Assembly (NCBI RefSeq): GCF_023101345.1
Contig: NZ_CP095848.1
Coordinates: 3,560,001-3,624,000 of the forward strand
Length of the DNA stretch: 64,000 nucleotides
Direction: 5' to 3'
Source: Hymenobacter sublimis
GTDB taxonomy: Bacteria > Bacteroidota > Bacteroidia > Cytophagales > Hymenobacteraceae
A model generated the notes under the pieces. It was given only the letters and a program-made list of their open reading frames with translations, did not search any database and was not told the DNA's origin. Below, in pieces: positions 1 through 64,000 of the stretch (the stretch's first letter is position 1; the number at the start of each line of letters is the position of its first letter). A program made the translations under genes and the position numbers.

Positions 1-98
1 GCGTATTTCTTGCCCGTGCCACCGAGGACACGAATGCAGAGAACTTCTTTGGCGCCGCTGTTATCAGCGACGGTCAGACGGGATTCTTGCTGTATCAT
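1..98 (-). CDS. rplN: 50S ribosomal protein L14 (partial, N-terminus only)
   Basis: The first 32 codons of L14, read on the minus strand from an ATG at 98, run off the left edge of the window. The visible start ([20 protein letters not shown]) is the conserved N-terminus of L14, a large-subunit protein that contacts 16S rRNA at the subunit interface. It follows rpsQ with a one-base gap, so it is cotranscribed with the S10/spc-type ribosomal operon. The rest of the gene lies outside the window. Confidence 0.95.
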
Positions 99-99
99 C

Positions 100-390
100 T
101 TACTTGGCGCGTTCTACGATTTCTACCAGTCTCCAGCGTTTGTTCTTGCTCAACGGACGGGTCGACATGATACGAACCGTATCACCTTCGCCGCATTCGT
201 TATTTTCGTCGTGAGCCATAAACTTGGTCGACTTGGTAACGAACTTACCGTAGATTGGGTGCTTCATTTTGCTTTCTACCATCACCGTAATGGACTTGTC
301 CATTTTGGAGGAGGTAACGCGCCCGATGATTTCTTTGCGCAGGTTCCGCTCCGTGGCGGCCGTTGCCTGCTGTTCTTCGTTGCTTGCCAT
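100..390 (-). CDS. rpsQ: 30S ribosomal protein S17
   Basis: A 96-residue small-subunit primary rRNA-binding protein. The core contains the family pattern around [17 protein letters not shown] and the conserved HPIYGKFV stretch, followed by a GDTVRI motif and the basic C-terminus. A short polar N-terminal extension (about 14 residues, Q/A/E-rich) precedes the domain, as often seen in Bacteroidota. It sits between rpmC (two-base gap) and rplN (one-base gap) in the expected L16-L29-S17-L14 order. The length is normal for the family and identification is certain. Confidence 0.97.
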
Positions 391-392
391 CG

Positions 393-605
393 TTAGTTAG
401 CAGAGTTAGTAGCCTGCTCGTTCTCGCGACGCTTCAACTCGGTCAGCAGACGGGCGACATTTTTGCGGGCTTGCTTCAGACGAATCGGGTTTTCCAGGGG
501 TGAGATGGCATGCGCGAAACGCATGTTCTGACCGTTGGTCTGCTCCGTCTTGATTTGGTTTTTGAGGTCCTCAATAGAGAGGGCGCGGATATCGGCGTTC
601 TTCAT
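393..605 (-). CDS. rpmC: 50S ribosomal protein L29
   Basis: A 70-residue protein near the polypeptide exit tunnel. It shows the two-helix L29 pattern: an N-terminal [18 protein letters not shown] helix and a second helix with the signature [20 protein letters not shown]. It starts three bases after the rplP stop codon and ends two bases before rpsQ, so it is part of one tightly packed operon. The C-terminal dozen residues are polar (NEQATNSAN) and probably disordered. Confidence 0.97.
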
Positions 606-608
606 CTT

Positions 609-1031
609 TTAAGCTTCTTGATAGTCGCGACGAACAACAAACGAGGTACGCACTGGCAGCTTCTGAGCCGCCAGACGCAGCGACTCCTGCGCTACTTCCA
701 GCGAAACGCCGTCGGATTCGAACAGAATGGTACCGGGCTTCACTACGGCTACCCAATACTCGGGCGAACCTTTACCCTTACCCATCCGAACCTCAGCGGG
801 CTTCTTGGTAATTGGCTTATCCGGGAAAATGCGGATCCATACTTGACCTTCGCGTTTCATGGCGCGGGTCATGGCGATACGAGCAGCCTCAATCTGGCGA
901 GCCGTAATCCATGCTTGTTCCAGCGACTTGATAGCGAACGAACCGAAGTCAATGGAGCTGCCGCGGTGGGCTAAGCCATGCACGCGACCCTTTTGCATCT
1001 TGCGATACTTGGTCCTTTTCGGTTGTAACAT
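609..1031 (-). CDS. rplP: 50S ribosomal protein L16
   Basis: A 140-residue protein that organises the A-site and peptidyl transferase environment of the large subunit. Typical L16 landmarks are present: [16 protein letters not shown] at the N-terminus, then the [20 protein letters not shown] block and the [13 protein letters not shown] segment. Length equals the family norm. It lies 39 bases after rpsC and is followed immediately by rpmC, consistent with the canonical operon. Confidence 0.97.
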
Positions 1032-1070
1032 GAGTTATCTAGAATTGAAATTCGAGAGAAAAGAAAAAGG

Positions 1071-1952
1071 CTAGCGACGGGGAGCACCACCGCCCTGGCC
1101 ACCGCGGTTCTGACCACCTGGGCCACCACCACGACGCTGGCCACCAGCACCCTGACCGCCACCCCGGTTGTCACCGCCACGGCCTTCGCCACCCCGGTCA
1201 TTCCGGTCACGACGCGGGCCACGGTCACCGCCACGGTCGCCACGCTCACCGCGTGGGCCACGGTCGTTGCCACGGCTTTCGCCACCCTGACCACCAGCGG
1301 GCTGCTGGTTTGGAGAGAGGTCGGGCTTGCCGAACACTTCGCCACGCATTACCCACACCTTGATGCCGATTTTGCCATACACAGTCTGAGCTTCAGACAG
1401 GGCATAATCGATGTCAGCGCGCAGAGTGTGCAATGGAGTGCGGCCTTCCTTGTACTGCTCGGAACGAGCAATTTCAGCACCGCCCAGACGGCCACCGCAC
1501 TGAATCTTGATGCCTTCGGCACCAACGCGCAGAGCAGCCTGAATCGCCATTTTCATAGCGCGACGGAACGAGATACGAGCCTGGAGCTGCTGAGCAATGC
1601 TCTCACCCACCAGCTTAGCGTCGAGTTCCGGACGCTTAATCTCGAAGATGTTGATCTGAACGTCTTTGCCAGTAATCTGCTTTAGTTCGTCCTTGATCTT
1701 ATCAACCTCAGCGCCACCTTTACCGATTACTACACCCGGACGAGCCGTGTTGATAGTAATAGTTACGCGCTTCAGCGTGCGCTCGATTACGATGCGGCTG
1801 ATGCCACCTTTCGGGATACGAGCGTTGATGTATTTGCGGATTTTTTCGTCCTCAACCAGCTTGTCGGCAAAGTCCTTGCCACCGTACCAGTTCGAGTCCC
1901 ATCCTTTGATGACACCCAGACGGAAGCCAACCGGATTTACTTTCTGTCCCAT
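1071..1952 (-). CDS. rpsC: 30S ribosomal protein S3 with long Gly/Arg-rich C-terminal tail
   Basis: A 293-residue S3, a head protein at the mRNA entry channel. Residues 1 to about 212 are a standard S3: the KH-type RNA-binding segment with [14 protein letters not shown], then the C-terminal domain ending with [16 protein letters not shown]. The remaining ~75 residues are a low-complexity tail of Gly, Arg, Asp and Gln with repeated RGG/RGD-like units, much longer than the E. coli tail (233 residues in total). The DNA coding for the tail is strongly repetitive. It is flanked by rplV (five-base gap) and rplP. Confidence 0.96.
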
Positions 1953-1957
1953 AGTGC

Positions 1958-2440
1958 TTATGCGGTGGCCTGAGCCGTGGTTTCGGTGGATTTCTTAGCC
2001 GAGCTACGACGGGTAGTCTTAGGTTTGGCTTCAACGTTAGCATCGGTGCTTTTCGTTTCAGCAGCCTGCTTGGCGGCAGCTTTGCTACCCAGCGGTTCTA
2101 CTTTCGAATCAATCACCAGCGTCACGTGGTTGCTACGCTTGCGGATGCGGTGGCCACGGCCCTGGGGGGCAGGGCGCAGGCGCTTCAGCTGACGTCCTTC
2201 GTCCACGAAAATCTCCTTGATATAGAGATTAGCATCTTCGATGCGCTCGTCCTCGTTCTTCTGCTGCCAGTTGGCCAGAGCCGACAGGAGCAGTTTTTCA
2301 ACGCGGGCAGCACCGGAGTTAGCCTCGAATTTCAGCAGGCCGAGGGCACGGGTTACTTTCTGACCGCGCACCAGGTTGGCCACCAAGCGCATTTTGCGCG
2401 GCGAGGTGGGCACATTACGGAGTTTAGCTACTGCTTCCAT
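1958..2440 (-). CDS. rplV: 50S ribosomal protein L22 with Ala/Lys/Thr-rich tail
   Basis: A 160-residue protein that lines the exit tunnel. The start [20 protein letters not shown] at 2440 was chosen because it is the conserved L22 N-terminus and lies one base after the rpsS stop; an upstream in-frame ATG at 2506 would overlap rpsS. The conserved tunnel beta-hairpin region ([20 protein letters not shown]) is intact. After about residue 115 comes a low-complexity extension rich in A, K, T and E that homologues of about 110 residues lack. Confidence 0.96.
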
Positions 2441-2441
2441 C

Positions 2442-2720
2442 TTAGCGCTTGCCTTTATCTTTCTTGGCAATGTGGCCGCGGAAGTTACGGGTCGGAGCAA
2501 ACTCACCGAGTTTGTGTCCTACCATGTTCTCCGTCACATATACCGGGATGAACTTATTGCCGTTGTGAACGGCGAAGGTGTGGCCAACGAAATCAGGCGA
2601 AATCATCGAGCGGCGCGACCAGGTCTTCACCACCGACTTTTTGCCGGACTCATCCATTGCCGTTACTTTCTTCTCGAGCCGGAAGTCAATGTACGGCCCT
2701 TTTTTTAGTGAACGTGCCAT
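2442..2720 (-). CDS. rpsS: 30S ribosomal protein S19
   Basis: A 92-residue head protein that pairs with S13 near the A-site tRNA. It carries the signature [18 protein letters not shown], the [15 protein letters not shown] stretch and the C-terminal [16 protein letters not shown] block. The length is typical. It is separated from rplB by three bases and from rplV by one base, so translation of the three genes is probably coupled. Confidence 0.97.
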
Positions 2721-2723
2721 TGC

Positions 2724-3551
2724 TTACTTCTTGCCTTTGCGGTTAACGATGAGCTGCTCGGAGTACTTGTTCTTGTTCCGGGTCTTCTGGCCTTTCGAGA
2801 AGATACCGTTACGGCTGCGTGGGTGACCACCCGACGACTTACCTTCACCACCACCCATGGGGTGATCGACAGGGTTCATAGCGACACCACGAACGCGCGG
2901 ACGACGACCCAACCAACGGTTACGACCAGCTTTGCCGAGGCGTACGTTCATGTGGTCACCATTCGAAACGGTACCAACCGTAGCCATGCAGGTAACCAGT
3001 ACCATGCGCATTTCGCCGGAGGGCAATTTCAGGGTGGCGTACTTGTCTTCGCGGGCAACCAGCTGAGCGTACGTACCAGCCGAACGAGCCATAGCAGCAC
3101 CGTTGCCGGGCATCAGCTCAATGTTGTGGACGATAGTACCCAGCGGAATCTCGCGCAGGGGAAGGGCGTTGCCTACTTCCGGAGCTACACCCGTACCCGA
3201 TACTACAGTAGCACCTACGGTCAAGCCAGCAGGAGCAATGATGTAGCGCTTCTCGCCGTCAGCGTACTGCAGCAAAGCAATACGGGCGGTGCGGTTGGGG
3301 TCGTACTCAATCGTCTTCACCGTGGCGGGCACAACAGCCTTGTCACGCTTGAAGTCGATGATACGGTACTTGGCTTTGTGACCACCGCCGATGTAGCGGT
3401 TGGACATTTTGCCCGAGTTGTTACGGCCACCGGAGTTTTTGAGGGGTGCCAACAGCGACTTCTCCGGCGTCGACGCGGTAATCTCGTCGAAGGCCGGGGC
3501 GATGCGGAAGCGCTGACCCGGTGATGTTGGTCTTAGTTTCTTGAGTGCCAT
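2724..3551 (-). CDS. rplB: 50S ribosomal protein L2
   Basis: A 275-residue protein needed for subunit association and peptidyl transferase assembly. Landmarks are the N-terminal [14 protein letters not shown], the core SGRRNNSG-like segment (here [19 protein letters not shown]), and the C-terminal [25 protein letters not shown] block that holds the functionally important conserved histidine. It lies 38 bases downstream of rplW. No oddities were seen. Confidence 0.97.
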
Positions 3552-3589
3552 TACTCTTGTTTAAGGAAAATGCTTGGCAGGAGGCAGAC

Positions 3590-3877
3590 TTAGAGGCTGC
3601 TGTAGAAGTCGATAACGTCGCCTTCTTTCACGGTCACGATGGCTTTCTTGCCATGAGCGCGACGGCCGGAAACGGCGCCGCCTTTCGTGAACTTCGATTT
3701 CACTTTGCCGATGGTGCGGATCGTGCTGATGCCCGTTACCGTTACCCCGTACAGTTGCTCAATCTCTTTTTTGATCTGAACCTTGTTCGCTTCGCGCGTA
3801 ACTTCAAAGGCATACTGGCCTTTTTCGTTCAGAGCCGTGGCCTTCTCGGTCACGATGGGCTTCTTCAGGATGCTCAT
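3590..3877 (-). CDS. rplW: 50S ribosomal protein L23
   Basis: A 95-residue exit-tunnel protein that serves as docking site for trigger factor and SRP. It shows MSILKKPIVTEKATALNEKG at the start and the KVQIKKEIEQLYGVTVTGI core. Its start codon shares one base with the rplD stop (TAATG arrangement), indicating translational coupling. A C-terminal stretch with HGKKAIVTVKEGD matches bacterial L23. The length is normal. Confidence 0.97.
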   Translation of the reverse strand: MSILKKPIVTEKATALNEKGQYAFEVTREANKVQIKKEIEQLYGVTVTGISTIRTIGKVKSKFTKGGAVSGRRAHGKKAIVTVKEGDVIDFYSSL

Positions 3878-4515
3878 TACTCAGCAGTGGTATAGAGTTG
3901 TTCCAATGCCGTCAGGCCATCCTCCGACAGCAGCAGCGTGTCGGTGTTCAGCAGGTCGTGGGTGTTGAGAGCCACCGGGGTAGCTACGCTCACGCGCTGG
4001 ATGTTGCGGGCCGACAGCACCACGTTTTTATCAACCGAACCGGTTACCAGCAGAGTCTTCTTGCCGTTGTTCAGCTTCAGACCGTTCAGGATGTTTAGAA
4101 ACTCCTTGGTCTTTGGAGCCGATAGGCTGATGTTCTCTACCAGGGCTACCTTGCCATCTTTAGCCAAGCTCGACAGAGCCGACAGACGAGCAAGACGCTT
4201 GGTTTTTTTGTTCAGCTTGAAGCCGTAGTCGCGGGGCTCAGGACCGAAAATACGGCCACCACCCACGAATACACCCGACTTCATGGAGCCGGCACGAGCA
4301 CCACCGGTGCCTTTTTGCTTCTTCAGCTTCTTGGTAGTGCCGTGCACTTCGTTGCGCTGTTTCGACTTGTGCGTGCCCTGGCGCTGGTTGGCCAAGTACT
4401 GCTTCACGTCGAGGTACATCACGTGCTCGTTCGGCTCCAGACCGAAGATGGCGTCAGACAGGGTAACCTTGCGGCCGGTGTCTTCGCCTTTGATGTTATA
4501 TACTGACAGTTCCAT
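3877..4515 (-). CDS. rplD: 50S ribosomal protein L4
   Basis: A 212-residue protein with an extended loop into the exit tunnel; in E. coli L4 also represses its own S10 operon. The tunnel loop is recognisable at RQGTHKSKQRNEVHGTTKKL and KQKGTGGARAGSMKSGVFVGGG. It follows rplC by eight bases and overlaps rplW by one base. Whether L4 autoregulates here is not known, but a leader hairpin lies upstream of rplC. Confidence 0.96.
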   Translation of the reverse strand: MELSVYNIKGEDTGRKVTLSDAIFGLEPNEHVMYLDVKQYLANQRQGTHKSKQRNEVHGTTKKLKKQKGTGGARAGSMKSGVFVGGGRIFGPEPRDYGFKLNKKTKRLARLSALSSLAKDGKVALVENISLSAPKTKEFLNILNGLKLNNGKKTLLVTGSVDKNVVLSARNIQRVSVATPVALNTHDLLNTDTLLLSEDGLTALEQLYTTAE

Positions 4516-4523
4516 TTGCTAGG

Positions 4524-5144
4524 TTATTTTTCCAGGACCACGAAAGAGTTCTTGGCACCGGGAACCGAGCCGCTCACCACGATGAGGTTCTTGTCGGCTA
4601 CAATGCGCATTACCTTCAGGTTCTGCACTTTCACCCGGTCGTTGCCCATGCGGCCACCCATGCGCATTCCTTTGAATACGCGCGAAGGCCAGGAACAAGC
4701 ACCGATAGAACCGGGGTGACGACCACGATTGTGCTGGCCGTGGGTTTGGCCACCAACACCAGCAAAGTTGTAGCGCTTGACAACGCCCTGGAAGCCTTTA
4801 CCTTTTGAGGTACCTACTACATCAACGAATTCGCCTTCCTCGAAGAGGGTAGCGTCGATGGTAGCGCCGGCAGCAAAGGTGCCAGCCTCGTCGGTGCGGA
4901 ACTCAACGAGTTTTTTCTTGGGGGTGGTTCCGGCTTTCGCGAAGTGACCAGCCAGTGCTTTGGTGGTGTTCTTCGCCTTTTTCTCGCCGTAGCCGAGCTG
5001 GATGGCCGTGTAGCCGTCCGTTTCGATAGTCTTAACCTGCGTCACTACGCACGGACCCGCCTCAATGAGCGTGCAGGGAATGTTCTTCCCGTCCGGAGTG
5101 AAGAGGCTTGTCATACCGATTTTCTTACCGATGATGCCAGGCAT
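4524..5144 (-). CDS. rplC: 50S ribosomal protein L3
   Basis: A 206-residue early assembly protein of the large subunit. The start at 5144 ([15 protein letters not shown]) is the conserved L3 N-terminus; the reading frame is open further upstream to 5267, but those residues are not L3-like and would cover the leader and promoter. The [21 protein letters not shown] block, including the glutamine-loop region ([11 protein letters not shown]), is intact. Unusually rplC is the first gene of its transcription unit: rpsJ, its normal upstream neighbour, lies 1.7 kb away behind a terminator and an O-antigen ligase-like gene. Confidence 0.96.
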
Positions 5145-5157
5145 TCTGTTGGTTTTT

Positions 5158-5195
5158 AAAAAAGACACACTTGAAAACGCCCAAGTGGCGTTTTC
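5158..5195 (-). promoter_or_regulatory. Leader hairpin of the rplC operon, possible attenuator
   Basis: On the minus strand a perfect 9-bp stem (GAAAACGCC at 5173-5181 with GGCGTTTTC at 5187-5195, 5-nt loop) is followed nine nucleotides later by six Us (5158-5163). It lies between the predicted promoter and the rplC start, near the 5' end of the transcript. The arrangement could be a weak intrinsic terminator or a ribosomal-protein binding site. The structure is seen directly; the function is inferred. Confidence 0.5.
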
Positions 5196-5207
5196 GGAAA
5201 TGGAGTG

Positions 5208-5239
5208 CAAAGCTAGGAAATTGTTATCTGATAATCTAA
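5208..5239 (-). promoter_or_regulatory. Promoter for the rplC-rplN operon
   Basis: A perfect Bacteroidota -7 box, TAGCTTTG, is read on the minus strand at 5215-5208. A weak -33 element (TTAG, 5239-5236) lies 20 bp upstream. Transcription would start near 5203, giving a leader of about 59 nt. This supports independent transcription of the L3 operon. Confidence 0.6.
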
Positions 5240-5438
5240 CCCCGTTCTGAAATATTTTCAGTACCACGTAGTTAGCCTCCCTCCTATTGGGTTGTCCTGA
5301 TCTTCAATGAGTTTTGAAAGGACTATCTATATTGAGTATCAAACGGCAGTTGCCTTTACACGTCACTATAAACTTGTAGCGTAAAGCTTGAGCTGCGGTA
5401 TAATCCAAAAACACTTAAAGTCTGGTAACACTAGCTAG

Positions 5439-6728
5439 CTAAGCAGGTCTCCATTCGCTTTCCTGGGTTGCAATGGGCTTGCTGCCTTCCAAGGCTAGCA
5501 ACAAGAAGAATAAGGCGAATGCAAGTCCTATTTGAGTTTCCAGTGTGTATTCGACCAGAAAAGACAAGGTTACAATAAGATACTGTGCTAGTAGAAGCGG
5601 GGCGTAGCGAGGCCAAATGCACAAGCCCGCATAATAGAACCCGATTATGAATAGTAGCAGCCCAACCACCCCAAAAGCAACTGTTGAGTACAGGTATTGA
5701 TTATGGGGCTGGATATATGAAGCAGCTTGAATTGTGGGAAACTCTTGCTGGTACCGGGTTGCCATCTCATCTGCTATATCGGCCTTTCCCACTCCTACCC
5801 ATAAGTTATCCTGAATTACTTTCAGCGCTACCTTATAGGAATACACCCGCCCCACCAAAGAGTAATTGTTGGCAGAAGCCGTATTCTCAACCCGTCCCAC
5901 ATCCTCTTTAGTATTGGTAGACTTATTCCGGAAGGTCGGAAAGCAGATGTAGCTGATAACGGGTAGCAGGATAAGACCTACTGCTACTGCTGCCGCTTGC
6001 CGGTACTTCTTTCGTTGAATAATCAACCACAAGCAGACTACCCCTCCCAGAAAGTAAAAGGTTATTAGTCCGCTACGCACGGCTAGCATGTGCTGGTACA
6101 GCGCCAGGGCTACTAGAGCAGTAATCAGTCCTACGCGAGCTGTACCCTTTAGACTTCCGTGAACCAATAACCCCGCGCCAGCTGCAATGGCAAGGGTAAT
6201 GATAAGGCTGAACCTAATGTGGTCAGGTTCCGTGGGCATCACCTTAGAGTGCAGGTATAGCTCGTTGATTTGCTCAAAATGCGCTAAGTAGTTACCAGTG
6301 CTCAACAGCGCAGCCCCTAGTGTTACAACGATGAAAGTTAGCCACAGCTTGCGCAGGTAACTTGCTGGCAAGGGAGGTAACAGCCAAAAACCAATAGGTA
6401 GAATTAGGAAGGGCAACTGCAAAACCAAGTCACGCTGGTAGTCGCCCATATTGTCTGGGGAAGTCAGCCAGCCAGAGCCCAGATGAACCACATAAACCAG
6501 CAGAAAGGCCCCGTATGCGCCGGTGTTACTTCGGCTGTACTCCGTTCTATGCAGGCCATAGCATAGAAGCCCAGTCAGTAGAATGCCAGCCATCCCAATG
6601 CTGGGCAGAATACGAAAGAAGGTACTCGTAAACAGCCCTACAATGATGCAAGCGCAAAAGAAGGTAGCAGCTATCAGTAGCCGGTGAAGGGTTAGGACAG
6701 ATCCCAGGGAAGAAGTCATGCAACACAA
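5439..6728 (-). CDS. O-antigen ligase/polymerase-like membrane protein
   Basis: A 429-residue integral membrane protein with about ten to twelve hydrophobic segments. The large loop contains GVGKAD followed by a conserved HNQYLYS motif, which is characteristic of the O-antigen ligase family (WaaL/Wzy-like, Pfam Wzy_C) that joins or polymerises surface glycans at the periplasmic face. It resembles the second such protein at 33719-35047. The start is uncertain: ATG at 6728 or 6719. Its location is odd, as it splits rpsJ from rplC in an otherwise canonical ribosomal cluster. No strong promoter was seen; the substrate is unknown. Confidence 0.8.
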   Translation of the reverse strand: MCCMTSSLGSVLTLHRLLIAATFFCACIIVGLFTSTFFRILPSIGMAGILLTGLLCYGLHRTEYSRSNTGAYGAFLLVYVVHLGSGWLTSPDNMGDYQRDLVLQLPFLILPIGFWLLPPLPASYLRKLWLTFIVVTLGAALLSTGNYLAHFEQINELYLHSKVMPTEPDHIRFSLIITLAIAAGAGLLVHGSLKGTARVGLITALVALALYQHMLAVRSGLITFYFLGGVVCLWLIIQRKKYRQAAAVAVGLILLPVISYICFPTFRNKSTNTKEDVGRVENTASANNYSLVGRVYSYKVALKVIQDNLWVGVGKADIADEMATRYQQEFPTIQAASYIQPHNQYLYSTVAFGVVGLLLFIIGFYYAGLCIWPRYAPLLLAQYLIVTLSFLVEYTLETQIGLAFALFFLLLALEGSKPIATQESEWRPA

Positions 6729-6813
6729 TACTGAACACAGGGGGCTCTATTTGCAAAAATAGAGCAAGCTTCGCTGTATGGCTGAGCTTTTACCATAGGC
6801 ACAAGTTGCATCG

Positions 6814-6859
6814 ATAAAAAACAAAACACCCCACTGGCTTCAAAACCAGTGGGGTGTTT
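6814..6859 (-). terminator. Rho-independent terminator after rpsJ
   Basis: A perfect 14-bp stem (6824-6837 with 6846-6859, 8-nt loop) is followed on the minus strand by a T-rich run (TTTTGTTTTTTA). It lies 28 bases past the rpsJ stop codon and would end the rpsL-rpsG-fusA-rpsJ transcript before the O-antigen ligase gene. Confidence 0.9.
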
Positions 6860-6886
6860 CCTCTATTCAGCCGAAAAACTCAGTCC

Positions 6887-7192
6887 TCAGACTTTGATTT
6901 CAACGTCAACGCCGCTGGGCAGCTCCAGCTTCATCAGAGCGTCTACCGTCTTCGACGAAGTAGAGTAGATATCCACGAGGCGCTTGTAGGTGCAGAGCTG
7001 GAATTGCTCGCGCGACTTCTTGTTCACGTGGGGCGAACGAAGTACGGTGAATTTTTCCTTGTCGGTCGGCAATGGAATGGGGCCGCTTACGATAGCGCCC
7101 GTAGCCTTTACCGCCTTCACAATCTTCTCCGACGATTTGTCCACCAAGTTGTGGTCGTAGGATTTGAGTTTGATGCGAATCTTCTGGTTCAT
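6887..7192 (-). CDS. rpsJ: 30S ribosomal protein S10
   Basis: A 101-residue S10 (NusE), which also forms part of transcription antitermination complexes with NusB and NusG. It shows [20 protein letters not shown], then [28 protein letters not shown], the classic signature. It follows fusA by 21 bases and here is the last gene of the str operon because a strong terminator follows. In most bacteria rpsJ is the first gene of the S10 operon and directly precedes rplC. Confidence 0.97.
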
Positions 7193-7213
7193 GTCTATTG
7201 AATGAAAGCGGTA

Positions 7214-9355
7214 TTAGCGAATGGCGTTACCTTTTTGCTTGGCGATGATGCCTTCAGCAAGGTTAGCAGGCACCTGGTCGTAGTGCGAGAACGTCAGCGA
7301 GGCGGAAGCACGTCCCGACGAGATGGTACGCAGCGACGTTACGTAGCCGAACAGCTCCGACAGCGGAACGTCAGCCTTGATAACGTTGGCACCACCTTTC
7401 GTGTCCATGCCCTTCATGATGCCACGACGACGGTTCAGGTCACCCGTTACCGAGCCGGTGTACTCATCCGGCGAAACTACCTCTACGGCCATGATGGGCT
7501 CGAGCAGCTTCGGACCGGCTTGCTTGCCAGCTTCGCGGAAACCACCACGGGCAGCGAGTTCGAACGACAGGGCATCCGAGTCAACGTCGTGGTAGGAACC
7601 GAAAAACAGACGCACACGCATACCCTCAATGGGGAAGCCTGCCAGCGGACCGTTCTTCATAGCTTCTTCGAAACCTTTCTGAACCGGGGCAATGAATTCG
7701 CGAGGAATAACACCACCGGTGATGTCATTCACGAACTCCAAGCCGGGTTTCTCTGGATCGGTTAGTTTCGGACCGAGTTCGAATACGATGTCACCGAATT
7801 TACCACGACCACCCGTCTGCTTCTTGTAGGTTTCGCGGTGCTCGACCGTTTTGGTCAGCACTTCTTTGTACGCTACCTGCGGAGCACCCTGGTTGATTTC
7901 AACCTTGAACTCCCGACGCATCCGGTCGATGATGATTTCGAGGTGAAGCTCACCCATGCCTTTCAGTACGGTCTGGCCCGTCTCAGGGTCAGTCTGCACC
8001 ACCAGGGTAGGATCTTCTTCCACAAGCTTGGCAATAGCCATACCCATCTTATCTACGTCAGCCTGAGTTTTGGGCTCAATAGCGTAACCGATAACGGGCT
8101 CGGGGAAGGACATCGACTCCAGTACTACGCGCGACTTCTCGTCGGTCAGCGTGTCACCGGTCTTGATGTCTTTGAAGCCCACGCCGGCAGCAATGTCACC
8201 AGCCTGGATTTTGTCGATGGGGTTCTGCTTGTTGGAGTGCATCTGCATCAGGCGCGAGATACGCTCCTTCTTGCCGGTGCGGTTGTTGAACACGTACGAA
8301 CCAGCGTCGAGCTGACCGCTGTAGCAACGGAAGAAGCACAGACGGCCTACGAACGGGTCAGTAGCAATTTTGAACGCCAGCGCGGTGAAAGGCTCGTCGT
8401 TGTCGGGGTGACGCTCGATTTCCTCGCCAGTGTCGGGGTTAGTACCCACTACGGCGGGCATATCCAGCGGCGACGGCAGGTAGGCCATAACGGCATCCAG
8501 CATCGACTGCACACCCTTGTTTTTGAAGGCTGAGCCGCACATTACCGGCGAGAACTTCATGTCGATAACCGCTTTGCGGATTACCACCATCATTTCTTCG
8601 CGGGTGATGGAGTCCGGATCGTCGAAGAATTTTTCCATCAACGTATCGTCGTACTCAGCTACGCTTTCCACGAGCTTCTCACGCCACTCGGCTACCGTGT
8701 CCACAAGGTCTTCGGGAACCGGAATTTCCTTGTAGGTTTTGCCCTGGGTTTCGTCGTCCCACACAATGGCTTTGCCCGTCAGCAGGTCAACTACACCTTT
8801 GAAGGTGTCTTCAGCGCCAATTGGGATTTGCAGCGGCACGGGCGTAGCACCCAGCTTCTCCTTAATCTCATTAACGGCTTTGAAGAAGTCAGCGCCGGCA
8901 CGGTCCATCTTATTGACGAAGCAGATGCGGGGCACTTTGTATTTGTCAGCCTGACGCCAAACGGTTTCCGACTGCGGCTCCACGCCCGAAACGGCGCAGA
9001 ACAGAGCTACGGCACCGTCCAGAACACGCAGCGAACGTTCCACCTCTACGGTGAAGTCCACGTGACCGGGAGTGTCGATCAGGTTGATTTTGTATTGCTT
9101 GGTCTCCGGAGTCGGGTCGCCCTGTACCGTGGGGTAGTTCCAGAAGGTAGTAGTAGCAGCCGACGTGATGGTGATACCACGCTCCTGCTCCTGCTCCATC
9201 CAGTCCATCGTGGCAGCACCTTCGTGCACTTCCCCGATTTTGTGGGTTTTACCGGTGTAGTAGAGAATGCGCTCCGACGTGGTGGTCTTACCGGCGTCGA
9301 TGTGCGCCATAATCCCGATGTTCCGGAGGTATTGCAGATCTTTATTAACAGCCAT
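7214..9355 (-). CDS. fusA: Elongation factor G
   Basis: A 713-residue translocation GTPase, typical EF-G length. G1 is [10 protein letters not shown] at residues 17-26; the DTPGHVDF and [12 protein letters not shown]-binding motifs follow; domain IV contains the [12 protein letters not shown] and [19 protein letters not shown] segments. It acts on the ribosome with GTP in translocation and, with RRF, in recycling. It sits between rpsG and rpsJ in the str operon order. The gap upstream to rpsG (about 120 bases) contains an unusual inverted tandem repeat. Confidence 0.97.
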
Positions 9356-9362
9356 GTTTTTG

Positions 9363-9470
9363 TGTTGGGGTCTTAGGGTCTTAGGGTCTTAGGGTCTTGG
9401 TTATCGTTCAGCTAGCTTATTCAAACTCTTGAACAAAAAACCAAGACCCTAAGACCCTAAGACCCCAACA
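9363..9470. repeat. Inverted repeat made of 8-bp direct repeats (GGGTCTTA)
   Basis: The left arm (9363-9400) contains three GGGTCTTA units plus flanks; the right arm (9441-9470) is its reverse complement with one unit fewer. The arms are otherwise identical, with a 40-base spacer. Together they fill almost the entire rpsG-fusA gap and could form a long hairpin in the str operon mRNA. The difference of one unit suggests slippage. Confidence 0.9.
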
Positions 9471-9475
9471 ACTAA

Positions 9476-9943
9476 TTAGAAGCGGAAGTGCGAGAAAGCC
9501 TTGTTGGCTTCTGCCATCCGGTGCGTGTCGTCCTTTTTCTTCACGGCAGCACCTTCACCTTTGGCGGCGGCAATGATTTCGCCAGCCAGCTTGTCCTTCA
9601 TGGTTTTCTCACCACGACGACGAGCATATTGAATCAGCCACTTCGAGCCAACAGCAATACGACGGTCCGGACGAACCTCGGTGGGCACCTGGAAGGTAGC
9701 ACCACCTACGCGGCGGCTCTTCACCTCCACGGTCGGCATTACGTTGTTGAGGGCTTTGCGCCACATCTCCAGGCCGCTTTCCTTGGTGCGCTGCTCAACC
9801 AGTTCGCAGGCATCGTAGAAAATGGTGTAGGCCAGGTTTTTCTTCCCGTCGTACATCATGTAGTTGACGAAACGGGTTACCAGCGTCTCCTTGAACTTAG
9901 GGTCGGGCAGGAGGATGCGCTTTTTCGGTTTTGACTTTCTCAT
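9476..9943 (-). CDS. rpsG: 30S ribosomal protein S7
   Basis: A 155-residue primary 16S rRNA-binding protein that nucleates assembly of the head. The start at 9943 gives [19 protein letters not shown]; the frame is open upstream to 10003, but those residues do not resemble S7. The [28 protein letters not shown] core is fully conserved and the length is normal. It lies 85 bases after rpsL and precedes fusA. Confidence 0.97.
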
Positions 9944-10028
9944 GGGTGTAGAAATGAGCGTGGGTAGCGAGCAGTGGGATAAGAACCATGTGCTATCCGG
10001 CACTGGGCACTACCGTACTCGTATTCAA

Positions 10029-10457
10029 TTACTTTTTCTTGCCGGGTGCGGGTTTGCCACCTTTGCCTGCTGCGGCAGCCTGGCCGGGCTTCGGACGCTT
10101 GGCGCCGTACTTGGAGCGGCGCTGCAGACGGCCGTTTACACCGGCGGTGTCAAGAGCACCACGGATAATGTGGTAACGCACACCGGGAAGGTCTTTCACG
10201 CGGCCACCACGGATCAGCACGATGCTGTGCTCCTGCAGGTTGTGGCCTTCACCAGGGATGTAGGCGTTAACTTCTTTGCCGTTGGTCAGGCGCACGCGGG
10301 CAACTTTACGCATAGCCGAGTTCGGCTTCTTAGGCGTGGTGGTGTACACACGGGTGCAAACGCCACGGCGCTGCGGGCACGAGTCAAGGGCCGGCGACTT
10401 CGACTTGGTCGTCAGCTTCTCGCGGCCTTTTCGTACTAACTGGTTGATAGTAGGCAT
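10029..10457 (-). CDS. rpsL: 30S ribosomal protein S12
   Basis: A 142-residue decoding-centre protein. The [12 protein letters not shown] and [13 protein letters not shown] motifs carry lysines at the positions where E. coli streptomycin-resistance mutations occur, so the sequence appears wild type. The C-terminus adds an Ala/Gly/Lys/Pro-rich tail (about 18 residues) beyond the usual end near KRPK. It is the first gene of the str operon and has a strong predicted promoter 50-80 bases upstream. Confidence 0.97.
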
Positions 10458-10505
10458 CTACGGTATGTTTTGTCAAGGAGGGTTCTCTCCCAAAAATTAG
10501 GCTTG

Positions 10506-10537
10506 CAAAGGTATAGAAGTTGCCCGGAAATAGCAAA
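10506..10537 (-). promoter_or_regulatory. Promoter of the str operon (rpsL)
   Basis: TTTG (10537-10534), a 20-bp spacer, and TACCTTTG (10513-10506) match both elements of the Bacteroidota promoter consensus on the minus strand. The predicted start near 10501 leaves a leader of about 44 nt before rpsL. Confidence 0.8.
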
Positions 10538-10665
10538 CGGGTTGAAAGAGTTAATTTTAGGGAAACCACTGCCGGGTTTTCTCTCGCTTTGAAACCTACT
10601 TTTGGTAATCACTAGCGCCGAGCCTGGAGCTTTGCGGCCAAGGCCCCTACCTTTCTTACTTCCCA

Positions 10666-11550
10666 CTATACTTCCAATGCCGGCAGCTGCCACCGGCGCC
10701 CCGTGAGCTTGCGCAGGGTGCGCTGCCAGCCCGTCAGGTTGCGATAGGCCAACTCTTGCTCATGTAGCGCGGGTAGGTTCAACTGGTGTAGTCGCCGCAG
10801 CAACTCGTCCGAGCCTTGACCGGCATATGTGGCGAAGGCACGGGTAATGGCGGGCCGAGCTTCTTTCAGATTCCAGTAGTGCCATAAAAAGGCGGGCACA
10901 TCGATAATGGGGCCTTCGACGGCAAAGCGCAGGCTGAAGGCCAGCTGCTCCATCATGTGTTTGTTGTAAGTGGCGTAGAGCTGCTCGGCCAGTGTCATCA
11001 CCTCCCGCAAGAGGTAGGCCTTGTCACTGCGCAAGGCAATAACGCCGGAGTTGAACAGCTCGGTTTCGGGAGTTACTCGGAACGCCTTACTGCCTACCTC
11101 CCACTGGTGCCCTCGCAGGTGCCGGTACACTTTCCGGCTTAGCGTGTTGCCAGTAATCAAACGGCCTTCGTTCTGGTGCATGAAGAACTGTCCGGCCTCT
11201 ATGGCAGCGAACAAAGGGGTAGGACTTTGGCGCCAGATGGTGTCTGTGTCTAAGAAAAGCAGATTGCCGGGATAATGCGCAGCCGCGTGTTCCAGTACGC
11301 CAATTTTGAGTAGGTAAACCTTATTAGCCGCGCCGCGCCACGTCTGCCACTGCTCGGACGCTACGGTTGGATACTGAATAGCCGGCCGGTCGCCGAGCAC
11401 TTGCCGGAATGCGGTAGCGTCATCCGTGTACACTAGAATCTGTGTCTCCGGCTGGGGGGTAGGCACCTGCTGGTAATAAGACAAGATGCTGTAGAGCGCC
11501 TCGTTTCGAATATCAACGGAGCCAAAAGCCAGATAAATCAGAGAGTTCAT
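10666..11550 (-). CDS. Putative glycosyltransferase with DxD motif
   Basis: A 294-residue cytoplasmic protein without membrane segments. The N-terminus (MNSLIYLAFGSVDIRNEALY), the acidic YTDD segment near residue 41 and the DTD motif at 101-103 inside LLFLDTDTIW are typical of GT-A nucleotide-sugar transferases, where DxD binds the metal-sugar nucleotide. The start at 11550 was preferred to 11604 because a perfect -7 box ends five bases upstream of it, implying a leaderless mRNA. The sugar and acceptor are unknown. It stands alone between rpsL and the DUF3467 gene. Confidence 0.7.
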   Translation of the reverse strand: MNSLIYLAFGSVDIRNEALYSILSYYQQVPTPQPETQILVYTDDATAFRQVLGDRPAIQYPTVASEQWQTWRGAANKVYLLKIGVLEHAAAHYPGNLLFLDTDTIWRQSPTPLFAAIEAGQFFMHQNEGRLITGNTLSRKVYRHLRGHQWEVGSKAFRVTPETELFNSGVIALRSDKAYLLREVMTLAEQLYATYNKHMMEQLAFSLRFAVEGPIIDVPAFLWHYWNLKEARPAITRAFATYAGQGSDELLRRLHQLNLPALHEQELAYRNLTGWQRTLRKLTGRRWQLPALEV

Positions 11551-11554
11551 GGCG

Positions 11555-11588
11555 CAAAGATAACGGCCCGCTAGTATCTGGTAAGCAA
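11555..11588 (-). promoter_or_regulatory. Promoter giving a leaderless glycosyltransferase mRNA
   Basis: TATCTTTG (11562-11555) is a perfect -7 box with its last base five positions upstream of the A of the ATG at 11550. A TTG lies at 11588-11586, 23 bp upstream, longer than the usual spacing. Transcription should start at or next to the start codon. Confidence 0.6.
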
Positions 11589-11609
11589 GCTCACAATTGA
11601 ACATAAATA

Positions 11610-11646
11610 AGCAAAGGCTTCTACCAACCCGGTAAAAGCCTTTGCT
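11610..11646 (-). terminator. Terminator after the DUF3467 gene
   Basis: A perfect 11-bp stem (11610-11620 with 11636-11646) with a 15-base loop that can itself pair (ACC/GGT). It is located 21 bases after the stop at 11668 on the minus strand. The following sequence is only moderately T-rich. Confidence 0.7.
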
Positions 11647-11667
11647 ACCATAGGATTTTTTGCAGAA

Positions 11668-12009
11668 CTACGCCTCCCCTACTTTACCGCCAAAGCCCAT
11701 TGGGTACAGTGGGCCGTCGTTGGGTTGCTCTTTGATAGTACCGTTGGCTTGCTCGAACCGTTCGATGTTTTCCGTCAAGGCCGCTACCAGGCGTTTGGCG
11801 TGCTCCGGCGTGAGGATGATACGGGACTTTACCTTGGCTTTCGGCAAGCCCGGCATCAACCGGATAAAGTCGATGACAAACTCGCTGTTGCTATGGGCAA
11901 TCATGGCGAGGTTGGCGTACTCGCCCTCAGCAATTTCCTCCGACAGTTCGATGCTGATGGCGTTGGGGTCTTGGGGCTGGGTGGTGTTTTCGGGTTCAGG
12001 TTGGTTCAT
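11668..12009 (-). CDS. DUF3467 domain protein
   Basis: A 113-residue soluble protein. The central segment ISIELSEEIAEGEYANLAMIAHS followed by EFVIDFIRLMPGLPKAKVKSRIILTPEHAKRLVAAL is the DUF3467 pattern, a small family of unknown function that I recall as common next to rpoC in Bacteroidota. The N-terminal 16 residues are polar and probably disordered. It starts two bases after the stop of the small membrane gene and is followed by a terminator. The function is unknown. Confidence 0.85.
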   Translation of the reverse strand: MNQPEPENTTQPQDPNAISIELSEEIAEGEYANLAMIAHSNSEFVIDFIRLMPGLPKAKVKSRIILTPEHAKRLVAALTENIERFEQANGTIKEQPNDGPLYPMGFGGKVGEA

Positions 12010-12011
12010 GT

Positions 12012-12323
12012 CTATTTATAAATGAATGAGCTGTTCTTTAAAACCCATTTGAATGCTTTAGCACTTAGCCACATAGCAAGAGGAGCTACGAGCGGGTTTA
12101 AAATCAAGCTTAAGTATGCGAAAGGTATGATTAGCAACAACTTAGCAACTTCATCCAGAAGTGAGCTAACCGGAGGTGAGTTAATTTTTTGCTGCACTAC
12201 TAATACAAATCCGTATAAGACTAGCAGTGCCCATATTGCTGGAATCAAGCAAGCAATTAGAGCAATTATTTCCAAGGTCATTACTCCTATTCGATAATAG
12301 ATTGAACTCTTCAGCTCTTTCAT
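12012..12323 (-). CDS. Small membrane protein of unknown function
   Basis: A 103-residue protein with about three strongly hydrophobic segments (around residues 12-45, 62-82 and 84-95) and a basic C-terminal end. No family is recognised. Base composition is visibly more AT-rich than the neighbours. The stop lies two bases before the DUF3467 start, suggesting cotranscription. An overlapping frame on the other strand is of similar length, but only this strand gives a coherent membrane-protein pattern. Confidence 0.55.
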   Translation of the reverse strand: MKELKSSIYYRIGVMTLEIIALIACLIPAIWALLVLYGFVLVVQQKINSPPVSSLLDEVAKLLLIIPFAYLSLILNPLVAPLAMWLSAKAFKWVLKNSSFIYK

Positions 12324-12440
12324 TCCTGCACAATTTCAGTATTGATACAAGTATCCATAAATATCATTGCTGACACGCTAGGGCTATAGTTTGCTACCAA
12401 TGATTCTTGGTTCAGCTATTCAATACCGAAGGTAGCACAA

Positions 12441-12475
12441 AAGAAAAAGCCGACTGGATTTCCCCAGCCGGCTTT
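12441..12475 (-). terminator. Terminator after rpoC
   Basis: A GCCGGCTGG/CCAGTCGGC stem (12449-12457 with 12464-12472, one mismatch, 6-nt loop) is followed on the minus strand by TTTTTCTTTT. It begins about 27 bases past the rpoC stop. Confidence 0.85.
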
Positions 12476-12498
12476 TCTTATTTACTCAACTTCCGAGC

Positions 12499-16851
<4,353 letters not shown>

Positions 16852-17148
16852 GTAGAGTAGCTGTTGTTAGCTGGTGGCTTTTATCTGTTCATTGGTTCCG
16901 CTAATCTTAAGAGTAGTCGGAAAGAACGTAACAGTTCGACTCTGCGAAAAGTGCTCTGCGGGTCGGATAGGTACGCCGCGCAGTAGGTTTCCGCCAGGTC
17001 TGGTAATGGGGTGATTCAAAACCTGAATCAAGTTGCGGCCAACTACTACCGGAGGGTCGATGCCGTTCTGACCATATCTCGGAACGACGCCGGCAGCGGC
17101 TGTTATCGATTTCCCGAACCGCGGGTACTCTATATAATAAGACTTGAA
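16852..17148. other. rpoB-rpoC intergenic region, no gene recognised
   Basis: About 300 bases separate the hairpin behind rpoB from the rpoC start. I see no convincing coding frame and no TAnnTTTG promoter. A small perfect stem (TGATTCA at 17012-17018 with TGAATCA at 17024-17030) is the only clear structure. It probably forms a long untranslated leader of rpoC or a processed spacer. Confidence 0.4.
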
Positions 17149-17184
17149 AAGTGGCTGCCGACACATGTGCGTCAGCAGCCACTT
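17149..17184 (-). terminator. Hairpin between rpoB and rpoC (terminator-like)
   Basis: A perfect 10-bp stem (17149-17158 with 17175-17184) with a 16-base loop, 11 bases after the rpoB stop. On the minus strand it is followed by TTTTC and then a weakly T-rich stretch. It probably gives partial termination or an RNA-processing site, since rpoC has no obvious promoter of its own. Confidence 0.65.
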
Positions 17185-17194
17185 CTTTCAAACC

Positions 17195-20100
17195 TTAGTC
17201 AAGCGTGATTTCCAGGGCCAGACCGCGCAACTCGTGAATGAGTACGTTGAATGACTCGGGGATATTTGGCTTGGGCAGTACGTCGCCTTTTACAATGGCT
17301 TCGTACGCTTTAGCGCGGCCTACCACGTCATCCGACTTCACCGTCAGGATTTCCTGGAGAACGTTGGAAGCACCGAAGGCTTCGAGAGCCCACACTTCCA
17401 TTTCGCCGAAGCGCTGACCACCGAACTGGGCTTTACCGCCGAGGGGCTGCTGGGTGATGAGCGAGTACGGTCCGATAGAACGGGCGTGCATCTTATCATC
17501 AACCAAGTGACCCAGCTTCAGCATGTAAATCACGCCTACGGTTACCGGCTGGTCGAAACGCTGACCGGTTAAACCGTCATGCAGATACGCCCGGCCGAAG
17601 GTTGGCAGACCCGCTTCCGTCAACTCACGTGATACTTCCTCTTCGGTAGCACCATCGAAAATTGGGGTAGCGTAGGTGCGGCCCAGCTTCAGGCCGGCCC
17701 AACCCAGTACGGTTTCATAAATCTGACCAATGTTCATCCGGCTTGGTACACCAAGCGGGTTGAGCACAATGTCCATCGGAGTGCCGTCGGGCAGGAAAGG
17801 CATGTCCTCATCGCGCACGATGCGGGCTACTACCCCTTTGTTACCGTGACGACCGGCCATTTTATCACCCACCTTCAGCTTGCGCTTCTTGGCGATGTAA
17901 ACTTTAGCCAGCTGCACAATGCCGGCGGGGAGTTCGTCGCCTACTTCCAGCGTGAACCGGTCGCGCTTGAAGCGGGCCGTGATGGTGTTGCGCTTCTTGG
18001 CGTAGTTTTTCACCAGGTCGAGCAGCATACCATTCACACGCGCATCAGCGGTCCAGTTCTCCAGAATGAGGTCTTTGAACATGTTGACCTCTTCCGGCAC
18101 GGCGTAGTTGCTCTCATCCTTATAGGGGTTCTTCTCGGGGAACAACGCTTCTGTGATGTTCTTCTTCCCGAATTTCACACCCTTAGTCAGGATTTCGTCG
18201 CCGAACTTGTGCTTCACGCCCTGGGAGGTTTTGCCTTCCAGCAGTTGCACCAGCTTCTCGATCATCACGGCTTTGATGCCGCGCAGTTCCCGAGCATACG
18301 ACTCCTTCAGCTCTTCTACTTCCTTCTTCGACTTGGCCCGCAGGTTTTTGTCTTTCTTCGGACGCGAGAACAGCTTAGTGCCAATTACTACCCCGTTCAG
18401 GGACGGTGGCGCCTTAAGGGAGGCATCCTTAACGTCGCCGGCTTTGTCGCCGAAGATGGCGCGGAGCAGCTTCTCTTCCGGGGTCGGATCGGTTTCGCCT
18501 TTCGGCGTGATCTTACCGATGAGAATGTCGCCTTCACGAACCTCAGCTCCCAGACGGATGATACCGTTGTCGTCGAGGTTGCGCACGGCTTCTTCGCTCA
18601 CGTTCGGAATTTCCGAGGTCAGCTCTTCTTCGCCGCGCTTGGTTTCGCGCACTTCCAACTCAAACTCCTCAATGTGAATCGAGGTGAAGATGTCGTCGCG
18701 CACTACTTTCTCCGAGATGACAATAGCATCTTCGAAGTTGTAGCCCTGCCACGGCATAAAGGCCACCTGCATATTGCGGCCCAGAGCTAGCTCACCTTTG
18801 TTCGTGCCGTAGCCTTCGCAGAGGGGCTGTCCTTTGGTTACCCGCTCACCTTTCTTTACAAGGGGTGTCAGGTTGATGCAGGTATCTTGGTTGGTACGAC
18901 GGAACTTGATCAGGTCGTACGAAATCTTCTCAGCGTCGAAGCTTACGAGGATGTCGTCTTCCGTCAGGTCGTACTTCACTACAATGCGATTAGCATCTAC
19001 GTAGTCAATTACACCGTCGCCTTCGGCTACTACCAGCGTGCGGGAGTCAATAGCTACGCGACCTTCTAAGCCAGTGCCCACGATGGGAGCCTCAGCCTTC
19101 AAGAGCGGAACCGCCTGACGTTGCATGTTCGAACCCATCAGGGCACGGTTAGCATCGTCATGCTCCAGGAATGGAATCAGGGAAGCGGCCACCGATACAA
19201 TCTGGTTCGGGGCTACGTCCATGTAGCTGTACTCATCCGGACCTACCACCGGGAAGTCACCTTCGAAACGACCTTTTACCAGCTCGTTGATGAAGTTACC
19301 TTGTTCATCGATGCGGGCGTTAGCCTGCGCGATGTGGTGGGTATCTTCCTCCTCGGCCGTCAGGTACTTCACGTTCTCGGTGATGTCCACCTTACCATTT
19401 TCTACCGTACGGTAGGGAGTTTCGATGAAGCCCATCGAGTTTACCCGGGCGTGCACGCACAGCGACGAAATCAGACCGATGTTCGGTCCTTCCGGCGTTT
19501 CGATGGTGCACAAGCGGCCGTAGTGCGTGTAGTGAACGTCACGTACTTCGAAACCAGCCCGCTCGCGCGACAGACCTCCTGGCCCCAGTGCCGATACGCG
19601 ACGCTTGTGCGTCACCTCGGCCAGCGGGTTCGTCTGGTCCATGAACTGCGACAACTGGTTAGTGCCGAAGAAGGAATTGATTACCGACGACAGCGTACGG
19701 GCGTTGATCAGGTCAACCGGCTTAAAGTCCTCGTTGTCGCGCACGTTCATGCGCTCCTTGATGGTACGCGCCATACGGGCCAGACCTACGCCAAATTGAG
19801 CGTAAAGCTGCTCCCCTACCGTACGTACCCGGCGGTTCGACAAGTGGTCAATGTCATCGACAATGGCCTTCGAGTTGATTAGACCAATCAGGTATTTCAC
19901 GATGAGAACAATGTCCTCATTGGTCAGCACGCGAGCCTCCCAGTTCGTGTCGATACCCAGCTTCTTATTAATACGGTAGCGGCCTACATCCCCGAGGTCG
20001 TAGCGCTTGTCCGAGAAGAATAGCTTTTGGATAATGTCGCGGGCTGTCTCTTCGTCAGGAGCCTCCGTGTTCCGGAGCTGACGGTAGATTTGCTCCACGG

Positions 20101-21097
20101 CTTCTTTTTCCGAGTTGGAGTTGTCCTTCTGCAGGGTGTTGTAAATAATTGCGTAGTCGGCAATGTTTACGTTCTCACGGTGCAGAATCACCGACTTGGC
20201 CCCGGCATTCAGGATTACGTCGATGTCCTCCTCCTCGATGGTCGAGTCACGCTCCAGCAAAACCTCGTTCCGGTCGATGGACACCACTTCACCGGTATCC
20301 TCGTCCACGAAGTCTTCCGTCCAGGTGCGGAGTACCCGGGCAGCTAACTTGCGACCCACTGCTTTCTTGAGATTTTTCTTATCAGCCTTCACCTCTTCTG
20401 ACAGCCCGAACAGGTCGAGAATGTCTTTATCGGTGCCGTAGCCGATAGCACGCAGCAGCGTCGTAACCGGAAATTTTTTCTTCCGGTCGATGTACGCATA
20501 CATCACGTTATTCACGTCCGTGGCGAATTCAATCCACGAACCTTTGAACGGAATGATACGGGCCGAATACAGTTTCGTGCCATTGGTGTGCTTGCTCTGG
20601 GCAAAGAACACTCCAGGCGAACGGTGCAACTGCGAAACGATAACGCGCTCTGCCCCGTTAATTACGAAAGAGCCCTTTTCGGTCATGTAGGGAATGTTCC
20701 CTAGGAACACCTCCTGCTCAATCGTTTCGAAATCTTCGTTGTCCGTGTCGTTGCAGACGAGGCGCAACTTAGCTTTCAACGGCACCGAGTACGTTAGGCC
20801 CCGGTCAATGCACTCGTCAACAGAGTACTTGGGCGGGTCAACGTGGTAGTCGATGAAGGTCAGCACAAAGTTTTCGCGCGAGTCCGAAATCGGAAAATTC
20901 TCAGCGAATACTTTGAAAAGGCCCTCATCGGTACGGTTCTCGGCAGCCGTTTCCAACTGGAAGAAATCCATGAACGAGCGAACCTGCACGTCCAGGAAAT
21001 CCGGGTACTCAATAACCTTTTTAATCTTGGCGAAGTTGATCCGCTCGTCAGCCGCCTGCAGTTTTTGCAGGCCTGTCTGTGCTTTCGGTGTAGCCAA
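17195..21097 (-). CDS. rpoB: DNA-directed RNA polymerase subunit beta
   Basis: A ~1300-residue core subunit. The rifampicin-binding cluster around [20 protein letters not shown] and [14 protein letters not shown] is wild type, and the C-terminal [20 protein letters not shown] segment is typical. The start is uncertain: TTG at 21097 (giving [11 protein letters not shown]) is preferred as the closer match to what I recall of related proteins, while an in-frame ATG at 21136 would add 13 residues. It follows rplL after a 260-base structured gap with an attenuator-like hairpin, the classical rplL-rpoB arrangement. Confidence 0.96.
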
Positions 21098-21192
21098 TGT
21101 ATGTGGGGTTAGGAAATGGATACTGAGAGAATCCAACTCAAGTAACTAGCAAGGCCAGAAACCTGAGGAAAACGGAAGTTTTGGGCGCACGA

Positions 21193-21252
21193 AAGCGCAA
21201 AGCAGAACCTTGCGCTTCTGGCAGCCGTAGGCACGAAAAGCCGCAAAGCGGC
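21193..21252 (-). promoter_or_regulatory. Two hairpins in the rpoB leader
   Basis: AAGCGCAA (21193-21200) pairs perfectly with TTGCGCTT (21210-21217), and GCCGC (21240-21244) with GCGGC (21248-21252). Both lie in the rplL-rpoB gap, downstream of the attenuator hairpin in transcription. They may be RNase processing or stability elements; no function can be assigned from sequence. Confidence 0.4.
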
Positions 21253-21293
21253 GTGCAAACGGACTTCCGACTAGTTTGTTGCCTACAAACAGG

Positions 21294-21322
21294 AAAAGAC
21301 CTGGCTTAGTTGCCAGGCCTCT
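21294..21322 (-). terminator. Attenuator between rplL and rpoB
   Basis: On the minus strand, AGAGGCCTGGC and GCCAGGTCTTTT form a stem of about 11 bp with G-U pairs and a 6-nt loop, followed by a short U-rich stretch. It lies about 36 bases past the rplL stop, the position where partial termination sets the ribosomal-protein to polymerase ratio in E. coli. Confidence 0.7.
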
Positions 21323-21357
21323 CCATATTTGCTGGTTTTACGAGCAGGCAGCAGAAA

Positions 21358-21738
21358 TTACTTAACTTCTACTTCAGCGCCGGCTTCTTCCAGTTGCTTC
21401 TTCAGCGACTCAGCTTCGTCTTTAGCAACACCTTCTTTCAGAGGCTTAGGAGCACCGTCAACCAGTTCTTTGGCTTCTTTCAGGCCCAGGCCGGTCAGGT
21501 CTTTCACCAGCTTTACAACAGCTAGCTTCTGACCACCGGCAGCCTTCAGGATTACGTCGAACGAAGTCTTCTCCTCAGCGGCTTCAGCAGCACCAGCGCC
21601 AGCACCACCAGCTACCATTACTGGAGCAGCAGCAGCAGGCTCAATGCCATACTCGTCTTTCAGGATAGTAGCCAGTTCGTTTACTTCTTTTACCGTCAGG
21701 CTAACGAGCTGCTCGGCGAATGCTTTCAAATCTGCCAT
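21358..21738 (-). CDS. rplL: 50S ribosomal protein L7/L12
   Basis: A 126-residue stalk protein, present in several copies per ribosome, that recruits translation GTPases. It has the N-terminal dimerisation helix ([20 protein letters not shown]), an Ala/Gly-rich hinge near residues 36-54, and the C-terminal factor-binding domain with [21 protein letters not shown] and [18 protein letters not shown]. It follows rplJ by 63 bases. Confidence 0.97.
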
Positions 21739-21801
21739 TTCTGTAGATTGTTAAAAAGGGGGTTGTTGAAGGAAATTGAAAGTGAAAAAGATGAGCAGCG
21801 G

Positions 21802-22356
21802 TTAGCCTGCAACCTCTTCTTTTTCGGAAAGCGTTTTGATAAGACCAGCCAAGATGTTGCCACCGCTCGATAGAGCAGAGATAACGTTTTTGGCGGGCGA
21901 CTGGAGCAGACCGATAACATCACCGATAAGCTCGTTTTTGCCTTTCAGCGTGCTGAGGCTGCTGAGCTGGTTGGCGCCGATGTAAATGCTAGCATCAACA
22001 TAGGCACCTTTCAGCGCGGGACGGGGCTCTACGTTCTTACCGTAGTTCTGTGCCTTGTAAAAGTCCTGAAGTAGCTTGGCTGGAGCATTACCCGACTCTT
22101 TCGAGAACAGGATGCCCGACTGGCCTTTCAGCGCTGCGTCCATCTCCGAAGTGTCGCCACCCAAGGTGTCGAGAGCCTTGCGGATGAAGGTGTTCTTGTA
22201 CACTTTGAACTCCATGCCGCGGTTAAAGCACAGGCGACGGAATTCGTTGATTTTCGCCACCGACATTCCCGAAGCATCGGCAATGTAGAACGCGTTGTGC
22301 GATTGAAACTTCTCGCTCAACTCGTCGACGAGGGCTTGTTTTTCTTCCCGGATCAT
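21802..22356 (-). CDS. rplJ: 50S ribosomal protein L10
   Basis: A 184-residue stalk base protein that holds L7/L12 dimers. The N-terminal rRNA-binding part (MIREEKQALVDELSEKFQSH, then FRRLCFNRGMEFKVYKNTFI) and the C-terminal helix region with GLIKTLSEKEEVAG are typical. The length is a little above the E. coli protein. It begins 19 bases after rplA, leaving no room for the long L10 leader known in enterobacteria. Confidence 0.96.
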   Translation of the reverse strand: MIREEKQALVDELSEKFQSHNAFYIADASGMSVAKINEFRRLCFNRGMEFKVYKNTFIRKALDTLGGDTSEMDAALKGQSGILFSKESGNAPAKLLQDFYKAQNYGKNVEPRPALKGAYVDASIYIGANQLSSLSTLKGKNELIGDVIGLLQSPAKNVISALSSGGNILAGLIKTLSEKEEVAG

Positions 22357-22375
22357 ATCGTCGTGTTGATTAAAA

Positions 22376-23071
22376 TTAAGCGGAAGTTACCTGGGTGTCA
22401 ACCGGAACGGCAGGCGACATCGTGCTCGAAAGCGTGATGCTCTTAATATAAGTGCCCTTAGCCGACGAAGGCTTCAAACGCTGAAGCGTCTGGATTACTT
22501 CGATGGCGTTTTCAGCGAGCTTCTGCTCGTCGAACGATACCTTGCCTACTGAGCAATGAATGATACCGGTCTTGTCAACTTTAAAGTCGATTTTACCAGC
22601 CTTCACTTCCTGTACAGCTTTAGCTACGTCAGTTGTAACCGTGCCCGACTTGGGGTTTGGCATCAGGCCACGAGGACCCAGTACGCGACCCAGACGGCCA
22701 ACCTTAGCCATTACCGAAGGCATCGTGATGATTACATCGATATCGGTCCAACCTTTCTCGATTTTCGAGATATAGTCATCCAAACCAACGTAGTCAGCAC
22801 CAGCTGCAGTAGCTTCAGCTTCTTTGTCGGCGGTAACCAAGGCCAGAACGCGAACAGTTTTGCCGGTACCGTGGGGTAGCGTGGCTACGCCACGTACCAT
22901 CTGGTCAGCTTTGCGGGGGTCAACGCCCAGACGAACGTCGATATCTACGGAAGCGTCAAACTTGGTATAGGTGATATCCTTTACCACTTTGGCGGCTTCT
23001 ACCAGGCTCCGAACTTCGGTCAGGTCGTGCTTGGCAAGGGCTTCCTTGCGCTTTTTGCTTACTTGTGCCAT
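22376..23071 (-). CDS. rplA: 50S ribosomal protein L1
   Basis: A 231-residue L1-stalk protein that helps move the E-site tRNA. The L1 signature is clear: [55 protein letters not shown] and GTVTTDV. The length is typical. It is 19 bases downstream of rplK and upstream of rplJ in the canonical L11-L1-L10-L12 order. Confidence 0.97.
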
Positions 23072-23090
23072 GTCTTACTCCGTCGTTAAA

Positions 23091-23534
23091 TTATTCAGCG
23101 AAAGGAGAAGTGCCTGACACAGTGATGCCCATGCTACGAGCCGTACCGGCTACTTGCAGCATTGCCGACTCCACTTTGAAAGCATTCAGGTCTGGCATCT
23201 TCGTCTCGGCGATGGTGCGTACCTGGTCCCATGACACCGAGCCAACCTTGTTACGGTTGGGCTCTTTCGAACCGCTCTGGAGCTTGGCAGCCTCCATCAG
23301 GAGAACCGGTACCGGAGGAGTCTTCACCACGAAGTCGAACGACTTGTCGGTGTACATGGTGATGAGTACAGGACAAACTTGGCCGGCCTTATCCTGGGTG
23401 CGAGCATTGAACTGCTTGCAGAACTCCATGATATTAAGGCCTTTGCTACCAAGTGCAGGTCCAACCGGCGGCGCAGGGTTTGCGGCGCCTCCCTTTATCT
23501 GAAGCTTCAGATAACCTCTAATTTCTTTGGCCAT
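23091..23534 (-). CDS. rplK: 50S ribosomal protein L11
   Basis: A 147-residue GTPase-centre protein. The start at 23534 ([20 protein letters not shown]) is the conserved one; an earlier in-frame codon at 23570 adds 12 unconserved residues. [25 protein letters not shown] is the hallmark proline-rich linker and thiostrepton-contact region. The C-terminus ends with [12 protein letters not shown]. It follows nusG after a gap of about 110 bases. Confidence 0.96.
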
Positions 23535-23647
23535 TTGGTTTGAAAGGCTTCGGAATCTGCATCGTAACACGCAGCTTCCTCAGTTTTTACTTGCTCCTAG
23601 TGGAAGCACCACCGATCCGGAGCGGATAACCGGTGACGTTATATGAG

Positions 23648-24214
23648 CTACGCTTCCTTCTCGACCTGGGTGTAGCTCAACTCCATAGGAGTGCTACGGC
23701 CGAAAATTTTGACGATAACATTCAGTTTTTTCCGTTCCTCGAATACCTCCGATACTGTGCCCGACATACCCGCGAAACCGCCATCCACAATCTTTACCAA
23801 CTCACCAACTACAAAAGGCGTCTCCAGGGTAGCGGTCTGCTCTTCCGCTTCGTCCACAATCCCAAGGATGCGGTTTACTTCCGAGATATGCAGCGGAACT
23901 GGTTTCGTGTTCTGATTAGCAGCTTTCCCTTCTTTATCACTTAGGAAGCCAATTACTCCAGGCGTGCTAGTAATAATGTGGTCTACCTCTCCGTGAGTCA
24001 GGTCAGCGTGGATAATGATGTATCCGGGGTACAGGTTCCGCTCACGCACGCGCTTTTTGCCGTTGCGCATCTCGAACACCTTCTCCACCGGAATCAATAC
24101 CTGGGGTACTAAGTCAGAAAGCCCGTGACGGCCAATCTCAGTTTCCAGATAGGTCTTGGCTTTTTTCTCTTGTCCGCTTACCGAGCGGACTACGTACCAC
24201 TTCAACTCGCCCAT
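23648..24214 (-). CDS. nusG: Transcription termination/antitermination protein NusG
   Basis: A 188-residue RNA polymerase elongation factor. The NGN domain starts MGELKWYVVRSVSGQEKKAK and contains YPGYIIIHADL; the C-terminal KOW domain carries PFVVGELVKIVDGGFAGMSG. The length is typical. It follows secE by 18 bases, and order and spacing match the conserved secE-nusG pair. Confidence 0.97.
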   Translation of the reverse strand: MGELKWYVVRSVSGQEKKAKTYLETEIGRHGLSDLVPQVLIPVEKVFEMRNGKKRVRERNLYPGYIIIHADLTHGEVDHIITSTPGVIGFLSDKEGKAANQNTKPVPLHISEVNRILGIVDEAEEQTATLETPFVVGELVKIVDGGFAGMSGTVSEVFEERKKLNVIVKIFGRSTPMELSYTQVEKEA

Positions 24215-24232
24215 TGTCGTATATTCTACCGA

Positions 24233-24427
24233 TTAACGGAACGATTGGTAAAATGCTTCTAAGCTTTTGCTAAAAGCAACATCCATTAAACCCACTACCC
24301 CGGCAAACAGCAACGAACCAATCAGCACCAGACCGGCACTTTTCTGCAGTTCCTCCAATGAAGGCCACGTCACTTTGTAGCGCATCTCTTCGGAGGTTTC
24401 CCGGAAGTAGTTTGTTAGCTTGCTCAT
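24233..24427 (-). CDS. secE: Preprotein translocase subunit SecE
   Basis: A 64-residue single-spanning form of SecE, the clamp subunit of the SecYEG channel. The amphipathic segment (NYFRETSEEMRYKVTWPSLEEL) is followed by one hydrophobic helix at about residues 30-50 (GLVLIGSLLFAGVVGLMDVAF). The WPS motif typical of SecE is present. It lies between tRNA-Trp and nusG in the classical tuf-tRNA-Trp-secE-nusG order. Confidence 0.95.
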   Translation of the reverse strand: MSKLTNYFRETSEEMRYKVTWPSLEELQKSAGLVLIGSLLFAGVVGLMDVAFSKSLEAFYQSFR

Positions 24428-24453
24428 GATAGCGGCACCAGTTTGGTGTTTAA

Positions 24454-24481
24454 AACTACGGCTGCCGAAGCAGCCGTAGTT
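24454..24481 (-). terminator. UUCG-loop hairpin between tRNA-Trp and secE
   Basis: On the minus strand AACTACGGCTGC and GCAGCCGTAGTT flank a TTCG tetraloop: a perfect 12-bp stem ending in TTTT-AAAC. It starts about six bases after the tRNA-Trp CCA end. It is either a partial terminator or a 3' processing signal for the tRNA. Confidence 0.75.
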
Positions 24482-24486
24482 CTTAG

Positions 24487-24560
24487 TGGCACGGGCGGAG
24501 AGATTCGAACTCCCATCAAAGGTTTTGGAGACCTCTATTCTACCCTTGAACTACGCCCGT
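24487..24560 (-). tRNA. tRNA-Trp (anticodon CCA)
   Basis: On the minus strand a cloverleaf with acceptor ACGGGCG/CGCCCGT, anticodon loop CTCCAAA (anticodon CCA) and T-loop TTCGAAT. The discriminator G is followed by an encoded CCA end. It is located between tuf and secE as in many bacteria. Confidence 0.95.
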
Positions 24561-24599
24561 GTATGCGTCCTGTCCGGTCAAGGTACTGGATTGGGACTG

Positions 24600-24630
24600 C
24601 AAATGTATGGAACTCTTTAAACAAAACAAA
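24600..24630 (-). promoter_or_regulatory. Promoter for tRNA-Trp-secE-nusG
   Basis: TTTG (24630-24627), 19 bp, TACATTTG (24607-24600): a perfect two-element Bacteroidota promoter on the minus strand, about 40 bases before tRNA-Trp. Its -33 element lies inside the 3' arm of the tuf terminator. Confidence 0.8.
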
Positions 24631-24661
24631 TCCGCCCCCGAAAAAATCGAGAGCGGATTTG
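24622..24661 (-). terminator. Terminator of tuf
   Basis: A 9-bp stem, CAAATCCGC (24627-24635) with GCGGATTTG (24653-24661), is followed on the minus strand by TTTTGTTT. It starts 26 bases past the tuf stop and overlaps the -33 element of the next promoter. Confidence 0.85.
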
Positions 24662-24687
24662 CATTATTTCACCAGGGAAGGTCGAAA

Positions 24688-25875
24688 TTACTCGGTGATT
24701 TCAGTTACCTGACCAGCACCTACGGTACGGCCACCTTCGCGAATAGCGAAACGTAGACCTTTTTCCATAGCTACCGAGTTGATCAACTCAACCGAAATAG
24801 TTACGTTGTCACCAGGCATTACCATTTCCACACCCTCGCCCAGCGAGATGATACCGGTTACGTCGGTAGTGCGGAAATAGAACTGAGGACGGTAGTTGTT
24901 GAAGAACGGAGTGTGACGACCACCTTCCTCTTTCGACAGTACGTACACCTCAGCCTTGAACTTGGTGTGAGGCTTAACCGAACCGGGCTTGCAGATAACC
25001 ATACCACGACGGATGGCCTCTTTTTCAATACCGCGGAGCAGCAGACCTACGTTGTCACCAGCTTCACCACGGTCAAGGATTTTGCGGAACATCTCAACGC
25101 CCGTTACGGTCGACTTGAGGTTCTCAGCACCCATGCCCAGGATTTCAACTTGCTCACCCGAGTTGATGATACCACGCTCGATACGGCCGGTAGCAACCGT
25201 TCCACGACCCGTGATAGAGAATACGTCCTCTACGGGCATCAGGAAGGGCAGGTCGGTCAGACGAGCAGGAATTGGAATGTAGCTGTCAACAGCAGCCATC
25301 AACTCCTCAATCTTGGGAACCCAAGCAGCGTCGCCGTTCAGGCCGCCCAGAGCCGAGCCCTGGATAACCGGAATGTTGTCACCGTCGAAGTCATAGAACG
25401 AAAGCAGTTCGCGGATTTCCATTTCCACCAGCTCGAGCAGCTCGGGGTCATCCACCATGTCCACTTTGTTCATGAACACTACCAGCTGAGGAACACCTAC
25501 CTGACGGGCGAGCAGGATGTGCTCACGGGTCTGGGGCATTGGGCCGTCGGTAGCAGCTACCACGAGGATAGCACCGTCCATCTGAGCAGCACCCGTTACC
25601 ATGTTCTTCACATAGTCAGCGTGACCGGGGCAGTCAACGTGAGCGTAGTGACGGTTTTCGGTAGCGTATTCTACGTGCGACGTGTTGATCGTGATACCAC
25701 GCTCTTTTTCTTCGGGAGCATTGTCGATCGAAGAGAAGTCGCGCTTGGCAGCCAGACCTTTGTTAGCCAACACCATGGTGATAGCAGCCGTCAGGGTGGT
25801 TTTGCCGTGGTCCACGTGACCAATCGTGCCGATGTTTACGTGCGGCTTGGACCGGTCAAAATTTTCTTTAGCCAT
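24688..25875 (-). CDS. tuf: Elongation factor Tu
   Basis: A 395-residue GTPase that delivers aminoacyl-tRNA to the ribosome. [22 protein letters not shown] and NKVDMVDD are the GTP-binding motifs; domains 2 and 3 carry [13 protein letters not shown] and [16 protein letters not shown]. It is immediately preceded by three tRNA genes (Tyr, Gly, Thr) on the same strand, so tuf and the tRNAs probably share a transcript. This is the only copy in the window. Confidence 0.98.
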
Positions 25876-26043
25876 TGTAAAGAGATTAAGAGGAATTTTG
25901 AGGTAAAGAGGGGGAAAACGCGACTAGTCTATACAGTAAGAAAGCGAAACACAGCTCCGCTTAGTCGGGACTGCACGTCGCTTTACTTGCTGACAGAGCC
26001 AAACGGTGCAGTCGCGCTGCCCCGTTGGTACTCGTAAATTCTG

Positions 26044-26115
<72 letters not shown>

Positions 26116-26206
26116 TTATTTTAGGTTTGGCAAAGATACAACAGGAGAAGAACATTTGCCAGCCGACGCTATGGGTTGTTATTTCTCACTGCCGCCTTGG
26201 GCACCG

Positions 26207-26279
26207 AGCGGGAGACGAGGTTCGAACCCGCGACCTGCAGCTTGGAAGGCTGCCGCTCTACCAACTGAGCTACTCCCGC
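26207..26279 (-). tRNA. tRNA-Gly (anticodon TCC)
   Basis: Acceptor GCGGGAG/CTCCCGC, anticodon stem GCAGC/GCTGC around CTTCCAA (anticodon TCC), T-loop TTCGAAC. The T stem contains two G-U pairs. CCA is not encoded. It is the second gene of the tRNA-Tyr-Gly-Thr-tuf cluster. Confidence 0.95.
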
Positions 26280-26337
26280 GTGTGTGAAAGAAGAGCAACT
26301 AGTAAAACGAATCTACCAGTTGCTCTTTTCACTATTG

Positions 26338-26420
26338 TGGGGGGAGAAGGATTCGAACCTTCGAAAGCTTGCGCTAACAGAGTTACAGTCTGTCCCATTT
26401 GGCCACTCTGGAACCCCCCC
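26338..26420 (-). tRNA. tRNA-Tyr (anticodon GTA)
   Basis: An 83-nt class II tRNA on the minus strand with acceptor GGGGGGG/TCCCCCC, anticodon loop CTGTAAC (anticodon GTA), a variable arm with a stem, and T arm GAAGG-TTCGAAT-CCTTC. It is the first gene of the cluster, preceded by a strong promoter. Confidence 0.95.
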
Positions 26421-26504
26421 AATTATTTGCTTCCTTACCGCTTGTAAGAAAGAAGCCCTCCGTTCTGGTAGTAGCCGCTACGGTTACTGTGTCGATTGGA
26501 GTTG

Positions 26505-26534
26505 CAAAATTAGAGGCTTTCTGGTGTAAGTCAA
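26505..26534 (-). promoter_or_regulatory. Promoter of the tRNA-Tyr-Gly-Thr-tuf unit
   Basis: TTG (26534-26532), 19 bp, TAATTTTG (26512-26505) on the minus strand. The predicted start near 26500 is 80 bases upstream of tRNA-Tyr. Confidence 0.75.
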
Positions 26535-26620
26535 GTCTACCGTAAAAAAAGGTTTTAACTTTTTTCTGCTGACTAGCTCCTACTCCCGCGTTATCATTAC
26601 CTAACCAATTGACTACCTAA

Positions 26621-26650
26621 CAAAAACGATCAGCCCGTTTGGGCTGATCG
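26621..26650 (-). terminator. Terminator of the M1 aminopeptidase gene
   Basis: A perfect 10-bp stem CGATCAGCCC/GGGCTGATCG (26627-26636 with 26641-26650) with a 4-nt loop, followed on the minus strand by TTTTTG. It lies 24 bases past the stop codon at 26674. Confidence 0.9.
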
Positions 26651-26673
26651 TGCCTGAAAAAAGTTTGGTTTTT

Positions 26674-29277
26674 TTATTGAATAAGGCTGTACATCGACTT
26701 TAGGCTGTCGTCTTTCTCCTTGTTGCGGATGTCTTGCAAGATGGGTTTGAGCGTGGGCATGCTGGTTGTAAGCTGATGCAAACCCTTGTATGCTCCGAGC
26801 CGCACGTACATCTGTGGATGCGTCCGAGCTAAAGTCTCTAAGCGCTGGATACCTTTCTCCCGCTCAATGGGGGGCATGCGCTGCATGAGTGTGCCGAAGT
26901 TTTCAAGCATCACATACAGTACCTCCGCGGGGGCATCCTGACTGCGCCGTAGAAACCACGAGTAGTCGTCGAGGGTACCATTGAGCCCGTAGTAATTCGA
27001 CAAAGCTGTAAGTAGGGCGGAATTTTTGGTTTCTTGCAGGGCGGCTACCTGAGTACGAGTGGCGGCAGTAGGAGCTTTAGACAAGGCATCAACGGCTGCC
27101 CCTACCACCAGATACGAACTGTCCTTTAGGGCAGCGGCGTACACTTCGCTGAAGTCCTCATTCTGGAAGGAGGATAAAACGCTGATAGCCGCAGCTCTTA
27201 CTACCCCTTTTTTCTCATTCAGGGCCACGCGCTGCAAATCCTTGCGAACTGCGCTGCCCTCGGCGCCCCGGTACCGCCGTAGCCCATCTAGTGCGGCTAC
27301 CCGGGTAGCCCAGAACGGGTCTGATAAGGCATTTCGAAAGGCAGAGCTAACTGTGAGGTCAGCGGTTTTGCTGCGTAGGCCTTGAATGGCGGCGTATTTT
27401 TGTAGGTAGCCGCGGGCGTGGCTCAGCTGATACAAGAGTTCCTCCTGCGTTTGGGTCTCATCAACCTGCGCCAGCAACGTTCCTTCGTGGTCGAACTTGA
27501 CGAGGTTAGGCCGCTGATTGACGGGCAGGTGAAAGGTTTGGTCGGCTTTGGTGATGAGAATCCGGTGTTCTGTGGGTTGCCCGCCGTTCCAGGTAGCCAC
27601 CGTAACTGGTAGGCGGTAGACGGGCTGGTACAGGGTATCCTGCACCTGCTGCACGTGCAACACTACTTGGCTATTCTCGAAAGAGTGGGTAACGCGCAGC
27701 TCTGGGTGGCCGCGCTGCAAAAACCACTGATCGAAAAACCACATCAAGTCCTCTCCGGTCGTTTCCTCGAAGGCAATGCGCAGCTTGGCAAGCTCCGTGC
27801 TGGATAGCTTATTCTGGGTGAGGTAGCGGTTTAGGGAAGTAAAGAAGGCATCATCGCCTACGTACTTGCGCAGCATGTGCAGCACGCGCCCACCCTTGTC
27901 GTAGGAGTGCCGGTCGAACATGTCCTCCCGGTTAGCGTAGCGGTAGCGAATCAATGGCTCGCGCTTCATCTGCGCTTCCTCTAGGTAGTTGCGGAGCTTG
28001 GTTTGCTGCACTAACGCGGCGGCATCTGCCCCGTATTTCTGTTCGGCCCACAGCAGCTCGGAGTAATCGGCAAAGGACTCGTTGAGGGGCAGGTTAGACC
28101 AAGACTCCGTGGTTACGTAGTCGCCGAACCACTGGTGGAATAGCTCGTGCGCGATAACGGACTCGGGCTCGTAAGAGATGTCGGCTAGCTCCCGGGAGTT
28201 GAATTGCACTAACTGCTGCTGGAACGTGGAGGCCGAGGTATTTTCCATGGCCCCTGACACAAAATCGTGCACGGCTACCTGCGCGTACTTCTCCCAGGGA
28301 TAGTCTACCCCCAGCTTCTTGGAGAAAAAGTCCAGCATTTCGGGCGTGTTGCCGAACACTTGCTTGGCCGTGTACTGGTAGGGCGGATCGACGTAGTACT
28401 CAATGGGTTTGCCGCGCCACGTGTCTGTCACCACTGCAAAGTTGCCGGCGGCCAGCATGGTTAGGTAGGGCGCGTGGGGTAGGTTTTGCTTCCAGACATC
28501 CGTACGGGTGCCGTCCGAGTTACGGCGGGAGGATACCAACAAGCCATTCGATAAGGTTTTAAACCCATTCTCAACGGTCAGGCTAATTTCCTGAGTCATG
28601 CGCTGGTTGGGCTTATCAATGGTTGGGAACCAGCAGGAGCTACCCTCCGTCTCACCCTGGGTCCATACCTGGCGGGGCTTGTCCTTGTTCGTGCCGAGAG
28701 GATTAATAAAGTACAGCCCCTTGTCTTCGGTAATAGCTTCGCTCCCACCCTTAGGCAGCTCATTAGGCTTAGCCACGTACTGAATTCGGACCTGATACTG
28801 CTCGGTGCGCGGATACTGGCGGTCCAGCGTAATGGTCAGCTTCTTCTTATCGTAGCTGTACTTCAGATCCCGGCCTTTTTTAACACCGTTGAGAAGCTCC
28901 ACGCTTTTCACGTCGAACCCCTTGGCATCGAGCACCAACTGGTTTTGGGGGTAGAAGTGTGGGCGCAGGGTGAGAGTAGCCGTACCCAGAAGCCACTGCT
29001 TGGCCCAGTCGAAACGCACGTCCAGCTTGGTATCGACCAGGTCATGGAGGATGGTGGCAGCAGGCTGCACAGGGTTGGTAGAGGGCAGCCAGTTCGGCAC
29101 GGGTTGCTGGGCCGGCGCGGGGGTAGGCGCAACGGCCACGGGAGTTTTCTTGCGAGCCGGATGGCTAACACTCGAGGCCGGACGACTGGATTTAACTGCC
29201 TGAGCGGAAGCCGTAAACTGGCACAGAAGCGTCAGGATAAAGGCACCGAGGACCGGGTATTTCATGCGGAAAGGCAC
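26674..29277 (-). CDS. M1 family aminopeptidase, secreted
   Basis: An 867-residue zinc metallopeptidase. A signal peptide (hydrophobic run LGAFILTLLCQFTASAQA) is followed by a Pro/Ala linker. The exopeptidase motif GAMEN is at 342-346; the zinc site is HELFH with His377, Glu378 and His381 plus Glu400 in NESFADY; a catalytic-type Tyr lies in RHSYDKGGRVLHML. The C-terminal ~250 residues look like HEAT-type helical repeats. It probably trims peptides outside the cytoplasmic membrane. An alternative start is ATG 29265, which gives a shorter signal sequence. It is monocistronic, with its own terminator. Confidence 0.92.
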   Translation of the reverse strand: MPFRMKYPVLGAFILTLLCQFTASAQAVKSSRPASSVSHPARKKTPVAVAPTPAPAQQPVPNWLPSTNPVQPAATILHDLVDTKLDVRFDWAKQWLLGTATLTLRPHFYPQNQLVLDAKGFDVKSVELLNGVKKGRDLKYSYDKKKLTITLDRQYPRTEQYQVRIQYVAKPNELPKGGSEAITEDKGLYFINPLGTNKDKPRQVWTQGETEGSSCWFPTIDKPNQRMTQEISLTVENGFKTLSNGLLVSSRRNSDGTRTDVWKQNLPHAPYLTMLAAGNFAVVTDTWRGKPIEYYVDPPYQYTAKQVFGNTPEMLDFFSKKLGVDYPWEKYAQVAVHDFVSGAMENTSASTFQQQLVQFNSRELADISYEPESVIAHELFHQWFGDYVTTESWSNLPLNESFADYSELLWAEQKYGADAAALVQQTKLRNYLEEAQMKREPLIRYRYANREDMFDRHSYDKGGRVLHMLRKYVGDDAFFTSLNRYLTQNKLSSTELAKLRIAFEETTGEDLMWFFDQWFLQRGHPELRVTHSFENSQVVLHVQQVQDTLYQPVYRLPVTVATWNGGQPTEHRILITKADQTFHLPVNQRPNLVKFDHEGTLLAQVDETQTQEELLYQLSHARGYLQKYAAIQGLRSKTADLTVSSAFRNALSDPFWATRVAALDGLRRYRGAEGSAVRKDLQRVALNEKKGVVRAAAISVLSSFQNEDFSEVYAAALKDSSYLVVGAAVDALSKAPTAATRTQVAALQETKNSALLTALSNYYGLNGTLDDYSWFLRRSQDAPAEVLYVMLENFGTLMQRMPPIEREKGIQRLETLARTHPQMYVRLGAYKGLHQLTTSMPTLKPILQDIRNKEKDDSLKSMYSLIQ

Positions 29278-29363
29278 TAGGGTATTGGAGGGTCAAGTTC
29301 CGAATTTATTTCAGAATTGGCCTATCTTTAAGCCCTTTTCCGCCCCATTCCCGCCCTCTTCTT

Positions 29364-29873
29364 ATGCTACAGGTACGCACCGACGCCACCCCCGACCAAA
29401 CTTGGGAGGTTGATTACCGCCCCAATGGTCTTACCACCGTTAATGGGCAGCCTTTTGAATGGGACTTGACGCCTCTGGGCCAGGGCCGTTACCATCTGCT
29501 TTATAACAACCGCTCCTACAGCGCCGAGCTGATTACAGCCGATTACACCGCCAAAACGGTAGTGCTCAAGCTGAACGGGCAGCAACTGGAACTGCAGGCC
29601 AAGGACCGTTTTGATTTGCTGCTCGATAAGCTGGGCATGAGCAACACGGCCGCCAGCAAGGTAAACGAGCTGAAAGCGCCTATGCCCGGTCTGATTGTCG
29701 ATATTCGGGTAGAACCCGGCCAGACCGTTCAGAAAGGCGACCCGCTGCTGGTACTGGAGGCTATGAAGATGGAAAACATCCTGAAGGCGCCGGGCGAAGG
29801 CACAGTAGCCGCCATTAAAGTCAATTTGCGCGACAACGTAACCAAAGGGCAGGTGCTGATTCAGTTCAGCTAA
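29364..29873 (+). CDS. Biotin/lipoyl attachment protein (BCCP-like subunit)
   Basis: A 169-residue protein whose last 75 residues form a biotinyl domain: [17 protein letters not shown], then EAMKMEN with the acceptor Lys at 135. The N-terminal half is a family-specific segment found in biotin carrier subunits of acyl-CoA carboxylases or decarboxylases. It would carry carboxybiotin between a biotin carboxylase and a carboxyltransferase, neither of which is in the window. A near-consensus -7 element (TATCTTTA) lies at 29323-29330. Confidence 0.85.
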
Positions 29874-29985
29874 CCTGCCCTTTTTCCTATTTATTGAGCC
29901 AGAACGGCTACCACGGGCTTCTGCCAAGGGTACTGCTTATGGCCTTCCTACGTACATCCGCGTTCCACGCTTAACCTCTCTCGTT

Positions 29986-30777
29986 TTGAAGTATAACCGA
30001 ATCCTGCTGAAGCTGAGCGGCGAGGCCCTGATGGGTCAGCAACAGTACGGCATCGATGCCACCCGGCTCATGCAGTACGCCGAAGAAATCAAGAAAGTAG
30101 CCGCTACGGGTACGCAGGTAGCCGTCGTTATCGGGGGCGGCAACATTTTCCGGGGGGTGCAGGCCGAAGCGTTCGGACTCGACCGGGTGCAGGGCGACTA
30201 CATGGGCATGCTGGCCACGGTTATCAACTCCATGGCCCTGCAAAGTGCCCTAGAGAAATTGGATGTGAACACGCGCCTGCTGTCCGGGGTAACCATTCAG
30301 CGGGTATGCGAGCCGTATATCCGCCGGCGGGCTCTGCGCCACTTAGAAAAGGGACGCGTGGTTATTTTCGGGGCTGGTATCGGCTCCCCTTACTTCACTA
30401 CCGACTCGGCGGCTTCATTGCGGGCCATTGAGATTGAGGCCGACGTGGTACTGAAGGGCACCCGCGTGGATGGCATTTATACCGCTGACCCTGAGAAGGA
30501 CCCTACCGCCGTGCGCTACCCCCAAATTACGTTTGATGAGGTAATGGCGAAAAAACTCAACGTCATGGACATGACGGCCTTTACCCTGTGCAAGGAAAAT
30601 AACCTGCCTATTATTGTGTTCGACATGAACAAGGAAGGCAACCTGCAACGTTTGCTCGACGGCGAAAGTGTAGGCACGTTGGTAAGCATGCACGGCGCAG
30701 TACCTACGGAGCCGGCTGATGCTCACCACAGTAGCCTGCAACCCGCGCTAAAGCAGACTCCGGGCGAACAGGCATGA
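29986..30777 (+). CDS. pyrH: UMP kinase (uridylate kinase)
   Basis: A 263-residue cytoplasmic enzyme phosphorylating UMP to UDP. It shows [16 protein letters not shown], the GGGNIFRG nucleotide loop, [17 protein letters not shown], and the C-terminal [12 protein letters not shown]. It starts with TTG at 29986, with no better ATG. The last ~25 residues ([13 protein letters not shown] onward) extend beyond the usual end near residue 240. It precedes frr by about 100 bases; pyrH-frr adjacency is conserved in bacteria. Confidence 0.95.
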
Positions 30778-30878
30778 GCAGAATCACATGCTGCGGCGGA
30801 CTGGTAGTAGTACATTAGCAGTCAAGCCCAGCATTTCTTCACTTTTATATTCACCTTTCAACACTTAACATTTCAGAA

Positions 30879-31442
30879 GTGGACGAAGAAATTAAGTTTT
30901 ATCTGGACGAGGCGGAGGAATCGATGGGCAAAGCCCTGCAGCACACGCAGGTTGAGTTTGCCCGAATCCGCGCGGGTAAGGCTACCCCGGCCATGCTCGA
31001 TTCTTTGCGAGTTGACTATTACGGCACGCCTACCCCGGTAGCGCAGGTAGCTAATGTAGCCGCTCCCGACGCCCGGACGCTGTTCATCAAGCCCTGGGAA
31101 AAGAACATGATCAGCGAAATTGCTAAGGCCATCAAGAACAGCGACTTGGGCTTGAATCCGCAGTCAGATGCCGAAGGTGTGCGCCTCAACATTCCGCCCA
31201 TGACGGAGGAGCGCCGCCGCGACCTGGTAAAGCAGGCCAAGAATGAGTCCGAAAGCGGCAAGGTTCGTATCCGCGGCATTCGCAAGGATGTGAACGAAGC
31301 GCTCCGGAAGCTGCAGAAGGAAGGTGCCGCTGAGGATGCCGTTAAGGATGCCGAGGCGAAAGTGCAGAAGTTCACGGACAGCTACATCAGCAAGGTTGAT
31401 GAACTGCTGAGCAAGAAAGAAACCGAAATCATGACCATCTGA
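30879..31442 (+). CDS. frr: Ribosome recycling factor
   Basis: A 187-residue factor that with EF-G splits post-termination ribosomes. It shows the family patterns EFARIRAGKATPAMLDSLRVDYYGTPTPVAQVANV, EKNMISEIAKAI, NIPPMTEERRRDLVKQAK and the C-terminal long helix. It starts with GTG at 30879. The C-terminus lies eight bases before a long bidirectional terminator. Confidence 0.96.
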   Translation: MDEEIKFYLDEAEESMGKALQHTQVEFARIRAGKATPAMLDSLRVDYYGTPTPVAQVANVAAPDARTLFIKPWEKNMISEIAKAIKNSDLGLNPQSDAEGVRLNIPPMTEERRRDLVKQAKNESESGKVRIRGIRKDVNEALRKLQKEGAAEDAVKDAEAKVQKFTDSYISKVDELLSKKETEIMTI

Positions 31443-31450
31443 TTTCGGCC

Positions 31451-31506
31451 TCACCCACAGAAAAGCCCCAGCCGATTGGTATCAGCTGGGGCTTTTCTGT
31501 GGGTGA
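31451..31506. terminator. Bidirectional terminator between frr and nadD
   Basis: A perfect 22-bp inverted repeat (31451-31472 with 31485-31506) with a 12-nt loop. The arms contain AAAAG/CTTTT, so U-runs lie at the stem end in both directions. It serves the convergent genes frr (+) and nadD (-). Confidence 0.9.
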
Positions 31507-31523
31507 AGAATCTAAGCTACTAC

Positions 31524-32129
31524 TTATGTGCGCCAGTAGCCAGCTGCCAGAATTTGTTGTTCCACTGGTTCCGGCACGAGGTAGCGAACCGACTTACCCG
31601 CGCGCACACAACTGCGTATATACGTGGCCGATATATCGAGCAAAGGGGCATCTACAACCTGCACTCCCGGCTGCGGTTTGCTGTCAGTAGGCGTTACACC
31701 TGGGCGGGGATACACATACACCTCATTCTCAGCCAGAATGCGGCCAGCGTCCTTCCAGCGCGGTAAGCCCGGCAGGTTATCCTCTCCCATTAGGAGCACA
31801 AAGTGGTAGCCTGGGTGACGACGGCGCAGCTCATCCAAAGTATCTATGGTGTAGCTGGGCTTGGGCATGCCAAATTCCACATCGAGGGCCCGTAATCGGT
31901 CGTTACCGGCAATAGCAAGTTGCACTAAGCGCAACCGTGCTTCTTCGGGCAATAACTCTTGGCCTACCTTAAATGGGCTCTGCGGTGATACAACCAGCCA
32001 GACCTCATCCAAGTCAGTGTGCGTGGCCATGAAGTGAGCCAGAATCAGGTGCCCGGTATGAATGGGGTTAAACGAACCAAAAAGCAGCCCTACTTTCCGG
32101 CCGTTTGGGGCGGAAGCAGGGCTGCTCAC
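31524..32129 (-). CDS. nadD: Nicotinate-nucleotide adenylyltransferase
   Basis: A 201-residue enzyme of NAD biosynthesis that adenylylates nicotinate mononucleotide. The nucleotidyltransferase motif GLLFGSFNPIHTGHLILAH is at the N-terminus and the C-terminal ISATYIRSCVRAGKSVRYLVP matches the ISSTxIR motif. It starts with GTG at 32129, overlapping the gmk stop by four bases, so the two genes are translationally coupled. Confidence 0.95.
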   Translation of the reverse strand: MSSPASAPNGRKVGLLFGSFNPIHTGHLILAHFMATHTDLDEVWLVVSPQSPFKVGQELLPEEARLRLVQLAIAGNDRLRALDVEFGMPKPSYTIDTLDELRRRHPGYHFVLLMGEDNLPGLPRWKDAGRILAENEVYVYPRPGVTPTDSKPQPGVQVVDAPLLDISATYIRSCVRAGKSVRYLVPEPVEQQILAAGYWRT

Positions 32130-32710
32130 AAAATGGCAGGTTCGGCCGTAATGAAATTGCGTACCAGTCTTTCCGCCTCGTCGATGGCCCGTTCCAAGTC
32201 ATCATTCACGATGGTGACATCAAAACGGTCTTCAAAAGTTAGCTCAAAGTTGGCCTTGTAAAGACGGGCCGAGATGCTAGCATCAGAGTCAGTGGCACGG
32301 TTGCGCAGACGCTGCTCCAAAACCTGCAACGACGGAGGCTTCACGAAAACCGCAAGGGCGCGGTCTTTGTAAAACTCTTTGATGCTGAGGCCACCTTTTA
32401 CATCCACATCCAGCACAGCATGCTGTCCGTTTTGCCAAATGCGCTCAACCTCTGATTTTAGCGTGCCATAAAAGGCTCCTTCATACACCTCTTCCCACTC
32501 CACAAAGTCATCGTGCCGGATTTTCTCCTGAAACTCCTGAACGGAGATGAAGTAATAATCCTTGCCGTTGGCTTCGGTGCGGCCGCGTTTGTCACGCGTA
32601 CACGCTGAGATAGAGAAGCTTAGCTCCGGAATCCGTTCCAAAAGCCGATGGACGATAGTTGTTTTACCGGCGCCGGAAGGAGCCGAAAAGGCGATGATTT
32701 TACCCTGCAT
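32126..32710 (-). CDS. gmk: Guanylate kinase
   Basis: A 194-residue enzyme converting GMP to GDP. The P-loop is FSAPSGAGKTTIVHRLL; SISACTRDKRGRTEANGKDYYF and the DFVEWEEVYEGAFYGT block form the GMP site; LDVDVKGG is the Walker B-like strand. The length is typical. The ATG at 32710 is exactly five bases downstream of a perfect -7 box, implying a leaderless transcript in addition to readthrough from the upstream sigma/anti-sigma genes. Confidence 0.96.
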   Translation of the reverse strand: MQGKIIAFSAPSGAGKTTIVHRLLERIPELSFSISACTRDKRGRTEANGKDYYFISVQEFQEKIRHDDFVEWEEVYEGAFYGTLKSEVERIWQNGQHAVLDVDVKGGLSIKEFYKDRALAVFVKPPSLQVLEQRLRNRATDSDASISARLYKANFELTFEDRFDVTIVNDDLERAIDEAERLVRNFITAEPAIL

Positions 32711-32714
32711 CGGG

Positions 32715-32722
32715 CAAAATTA
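32715..32722 (-). promoter_or_regulatory. -7 box giving leaderless gmk mRNA
   Basis: TAATTTTG (32722-32715) matches TAnnTTTG and includes the TAA stop codon of the upstream anti-sigma gene. The predicted start coincides with the gmk ATG at 32710. A TTG at 32748-32746 is 23 bp upstream, a longer spacer than usual. Confidence 0.55.
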
Positions 32723-33007
32723 GGCCATTTCTGCTTTAACTCTCGCAAGAATTGAGTTTGACAAAGAAGAAGGCGCTCCTTTCCGCCCTACATGCTGGGC
32801 GAGGAAATCCACGAAAATGTGTTGCTTCTCAATGCTGTCAAAGCACGGGGAACAATCTTCGGCGTGGTTGATGAAGTAATCCTCATCCTCCGCCGTGGGC
32901 TCATGCCCGACGATAATCTGGTCAAGAATTGTGTTCACGCGTTCACAGTCGGGGCCGTTGGTGGGCACCGCGCTTTGGTTGGTTTGCTTTGTAGAAGTGG
33001 TTTCCAT
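32720..33007 (-). CDS. Putative zinc-finger anti-sigma factor
   Basis: A 95-residue acidic protein with an INHAEDCSPCFDSI segment: His-x3-Cys-x2-Cys, the zinc motif of small anti-sigma factors of the ZAS/zf-HC2 type. No membrane segment follows, so it would be a soluble inhibitor. It lies 23 bases downstream of an ECF sigma gene on the same strand, the usual arrangement for a cognate pair. The inducing signal is unknown. Confidence 0.7.
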   Translation of the reverse strand: METTSTKQTNQSAVPTNGPDCERVNTILDQIIVGHEPTAEDEDYFINHAEDCSPCFDSIEKQHIFVDFLAQHVGRKGAPSSLSNSILARVKAEMA

Positions 33008-33030
33008 AACGGGGACCTAACAGGAGGGAG

Positions 33031-33675
33031 TTATTCGTTTTCGTCGGTAATCAAATCGTCGTCACCTTCGCCTTCCGAGCCATAACCCATTGACTTAGCG
33101 TAACGTTCGAGTTTATCTTTCAAGAAATTGCGTGCCCGGTGCAAACGAGAGCGCACCGTTCCGATGGGGATATCCAGCACCTTGGCCATTTCCTCGTAGG
33201 TGAACCCTTCCAGGTCGCAGAGGATAATGACGGTACGGAAATCCACGGGTAGCGAGTTGAGTGCGCTGGCCACCTCGTCACCGATGAGGTCACGCACGGC
33301 TTGCTGCCGCATGTCGGTTGAAGTGCTGCCGGCGTCGCCGTCGGCCTCCACATCTTCCGAGTTGTAGTACCCTTCGATTTCGCTGTAATCAACCTTGGCA
33401 GGCTGCTTACTTTTTTTGCGAAAATCGTTGATGAACGAATTTTTCAGGATGCGAAACAGCCACGCTTTGGCGTTTGTTCCTTGCTCGAAGTACTCAAAGA
33501 AGCGATATGCTTTCAGATAAGTTTCCTGCACAAGGTCATTTGCATCATCTTCATCGAGGGTAAGGCGGAAGGCGAAGTTGTACAGAGAATCGAGCACAGG
33601 CATCAGTTCGGCCTGAAAACGCCGGTCTTTTTCCTCTTTACTCAGTTTTGGTACTCGTTCGGGGGAGTCGCTCAT
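33031..33675 (-). CDS. ECF-type RNA polymerase sigma factor
   Basis: A 214-residue sigma-70 family regulator. Region 2 is visible as LYNFAFRLTLDEDDANDLVQETYLKAY and AWLFRILKNSFINDFRKK; region 4 as LPVDFRTVIILCDLEGFTYEEMAKVLDIPIGTVRSRLHRAR, a helix-turn-helix for the -35 element. A ~30-residue acidic/Ser-rich insert separates the regions, and the C-terminus is acidic. The start at 33675 (MSDSPERVP) was chosen; the frame is open to 33726. It is followed by a putative anti-sigma gene. Confidence 0.93.
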   Translation of the reverse strand: MSDSPERVPKLSKEEKDRRFQAELMPVLDSLYNFAFRLTLDEDDANDLVQETYLKAYRFFEYFEQGTNAKAWLFRILKNSFINDFRKKSKQPAKVDYSEIEGYYNSEDVEADGDAGSTSTDMRQQAVRDLIGDEVASALNSLPVDFRTVIILCDLEGFTYEEMAKVLDIPIGTVRSRLHRARNFLKDKLERYAKSMGYGSEGEGDDDLITDENE

Positions 33676-33718
33676 GGACACAAAAAAAATTCGGCTGAAT
33701 ATTGGAAAAATACCGCCG

Positions 33719-35047
33719 TTAGACAAATGTAGAACTTATACCATCCGCGGAAAGGAAGGTTTTGGGGGTGCTGTTTCTTCGTTCCGTAGCCACTACCAGA
33801 AATCCATACAGGAATACGAACAGGTTGAAGCTGGTTTGTAATTCGAGCAGCGAATCGGCGGACATGGCCAGCGCTTGTAGCAGCAGGAACCGATACACGT
33901 ACGGGTTACGCCGCTGTGCGGGTTGCACAAGAGGCCCGAATAACACGAGTAGCCAGAGCAGCAGCCCCACAATTCCGCCCCCTACCAGTTGGTGCAGATA
34001 CTGGTTGTGAATCATGACGCGGTTTTCTGGTCGCAGGCCGTGGTTCTGCCAGTCGTACTGCTCCATCATGGCTCGGTAGGCATCGGCCGGCCCAACCCCC
34101 AGCCACGGGTGCTGGCGGGCTACAATGGTAGCAGTTTGCCAAGCTGCCAGCCGCCGCGACCAGGAATACTCGTTGATATCGTTGTTGCGCTCAAACTGCT
34201 CGATGTCGTAGCTGGTGGCTTCTACCCGCTGCCGCACAGACTCCAAGGACTGATACGCCAGCCACGGCCCCGCCACTAAAGCCAAGAGCAATGTTCCACC
34301 CAGCCACCACCGCCGCCGCACCAAAAGCAGCAGTAGCGCGTCGATCAGGAGCATGCCGTAAAGCGCCATCAGGCCCGTCCGGTAGGCTAACACGTGCAAG
34401 GTCAGCACGCAGATAGCTACAGCCAGCAGCAACGCCGCTCGCAACAGAGAAGTGGCAACAGGCTCGCGCCGCAACGACAGACCAAAAAAAGTTGCCAACG
34501 CCAGCATCAACCCAAAGTGAATGTGGAAGATACGGGTGATGGACGGCATGCTCTGGCCCGAACCAAAGGCAATGTTGGCAGCAGTAGGATCTAGCAGGTA
34601 CTGCCCTACCGTAGCCGCTCCCACCAGTGCCACCCCGACGACATAGAGCACTCCAACTCCGAAGCGCTGGCGGCCGCTCAGGGGTACGGCCAACCCAAAA
34701 GCCAGCGGCACACCCAGCCACGGCAATAACCGAAATGCCTCGTGCCGCCACGTAGGCCAATCTTGGGTGTAGAGGGCGCTTAGCAATAGGAGTCCGTACA
34801 GGGCGGCGGGCCCCCACACGGTGCGCAACCGTAGCCAACTAGGTACCTGACGAGCAATTCCTGGGTTGGCAAGAGCAGCTAATACGCCTACTACTGGGCT
34901 GAGCGCTATTAGGGCGCGGGAAGTCAGCAGCCCAACTACTCCAGCTACACAGGCCAGCAGCAGCAGGTACTGCGACAGGCGGCCGGAGCGCCACCACGCC
35001 TGCCACACAGGCTCTAGGGTAGTTGTAGGGGTAGTTAGCGGGCTCAT
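33719..35047 (-). CDS. O-antigen ligase-like membrane protein (second copy)
   Basis: A 442-residue protein with about ten hydrophobic segments. The extracytoplasmic loop holds GVGPADAYRAM and the HNQYLHQ motif, followed by GGGIVGLLLWLLVLF, as in the WaaL/Wzy_C family and in the paralogue at 5439-6728. It is the last gene of a three-gene cluster with a family 9 and a family 2 glycosyltransferase, which fits ligation or polymerisation of a lipid-linked glycan. The start at 35047 lies 17 bases after the preceding stop. Confidence 0.85.
   Translation of the reverse strand: MSPLTTPTTTLEPVWQAWWRSGRLSQYLLLLACVAGVVGLLTSRALIALSPVVGVLAALANPGIARQVPSWLRLRTVWGPAALYGLLLLSALYTQDWPTWRHEAFRLLPWLGVPLAFGLAVPLSGRQRFGVGVLYVVGVALVGAATVGQYLLDPTAANIAFGSGQSMPSITRIFHIHFGLMLALATFFGLSLRREPVATSLLRAALLLAVAICVLTLHVLAYRTGLMALYGMLLIDALLLLLVRRRWWLGGTLLLALVAGPWLAYQSLESVRQRVEATSYDIEQFERNNDINEYSWSRRLAAWQTATIVARQHPWLGVGPADAYRAMMEQYDWQNHGLRPENRVMIHNQYLHQLVGGGIVGLLLWLLVLFGPLVQPAQRRNPYVYRFLLLQALAMSADSLLELQTSFNLFVFLYGFLVVATERRNSTPKTFLSADGISSTFV
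33724..33731 (-). promoter_or_regulatory. -7 box upstream of the ECF sigma gene
   Basis: TACATTTG on the minus strand (33731-33724) is a perfect TAnnTTTG match 49 bases before the ECF start and overlapping the end of the O-antigen ligase gene. No clear -33 element was seen. Confidence 0.5.
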
Positions 35048-35064
35048 TCGAGGAGGCAAGTAGG

Positions 35065-36108
35065 TCAGAAAGCCGCAGACGGCAAAGGCTGCCACTGCTG
35101 AATACGGGCCAGCGCCTCCACCGGCTCCAACGCCTTAATACAGCTACAGGCGGCAGGCTGAGTTCGGCAATCTTGGCAATCGGGCCGGTCGAAAACGAGG
35201 TACTCCGCGTGCTGGCCCAGCGGTGCCCAGCGGCCAGGATGCATGGGCCGAATGGGCGGGTACAGCCCCAGGGCATAACGGCCCAACGCTGCCGCTACAT
35301 GCAGCGGCCCCGTGCTACCGGCTACCAACCCATCGGAGGCCCCAATGAAGGCTAGTAATTCCGGCAAACTAAGTTGGCCCGTAAGCTCCGCGGCAAGGTA
35401 GGACCGGTGTTCCGCTAGCCATTCGCGCAGTTCCTCCCCTTCAGCGGCCGTGCCGGTCACAAATACCCGGTGGCCGGCTTGGTGCAGTAGGCGCGCCAGA
35501 CTACCGAAATGCGCCAGCCCCCACTCACGGGCGCTACCCCGGCTGCGGGGGTGCAGGATGATATTGAGCTGGCCGGGGCGGCGGACAGTCAATAGTTCCT
35601 GATGGGCGGGCTTCACGGCAACCGTGGAAACCAACCGGACCAAGGACGCTACCTCCGCCAGGGGTAGGGAAGCTGCAGTTTGAAGTAGCGGCTCCAGCAG
35701 TTGCAAGTTTAGTTGGGCTTCGTGCAGGAGCGAGTTTTTGCGGCTCAGGGCTACTAGCCGGTTGCAGGTCAGCCAGTGAAACCACCGGTTGCGGGTGCCA
35801 ACGCGCACCGGAATACGAGCCTGCCGGGCCAGGCGAGCCAAGTGCTTATTCGGGAAAACGTGCAATAGGACGTCGGCCTGCTGGGCTTGCAGCGTGACTA
35901 CCTGCTCAGGTGTTGACAGCTTCAGCACCTCATCGAAGTTGAGAAACCCATCTATCCAGGGGCACGCTTCGGCTACGGCTTGGGTGTAGGTGCGGCCTAG
36001 CAACACTACTCGGCAGTCCGGAAAAAGCTGTTTCAGCCGGCCGGCTACGGGTAGGGTAAGTACCACGTCGCCGATGGCATCGGTGCGGCTGAGGAGAAAG
36101 GTGGTCAT
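35065..36108 (-). CDS. Glycosyltransferase family 9 (heptosyltransferase-like)
   Basis: A 347-residue GT-B protein of the ADP-heptose:LPS heptosyltransferase type. It begins MTTFLLSRTDAIGDVVLTLP, the family N-terminal motif, and has the C-terminal donor-site block LLAFIGASDGLVAGSTGPLHVAAALG with YPPIRPMHPGRWAP. The start at 36108 overlaps the stop of the family 2 glycosyltransferase gene by four bases (ATGA). The C-terminal Cys-rich end (DCQDCRTQPAACSC) is common in this family. It acts in lipopolysaccharide core-type assembly; the exact sugar is unknown. Confidence 0.88.
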   Translation of the reverse strand: MTTFLLSRTDAIGDVVLTLPVAGRLKQLFPDCRVVLLGRTYTQAVAEACPWIDGFLNFDEVLKLSTPEQVVTLQAQQADVLLHVFPNKHLARLARQARIPVRVGTRNRWFHWLTCNRLVALSRKNSLLHEAQLNLQLLEPLLQTAASLPLAEVASLVRLVSTVAVKPAHQELLTVRRPGQLNIILHPRSRGSAREWGLAHFGSLARLLHQAGHRVFVTGTAAEGEELREWLAEHRSYLAAELTGQLSLPELLAFIGASDGLVAGSTGPLHVAAALGRYALGLYPPIRPMHPGRWAPLGQHAEYLVFDRPDCQDCRTQPAACSCIKALEPVEALARIQQWQPLPSAAF

Positions 36109-36869
36109 GCAGCTTCTTTCGTTTTCAGCTTGGCAAATTTCAGAAATACGCCCCAGGCAGAAATAACGGCAATGCTCAGCCCCGCAAACCCATCCAGAAA
36201 TCCTAGTCGCAGGAAGTAGCCGTGGGTAAACTTCCACCAGGGCTTGAGCAGCAAATGAAACCAGGACACCCGTCGCCGGCCCCGCAGCCACAGCTCATCG
36301 GCCGCAATGCTGGTGAAGCGGTTGAGTTGGCTGACGTGCTGCTCCACCGAATCGTAGGAATAGTGTAGGGCGTCGCCGGTGAGGGGTAGCGGCGCGGGCT
36401 GACCGGGCTGCAGTTCGTATCGCTCATGTAATAAGAGCCCCTCCCACTGGCCCCGGCGCCGGTCGTAGAGCCGGAGCTTACGGTCGGGGTACCAACCGCC
36501 GTGGCGCACCCAGGAGCCGCAGTAGTTGGTTAGGCGGGCCAGAGTGTAGCCGCCGCCTTGCCAGTTCTGCTTGGCCGCCTGAATGCTTTGGCGTAGCTCA
36601 TCCGTCAGCACTTCGTCGGCATCTAGCTGCAGGACGTAGTCGTGGTAGGCTTGCGCGGTGGCAAAGTTTTTCTGTTGCACGTAGCCCTCGAAAGCATGCT
36701 GCACTACCCGGACCCCATGCTCTTGGCAGATGGCAACGGTAGCATCCGTCGAGAAGCTGTCAACCACCACAATGTCGTCGGCTATGGCACGCACAGCGTC
36801 CAGGCAGCGGCCAATGTTGCGCTCTTCGTTATAAGTAATGATGACGACGGACAAGGAAACGGTGGGCAT
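36105..36869 (-). CDS. Glycosyltransferase family 2 (WaaE/KdtX-like)
   Basis: A 254-residue GT-A enzyme. It shows LSVVIITYNEERNIGRCLDAV, DDIVVVDSFSTDAT, and the metal-binding DADE in YVLQLDADEVLTDEL; WYPDRKLRLYDRRRGQWEG matches the LPS core beta-glucosyltransferase branch. A hydrophobic, amphipathic C-terminus (YFLRLGFLDGFAGLSIAVISAWGVF) suggests membrane association. It is the first gene of the three-gene glycan cluster. No perfect promoter was seen, only a near match (GATATTTG) upstream. Confidence 0.88.
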   Translation of the reverse strand: MPTVSLSVVIITYNEERNIGRCLDAVRAIADDIVVVDSFSTDATVAICQEHGVRVVQHAFEGYVQQKNFATAQAYHDYVLQLDADEVLTDELRQSIQAAKQNWQGGGYTLARLTNYCGSWVRHGGWYPDRKLRLYDRRRGQWEGLLLHERYELQPGQPAPLPLTGDALHYSYDSVEQHVSQLNRFTSIAADELWLRGRRRVSWFHLLLKPWWKFTHGYFLRLGFLDGFAGLSIAVISAWGVFLKFAKLKTKEAA

Positions 36870-37134
36870 AGCGGCGCAAATATCCGCAATTTGTACAGGC
36901 TATAAGTCGGAGCCGAAAGCACGCATGACATTCGTACGCCAAGTACCCCTACCCTAGCCTGCCTCTAGATACTCGACTTACCGGAGGTCTCGCTACAGGG
37001 CTCTATTCGGGCGCAGCTTCGAGAATGCCATGCAGCAGACGTGCAGCCCCTAGCGGTGCGTAGCCGATAGTTGCGTAATTCTTACCTCTTTACGAGCAGA
37101 TTTGCGTATAGAGGAGCTCACTCACTTCCTTCGT

Positions 37135-38010
37135 ATGGCCACAGCTGTGCAGCCCATTGCCCTGGTTACGGGCGCCACTTCTGGTATTGGTGAGGTAACT
37201 GCCCTGGAACTGGCCCAACAAGGTTACCACGTAGTGCTGCTAGCCCGTAGCGCCGAAAAAGCCGCCCGCACCCGGCAGCAAACCCAGGATGCAGTGGGCT
37301 TAGGGCACCGAGTAGATGTGCTGCTTTGCGACCTAGCCGACATTAGCCAGATTCAGCGGGCAGCCGCCGAGTTCAACCAACGCTACCCCCAGCTCGACCT
37401 ACTGGTAAATAATGCGGGGTTGCTGTTTGGCAAGCCTCGCCAGGTCTCCGTTGATGGGCTGGAAATGACCCTGGTCACCAACCACCTCGGCCCATTTTTA
37501 CTGACCGCTTTGCTGCTAGACAAGCTGCTCCTGAGCCCCGCGGCGCGCATCATCAACGTGGCCTCTATGGCTTACAAGATGGCCCAGCCCCGCCTCAACG
37601 ATTTAGGCCAAGAACGCAGCTATAGCCCCTTGCAACAATATGGCAACACGAAGCTCTACAATATTATGTTCACGCAGGAGCTGGCCCGACAACTGCGCGA
37701 ACGGAACATTACCAACGTAGTTACCAACAGCTTACACCCCGGCGTAATAGCCAGCAATTTCGGCACTAATGCCAAAGGTTGGCTGGCTAAGGCTACCTCC
37801 CTGTTGCGCCCTTTCATGATTTCGCCCCAAAAGGGCGCCGAAACAACCCTCTACCTAGCAACCGCTCCAGAAGTCGGGCAGGTGAGTGGCGGGTTTTACA
37901 TCAAGAAGAAGGCCGAGGCGGTAAAGCATCCTTTCAACACGCCGGCCAACGCCCAGCAGCTCTGGCAAGAATCGGAGCGGCTGGTAAAGCGTAACTTCTT
38001 TCTAGATTGA
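37135..38010 (+). CDS. Short-chain dehydrogenase/reductase (retinol dehydrogenase-like)
   Basis: A 291-residue NAD(P)-dependent oxidoreductase. The cofactor motif TGATSGIGEVTALELA is at the N-terminus, NNAG follows, and the catalytic YGNTK (Tyr-x3-Lys) is preceded by the Ser in NVASMAYK. The overall pattern with SLHPGVIASNFG matches the retinol dehydrogenase/protochlorophyllide reductase-like branch. The ATG at 37135 is chosen; a TTG at 37102 would add 11 residues. The substrate is unknown. Confidence 0.88.
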   Translation: MATAVQPIALVTGATSGIGEVTALELAQQGYHVVLLARSAEKAARTRQQTQDAVGLGHRVDVLLCDLADISQIQRAAAEFNQRYPQLDLLVNNAGLLFGKPRQVSVDGLEMTLVTNHLGPFLLTALLLDKLLLSPAARIINVASMAYKMAQPRLNDLGQERSYSPLQQYGNTKLYNIMFTQELARQLRERNITNVVTNSLHPGVIASNFGTNAKGWLAKATSLLRPFMISPQKGAETTLYLATAPEVGQVSGGFYIKKKAEAVKHPFNTPANAQQLWQESERLVKRNFFLD

Positions 38011-38034
38011 GTTTTTAGCTTATACCGCGTCGAG

Positions 38035-38532
38035 ATGGTAGCGTTAGCCTGGACTTGCCTAAATATTGTGCTTTTAGTGTTGATTATCTACGCTTGGGTA
38101 CGGGTATTCAAGGTACTCCGGCGAGAAATCGGGGTAGGACTGGCCCTGCTCTTCTTACTTAGTCTGACGGCGTTTAGAGGAAGCTCGTCGGAAAGCACGA
38201 GGCAGGCTAAAAACCTACTGTCACCTGATGGGGCCCGCGAAGCCATAGGCAATTGGAGTACTAACGCCACTGTCCCGCTTAACGTCAACAACACACTTCA
38301 CCTTCGGGTAGAAGCCTTACGCACTGATTCTACCCTGCGGGCGCTAGGCTTATACACTACTATATCCGGCCTTATGCTGGGCCACGATTGGAAGCCTTTG
38401 GGCGGCATTGTAAACACCAGCAACACGGGCCTCACTTACCAAATCCATCTGCTGCATGAGTGGAAATTGCTGGGAGCAGGTATATACACAAGTTCTGAAG
38501 AATACGCTGGCCGCCTCAACAACATCCACTGA
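38035..38532 (+). CDS. Membrane-anchored protein of unknown function
   Basis: A 165-residue protein with two adjacent N-terminal hydrophobic segments (about residues 5-27 and 33-47) separated by a basic turn, then a Ser/Thr/Asn-rich C-terminal part of about 115 residues without recognisable domain. It starts 25 bases after the SDR gene on the same strand, so cotranscription is likely, and is followed by a bidirectional terminator. No homologue is recognised. Confidence 0.6.
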   Translation: MVALAWTCLNIVLLVLIIYAWVRVFKVLRREIGVGLALLFLLSLTAFRGSSSESTRQAKNLLSPDGAREAIGNWSTNATVPLNVNNTLHLRVEALRTDSTLRALGLYTTISGLMLGHDWKPLGGIVNTSNTGLTYQIHLLHEWKLLGAGIYTSSEEYAGRLNNIH

Positions 38533-38548
38533 TAAACTGTCGGCACAA

Positions 38549-38583
38549 AAAAGCCCCGCTCCTTTCACAGAAGCGGGGCTTTT
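38549..38583. terminator. Bidirectional terminator before ahcY
   Basis: A perfect stem AAAAGCCCCGCT/AGCGGGGCTTTT (38549-38560 with 38572-38583) with an 11-nt loop. It lies between a plus-strand gene ending at 38532 and ahcY ending at 38603 on the minus strand. Confidence 0.9.
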
Positions 38584-38602
38584 CACATGAAATAACTACC
38601 TC

Positions 38603-39922
38603 TTAGTAGCGGTACAGGTCCGACTTGAACGGGCCTTCCACGGGTACGTTGATGTAGTCCGCCTGCTTGGGCTTCAGTTCGTCCAGCTCTACGCCGATTT
38701 TGGCGAGGTGCAGGCGAGCTACCTTCTCATCGAGGTGCTTGGGTAGGGTGTACACTTTGTTTTCGTACTGGTCGGCGTTCTGCCACAGCTCCAACTGGGC
38801 CAGCGTCTGGTTCGTGAACGAGTTCGACATTACGAACGACGGGTGACCGGTAGCGCAGCCCAGGTTTACGAGGCGACCTTCAGCAAGGATGATTACCTCT
38901 TTGCCTTCAATATTGTACAAGTCTACCTGAGGCTTCACCGTGTCCTTGGTGTGGCCGTAGTTCTTGTTCAGCCAGGCCATGTCAATTTCATCGTCGAAGT
39001 GCCCGATGTTGCAGACAATGGCTTTGTCCTTGAGGGCGCGGAAGTGCTGCTCCGTGATAATGTCGCAGTTGCCGGTGGCCGTTACCACGATGTCGGCCTC
39101 TTTGATGGCGTTTTCCATCTTCTTTACTGCGTAGCCGTCCATGGCAGCCTGCAGGGCACAGATGGGGTCAATTTCGGTTACAATCACGCGGGCACCGGCC
39201 CCACGCAGCGAGGCAGCCGTACCTTTTCCTACGTCGCCGTAGCCAGCTACCACGGCAATCTTACCGGCCATCATCACGTCAGTAGCGCGGCGGATAGCAT
39301 CCACGGCCGACTCTTTGCAGCCGTACTTGTTATCGAACTTCGACTTGGTAACCGAGTCGTTGATGTTGAAGGCGGGCATGGGCAGGGTGCCGTTCTTCAC
39401 CCGATCCAGCAGGCGCAGTACGCCCGTGGTGGTTTCCTCCGACAGGCCTTTGATGCCCGCGGCTAGCTCCGGGAACTGGTTTAGCACCATGTTGGTCAGG
39501 TCGCCGCCGTCGTCCAGTATCATGTTCAGGGGCTGACGCTCCTCACCAAAGAACAGGGTCTGCTCGATGCACCAGTTGAACTCCTCCTCGTTCATGCCTT
39601 TCCAGGCATATACCGGAATGCCAGCGGCAGCAATAGCAGCGGCGGCATGATCCTGGGTAGAGAAGATATTGCAGGAAGACCACGTTACGTCGGCACCCAG
39701 CGCAATCAGCGTTTCAATCAACACGGCCGTTTGAATGGTCATGTGCAGGCAGCCAGCAATACGCGCACCTTGCAAGGGCTTGCTGTTGCCGTACTCGTCG
39801 CGCAGAGCCATCAGGCCGGGCATTTCGGCTTCGGCTAAGCGGATTTCTTTCCGGCCCCATTCGGCCAGAGACATGTCTTTTACTTTGTACGGAACGTAAG
39901 CCGTGGTCTTGGTATCAACCAT
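38603..39922 (-). CDS. ahcY: Adenosylhomocysteinase
   Basis: A 439-residue NAD-dependent hydrolase splitting S-adenosylhomocysteine into adenosine and homocysteine. It shows [21 protein letters not shown], the [17 protein letters not shown] substrate site, [20 protein letters not shown] for NAD, and the C-terminal [13 protein letters not shown]-like end with the conserved Tyr. The start at 39922 ([14 protein letters not shown]) is supported by a promoter just upstream; the frame is open further but is not conserved. Confidence 0.96.
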
Positions 39923-39960
39923 GATGGTAGTAGCTGGAATGCGTTGTCGCTTTTCAACCA

Positions 39961-39992
39961 CAAAGATAGCCAAATTGTTAGTAGGCCCGAAA
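39961..39992 (-). promoter_or_regulatory. Promoter of ahcY
   Basis: TATCTTTG (39968-39961) is a perfect -7 box with a TTTC (39992-39989) 20 bp upstream in place of TTTG. The predicted start near 39956 gives a leader of about 34 nt. Confidence 0.65.
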
Positions 39993-40049
39993 GCAACAAA
40001 GCCCACCCCTAATTGGAGCAGGCCTTGCTTAGCTGGCAGTAAATCTAGC

Positions 40050-40811
40050 TTAGTTATTCTGGATGATGACGGCCTGCGCCTGCTGAGCAGCTGGCACCCC
40101 AGCCCCAGCAATGCCTCGCACTACAATGGTGTAAATTTTGCCGGCTTCAAAGTTCTTGGTACCCGTTCCGGAGCCACTACCATCGCCTACGGCCAGCACT
40201 TGCGTGCGGGTAGTGCCCGTGCCAGCAGCAGTAACGCTCAGGCCAAGCGAGGCAGCATTAACCGCCACAAAGCCAGACGCTGCACCAAAGGCGACATCCG
40301 TGGTGAGGTCAGTGGCCGCGCCGCCGGGCACCGGTGACGGCACACTGAGCCGAACGGGAGAGGGCGCTCCTACGGCCAAATGCACCAACCGAACTTTGGC
40401 CTGGTTAGCAGCCGGTGCCGACAGGTCATCGGAAACCGGCAACAGGGCCGCGCTACCAATCGTAGCAGTCGGCGAGTACACGAACACCGAGTAATTCTGG
40501 TCTTTGGCAACCGTTACCCCTTGCGTAACAACCGTTTGGCTGCCGTTATTGATTTTTAGGGTGGGCGTGCCCGCATTCACTTTCAGGTAGCCGCTGCTCT
40601 GGCCATAGTTGAGCTGTCCTATCTGCTTGTCATCGGCCAGGGCCGTTACCTGCACGTTAGACGAGGCCGCGGCGTGGGAAATCAGAACGTTGCCTTGGTC
40701 GGGAGTTGCCACGTTGTTATCGTCGTCATCGGAGCAGGCCGAGAAAGTAAGTGCCGCCGGCAAGGTAGCCAGGAGCAAGGCCGGACGCAGGAAGGAAGTC
40801 AGCGTTTTCAT
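40050..40811 (-). CDS. DUF4397-type lipoprotein
   Basis: A 253-residue secreted lipoprotein. The signal peptide ends at FSAC with the acceptor Cys near residue 26, followed by SDDDDNN, which resembles the acidic lipoprotein export signal that directs Bacteroidota lipoproteins to the cell surface. Two Ig-like repeats ([14 protein letters not shown] and [16 protein letters not shown]) match the DUF4397 fold. The start at 40811 gives a proper signal peptide; the frame is open upstream to 40961. The function is unknown, possibly surface adhesion. Confidence 0.8.
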
Positions 40812-40918
40812 AGAGAGCAAATTAGTGAACTGACCGTCAGAACGAAGGGCCTTGGGCTTTTGTTGAGTGGAGCACGAAATTTCCCTCGATGAATTGCACT
40901 TTTTTCTCGCCAAAGCGC

Positions 40919-40950
40919 TTAGGTCCCTGAATGATTGTACTCTAGATTTG
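40919..40950 (+). promoter_or_regulatory. Promoter giving a near-leaderless mRNA
   Basis: TTAG (40919-40922), 20 bp, TAGATTTG (40943-40950). The -7 box ends five bases before the ATG at 40956, so the transcript should start at or within one base of the start codon. Confidence 0.6.
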
Positions 40951-40955
40951 TACTC

Positions 40956-41576
40956 ATGCATCAGCTGTTTCCAACTCGCTTTTCCGGCGCCCTGCGCCGC
41001 TCCGTGCTTGCTGCCTCCTGCGCCCTAGGGCTGAGCCTAACGGCCCAGGCGCAACAGGCCAACACCATTATTCGCCTAAGCCCGGAGGACAAGGCGCGGG
41101 GCTTTAATGGAGTACAGAAGAACTTCTTCTTTACCACGGGCCTGGGTACTACGGAAGGCGAATATCAGAATGCTGGCTTCTTTGGGCAACGCCTGCGCCC
41201 CTACCTTGCTGGCAATGAGGAAGCCCTAGACAACTTGAACCGCTACCGCCGGCAGAAGTGGCTATACTTAGCTGAGCGCGCCACGTTTGTTGGAGCAGTA
41301 GGCCTCTACAGCCAGCAGGTACTGGCTCTGGATGAGAAGCAGCAGTATTTCAATGGCACGCAGCAGGTAGCGGCCGGCGTGGCCATAGCCAGCTTGCTCA
41401 GCAACATCTTTATTTCCCGCAACACGAATTCCCACTTTCAGCGGGCCGTGGAAGCTAACAACGCCGCACTGCCAGCCGCGCGTACGGGGTCTGTTCAGCT
41501 GCGGCCCAGCGCCGTGGGCTTGGCCGCCAGCCGTACCGGTCGCCCAATGGTGGCTCTGACCTGGAACCTGCGCTAG
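40956..41576 (+). CDS. Secreted protein of unknown function
   Basis: A 206-residue protein with a signal peptide (VLAASCALGLSLTAQAQQA, cleavage near AQA). The mature part has a conserved-looking GFNGVQKNFFFTTGLGTTEGEY stretch, then two moderately hydrophobic segments (around AERATFVGAVGLYSQQVLAL and QQVAAGVAIASLLSNIFIS). No domain is recognised. The start at 40956 is favoured by the promoter position. It is divergent from the DUF4397 lipoprotein gene and followed by a long hairpin terminator. Confidence 0.65.
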   Translation: MHQLFPTRFSGALRRSVLAASCALGLSLTAQAQQANTIIRLSPEDKARGFNGVQKNFFFTTGLGTTEGEYQNAGFFGQRLRPYLAGNEEALDNLNRYRRQKWLYLAERATFVGAVGLYSQQVLALDEKQQYFNGTQQVAAGVAIASLLSNIFISRNTNSHFQRAVEANNAALPAARTGSVQLRPSAVGLAASRTGRPMVALTWNLR

Positions 41577-41590
41577 TCTGCTTAACGTTT

Positions 41591-41650
41591 ACAACCATTC
41601 CGGATTAGGTGTTGCCTCCGTGGCAATGCCTGGTCCGGAATGATTGTTTT
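41591..41650 (+). terminator. Terminator after the secreted protein gene
   Basis: A long imperfect hairpin: ACAACCATTCCGGA (41591-41604) with TCCGGAATGATTGT (41634-41647), one mismatch, and an inner stem GTTGCC/GGCAAT. It is followed by TTTT. Confidence 0.75.
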
Positions 41651-41785
41651 CACTAGCACCCTTTCCTAACGTAGCGCCGGGCCGTTCGGCATTGCCAGAA
41701 TCCTGCTTACGTTTGAGTATCTGTTGTTCGGGGTTGGTGCGGGCGCTGCGCGTCCGGGCCGGCTCTATTTTCGTAGGAAGCCTAC

Positions 41786-42973
41786 ATGGAATACCCCCTG
41801 CCGGCAGCGGCTCGGCAATACGTTGCGGAGCATTTGCACGACGACCCCGCCCAGCTTGCGTTGCAGGCCCGCCGCTACCCTGGCCTCCCCGTCCCGGACC
41901 TAGTTCGGCAGATTCAGGCCCGCCAGAAGGCTCGCACCAAGCTCCCAACTTGGGCTGAAAACCCCGACCTAATTTTTCCGCCTACTCTCTCGGTTGAGCA
42001 AGCCTCTTCGGCTCGTACGGCAGCGTTCAAGGCTTCCCTGGTGCAAGGCCAGCGCCTCGCTGACCTCACGGGTGGTTTCGGGGTAGACTCCGCCCACTTT
42101 GCTGCCAGCGTGGCCGAGGTGCACTACGTGGAGCGCAACGCGGCTTTGGCCGATGTGGTGCGGTATAACTTGGCGCAGCTAGGTATTCAGAACGTGCAGT
42201 GCCACACCGAGGACGCCGTGCATTTCCTGCGCAATACGCCCGATACGTTCGACTGGCTGTACCTGGACCCCGCTCGCCGGGACACGGCCGCCAAAAAGAT
42301 TTTCCGCCTCCAAGACTGCGAGCCGGACGTGCTGCGCATTATGCCCCTGCTCTTGCACAAGGGTCGGAGCGTATTGCTCAAAACCTCCCCCATGCTCGAC
42401 ATTGAGCAGGCCATTCAGGAGCTGCGCCACGTACGGCGGCTGTGGGTACTAGCCGTGGACAATGAGTGCAAGGAGGTACTATACGAGCTAAGCCCAGAGC
42501 CGGCCGTAGACCCGGAACGCTACACGGTGAACCTGCTACGCAACGGGCAGCAGCAGGAGTTTCGGCTGAACCGGGCGCGCGAAGCCCGCGCCATTGCCCG
42601 CTACGCCGAGCCGCAGCAGTACCTCTATGAGCCCAACGTGGCCGTACTCAAGGCCGGCGCGTTCCGCAGCATCGGGACGGCCTACGAGATGCTCAAGCTG
42701 CACCAGCACAGCCACCTCTACACTTCTGATGTACTGCGCCCGGAGTTTCCCGGCCGCATCTTCCGCATCAAGGCCGTGGAGAAATACGACGGCCAGGCCC
42801 TGCGCACCCACCTCGGCCCCGAAGCCCGCGCCCACGTCACTACCCGCAACTTCCCCGATACCGTGGCCGAGTTCCGCCACCGCACTGGCATCCGCGAGGG
42901 CGGCGACCTGTACCTATTTGCTACCACCAATCTGGAAGGCAAGCTCATGGTCCTGGTCTGCGAGAAGCTCTAA
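41786..42973 (+). CDS. SAM-dependent methyltransferase with THUMP-like domain
   Basis: A 395-residue cytoplasmic protein. The SAM motif I is LADLTGGFGVDSAHFA, followed by VEVHYVERN-type motif II and DWLYLDPARRD, whose DPAR resembles the catalytic motif of RNA/DNA methyltransferases. The C-terminal ~100 residues match the THUMP-like/PG_1098-type region known from Bacteroidota. The substrate is probably RNA but unproven. A near-consensus TATTTTCG precedes the start. Confidence 0.8.
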   Translation: MEYPLPAAARQYVAEHLHDDPAQLALQARRYPGLPVPDLVRQIQARQKARTKLPTWAENPDLIFPPTLSVEQASSARTAAFKASLVQGQRLADLTGGFGVDSAHFAASVAEVHYVERNAALADVVRYNLAQLGIQNVQCHTEDAVHFLRNTPDTFDWLYLDPARRDTAAKKIFRLQDCEPDVLRIMPLLLHKGRSVLLKTSPMLDIEQAIQELRHVRRLWVLAVDNECKEVLYELSPEPAVDPERYTVNLLRNGQQQEFRLNRAREARAIARYAEPQQYLYEPNVAVLKAGAFRSIGTAYEMLKLHQHSHLYTSDVLRPEFPGRIFRIKAVEKYDGQALRTHLGPEARAHVTTRNFPDTVAEFRHRTGIREGGDLYLFATTNLEGKLMVLVCEKL

Positions 42974-43015
42974 GCAGTGAAATGGTGAGTTGGTGACCTA
43001 GTGAGTTTGAAAAAG

Positions 43016-43121
43016 CCCGTCAGCCTGAGCGCCGCGAAGGACCTTGTCACGCAGGAACGAGACGTTGTTACGTTCATTATTCCTGCGTGACAAGGTCCTT
43101 CGCGGCGCTCAGGATGACGGG
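43016..43121. repeat. 42-bp arm palindromic repeat element
   Basis: The left arm 43016-43057 and right arm 43080-43121 are inverted copies with a single mismatch, separated by 22 bases. The arm carries the motif CCTGAGCGCCGCGAAGGACC. It lies between two convergent genes, could act as a terminator, and looks like a dispersed REP-like element. Confidence 0.9.
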
Positions 43122-43146
43122 TTGTTGTTATGCTACTTCAACTCAC

Positions 43147-43746
43147 TCACCGTGCCGGGCTAGTCCAGGGGTTGCCTTTGAGGCGGAAGCGCCAGGGTAG
43201 AGCGGCATCTTCGCCGGCATAATCGATGCCCACGCGGGGCGAGGCCGTGATATGGTCCTCGGGCACTACGTCGCCTCGGTCTTCCAGCCAAACGACATCG
43301 CCGGTTACCGGCAGGCCGTAGTGGGCAGTGGTAAGGCCGAGGGCTTGGGTGAGCAGACCGGGGCCGCCCGTGAGGTTGCGGCGTACCTCCGTCATGCCCC
43401 GGCGCAGCAGCATTTCCGGAATGCCTTCCGTAGGCTCCAGCCCCCGAATCAGTACGGCGTCGGCCTTGCCGGCTTCGTTGGTAATGATGTTGAAAAGGAC
43501 GTAACGCCCGTAGATCAGGTAGGTGTAGGCCACGCCGCCAGGTTCGTACATCACGCGGGTGCGCGCCGTGTAGCGGCCCAGGTGAGAGTGGCAGGCTTGG
43601 TCGTTGATATGCGCGTAGGCTTCTGTTTCCACGATGCGGCCGCCGGTAAGCACCCCGTTGATGCGCGTAAACACATATTTACCGAGCATTTCGCGGGCAA
43701 TAAGAACAGGATCGGGGCGGCGGTAAAACTCAGCGGGCAGCTTCAT
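43147..43746 (-). CDS. DNA-3-methyladenine glycosylase (AAG/MPG family)
   Basis: A 199-residue base-excision repair enzyme that removes alkylated purines. It shows LAREMLGK-type start (LIAREMLGKYVF), the catalytic GRIVETEAYAHINDQACHSHLGR segment with the conserved Glu, and YEPGGVAYTYLIYGRYVLFNIITNE with RGLEPTEGI. The length is typical for the bacterial family. It is divergent from the cobalamin riboswitch region, with a 7-bp tandem repeat tract just upstream of its start. Confidence 0.93.
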   Translation of the reverse strand: MKLPAEFYRRPDPVLIAREMLGKYVFTRINGVLTGGRIVETEAYAHINDQACHSHLGRYTARTRVMYEPGGVAYTYLIYGRYVLFNIITNEAGKADAVLIRGLEPTEGIPEMLLRRGMTEVRRNLTGGPGLLTQALGLTTAHYGLPVTGDVVWLEDRGDVVPEDHITASPRVGIDYAGEDAALPWRFRLKGNPWTSPAR

Positions 43747-43766
43747 GAATGGATAACTGGGTAGGG

Positions 43767-43836
43767 AGGAGCTAGGAGCTAGGAGCTAGGAGCTAGGAGC
43801 TAGGAGCTAGGAGCTAGGAGCTAGGAGCTAGGAGCT
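43767..43836. repeat. Ten tandem copies of AGGAGCT
   Basis: A perfect 7-bp tandem repeat with ten uninterrupted units between the 3-methyladenine glycosylase start and the cobalamin riboswitch promoter. A partial inverted copy (ACTCCTAGCTT) lies about 80 bases to the right. Each junction contains the palindrome AGCT. Copy number could vary by slippage. Confidence 0.95.
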
Positions 43837-43945
43837 AGTGGTACCGATTGCTCCCACAAAGGTTACAATGCTGAACTACCCGTCTCCTTACTTCTGATTC
43901 CGGTCTCCTCGCTCCCAACTCCTAGCTTCTTTCTGACTTTGCTGT

Positions 43946-43953
43946 TACCTTTG
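43946..43953 (+). promoter_or_regulatory. -7 box upstream of the cobalamin riboswitch
   Basis: TACCTTTG is a perfect -7 box. Transcription would start near 43958, at the beginning of the riboswitch. No clear -33 element was seen at the expected distance. Confidence 0.6.
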
Positions 43954-44153
43954 CAGCGTAGAGGTGGCCGGACCCCGATTGGGGGGCGAGGCTGAAAAGG
44001 GAATCCGGTTTAATTCCGGAGCTGTCCCCGCAACTGTACGCTTCACGAGTCGGCGCGTCATCACCGGCCACTGTTTCACAGGCACTTTCCTTGGAAAGCC
44101 GCCGAAATGGGAAGGCGACGCGCCCGGAGCAAGCCAGGAGACCTGCCTCTGCA
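43953..44153 (+). promoter_or_regulatory. Cobalamin riboswitch
   Basis: The conserved cobalamin aptamer is recognisable: GAAAAGGGAATCCGGT, then GCTGTCCCCGCAACTGTA, a GCCACTG segment, GGGAAGGCG, and the B12-box-like GCCAGGAGACCTGCC at 44133-44147. P1 can form between the GCAG/GAGG segment at the start and CCTC/CTGC at the end. It lies about 180 bases upstream of a BtuB-type receptor gene and presumably represses it when adenosylcobalamin or related cobamides are abundant. The expression platform between 44154 and 44335 contains a CCTCGG/CCGAGG hairpin, but its mechanism is unclear. Confidence 0.95.
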
Positions 44154-44335
44154 TTTCCCATGTTCAGCGCCTGCGGAGGAAGGGCGGAGAATGAATGCAG
44201 TGGCGGCGCTTCAGCGCGGCTAGATTTTCGTCTGTTTTCGGCCTCGGCTCCGAGGAAGCCGCGAGTGGCTTTGCTGCCCGCGCAACCCTGGGGTTTTGAA
44301 CTGAATTTTTCGATTGCGAAAATTTGGTTCGGAAG

Positions 44336-46296
44336 ATGCATTTTCTGAAGTGGCTGCCCCTAAAGCAGCTAGGCCCATTCCTCGGCTGCGCGAGCCTGCT
44401 GGCCGTGGCGCAGCCCCTGGCGGCCCAATCGGCCTTACCTCCTGACACGGCGCGCACCCAGCGTTTGCCTACCGTGCGCGTGGCGGGCGTTCGGCCCGAC
44501 CGATTTGCCGTAGGAAGCCGCCGGCTCACCCTAGATTCATTGGCGCTGGCCAACTACCGCACCAGCACGCTAGCGGAGGTGTTGAGCGCCCGCACGGCCC
44601 TGTACTTCAAGAATTACGGGCCTGGGCAACTCGCGTCCATCACCATGCGGGGCACCTCGGCCCGGCACACGGCGGTGCTCTGGAACGGCTTCAACATCAA
44701 CCTACCTTCCCTCGGCGAAGCCGACTTTGCCTTGCTGCCGACTGCTGGCGCTACGCAAGTAGATATTCAGCCGGGGCCAGCCAGCGCCACCTATGGCAAC
44801 GGAGCCGTGGGGGCACAGTGCTGCTTTCCTCGCCGGTACGTTGGGGAGCAGGCTGGCGGGCTGTGGGGCAGGTAGAAGCAGGCAGCTTTGGGCTGCGAGC
44901 CGGCACCCTGGAAGTGGGGTTCAGCAACGAGAAGCTAGCCGTGCGCACCAGTCTGCTCTACCGTCAGGCCGACAATAACTTCTCTTACTTCGAGCAGGTA
45001 GCCACTGGGCGTGTCCGCCGGGAGCAGGAAAACGCGGCCCTGCAGCAAGCCAGCTTCACTCAAGACCTAACCCTGCGCCTGGGGCAGCATGGGGAGCTAA
45101 CGGCCGCCGCATGGCTGACCGATGCCGACCGCCAGATTCAGCCCGGTATTGGCACCAACAATACTAACGCCCAGGAGCGGGACCAAAGTCGCCGCCTCAT
45201 GGCCGGTTACCGCCACGTAAGCGCCCGCCACGAGTGGGCCGGCCGGGTGGCCTGGTTTGAGGACGTCATCAACTACCGCGACGACGTGAGCGGCCTAAGC
45301 GAATCAACGGTGCATACTACCCAGGCCCAGGCCGAGCATACCTGGACTTTTGCACCTAACGCCTCCTTACGGGTAGGGGCCGAGGCCCAGCACTTTGCGG
45401 CTCAGGTAGATGGCTACGGCACTCAGCCCCGCACCGAAAACCGCTTTTCCGGCTTTGCCCTGCTCCGCTACGACCCGCGGCCCCGCCTGCGCTTGTCCCT
45501 GAATATGCGCCAGGCCGTATTGCCGGGCCAGCAGCCCCCACTCACGCCCACGGCCGGGGCAGAATGGGAAGTAGTGCAACTGGGCGCCCAAGCGCTCAGC
45601 CTGAAAGCCAGCGCCTCTCGCAGCTACCGCGCCCCTACCCTCAACGAGCGGTACTGGCGCCCCGGCGGCAACCCCAATCTGCTACCCGAACAAGGGTTTG
45701 GCTACGAAGGCGGGGTAGTGCACACGCTATCCAAGCCGGCAGCTCACTTGCGCCTGCAAACCGAACTCACGGCCTACCACCAACTAGTAGACAACTGGGT
45801 GCAGTGGACGCCGGGCGCCTCGTACTGGTCGCCGCGCAACCTGCGGCAGGTGCGGGCCCAGGGCCTGGAGGCCAGCAGTCAGCTTAGCTGGCAACCGGGA
45901 GCCTATCAGTTGGCAACTCGGGCTTCTTACGCCTTCACCCACTCCCAGAAAACCCAGGGCGCGGCCTCCGACTCCGACCCCGTGGACCGGCAACTGCCGT
46001 TCGTGCCCCTGCACACGGCCGCCCTGAGTGCCGATCAGCAGTGGCAGGGCTGGCAGCTTACCACCACGCTCACCTTCACTGGCTACCGCTACACCGATGC
46101 CTCGGCCACCAGCTTTCTGCCCTCCTACCTGCTGCTGAATGCCACTGCGGGCCGCACGCTGGCCGTAGGCCCAAGCTGGAAACTGCTGGTGCTGGCCCAG
46201 GGCTACAACCTCACCAACCGCAGCTACCAGAGCTACCAGAATCGCGCCATGCCCCTGCGGCACGGGGCCCTGAGCCTGCGCGTGCTGTGGCACTAA
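44336..46296 (+). pseudogene. btuB: TonB-dependent cobalamin receptor (BtuB-like), single-base frameshift
   Basis: An outer-membrane receptor under a cobalamin riboswitch. Frame 1 (from ATG 44336) encodes a signal peptide (CASLLAVAQPLAAQS) and the plug domain with ITMRGTSARHTAVLWNGFNIN and PASATYGNGAVG; it is then shifted. The second frame, to 46296, encodes the whole beta-barrel ending with a C-terminal aromatic-rich strand (LRVLWH). Restoring one G in the GGGGG run at 44809-44813 joins them without a gap (GAVG-G-TVLLSSPV). The remaining 490 codons are intact, so the lesion is recent, phase-variable, or a sequencing error. Confidence 0.85.
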
Positions 46297-46324
46297 CCCG
46301 TCATCTTTTCCCTAACTCCTTTTT

Positions 46325-47401
46325 ATGAAGCCATTTTCCACCCTCACCAGCTTACCTAGCCGGATGCTGCTGGGCAGTGCTGCCACGCTGAGCCTGCTGG
46401 CCTGCGACCCCAACAACGACCCAACGCCCACGGAAGCGCCAATCATTACCAAGAGCGTATTCGTGGTAAACGAGGGAAACTTCCTGCGGTCGAACTCCGA
46501 TATCAGCCTGTTCAGCAAGGAGAGCAACTCCGTCAAGAACCCTCTGCTGTTTACTACCGTCAACAAACGCGCCTTGGGCGACGTGGCCCAAAGCATGGCT
46601 ACTCAGGACTCGCTGGGCTACATTGTGGTCAACAACAGCAACAAGCTGGAGGTCGTCTCGCTGGCTAGCTTCCGCTCGAAAGCAACCATCAGCAGCCTGA
46701 AACTGCCCCGTTATTTCGCGGCCTCTTCCGCTGAGAAAGGGTACGTTACCGAAACGGTGGCATATGGTAGCGCTGGTCAGGTTTCGGTTATCAACCTGAA
46801 GACCAATACGGTTACCAAAAGCATTCCGGTGGGCATCCAGCCCGAGCGGCTAGCCGTGGCGGGCAACCGCCTTTACGTGACCAACAGCGGCGAAAACACC
46901 GTTACCGTCATCAACACTACTACGGACGCGGTGGAAGGTACCATCGTGGTGGGCGATTCGCCGAATAGCGTGGTGGTGGACCGCAACAACAACGTATGGG
47001 TGCTGAGCGGAGGCAAGGTGATTTACAACCCTGGCCCTACCTTGCTTACCAAAGGCAGCCTCTCGCAGATTACGCCCGGCCAACTCACGGCCAAAACCCG
47101 GGAAGTAGAGGTAAATACTAGCTCCCCGAGCCGCCTGACCATCAATGGTCGCCGCGACCAGCTGTACTACGTTTACCGGAGCGGCGTGTACACGATGGCC
47201 ATCGGCGACGACAAGCTGCCGACTACCCCGCTTATTCGGCGCAGCTTTTACGGACTCGGCGTCGATCCGCAGGACAACACAATTTACGGCGGCATCGGCT
47301 CCTTCACGGCCGCCGATAAGGTAATCCGCTACCGCAGCACCGGCGCTGCCATTGACTCGTTCACGGTCGGCATCGGCCCCAACGGATTCGTGTTCTACTA
47401 A
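46325..47401 (+). CDS. BtuG-like surface lipoprotein (DUF5074, beta-propeller)
   Basis: A 358-residue lipoprotein. The signal peptide ends LSLLAC with the acceptor Cys near residue 27 and acidic/Asn residues after it. The mature part has repeated blades of the YncE/40-residue type (KTNTVTKSIPVGIQPERLAVAGNRLYVTNSGENTVTVINTTT and VEGTIVVGDSPNSVVVDRNNNVWVL). In Bacteroides, BtuG is such a propeller that captures B12 and hands it to BtuB. It lies 28 bases after the BtuB gene under the same riboswitch, which supports that role here. Confidence 0.82.
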   Translation: MKPFSTLTSLPSRMLLGSAATLSLLACDPNNDPTPTEAPIITKSVFVVNEGNFLRSNSDISLFSKESNSVKNPLLFTTVNKRALGDVAQSMATQDSLGYIVVNNSNKLEVVSLASFRSKATISSLKLPRYFAASSAEKGYVTETVAYGSAGQVSVINLKTNTVTKSIPVGIQPERLAVAGNRLYVTNSGENTVTVINTTTDAVEGTIVVGDSPNSVVVDRNNNVWVLSGGKVIYNPGPTLLTKGSLSQITPGQLTAKTREVEVNTSSPSRLTINGRRDQLYYVYRSGVYTMAIGDDKLPTTPLIRRSFYGLGVDPQDNTIYGGIGSFTAADKVIRYRSTGAAIDSFTVGIGPNGFVFY

Positions 47402-47453
47402 CCTGGTTCTGGGCTCTTAACCGAGAGTTCTAGCAGACGGATTCTACCCAATG

Positions 47454-47493
47454 CAACAGCGCCGGCCCTCCTCAAGGAGAGCCGGCGCTGTTG
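47454..47493 (+). terminator. Terminator of the riboswitch-BtuB-BtuG unit
   Basis: A perfect 13-bp stem CAACAGCGCCGGC/GCCGGCGCTGTTG (47454-47466 with 47481-47493) with an inner CTCC/GGAG extension, followed by TGTTT. It is 53 bases after the BtuG-like stop. Confidence 0.85.
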
Positions 47494-47521
47494 TGTTTAA
47501 GGACTTCAGAATGGCCTGAGC

Positions 47522-47800
47522 TTAGTCGGCGAGGCCGTCATTGTTTCTGTCTTTGCGGTTGGCACCGTCTTCGTACACCTCGCGGCCCGTGGGGGTTTTC
47601 TTGGTATTTCGGTCTGTGCCCGAGGTAGCGGAGTCGGCACCAGGGTTTTGGCTGGGCATGTTGGTATCCATTCCCGGATCCTTAGCCTCGCTGCGCTCAA
47701 CGTTGGTATCCCCGGCTTTGTCGCCGGTATTACAGGCAGTGAGGGAAGTAGTGAGCAGCACAGCAGCGGCCATTGCACGGAGGAAAGCAGCGGTTTTCAT
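47522..47800 (-). CDS. Small lipoprotein of unknown function
   Basis: A 92-residue protein: signal peptide MKTAAFLRAMAAAVLLTTSLTAC with lipobox SLTAC (Cys23), then a short, strongly polar tail rich in D, N, T, G and K with the end NRKDRNNDGLAD. It looks disordered with no domain. It is transcribed divergently from the membrane gene at 48027. No function is inferred. Confidence 0.65.
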   Translation of the reverse strand: MKTAAFLRAMAAAVLLTTSLTACNTGDKAGDTNVERSEAKDPGMDTNMPSQNPGADSATSGTDRNTKKTPTGREVYEDGANRKDRNNDGLAD

Positions 47801-47999
47801 GGGTCAGGTTAGGAAGAGAAGTAAGACGTATACTATTTTGGCCTGTACGGCTGACCGAGCCACTAGTTTTTGCGTATGAGTATTTCCTACGCTTGCTACC
47901 CTTGTTCCACCGCCAAAACCCGCCTCTCCCATGTCTTGTTGTTACACCTGATGGCTACCCTACGCCGGCCGCTACTGGCTACTGAATAGGACGGACGTG

Positions 48000-48007
48000 T
48001 ATCTTTG
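48000..48007 (+). promoter_or_regulatory. -7 box for the membrane/AraC gene pair
   Basis: TATCTTTG, a perfect -7 box ending 20 bases before the ATG at 48027. The -33 region is weak. Confidence 0.55.
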
Positions 48008-48026
48008 TCTACCTTTTGCCGCTGTC

Positions 48027-48380
48027 ATGACCCGTCCAACGCTTCCTGCTTTTGCCTCTACTCCCCTCCTGCGGCGGGCCGCCATGCTGGCGGGAATTAG
48101 CTTTCTGCTGGCGCTGGCGCTGGTAGGCTATTTGTTTGGGGTGCAGGACCACTTCTTTGGCCGGCTGTTCAGTGCTTTTTTCGTATTTTTCTGGCTACTG
48201 GCCGTAACGTTCCTGGGTGTAGTGCCCTTTGTAAACTGGGCGGCTGCCAACTGGTTTGGTCAGGAATGGGCCGAAGCGCCGACGGAACCCACACGGCGCC
48301 CTCGGCCTAATCCAAAGGCGGCTACTACTCGTAAACCCACGCGGACCGCAACGCGGCTGAACTCAACCCAACATCCGTGA
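48027..48380 (+). CDS. Small membrane protein upstream of an AraC regulator
   Basis: A 117-residue protein with two hydrophobic segments (about residues 19-39 and 46-70) and a basic Pro/Arg/Thr-rich cytoplasmic-looking tail. No family is recognised. The start at 48027 (MTRPTLPAF) is favoured over the upstream GTG at 47997 because the latter overlaps the -7 box. The stop overlaps the GTG start of the AraC-type gene by four bases, so the two are translationally coupled. Confidence 0.6.
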   Translation: MTRPTLPAFASTPLLRRAAMLAGISFLLALALVGYLFGVQDHFFGRLFSAFFVFFWLLAVTFLGVVPFVNWAAANWFGQEWAEAPTEPTRRPRPNPKAATTRKPTRTATRLNSTQHP

Positions 48381-48949
48381 AAACGACGCTTCTCCACATC
48401 AAGAATATGGTTTGCCCACGTTGCATCGAAGCCGTGCGCAGCCTTCTCGAACAAGCTGGCTACCATCCTACCGACGTAACGCTGGGCCAGGCGCAACTTG
48501 ATCAAAGCACGCCGGCTGATCCGGCTTCCGTGGCGCCCATGCTGCGCGAGGCGGGTTTCGATGTGCTGATGGGCCGCGCCGATCAGCTAACCGAGCAAAT
48601 CAAAAGCGCCCTGGTAGAGTACCTAGAGCACTTGCGCACTGCCCGCATGCCCCTCACTACCTCGGCCTTCCTCACCGACCGGTTTGCGGCTACCTACTCT
48701 CACCTGAGCAAGGTGTTCTCGCGCACGGCCAACCTCACCATTGAGAAATACCTGATCCGCCTGAAAATTGAACGGGTAAAGGAAATGCTGAGCTATAATG
48801 AAATGACCCTCAGCGAAATTGCTGAGCAGATGCGTTACAGCTCCGGGCAGCACCTGAGCAATCAATTCCGTCAGGTAACCGGCCGTTCCGTTAGTGAATT
48901 CCGCCGCGACCTGATGCCCAAGCGCCTCTCGCTGGATCAGCTGGCGTAG
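48377..48949 (+). CDS. AraC-family regulator with N-terminal CxxC heavy-metal-like domain
   Basis: A 190-residue transcription factor. Residues 1 to about 70 resemble a heavy-metal-associated (HMA) domain: LLHIKNMVCPRCIEAVRSLL with Cys13 and Cys16. The C-terminal ~100 residues are an AraC DNA-binding domain with two helix-turn-helix motifs: LSKVFSRTANLTIEKYLIRLKIERVKEML, then LSEIAEQMRYSSGQHLSNQFRQVTGRSVSEFRRD. This suggests regulation by a metal ion or thiol state. It starts with GTG at 48377, and a terminator follows. Targets are unknown; the coupled membrane gene is the obvious candidate. Confidence 0.8.
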   Translation: MKTTLLHIKNMVCPRCIEAVRSLLEQAGYHPTDVTLGQAQLDQSTPADPASVAPMLREAGFDVLMGRADQLTEQIKSALVEYLEHLRTARMPLTTSAFLTDRFAATYSHLSKVFSRTANLTIEKYLIRLKIERVKEMLSYNEMTLSEIAEQMRYSSGQHLSNQFRQVTGRSVSEFRRDLMPKRLSLDQLA

Positions 48950-48967
48950 GCTACCTCCAGGCACAAG

Positions 48968-49025
48968 CAAAAGCGCAGGCCGCTCACTTTTCCTATCAGG
49001 GAAAAAGGAGCGGCCTGCGCTTTTG
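48968..49025 (+). terminator. Terminator after the AraC-type gene
   Basis: An 18-bp perfect stem CAAAAGCGCAGGCCGCTC/GAGCGGCCTGCGCTTTTG (48968-48985 with 49008-49025); the inner bases continue to pair (CTTTTCC with GGGAAAAAG). The U-rich end lies within the right arm. Confidence 0.85.
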
Positions 49026-49086
49026 TAGCATTACCCCTCCGGAACTAGGGGTAGGGTGAAGACGGTTACGGGCACCTCTGGCATCG

Positions 49087-49094
49087 TATCTTTG
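49087..49094 (+). promoter_or_regulatory. -7 box for the radical SAM gene
   Basis: TATCTTTG, a perfect -7 box 26 bases upstream of the GTG start at 49121. Only a weak TTAC is found upstream. Confidence 0.55.
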
Positions 49095-49120
49095 TTGTCC
49101 GCTTCTGACCCCGTGCTGCC

Positions 49121-51445
49121 GTGTCCGCTTCGCTTCGCATCCTGCTCATTACCCCGCCGCTCACCCAGCTCAACACGCCCTACCCGGCTACGGCCTACCT
49201 CAAGGGTTTTCTGGGCGGGCGCGGCTACCAGGTAACCCAGGCCGACCTGGGGCTAGAGCTAGTGCTGAAGCTGTTCTCGAAAGAAGGCTTGGGCCGGGTA
49301 TTCGCCGAAATTGAGGCCGGCGCTTACTCGCTTACTGACAACGCCCGTCGCATGCTGCGCCTCAAGCAGAGCTACCTGAGCACCATCGGGCCGGTCATTC
49401 GGTTTCTGCAAAACAAGGACAACACGCTGGCCCCGCGCATTTGCCACTCGCGGTTCTTACCCGAAGCCAGCCGCTTCGACAATATTGCCGACCTGGAAAC
49501 AGCTTTCGGTACCATGGGCCTCACCGACCAGGCCCGCCACCTAGCCACCCTCTACCTAGAAGACCTCGGCGACCTAATCAAGGAGACGGTGGGGCCCCAG
49601 TTTGGCTTTTCGCGCTACGCCGAAAAGCTGGCCATGTCGGCTACCTCCTTCGACGGATTGCACGAGGCCCTGCAAGCGGCTCCCAACCTGCTCGACCAGA
49701 TGCTAGTGGAGCTGCTGGATGAGTTAGTAGCGCGGGTACAGCCCAATGTGGTGGGTTTTACGGTGCCGTTTCCGGGCAACTTGTACGGGGCCCTACGCTT
49801 GGCGGGTCGTGTTAAGCAGATCAGTCCGGCTACTAAAACGCTGATGGGCGGCGGCTACCCCAACACCGAGCTACGCAACCTACGCGAGCCGCGCTTCTTC
49901 GACTACATCGACTTCCTGACCCTGGACGACGGCGAAGGGCCCTGGCTGCGGCTACTGGAATGGCTGGGTAAGGGCAATAGGGCTGCTGAGTTCGTGGAGC
50001 ATCAGGCAGAAGCTGAGGTGGAATACCTCGCCACGGGAGTAGGTAGTGGCAGTAGCGCGGCCGCGGTTGAGATGGTGCACTCCGTGCTGCAAGGCGCGGT
50101 GGAAGCACGAAATTTACCGTTTCAGCGCACTTTTCTGCGGAATGCGACGGGCGAAGTGGAATACATCAATCAGCCATTTCCGGATGTACCCCACCCTGAG
50201 GTAGGCACGCCCGACTATTCCGATTTACCACTCACGGAGTATCTCTCCGTAATCGAGGTGCTCAATCCCATGCACCGGCTCTGGAGCGACGGACGCTGGA
50301 ACAAGCTGACGGTGGCTCACGGCTGCTACTGGAAGCGCTGCTCTTTCTGCGACGTAACCTTGGACTACATCTCGCGCTACGAAACCGCCCCGAGCGCCCT
50401 ACTCGTGGACCGAATCGAGCAGATCATTGCCCAGACTGGCCAAACCGGCTTCCATTTTGTGGACGAGGCGGCCCCGCCCCTGGCCCTGCGCGACTTGGCC
50501 ATTGAGCTACTCAAGCGGCGCGTAAGCATTACGTGGTGGGGCAACATTCGCTTCGAAAAGACCTTTACCCCCGACCTGTGTCGCCTCCTGGCCGCCAGCG
50601 GCTGCATTGCCGTAAGCGGGGGCCTGGAAGTAGCGTCGGACCGGCTGCTAGCCCTCATGGAAAAAGGCGTGACCATTGCCCAAGTTGCTCGGGTTACAGA
50701 TGGCTTTACCCAGGCCGGCATCATGGTGCATGCCTACCTCATGTACGGCTTCCCTACCCAGACAGCCCAAGAAACGGTTGACTCCCTAGAAGTAGTGCGG
50801 CAGCTGTTTCAGGCAGGCATCGTGCAGAGTGGCTACTGGCACCGCTTTTCCATGACGGCTCACTCGCCCGTGGGTAAAAACCCGGCGAAGTATAAGGTAG
50901 CAGCTATTGGGCCGGAGCAAGGTGCCTTTGCCTGGAACGACCTGTGGCACGAAGACCCCACCGGCACCGACCACGAGGCCTTCGGGCCGGGCCTGGCCAA
51001 GGCCTTGTACAACTACCTGCACGGGGTAGCCCTGACCGAGCCGCTTAGCTTCTGGTTTGACTTCCGGACGCCGAAGCCCACCGTGCCGCGCCACCTGATT
51101 CAGCAGGCCCTGCAGGAGCCCGCCAAACCCGACGACGCCCGGCCCAACAACCGCCTATTTTGGCTAGGCAATGCGCCGGAGCTGCGGTATGAGCCGGCCA
51201 AAAAAGGACAGCGGGCCATTCTAACTTTCTACGAGCAGGCCGAGGATTTTGAGGTGACCGTACCGGCAGTTCTGGGCCCTTGGTTACTCGAGCTGCTCAC
51301 TACCCTGGCTACCGACTACGATACCAAGATTCTACTGAAAGACGCGGCTACCTCCTACCCCACCGCAACCAGCCAACCTTGGGAGCAGTTTCTGTTGTCA
51401 CCGGGCTGGCAGCTGCTGCGCGAAAAGGGGTTATTGGTACTGTAA
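49121..51445 (+). CDS. Cobalamin-binding-type radical SAM protein with CX4CX2C motif
   Basis: A 774-residue cytoplasmic protein starting at GTG 49121. The N-terminal part (ILLITPPLTQLNTPYPATAYL) and a Rossmann-like segment near 205-250 (VVGFTVPFPGN, TLMGGGYPNTEL, TLDDGEGP) resemble the B12-binding half of class B radical SAM proteins. The cluster motif is Cys402, Cys407, Cys410: HGCYWKRCSFCDV, i.e. CX4CX2C rather than the usual CX3CX2C. Downstream WWGNIRF and SGGLEVASDRLLALMEKG are typical of the radical SAM barrel. The substrate is unknown. It stands alone. Confidence 0.8.
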   Translation: MSASLRILLITPPLTQLNTPYPATAYLKGFLGGRGYQVTQADLGLELVLKLFSKEGLGRVFAEIEAGAYSLTDNARRMLRLKQSYLSTIGPVIRFLQNKDNTLAPRICHSRFLPEASRFDNIADLETAFGTMGLTDQARHLATLYLEDLGDLIKETVGPQFGFSRYAEKLAMSATSFDGLHEALQAAPNLLDQMLVELLDELVARVQPNVVGFTVPFPGNLYGALRLAGRVKQISPATKTLMGGGYPNTELRNLREPRFFDYIDFLTLDDGEGPWLRLLEWLGKGNRAAEFVEHQAEAEVEYLATGVGSGSSAAAVEMVHSVLQGAVEARNLPFQRTFLRNATGEVEYINQPFPDVPHPEVGTPDYSDLPLTEYLSVIEVLNPMHRLWSDGRWNKLTVAHGCYWKRCSFCDVTLDYISRYETAPSALLVDRIEQIIAQTGQTGFHFVDEAAPPLALRDLAIELLKRRVSITWWGNIRFEKTFTPDLCRLLAASGCIAVSGGLEVASDRLLALMEKGVTIAQVARVTDGFTQAGIMVHAYLMYGFPTQTAQETVDSLEVVRQLFQAGIVQSGYWHRFSMTAHSPVGKNPAKYKVAAIGPEQGAFAWNDLWHEDPTGTDHEAFGPGLAKALYNYLHGVALTEPLSFWFDFRTPKPTVPRHLIQQALQEPAKPDDARPNNRLFWLGNAPELRYEPAKKGQRAILTFYEQAEDFEVTVPAVLGPWLLELLTTLATDYDTKILLKDAATSYPTATSQPWEQFLLSPGWQLLREKGLLVL

Positions 51446-51605
51446 TACGGTGCCTCCAAGCTCGCCGGCGGCAACTAAGCGAGCAGCCTTTTGCAGGCCT
51501 TAATTGAGGCTTAGCCGTGCTTATTCTTACCTAGCGCAGCCTAACTACCGCATAAGTAGAGTCATTTCGTTCGACACCGAGCCCCGAGGATTCTACTTGT
51601 CAAAA

Positions 51606-52709
51606 CTACTTCGTGACTTCACGCAGCCATTCAGTGAGGCCTTCCCAGTAACCGGCCGCTGGCTTGGGCCACTGCCACTGACCATCGGCGCTTAAGCGGC
51701 CGGGCTGAACAAAGTCGGCGGCGGCTTGCGGATACGTGCGAATCTGCGTCCCGCGACGATTTTCAAGTACGAGGCGCAAGCGTCGGGCACTTTCGCGCAC
51801 GTTCACGCTTGTATCGAGGCCGGCGTACAGCGCCAGCACCGGAATGCGCTGCTGGCTGAGCGGTTGGTAGTGGCTGGCTTCGTCACGGGTAGCGGCCGCC
51901 ACCGATTCCAAGACAACAAAAGCAGCGGCCGGCCGGGCGCGGGCGGCGGCCCCGGCTACCTGCGGCCCCACGGAGCCGCGGCCCCAGCACCCTACCCGCC
52001 CGGAATCAACCGCAGCCTGGTGGCGCAACGTGCTTAAAGCCGCCGCCGTGGCATAATACGCGCTGGAGTCTGCGGCATCAGTCGGGGCCGGAGCGGTTAC
52101 GACCAGGGTAACGAAGCCGCGGCGGGCCAGGTAAGCTGCTCGGGTTTGGGCAGCGGCCTGCGTGCGGGGTACGGCCAGCAGTGCTACGGCAGGATGTAGC
52201 CGCAGGGTATCGTCGGGGAGGAGGAGGCGCGCAGCCTGGGCGCGGCCGGCGTAATGAACAGTCAGGCCCTGCTCCCGGAAGCCCCGCGGGGCCGCCTCGC
52301 CCCGGCGCACCCAGACAAAATCAGCCCGCACACTGTCTATAGTCAACAAACCGCGCAGAAAGTCGCCTTCTCGCACGGCCTGAATACTTATGCCGCCTGC
52401 TTGCCCGGCTTGTTGCTCCAGCCGCAACTGCGGCTCCTGGTACGCCAGACGGCCAGCTTCAAACTCCAGCCCCGGCAGCTGCGGAAAGCTTACATCGGCC
52501 TGGAGCTTACCCGGAGCAACTTCGCGCAAATCTAGGCTTACCCGCAACTCGCTGCCCTGGTAGCTAACCGGACCCTCGTAGTGGCCACTGGGCAGCGACA
52601 CTTGGGCTTGTTCGTTTCCGCCCGCATCACTGGAACACGCGGCCAGCAGCAGCGGAAGGCTCCACACCACACCAGAGGCAAGAGAACAAACAGGCCGTAG
52701 TAGTTTCAA
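51606..52709 (-). CDS. Alpha/beta-hydrolase-like lipoprotein, catalytic residues partly lost
   Basis: A 367-residue protein. The TTG at 52709 gives a compact lipoprotein signal (MKLLRPVCSLASGVVWSLPL...AAC); a near -7 box upstream supports it, whereas the frame is open to 52802. The C-terminal half resembles dienelactone hydrolase/acyl-CoA thioesterase-type alpha/beta hydrolases: VGCWGRGSVGPQVAG in place of the nucleophile elbow and LALYAGLDTSV for the acid strand. The elbow lacks GxSxG, and the histidine expected after TYPQAAADF is absent, so it may be non-catalytic or use other residues. Confidence 0.65.
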   Translation of the reverse strand: MKLLRPVCSLASGVVWSLPLLLAACSSDAGGNEQAQVSLPSGHYEGPVSYQGSELRVSLDLREVAPGKLQADVSFPQLPGLEFEAGRLAYQEPQLRLEQQAGQAGGISIQAVREGDFLRGLLTIDSVRADFVWVRRGEAAPRGFREQGLTVHYAGRAQAARLLLPDDTLRLHPAVALLAVPRTQAAAQTRAAYLARRGFVTLVVTAPAPTDAADSSAYYATAAALSTLRHQAAVDSGRVGCWGRGSVGPQVAGAAARARPAAAFVVLESVAAATRDEASHYQPLSQQRIPVLALYAGLDTSVNVRESARRLRLVLENRRGTQIRTYPQAAADFVQPGRLSADGQWQWPKPAAGYWEGLTEWLREVTK

Positions 52710-52736
52710 CGGAAGCAGGCTAGGTAGACGACAAGC

Positions 52737-52744
52737 TAAAGGTA
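52737..52744 (-). promoter_or_regulatory. Near-consensus -7 box for the hydrolase-like gene
   Basis: TACCTTTA on the minus strand (52744-52737) matches seven of eight consensus positions. It lies 28 bases upstream of the TTG start at 52709 and downstream of the first possible start at 52802, favouring the shorter protein. Confidence 0.45.
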
Positions 52745-52821
52745 CGCGGACATGGCTAGAAGATAGGCGGGACAACTCTTCTCTACCTTGAACCCCACGC
52801 AAGAGCGAATACAGGCACTGT

Positions 52822-53361
52822 TTACTGTAATCCTTTACGCAGAATCAGGTCGGTCTGCTCGTCAGAGCCTACCGTAAACAGGTGAGTGCCAATCTGTCGG
52901 AATCCGAAGCGGCGGTAGAACTCCAGGGCCCGGGTATTTTTCTCCCAAACCCCCAGCACAACGGCCCGGCTTCCTTGCTGACGAGCCTCCTCAATAGCGC
53001 GGCGCATAAGGGCCGCGCCCAGCCCCGTACCAATCCAATCCTCGCTCACGTACAACCGCTCAACTTCCAGCCGGTCTTCGGGTGTTTTCTCAGGGTCGAG
53101 GCCCAGGGTTGAGTGAAGCTTCAGCTTCGCGTAGCCTACGACTTCCTGCACCAGCTGAGCCAACAGAAAAACGGTATCAGGGTCCTGTAGCTCACGTAAT
53201 TGCTGCTCCGGGCCGAAGGTAGCGGCCTCGTAAGCTGCCATATCCTCGGGGGTATTGTGGGCCACGTACGTTTCATGAAACAGGCGCTGGCCTAGCTCAG
53301 CTAATTGGGCAGCCGTAGCCGCATTGCGCTTAGCTACCAGAATACGGAGCGGAGAGGTCAT
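52822..53361 (-). CDS. GNAT family N-acetyltransferase
   Basis: A 179-residue enzyme. The acetyl-CoA site is LEVERLYVSEDWIGTGLGAALMRRAIEEA (motif A with G-T-G-L-G-A), followed by VLGVWEKNTRALEFYRRFGFRQIGTHLF, motif B with the Tyr typical of GNATs. The N-terminus ends with family-like FHETYVAHNTPEDM. The acceptor substrate is unknown. It has its own promoter (TACCTTTG) 30 bases upstream. Confidence 0.9.
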   Translation of the reverse strand: MTSPLRILVAKRNAATAAQLAELGQRLFHETYVAHNTPEDMAAYEAATFGPEQQLRELQDPDTVFLLAQLVQEVVGYAKLKLHSTLGLDPEKTPEDRLEVERLYVSEDWIGTGLGAALMRRAIEEARQQGSRAVVLGVWEKNTRALEFYRRFGFRQIGTHLFTVGSDEQTDLILRKGLQ

Positions 53362-53390
53362 AACAGGGAAACCAGGTCAAAGAAGAGCGG

Positions 53391-53398
53391 CAAAGGTA
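53391..53398 (-). promoter_or_regulatory. -7 box of the GNAT gene
   Basis: TACCTTTG on the minus strand (53398-53391), a perfect match 30 bases from the ATG at 53361. No clear -33 element. Confidence 0.55.
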
Positions 53399-53404
53399 AG
53401 GCTC

Positions 53405-53647
53405 CTAATCCACGGTATCGTTGCCGCGCCGTTCGCGCCAGCCGTAGCGCAGCATCATTACAGCCGCTACCAGCATCGTCAGGCTTATCACAATCCGACC
53501 TGAACTCAGGACATCCGGGCCCAGCCGCTCATATTCGTAGTAGACCACCCCGAGCTGTAGGCCAACACCAAGTAGCAGCAAAAAGCCAGCAATCAAGAAC
53601 AGCCAGCCAACTAGGCGGCGGGTAGTAGGCGGAAGAGGCCAGGACAT
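53405..53647 (-). CDS. Small membrane protein of unknown function
   Basis: An 80-residue protein starting at ATG 53647, with two hydrophobic helices (about residues 12-37 and 50-67) joined by a polar loop (YYEYERLGPDVLSSGR) and a basic, polar C-terminus. No family is recognised. It ends seven bases before the -7 box of the downstream GNAT gene. Confidence 0.55.
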   Translation of the reverse strand: MSWPLPPTTRRLVGWLFLIAGFLLLLGVGLQLGVVYYEYERLGPDVLSSGRIVISLTMLVAAVMMLRYGWRERRGNDTVD

Positions 53648-53731
53648 AAGCAAGCAGCAGTTGAATCCGGCGCCTGGGCGCCGCTAATGAAAACAATACC
53701 AAATGGAGGGAGCTGAAGGATACGCAGGCAG

Positions 53732-53761
53732 TTGGAATTTGATTTTCCCCGCGTACTTTTG
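53732..53761 (+). promoter_or_regulatory. Promoter of tRNA-Gly(CCC)
   Basis: TTG (53732-53734), 19 bp, TACTTTTG (53754-53761): a complete Bacteroidota promoter placing the start about five bases before the mature tRNA. Confidence 0.8.
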
Positions 53762-53770
53762 CTTTACCAC

Positions 53771-53843
53771 GCGGGAGTAGCTCAGTTGGTAGAGCATCAG
53801 CTTCCCAAGCTGAGGGTCGCGAGTTCGAGCCTCGTTTCCCGCT
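53771..53843 (+). tRNA. tRNA-Gly (anticodon CCC)
   Basis: A cloverleaf with acceptor GCGGGAG/TTCCCGC, anticodon stem TCAGC/GCTGA around TTCCCAA (anticodon CCC), and T-loop TTCGAGC. CCA is not encoded. It is monocistronic with its own promoter and terminator, and marks the left border of an accessory region with different base composition. Confidence 0.95.
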
Positions 53844-53854
53844 CATTCAGAATC

Positions 53855-53887
53855 AGCCACTTGTCTTTCAAGGCAAGTGGCTTTTTT
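53855..53887 (+). terminator. Terminator of tRNA-Gly(CCC)
   Basis: A perfect AGCCACTTG/CAAGTGGCT stem (53855-53863 with 53874-53882) with a 10-nt loop, followed by a T run. Confidence 0.9.
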
Positions 53888-54010
53888 GTTGACGGTTTAA
53901 ACGTTGGTTTAAACAGGTCGATAGCTACCTACGTCCTGCTTAGCTTTACAACTGACAAGCTCGGGCTTTAACACAGCGCCGGACTAAAATTCCTTTAAGC
54001 TTAACTTCGA

Positions 54011-54571
54011 ATGCTTGGCCTCATAACTCGCACTATCCTTACTATCCTGTTCTCATTAGGCCTTTACCTATCCACGTTGGCTCAGGGCTCAATTACTAAG
54101 CTAGATGAAAAGAACGGTTTCAAAGACGCAAAGCTCGAAAGCGATGTCAGTTCATTCAGCCACTTAATTGACGAAGACTGCGGGAGTTCTGAAGCAGGTG
54201 TTAAATGCTATACCCGTACTACTGATGTATTAAAAGTCGGAACTGCTTCACTAGACAAGATTCAGTATACTTTCTACAAAAACGCTTTAGCAGTCATTAT
54301 TGTAACTGTCAAGGGGCGCGAGAATATCATCAGCTTCTCAGAGACCCTACAAGCTGCCTATGGGGCTGGAAAGCGTCCCTATGAAGGAGTAAATGAAGTT
54401 GAGTGGAATGGAGAGCGGGTGAAAATGAGTGGAGAAGTTAAAAAGGAAGAAGGTTCTAAAGAGCTAGTGCTAACACTGACTATTATAAGCAAGCCACAAA
54501 TTGCTCGTTCTAAAACGGATAGGGTTGAGAACCGAAAAGCGGCAATGCAGAAGGCAATTAGTGAGCTGTAA
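54011..54571 (+). CDS. Secreted protein of unknown function
   Basis: A 186-residue protein with a signal peptide (TILTILFSLGLYLSTLAQG). The mature part contains two cysteines (DEDCGSSEAGVKCY) that could form a disulphide, then alternating beta-like segments and a basic C-terminal helix. The DNA is visibly more AT-rich than the preceding 50 kb. No homologue is recognised. It converges on the HD/Hsp90-type gene with a shared terminator between them. Confidence 0.6.
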   Translation: MLGLITRTILTILFSLGLYLSTLAQGSITKLDEKNGFKDAKLESDVSSFSHLIDEDCGSSEAGVKCYTRTTDVLKVGTASLDKIQYTFYKNALAVIIVTVKGRENIISFSETLQAAYGAGKRPYEGVNEVEWNGERVKMSGEVKKEEGSKELVLTLTIISKPQIARSKTDRVENRKAAMQKAISEL

Positions 54572-54626
54572 TAATCCCGACTTTTTTTGGGTAGAGCATA
54601 GCAGAAACAAAAATTATCCTGAACCT

Positions 54627-54677
54627 AATAATCAAAAAGCGCCGCTTACTTTTAGTAAGCGGCGCTTTTTGATTATT
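54627..54677. terminator. Bidirectional terminator in the accessory region
   Basis: A perfect 24-bp inverted repeat (54627-54650 with 54654-54677) with a 3-nt loop and AAAAA/TTTTT inside the arms. It separates two convergent genes. Confidence 0.92.
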
Positions 54678-54684
54678 ATTCTAC

Positions 54685-57600
54685 CTAAACATATTGGTAT
54701 TCACTTTTATCCCTTTTCCACGAAGCAGGACTAAAGGTTTTCCAATTATTATCAACAAGCACTTGAGTAAAAGCATCTTTATCTATTTTCTTCCAAAATA
54801 CTTCAGGAGTAATAGATGTGCTATTTTGGGCAAAATAATGATCAAAAAGTTGTTTTGCCCACTTCTCTAAATTACTCTTTGAAACATCTCCACTATGCAG
54901 AAACCGACCAACGACGTCTACTAGCAATGACATAATCGCATCGTCTTCATCGTTGACTCCTAAATTTAATTTATTATATACACTCAGTACAAAGTCATGT
55001 ACAGGTGACCCTGACAAGATCAATATATTTCCAAAAAACTCGACAAAAGTTTCATCATGTTTTCCATCAATCTCAACATCACCTATTTGCAAGTAGTAAT
55101 TACGTTTATCCAAATCATCATAATTCCTACGCTTTTTGGCTTTAGAATTTATAAGAATCCAATTGTCCTCCCCTTTAAAAGACCAGCACACATCTACTCT
55201 TCTTTCAACAGGAAATATCTTAACATGACTAATAGTTCTACCTTTCAAAGCATGCTCCGAAATGGAATCTATTCTCCTAAAGCTACACAACAAATTATCG
55301 ATATGTTTTATTTTTTCATCCTTTCCATTATATAAAGTTTTAACCAATGATGTCAAAGGTGGAGCAGATTTAATTTCTTTGATAAGCGATTCAGCTGATC
55401 TAAATAAATCGCAATCGATAATCCAAATATGATCAAGAGCCTTGACATCATTTATAGAAGCAATCTTCCGCTCAAAGCTCTGTTCTATCAACAAAATTTT
55501 AGCCTTTTCTAACTCATCAAACAATACTGATTTGTCGGCAGGTCTAGTGTTGTCTGAATCATTTGCTCTCACAATGGGTGCAAGAAGGATAGGTGCTTCA
55601 TTAAGCGCCCATGTTAAAGAGAAATCCGTTCCTTTTTGAATATTTATTATTTCATTTTCAACATGATTTAAATACAGCTGATAAATATTACGCAAAAACT
55701 CGTTCCTTTCTGAATTAGCTTCAATATTAGACCGAGCCACATTGGTTTTAGGCGCATGTTTTCCTGATGCATTTACTACGGATACCAAATTTTTTCCAAT
55801 GTAACCAGGGCTATCAAATTCTACTCTGACACCTTCAATACATGTACCAACCGGACTACTTAATTTTGAGTTTTGACGAGTCTGAGTCAAAAAGCTCCAT
55901 TCATTAAACTTGTCTGAATATGACAGACCAAAAGCTATATCAATGTCGTTGATTGTATCCTGTGCAACTTTGATATTTTTTCCATCAACTTCATAACCTA
56001 AATCCGTTAAATAACTTTCGATGGCATGAGCTGGCGATTGATAGCCAATAGTTATAGATTCTTCATTATCAATGGATAGATTCATTTCACAAGGAGGAAA
56101 CAATATCCATTTTTTTATATTTTTTTCAAGATCGTCCATTTTCACATCTTGACGCACCTCTAGCTGTATAAATGTACCATGACTATTTACCCATTGCTGT
56201 GATTCTTCTTGAGATATATGTTGCAACAGATACTTACCTCCAACATTTTTAATTGTCAATTTTTTTGCAGACACTTCATCACTATTACTAGAATTTGTAA
56301 CAATCACTATATTATCTGCTATCATAAAGCACGTAAGGATACCAATACCAAAACGACTTATAGGAGTGAAGCCGGGAAAATCTTTAGCGAATTCCTCAGA
56401 CTGATAACGAGATGACCCTACTTTCAGTAAGTGATTCTCTATTATCTCCTGAGTCATACCGGTACCGTTATCTAAAAATGACAATAATCTACTTTTGTTA
56501 TTCCATTTAATTTCAACTTTACCTTTATAGCTTTGATCATTTGCTTTATCTTGGATATATCCTTGCAATCTAATCGCATCGATTGAATTCTGTATCAATT
56601 CCCTAAGAACTACGGTTGAGTCATTATACAGTGTATGTCCAACGAGTAATTGCAGAATCTTGGATTGATCTAACTTAAACTCAAAAAGCTTTCTTTCGAA
56701 TCCTTCTGTCTCTATTCCAGAATCATCAATATCATTCCACGGAAATATATAATCGTGAGTACCTTGTTGTTTCGATGCTTTTTTCACCCAATCATATGAT
56801 TTTTTCAACTCATGATTGGCATATCCGATATAAGATATGAGTCCAAAGAAGCCTTTTGCTCCATCTTCTCCCTGAAAATAAGCTGTAACTTCAATAGTAT
56901 GACTTGGTAGCGAGGGATCAATATCACCTTCCTTGTTAACTTGCAGTTTGGGAGCTACTGCACTAACAGCCCTTTGTTTACTCCACTCCACCTGACTTTT
57001 GGGATCGCTTGGGTTGATTAACCTTAACTCCGTTGAAGGAGTTCTATCAGAGGTTATATGTAAAAGGTCTGCTGTTCTTAATATTATAGCACAGTAATGT
57101 AAATTAACTTTTTCCTGAGGGTTGTTTCCATATCTATATGAGGTTTTATATTTAGAAAAATCATTGAGATCATCCAAATGATGACTTTCACATATTATAC
57201 CTAAATCTTTTTTAAATTTTTGATCAAGGTTGCTCAACATAGACCCTATCTCTTCAATAGCACCGCTTGAACATCCCAAAAGATTACTTGGGTTACCTGC
57301 TATCCATGCTTTCACTCTCTCAGCATGTTTATGCCTTACAAACTCTTGATACAAAAACTTTTCTTTTTCATCTTTCTCCATTTTATTAATCTTACTAACC
57401 AGCTCAAGATTAGAACTCGTTAGCAGAGCTTCTTTAAATGAAGGAAAATTAGATTTATTTCTATTGTCGTATTCTTCTTTAGTCACAATCATACCTAAGT
57501 CATGAAAGTATATCGACAATACTATCATTAACCATTCTCCATCAGTCATTTTATCAGCAGTCTCCTTGGGTATTATCCAATCAAGACTTTCCAAAACACT

Positions 57601-57774
57601 GTTTATATGACTAATATCGTGTTTAGTATACTCATTGAATATACTCTCTCTTCCTATAAGAGACAATATTTGAGTAACCTTACTTTTAATATGATTCAAA
57701 TCAATCCCCTGAAAAGCAGGAAGATTAATAGCCTCTTTAGCCTTTAACTCGGCTTTTGTCATTATTGAAATCAT
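54685..57774 (-). CDS. HD-domain/Hsp90-type ATPase fusion protein, putative defence protein
   Basis: A 1029-residue protein from ATG 57774 (alternatives: ATG 57762, TTG 57840). Residues ~25-240 look like an HD-type metal phosphohydrolase: KHDISH (His52, Asp53), YFHDLGM (His91, Asp92), RHKHAERV, ESHHLDD (His198, His199) and RTADLLH (Asp236). Residues ~370-560 carry GHKL/Hsp90 ATPase motifs: ELIQNSIDA (Glu392, Asn396, Asp399), LDNGTGM (Asp435), SRFGIG and HGTF. The remaining ~470 residues are unassigned. The gene is very AT-rich compared with the core genome, which suggests transfer. An HNH endonuclease gene lies upstream on the same strand. The role is inferred, not known. Confidence 0.75.
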   Translation of the reverse strand: MISIMTKAELKAKEAINLPAFQGIDLNHIKSKVTQILSLIGRESIFNEYTKHDISHINSVLESLDWIIPKETADKMTDGEWLMIVLSIYFHDLGMIVTKEEYDNRNKSNFPSFKEALLTSSNLELVSKINKMEKDEKEKFLYQEFVRHKHAERVKAWIAGNPSNLLGCSSGAIEEIGSMLSNLDQKFKKDLGIICESHHLDDLNDFSKYKTSYRYGNNPQEKVNLHYCAIILRTADLLHITSDRTPSTELRLINPSDPKSQVEWSKQRAVSAVAPKLQVNKEGDIDPSLPSHTIEVTAYFQGEDGAKGFFGLISYIGYANHELKKSYDWVKKASKQQGTHDYIFPWNDIDDSGIETEGFERKLFEFKLDQSKILQLLVGHTLYNDSTVVLRELIQNSIDAIRLQGYIQDKANDQSYKGKVEIKWNNKSRLLSFLDNGTGMTQEIIENHLLKVGSSRYQSEEFAKDFPGFTPISRFGIGILTCFMIADNIVIVTNSSNSDEVSAKKLTIKNVGGKYLLQHISQEESQQWVNSHGTFIQLEVRQDVKMDDLEKNIKKWILFPPCEMNLSIDNEESITIGYQSPAHAIESYLTDLGYEVDGKNIKVAQDTINDIDIAFGLSYSDKFNEWSFLTQTRQNSKLSSPVGTCIEGVRVEFDSPGYIGKNLVSVVNASGKHAPKTNVARSNIEANSERNEFLRNIYQLYLNHVENEIINIQKGTDFSLTWALNEAPILLAPIVRANDSDNTRPADKSVLFDELEKAKILLIEQSFERKIASINDVKALDHIWIIDCDLFRSAESLIKEIKSAPPLTSLVKTLYNGKDEKIKHIDNLLCSFRRIDSISEHALKGRTISHVKIFPVERRVDVCWSFKGEDNWILINSKAKKRRNYDDLDKRNYYLQIGDVEIDGKHDETFVEFFGNILILSGSPVHDFVLSVYNKLNLGVNDEDDAIMSLLVDVVGRFLHSGDVSKSNLEKWAKQLFDHYFAQNSTSITPEVFWKKIDKDAFTQVLVDNNWKTFSPASWKRDKSEYQYV

Positions 57775-58384
57775 GTTCACTTTTTGTTGATTAAGTGTTG
57801 TAAAATCAAAAAAATTTATGAGAAACTTATGGGTTAACAAGCCAATCAGATTTAGCTAATTCTATAAATACAGTTAAATATACACCTAAACTATAATGCA
57901 TTCACTAAATAAATATTCAATTAAAAACCTGACGAATATATTTTTTTACTAAATAAAACCTATGTCATTTATAAAATTTTGATCGCGATCACAATATTAC
58001 AAGCATTTTCTTACTGACACACAGAAAATTTTCTCATTATAATACTAACAAGAAACAAGGTTATATATGGTCAATACCTGCCATAATTTAATCATTTTAA
58101 ACTAATAAAACCAAAATAAAATCATTAACAACCAACTACATTTTATAAATTTTGAGATTTATTTCATAAATATAAATTAAATATTTAATTATTGCAATTA
58201 AAACTTCTTATTAATATAATCTGTTTAACTTATGAATAATACTCTATAAATCAGCATGTTATGAATTATTTTTTCGAGATGTATGCTATCATAATCTCGT
58301 ATGATGATCGTACGAATTCAGCCTGTTTAAACCCTTTTTACACTTATAGAATAAGGTTAAGCGAGTGACTCATAAACGGTCGTA
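57775..58384. other. Very AT-rich 610-base intergenic region with palindrome TGATCGCGATCA
   Basis: No coding frame of note. The sequence is roughly three-quarters A+T by eye, far from the rest of the window. At 57980-57991 it holds the perfect 12-bp palindrome TGATCGCGATCA, an isolated GC-containing site in otherwise AT-only surroundings, resembling an operator. It lies between the HNH gene and the HD/Hsp90 gene and should contain the promoter of the latter, but no TAnnTTTG was found. Confidence 0.6.
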
Positions 58385-59395
58385 TCAACCATTATTCAGG
58401 ACAGTAATAAACTTGCGAAAGAAGGGGTCAGTCGCTGGATTATAGGAGTTTATGCCACCCCAGTAATTTCGTCCCATAACCTTTAACACGTTTTCATAAT
58501 GCCAGCGTAGCTTCTTCGCACGCTGAACACTTGTAGACCCTAACTCGCGCTCTATCCTAGCCTTCCAAGGATGATTGCTCCCCATAACGTTTTCATTACG
58601 CTGAATCAGCTTGGATATGTAATGCTCACCTACCAGCTTGTCACTCTTGCTTGTGTTACAGTAGCTGTGGGACAATACTAGATTCCAGATTTCATCGTGT
58701 AGTAGCACTTGACGGGGCAAAACATGGTCAATATGGACGTCTCCGTCGGGTATAGGTTCGCCACAATAAAAGCAGGTGTTTCCCTGGTAACCCTCTAAAA
58801 AAGGAATATTGGACGTCAGATTTGTACGCTGATAGCCATTGACCAAGTAAATGTCCCGCGTATCATTTGATAGTAAAGAATGGTCGCGCGTCATTTGGAA
58901 TGCTCCTTCTAACAAATTCCACCTGCTGTCCAATTGATTGCGAAATGCCGTCACTTGGGTGGACTGTACAAGTGTTAGCAAGCTGTCGGTTAAAGTCAGG
59001 GACTTGCCGTGCCGGAAGTGGTAAAATTTATTCCGCGCCAGTTCCTTGTTATTGACAATTGTTTGAAAGCGTGGTATGACGTCGGAGAAAGACGTAGCTG
59101 CTACTTCAACGATGGCTTGGCTATACTCCAAACTGCCCTGCTGATACCGACGCACAATCCGCTCCATAATGGTTAAGCGTGTCGGATTACCTTGCTGAGG
59201 CAATACTGTAGGACCTGTTAGCCGTGAGGTGTAGTTGTCGAAGTAGGCCCTTGCCAACACTTCCCACGGCACCACTTCACCCCCCTGCTCTCCTAAGTCC
59301 AGCAACGTTTTACCTAACGCCATTTTGTAGGTAGCGCTATTTAGGCCATACAGCACAATAGCGGACCAATAGTCTTCGTCTGTGAACGTGGTCAA
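58385..59395 (-). CDS. HNH endonuclease
   Basis: A 336-residue protein; the start is TTG at 59395 (no ATG before residue 25). The C-terminal third contains an HNH nuclease fold: CFYCGEPI (Cys208, Cys211), VHIDHVLPRQ (His221, Asp223, His224), EIWNLVLSHSYCNTSKSDK (Asn238, Cys246). The N-terminal ~200 residues are helical and unassigned. It is likely a DNA-cutting effector. It lies upstream of the HD/Hsp90-type ATPase on the same strand, across a 610-base AT-rich gap. Confidence 0.85.
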   Translation of the reverse strand: MTTFTDEDYWSAIVLYGLNSATYKMALGKTLLDLGEQGGEVVPWEVLARAYFDNYTSRLTGPTVLPQQGNPTRLTIMERIVRRYQQGSLEYSQAIVEVAATSFSDVIPRFQTIVNNKELARNKFYHFRHGKSLTLTDSLLTLVQSTQVTAFRNQLDSRWNLLEGAFQMTRDHSLLSNDTRDIYLVNGYQRTNLTSNIPFLEGYQGNTCFYCGEPIPDGDVHIDHVLPRQVLLHDEIWNLVLSHSYCNTSKSDKLVGEHYISKLIQRNENVMGSNHPWKARIERELGSTSVQRAKKLRWHYENVLKVMGRNYWGGINSYNPATDPFFRKFITVLNNG

Positions 59396-59546
59396 TAGCT
59401 TGATGGAATATAGTTAATAGAGACTGCAACTTACACTTCCGATTCATCCAAATTACTAGTTTACTAATCTAGCTTCTCTTGGTGCAAAAGCGCTGGAAGT
59501 AGTAAGATAGAAGTAGCCCATGTCTAAACTAGGATGCATTACCTTC

Positions 59547-59894
59547 TTAACTATTGGGAAGATGTGGTTTACGTATCAGTGTATCCTTACTTTGCCTGCT
59601 GCGCCAAGCAAACCCATAGCGGCCGTACCAATTTTTTGTTGATGGAGACGACACAACAACAAGTGAGCATTGTACAGCATCGGCAAACTGGCACAGCTTA
59701 ACTAAGGACCCTTGACCGCGAATGAGGCTTACGATACGCACGAGGAATACCATTCTCCCTGTTCGGGGTACAGCATTAATCCACACTTTGGGGGTAATAA
59801 ACGTACAGCCGTCCTCTGACCACGGCCCTAGTGCACCTAATAGCTTTTCTGATGGAGTTGGTTGTTCAGGCACTGCTTGTGTGATGCTCTTCAC
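59547..59894 (-). CDS. Small acetyltransferase-like protein or remnant
   Basis: A 115-residue frame with GTG start at 59894. The segment VFLVRIVSLIRGQGSLVKLCQFADA followed by LVVVSSPSTKNWYGRYGF and the end DTLIRKP resembles GNAT motif A/B of compact phage- or plasmid-type acetyltransferases (R-G-x-G-x-L and Y-x-x-x-GF). The N-terminal strands of a full GNAT are short here, so it may be a small family member or a decayed copy. It lies alone in a 545-base stretch between the HNH gene and umuC. Confidence 0.4.
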   Translation of the reverse strand: MKSITQAVPEQPTPSEKLLGALGPWSEDGCTFITPKVWINAVPRTGRMVFLVRIVSLIRGQGSLVKLCQFADAVQCSLVVVSSPSTKNWYGRYGFAWRSRQSKDTLIRKPHLPNS

Positions 59895-59940
59895 GGTCTG
59901 GTAATTTAAAACTAAATAATTTTAAACCCGCTTTAACTTA

Positions 59941-61266
59941 CTAGGCTACTCTACTCCACAAAGGACCGTCCATGTTGATGCGCCAGAGTTCTTCCAAACT
60001 GGTTGTATAAGCCGGGGAGCGCATTTGCTTTTTGCCCTCCCATTCTCCCCCCTTGCGGCCCTTGTAGCCTTGGGCCACTGCAAAACCAACCATACCTGAA
60101 CCGTAGCGCTCATTCAGCTTGTCTAAGTCGGCCATCAACTTTGCCCTTTGTGCTGACTGGATTGTAGGCTCAAACAAGCTCAATTGTTGCTGCCCTGCGC
60201 TTTCCAAGCCGTCGAATATAACTCCGGCCTTCTTGTACTGTGTGTTGGGCTTCCAGATACGCTTCAACACCGTGCGGGCATAGCGAAGTAACTCTGCCGT
60301 GTCACTGGTGGCTACGGGCAGGTGCAAGGTAGCGGAGAAAGAATGCGGGGGCGGCTCCGTTCCAAACCGGTTCTTGTTCAGGAACACAGTCAGGACGTTT
60401 ACAGCGGAATGCTGCCGTCGAAGCTTCTCTGCGGCTCTGGTCGTGTAGGCCGTAACGGCTCCCAATACGTCCGGATAGGCCGATAGTGTTTGCCCAAAGG
60501 TTCGGGTGCAGGCTATGCTTTGCCGGTGCAGGGTCCCGTCCTCACTCGGAGCCATTTCCAGACAGGGGTAACCTTGCAGCTCTCGTACCAGCCTTGCTCC
60601 TACTACCCCGCCCAAGTGCTTTCTGGCCCATGCCTCCGATACGCGGGCTAGTGCTGTCGCCGTGGTTAACCCATGAGCATGAAGCTTGGTAGCATACTGG
60701 TGGCCTATTCCCCACACGTCCTCCACACCCACTTGCTCCAAGGCCCACCAGCGCTTTTCCTCCGAATCCAGATACAGCACGCCATCTAGCTCCGGCAGCT
60801 TCTTGGCTAGTCGGTTTGCCAGCTTTGCGAGTGTTTTGGTCGGGGCAATACCAATGCAGGTGGGAATATGAGTCCACTGCCGGAGTTCACGCCGGATGCG
60901 TCGCCCGTATGCTTCCAAGCCGCCCAACCACTTTTCCATGCCCGATAGGTTAAGAAAAGCTTCGTCAATGGAATAGACTTCCACTTCGGGCGCTACGTCG
61001 GCTAGATACCCCATGACCCGGCGCGACATGTCTCCATACAAGGCATAGTTGGAAGAAAACACGCGGGCACCCTGCTTTTCCAGCGTAGCCTTGATTTTGA
61101 AGTATGGCTCCCCCATTGGTATACCCAATGCCTTTGCCTCGGCGGAGCGGGAAATAATGCATCCGTCGTTATTGGAAAGCACTACCACGGGTATTCCTTC
61201 CAATTGTGGCTGAAAGGCCCGCTCACAACTCACGTAGAAGTTGTTGCAGTCAACTAACGCGAACAT
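59941..61266 (-). CDS. umuC: Y-family DNA polymerase V subunit UmuC
   Basis: A 441-residue translesion polymerase. It begins MFALVDCNNFYVSCERAFQP with catalytic Asp6; the YSIDEAFL motif supplies Asp101 and Glu102; CIGIAPTKTLAKLANRLAKK and the helix-hairpin-helix VEDVWGIG follow. The C-terminal little finger is present and the length is near the E. coli value (422). It overlaps umuD by 17 bases. It is expected to act with the cleaved UmuD dimer in error-prone replication after DNA damage. Confidence 0.95.
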   Translation of the reverse strand: MFALVDCNNFYVSCERAFQPQLEGIPVVVLSNNDGCIISRSAEAKALGIPMGEPYFKIKATLEKQGARVFSSNYALYGDMSRRVMGYLADVAPEVEVYSIDEAFLNLSGMEKWLGGLEAYGRRIRRELRQWTHIPTCIGIAPTKTLAKLANRLAKKLPELDGVLYLDSEEKRWWALEQVGVEDVWGIGHQYATKLHAHGLTTATALARVSEAWARKHLGGVVGARLVRELQGYPCLEMAPSEDGTLHRQSIACTRTFGQTLSAYPDVLGAVTAYTTRAAEKLRRQHSAVNVLTVFLNKNRFGTEPPPHSFSATLHLPVATSDTAELLRYARTVLKRIWKPNTQYKKAGVIFDGLESAGQQQLSLFEPTIQSAQRAKLMADLDKLNERYGSGMVGFAVAQGYKGRKGGEWEGKKQMRSPAYTTSLEELWRINMDGPLWSRVA

Positions 61267-61720
61267 AGCGGGAGAGCTTACCGGGGCGGGTTTCCGTCAG
61301 AACGTGCGTCACTACTCCCCAACAGTCGAATAGGTCAGGTTCTCCGGCTAGGGGTATGGAAGGATATGCCGGGTTATCGGGTACCAGCCACCACGAATCA
61401 GGTCCTCGTTGTATCAGTCGCTTAACCGTGTGCTGCCCTTCTACCACGGCAATGATTATATCGTCGTGCCGGGGGGTTAAGCGGCAATCAACAGCTAGTA
61501 AAGCGCCGTCTCGAATGCCGGATTCCCCGCCTGTCATACTGTGCCCTTCTACCTGTACCAAGTAGGTAGCTTGTGGATGGGAAAGCAGCAAGGCATTTAA
61601 ATCCAGCTTTACTCCCTGATGGTCCTCTGCCGGGGAAGGGAAGCCTGCCGGAACGCGGGATTGGAAGAAAGGAAGCAGTAAAGGCTTGCGTAAAACATTT
61701 AAAACAAAGACTCGACTCAT
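61250..61720 (-). CDS. umuD: UmuD-like S24 peptidase
   Basis: A 156-residue self-cleaving protein. The predicted cleavage site is Ala25-Gly26 in RVPAGFPSPAEDH; the catalytic Ser61 is in VEGHSMTGG and Lys100 in GQHTVKRL, the Ser-Lys dyad of LexA/UmuD. The start at 61720 (MSRVFVLNVL) was preferred; the frame is open to 61747. There is no DNA-binding domain, so it is UmuD rather than LexA. It is divergent from a nuclease gene across a long palindrome. Confidence 0.93.
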   Translation of the reverse strand: MSRVFVLNVLRKPLLLPFFQSRVPAGFPSPAEDHQGVKLDLNALLLSHPQATYLVQVEGHSMTGGESGIRDGALLAVDCRLTPRHDDIIIAVVEGQHTVKRLIQRGPDSWWLVPDNPAYPSIPLAGEPDLFDCWGVVTHVLTETRPGKLSRYVRVS

Positions 61721-61759
61721 GGCAGCAGCACAATAGGTTTGCTGCAATGTTACGCAATG

Positions 61760-61794
61760 CCAATTAAATTAGTTAAATCAGCTAATTTAATTGG
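61760..61794. promoter_or_regulatory. 35-bp inverted repeat between umuD and the nuclease gene, probable operator
   Basis: CCAATTAAATTAG (61760-61772) and CTAATTTAATTGG (61782-61794) are perfect 13-bp inverted arms with a 9-bp spacer. It is placed 40 bases upstream of umuD and about 60 bases upstream of the nuclease start. The size and symmetry suggest a repressor binding site, possibly for SOS-type control. A near -7 box (TAACATTG, 61752-61745) for umuD lies next to it. Confidence 0.6.
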
Positions 61795-61852
61795 CTATCG
61801 AGTTGCTTGTTCCAGTAAATTCCCATCTTCGTTATCCAATACTTGGTTTACC

Positions 61853-62710
61853 ATGCGCCTATTCAATTACAGTTCGTCGTTTCTTGTTGCAGGTTTACTT
61901 CTCACCGCTTGTTCCGGTGAAGAGACTACCCCCTCTCCCACTTCCACGCCGCCCGCTGATGGGCATTTGGTTATGGGCAATCCTAGTGGTGCAGTAGCGG
62001 ATATCAATTCTCCGACAAACTACTTGCTTACCAAGTAACAGTATATCCTCTCCTACCACCGGGACAAAGGCATTCCAAACTGGGTGAGTTGGCATCTAGC
62101 TTCCTCATGGCTCGGCTCGGCTCCCCGCTAAGACGATTTTCGGGCAGATGCCTCTCTTCCGGCCGGGTGGTATCAGGTGCAGGCATCTAGTTACAGCGGT
62201 TCAGGATTCGACCGGGGCCACAATTGCCCTTCGGCTGATCGTACTTCCACCGTTGCGGACAATTCGGCCACGTTCTTAATGACCAACATGATACCGCAAG
62301 CTCCCCGCAATAATCAGCAGACATGGGCCAACTTGGAGGACTACTGCCGAGCCCTCGTTGGAGCCGGGAATGAGCTGTACGTTATCATGGGTCAGTACGG
62401 CATTGGTGGTACTGGTTCAAATGGAGCCATGACGACAATTGACAATGGCCGTGTGACCGTACCGAAGCGGATATGGAAGGTCATTGTCGTGCTTCCCGAA
62501 GGCACAAACGACACTAGCCGGGTCAACGCTTCTACCCGCATTATTGCTGTAGATACCCCCAATGACAACTCCCTTAATACGGCTTGGGGAGGCTACCGCA
62601 CCACAGTTGACGCTATTGAATCTGCCACCGGATATGACTTGCTCTCCGCTGTATCTACGTCGGTGCAAAGTGTAGTAGAAACGCGGGTGGATACAGGCCC
62701 CACGCAGTAG
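61853..62710 (+). pseudogene. Secreted DNA/RNA non-specific endonuclease with two in-frame stop codons
   Basis: A continuous frame of 286 codons from ATG 61853, broken only by TAA at 62036-62038 and 62129-62131. The N-terminus is a lipoprotein signal (SSSFLVAGLLLTAC). The nuclease domain (NUC, ββα-metal family) has HLVMGNPSGA before the first stop, SYHRDKGIPNWVSWHL between the stops, and GSGFDRGHNCPSADRT with the catalytic His after them, then FLMTNMIPQAPRNNQQTWANLE. Apart from the two TAA codons, which replace single residues, no frameshift is seen, so inactivation is recent or the stops are bypassed. Confidence 0.85.
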
Positions 62711-62806
62711 GCATATTGAATTTTACCACGTTTGCAACCCTATCATGCCCTCTTTGGCATTAGGCAAGCAATCAACTAGTCTGTAGTAGAACTGTTATTT
62801 GATAGT

Positions 62807-63196
62807 ATGAATAATGAGGGTCAGTTTCCGCCGCCTCTTCATAATATTTTGCCACTTCGCTTCCATTCATGGGTCGCCTGCTATGACAGCATTCCTGAAA
62901 ATCAGCGTCAAGAGTCGCACTTCAGATTCTATCAAGGAGTAACTCAAAAGCAATTTGCACGGCTATATGGTTACCCGCAGCCACCACATTTAGTTGGGAG
63001 GGTCGAGCACATAATCGAGAGAGAATGGTTGTTGGCTCGAATTGGAGAGGAACTGCTGCCAGCAAGATTGACCGTATCAGAATGGCAGCAGATACAAAAG
63101 GCTCTCCGAAGTACCCACGCTCTTACCACGTCAGAACTACTTCGCATCGGCAATGAAGCCTTTTCACGCTTGTTAAAGGTATTGATACAGAGCTAG
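62807..63196 (+). CDS. Hypothetical protein
   Basis: A 129-residue soluble protein of mixed composition from ATG 62807. The N-terminal half is Pro/His/aromatic-rich (FPPPLHNILPLRFHSWVACYD); the C-terminal half looks helical (EREWLLARIGEELLPARLTVSEWQQIQKAL). No domain is recognised. It lies between the interrupted nuclease gene and the small minus-strand genes in the accessory region. Confidence 0.5.
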   Translation: MNNEGQFPPPLHNILPLRFHSWVACYDSIPENQRQESHFRFYQGVTQKQFARLYGYPQPPHLVGRVEHIIEREWLLARIGEELLPARLTVSEWQQIQKALRSTHALTTSELLRIGNEAFSRLLKVLIQS

Positions 63197-63318
63197 CGGC
63201 GTGGAAAGCCCTTTTTGCTACGATTTTAACCCCATAGCAAGCCTTTTGGTGAGCACGTGAGGGAATACCGCGTTATACCTCTGCCTCGCTATAACGGCCT
63301 GATTTCAATAAATGTCTC

Positions 63319-63594
63319 CTAGACCATAGCAGCTAAATAGCGCCTAGCAACATTCTCTGCTTCGGCCCGCGCTTGCTCCCCACTGGTCCACTCCCCTTCG
63401 TAGTCGTTAGAGCTAGCTATTTGCGGCTCATTTTCGGCCTGCATGTCATAGACGCACCACCACCAGTATTCTTCTTCCATCCACTCGGCCCGTAACAGCA
63501 ATCCGCACCACCGGGCTAAACAATCGTCGGAAAGGTCACCTGTCCATACAATAGGTTCTTGTTGGGCAGTTACACTCCTGCTTTTATCAATCAT
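63319..63594 (-). CDS. Small hypothetical protein, acidic and Trp-rich
   Basis: A 91-residue acidic protein starting at ATG 63594 (MIDKSRSVTAQQEPIV); the frame is open to 63726, but that would run into the terminator of the next gene. It has an unusual cluster of tryptophans (MEEEYWWWCVYDM) and an acidic C-terminal helix (SGEQARAEAENVARRYLAAM). No family is recognised. Confidence 0.5.
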   Translation of the reverse strand: MIDKSRSVTAQQEPIVWTGDLSDDCLARWCGLLLRAEWMEEEYWWWCVYDMQAENEPQIASSNDYEGEWTSGEQARAEAENVARRYLAAMV

Positions 63595-63690
63595 GAGGTT
63601 AAGGTAGAACGCAAGAAAAGCGGAAAATAAGCAAGTTTTAGCCCCGTCACGCTCACTTCTGCAACTAGGTAGGGAGAAAGGCATGAACAA

Positions 63691-63716
63691 AAAAGACGCC
63701 TCACAGGGCGTCTTTT
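63691..63716 (-). terminator. Terminator of the right-edge gene
   Basis: An AAAAGACGCC/GGCGTCTTTT stem (63691-63700 with 63707-63716) with a 6-nt loop, directly behind the stop codon at 63719 on the minus strand. Confidence 0.85.
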
Positions 63717-63718
63717 TA

Positions 63719-64000
63719 CTAAGCATCTAAACTGTATTTATCAATCAGGACCTGAGCAGCTGCTTCCCTCTTTTTCATTCTAGCATCCATTCCTTCCAAT
63801 ACTGCGGTGTATGGCTTTTGCTCTTCCGCTGGTTTTGTTAGAGCCATGTATTCGCGGTAGAGTTCGACGGCCTTGTTTGTTGCTTCCCAATCAATAGCAC
63901 TTTGTGGTGCGTGTTTTTGAATGACAGTGACTAGCTCTTTCATCATTGCTGGTGTTACGGGTCTAGTTGACTCTAAATGCTGTACCCAACGCGAGACCCT
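63719..64000 (-). CDS. Partial gene at right edge, possible helix-turn-helix protein C-terminus
   Basis: The minus-strand frame ending at 63719 stays open through position 64000, so it is taken as the C-terminal 93 codons of a gene that begins outside the window. An internal ATG at 63946 could be an alternative start of a 75-residue protein. The outermost residues (RVSRWVQHLESTRPVTPAMM) resemble the end of an XRE-type helix-turn-helix, where a Trp/Ile-x-x-xE-S-G/T-R turn is common. The remainder is helical and charged. Its role as a regulator is a tentative inference. Confidence 0.5.
   Translation of the reverse strand, partial: RVSRWVQHLESTRPVTPAMMKELVTVIQKHAPQSAIDWEATNKAVELYREYMALTKPAEEQKPYTAVLEGMDARMKKREAAAQVLIDKYSLDA

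Follow-up and report, generated by a model that had tools for sequence, protein, structure and literature searches.

Nucleases of the NucA class belong to the Endonuclease_NS family (PF01223), the beta-beta-alpha-metal nucleases carrying a DRGH motif. The nearest solved proteins to the gene copy described here are the PDB entries 1zm8 (E 2e-84) and 2o3b (E 1.5e-83), both listed as 'Nuclease', which we take to be NucA from Anabaena/Nostoc; with such solved relatives the fold of the copy is evident. For Arg93 of this enzyme, an action on the scissile phosphate has been hypothesised (PMC4220975). A second point of comparison is offered by a survey of bacterial genes, which described in-frame stop codons that are accompanied by no other decay and persist only briefly, and which argued for prokaryotic genes that readthrough of such stops is frequent over short spans of evolution (PMC7918605).

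The window analysed here, a stretch of 64,000 nucleotides from Hymenobacter sublimis (contig NZ_CP095848.1, positions 3,560,001 to 3,624,000), carries at 61853-62710 on the plus strand a frame of 286 codons, i.e. 285 residues and a terminal TAG, which translates without any frameshift and contains two internal TAA codons, at positions 62 and 93. The original prediction of a nuclease frame intact save for these two codons was borne out by the translation and by the family profile, and both TAAs are present in the genome copy as well. With both stops masked, residues 55-269 of the frame match Endonuclease_NS continuously (profile positions 15-222 of 223, E 1.1e-50) at 172.8 bits, compared to a curated cut-off of 23. 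Like Anabaena NucA, with which it aligns over its full length (residues 28-280), it displays the DRGH region as well as the Arg-Gln-Asp motif at the site of the second stop. The DRGH motif itself (codons 120-123, 62210-62221) is intact and lies 3' of both stops, and the elements NNQQTW and NLEDY provide the Asn/Glu pair downstream of it. Unlike NucA, however, the window copy has its two TAA codons upstream of DRGH, so that a full-length product is impossible by standard decoding and no open frame yields the whole Endonuclease_NS domain. Judged by its sequence, the window copy is thus a broken NucA-type member of Endonuclease_NS and, very probably, a pseudogene that arose very recently, by two hits, from a redundant gene for a nuclease lipoprotein whose family is present in multiple copies in Hymenobacter.

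Inspection of the translation revealed a lipoprotein-type signal peptide, MRLFNYSSSFLVAGLLLTAC (61853-61912, plus strand), with a lipobox; a Cys is also found at this place in most homologues. Given this lipobox, the enzyme would be made as a lipoprotein and not be freely secreted, which corrects the original prediction in this respect. Long matches to the frame in plasmid records are only roughly 65-70% identical.

Among intact homologues, the one from H. daecheongensis (L007/L039) displays the highest identity (79-81% at the protein level) and shares a clade with the window copy and those of H. sp. YC55 and H. persicinus (support 99). In contrast to the window copy it is uninterrupted, reading CCC (Pro) where the first stop falls and CAG (Gln) where the second does; moreover, no umuC was matched in its genome at E 1e-60, unlike the window with its neighbouring umuDC genes. 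The genes of the survey mentioned above resemble the window copy in having nonsense codons without frameshift, signs of purifying selection and a short life (PMC7918605), whereas the window copy contains two stops, which no second genome compared shares.

The two stop codons against homologues

For a comparison of the two sites, 100 distinct homologous sequences were aligned, 98 of which have a residue at codon 93. The second TAA (62129-62131) comes immediately after Arg92, an invariant residue aligned with Arg93 of Anabaena NucA, and takes the place of a Gln found in 97 of these 98 homologues (CAG in 72, CAA in 25), just as had been expected for the family. At the first TAA (codon 62, 62036-62038), homologues carry Pro (61), Ser (20) or Thr (12) and never Gln. 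A stop at codon 62 or 93 was found in no homologue of the aligned set. The proposal that both stops arose from CAA by one base change hence agrees with the alignment at codon 93 and is unsupported at codon 62. Here, the three nearest homologues use CCC, CCG and CCC for Pro, which implies at least two base changes between those codons and TAA; a stop reached in a single step would presuppose a precursor like TCA (Ser). To judge from these codons, the Pro of the nearest homologues would not fit one instantaneous event.

Translation of the window copy is expected to end after 61 residues, ahead of any catalytic residue, which would leave no active nuclease. An alternative is that the frame gives separate short products, for instance a 61-residue lipopeptide and a 177-residue nuclease fragment initiated at the GTG at 62177. 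The corresponding ORF (62177-62710, plus strand) is indeed open after the second stop, keeps DRGH and scores 129 bits against Endonuclease_NS, but the fragment would lack both the signal peptide and the invariant Arg92. Moreover, no family was matched in a Pfam search by the 61- and 30-residue pieces delimited by the stops, and aligned homologues show no split at these positions, which makes separate products very improbable.

A pseudogene is commonly recognised by a lesion disabling a frame whose homologues are intact, and in the present case two nonsense codons are found together with intact homologues in the same genome and across the genus. The genome (4.78 Mb, three contigs, 99.99% complete) contains five Endonuclease_NS genes, of which only the window copy has internal stops; the four intact paralogues probably make its loss tolerable through redundancy. 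A search of 120 genomes of the genus detected the family in 119, usually with several copies per genome. Four further Hymenobacter homologues, namely those of H. caeli (L057) and H. mucosus (L070/G119) and two copies of genome G012, are each interrupted by a single nonsense codon in a frame that is intact otherwise, at positions differing from one another and from those in the window gene. The two G012 copies (C1:1021394-1022218 and C1:1049684-1050517) lie 28 kb apart and carry one differing nonsense codon each, a TGA at an Arg codon in one and a TAG at a Trp codon in the other. Two nonsense changes without a frameshift, considered unusual in the original prediction, are less so in the light of these four sister-species genes, even though each has one stop only; at the same time, the apparent scarcity of frameshifts means little, as the lower scores of frameshifted copies leave these under-represented in the homologue set. 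The different nonsense sites in sister species point to independent decay and argue against programmed readthrough.

Constraint on the frame and decoding of TAA

Codon changes private to the window copy, defined by comparison with one relative and one outgroup as codons at which only the window copy differs, and thus counted over its whole branch, comprise 8-21 amino-acid changes versus 39-65 silent ones, depending on the pair compared. Additionally, the window copy deviates at none of 102 columns conserved to at least 95%. Taken together, these values indicate that strong purifying selection kept acting on the frame until not long ago. A sign of relaxed constraint is not visible, though the counts cover the whole branch rather than just the time since the stops arose, and this absence of visible relaxation fits only a very recent inactivation. 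Under neutral point mutation, about 22 missense changes would be expected per nonsense change, 7.7 of them at conserved columns, and the chance of a second stop arising before any missense change at a conserved column, given the first stop, amounts to about 0.11. Two stops without other damage are therefore mildly improbable, which points to a very recent loss, and this value constitutes the main residual support for either readthrough or an error in the sequence.

If one or both TAA codons were mistakes of sequencing or assembly in a gene that is in fact intact, a frame free of any other lesion or conserved-column change and the strong constraint on its branch would be readily accounted for. 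Such an error is nevertheless unlikely, considering the completeness and the small number of contigs of the genome given above. All 52 Response_reg matches and the four paralogues are stop-free, so that in-frame errors must be infrequent, and two substitution errors in one gene, each of them yielding TAA, would hardly be expected. The same stop-free Response_reg matches (internal stops in 0 of 52) show that TAA is not reassigned in this genome, and stop-codon reassignment was rejected on these grounds.

Low-level ribosomal readthrough of both TAA codons, by which some nuclease would still be made, perhaps as a regulated or leaky switch, has in its favour the purifying selection across the whole frame as well as the argument of the survey cited above on short-lived stops (PMC7918605). 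Programmed readthrough would, however, be expected to leave stops conserved in relatives, while the aligned homologues are stop-free at both sites, with Pro, Ser or Thr at the first and Gln at the second, and those copies in relatives that do contain a stop have only one, at another codon. A search with a covariance model found no stop anticodon among 43 tRNAs, a list that is incomplete since an Ile tRNA was missed, and folding of the sequence 3' of each stop against shuffles identified no stimulating RNA structure (z 0.17 and 0.21). TAA is recognised by both release factors, RF1 and RF2. Furthermore, two serial TAA codons would multiply two small efficiencies, and readthrough of this kind is consequently given very little credence. 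Both readthrough and three separate products had been put forward as options, and neither was upheld, given the location of the stops in relatives and the failure to find a suppressor tRNA or a stimulating structure. The third option, a fresh pseudogene, is well supported by the two stops, the intact paralogues, the recent constraint and the unrelated single stops of relatives. We infer that neither stop is an artefact, that both arose recently and that they abolished the function of the gene.

The umuDC neighbourhood

The nuclease frame adjoins an error-prone polymerase operon, as had been noted originally. Both genes of this operon are located on the minus strand and thus divergent from the nuclease frame: a umuD-like Peptidase_S24 gene (61250-61747), likely starting at an ATG near 61720, and a umuC-like gene of DNA polymerase V with the domains IMS, IMS_C and DUF4113 (59941-61266). 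Downstream of umuC, again on the minus strand, an HNH endonuclease-domain protein (HNH_4, HNH) is encoded at 58385-59395, while a 129-residue ORF (62807-63196, plus strand) without Pfam match lies directly downstream of the nuclease.

In Bacteroidetes, the SOS box reads CTAA-N5-TTAG (PMC8565304). Two near matches with one mismatch each (61760-61772 and 61782-61794) are located between umuD and the nuclease frame, and both are contained in a perfect 14-nt inverted repeat spanning 61759-61795. An exact SOS box is present upstream of most umuD genes in related loci. As a general trait of the nuclease genes, the SOS box was rejected, with an exact box in one of 99 upstream regions versus 0.42 expected. 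The window nuclease may be co-regulated by SOS. It is also conceivable that the nuclease, in spite of its two TAA codons, has been kept under selection beside a divergent, SOS-controlled umuDC operon and is expressed solely at times of impaired termination, e.g. under stress, with leaky readthrough limiting a potentially harmful enzyme, yet this idea is very improbable.

Across 37 genomes of the genus compared, 11 of 51 umuC genes have an Endonuclease_NS gene no more than 6 kb away, versus about 0.4 expected at random placement, with shared ancestry making any probability indicative only. Both divergent and co-directional arrangements occur. Besides the window (59941-62710), the linkage is seen in G033 C8, G021 C6, G003 C1, G030 C42 and G007 C4, and further at L063, L066, L103, L106 and L081. 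Internal stops initially listed for many umuC genes were not sustained upon re-reading of the loci, where only those in the matches L141 (G014) and L144 (G013) proved to lie truly inside the gene; of the others, two sit at the C-terminus and all remaining ones fall beyond the aligned part. L141 and L144 are each interrupted by one internal stop, in both at roughly the same place, right before an ALxQ motif and where the window protein has Trp, and look intact otherwise.

Meaning for the nuclease family

As a fresh pseudogene, the window copy has little import beyond genome annotation. It does provide a clean example of a gene copy shortly after inactivation, in a multi-copy family with recurring single nonsense lesions. 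If readthrough were true, in-frame stops without decay need not mean lost function. The association of umuDC with nuclease genes across the genus may be more useful, as it suggests that SOS mutagenesis is linked to an exported nuclease, which is testable.
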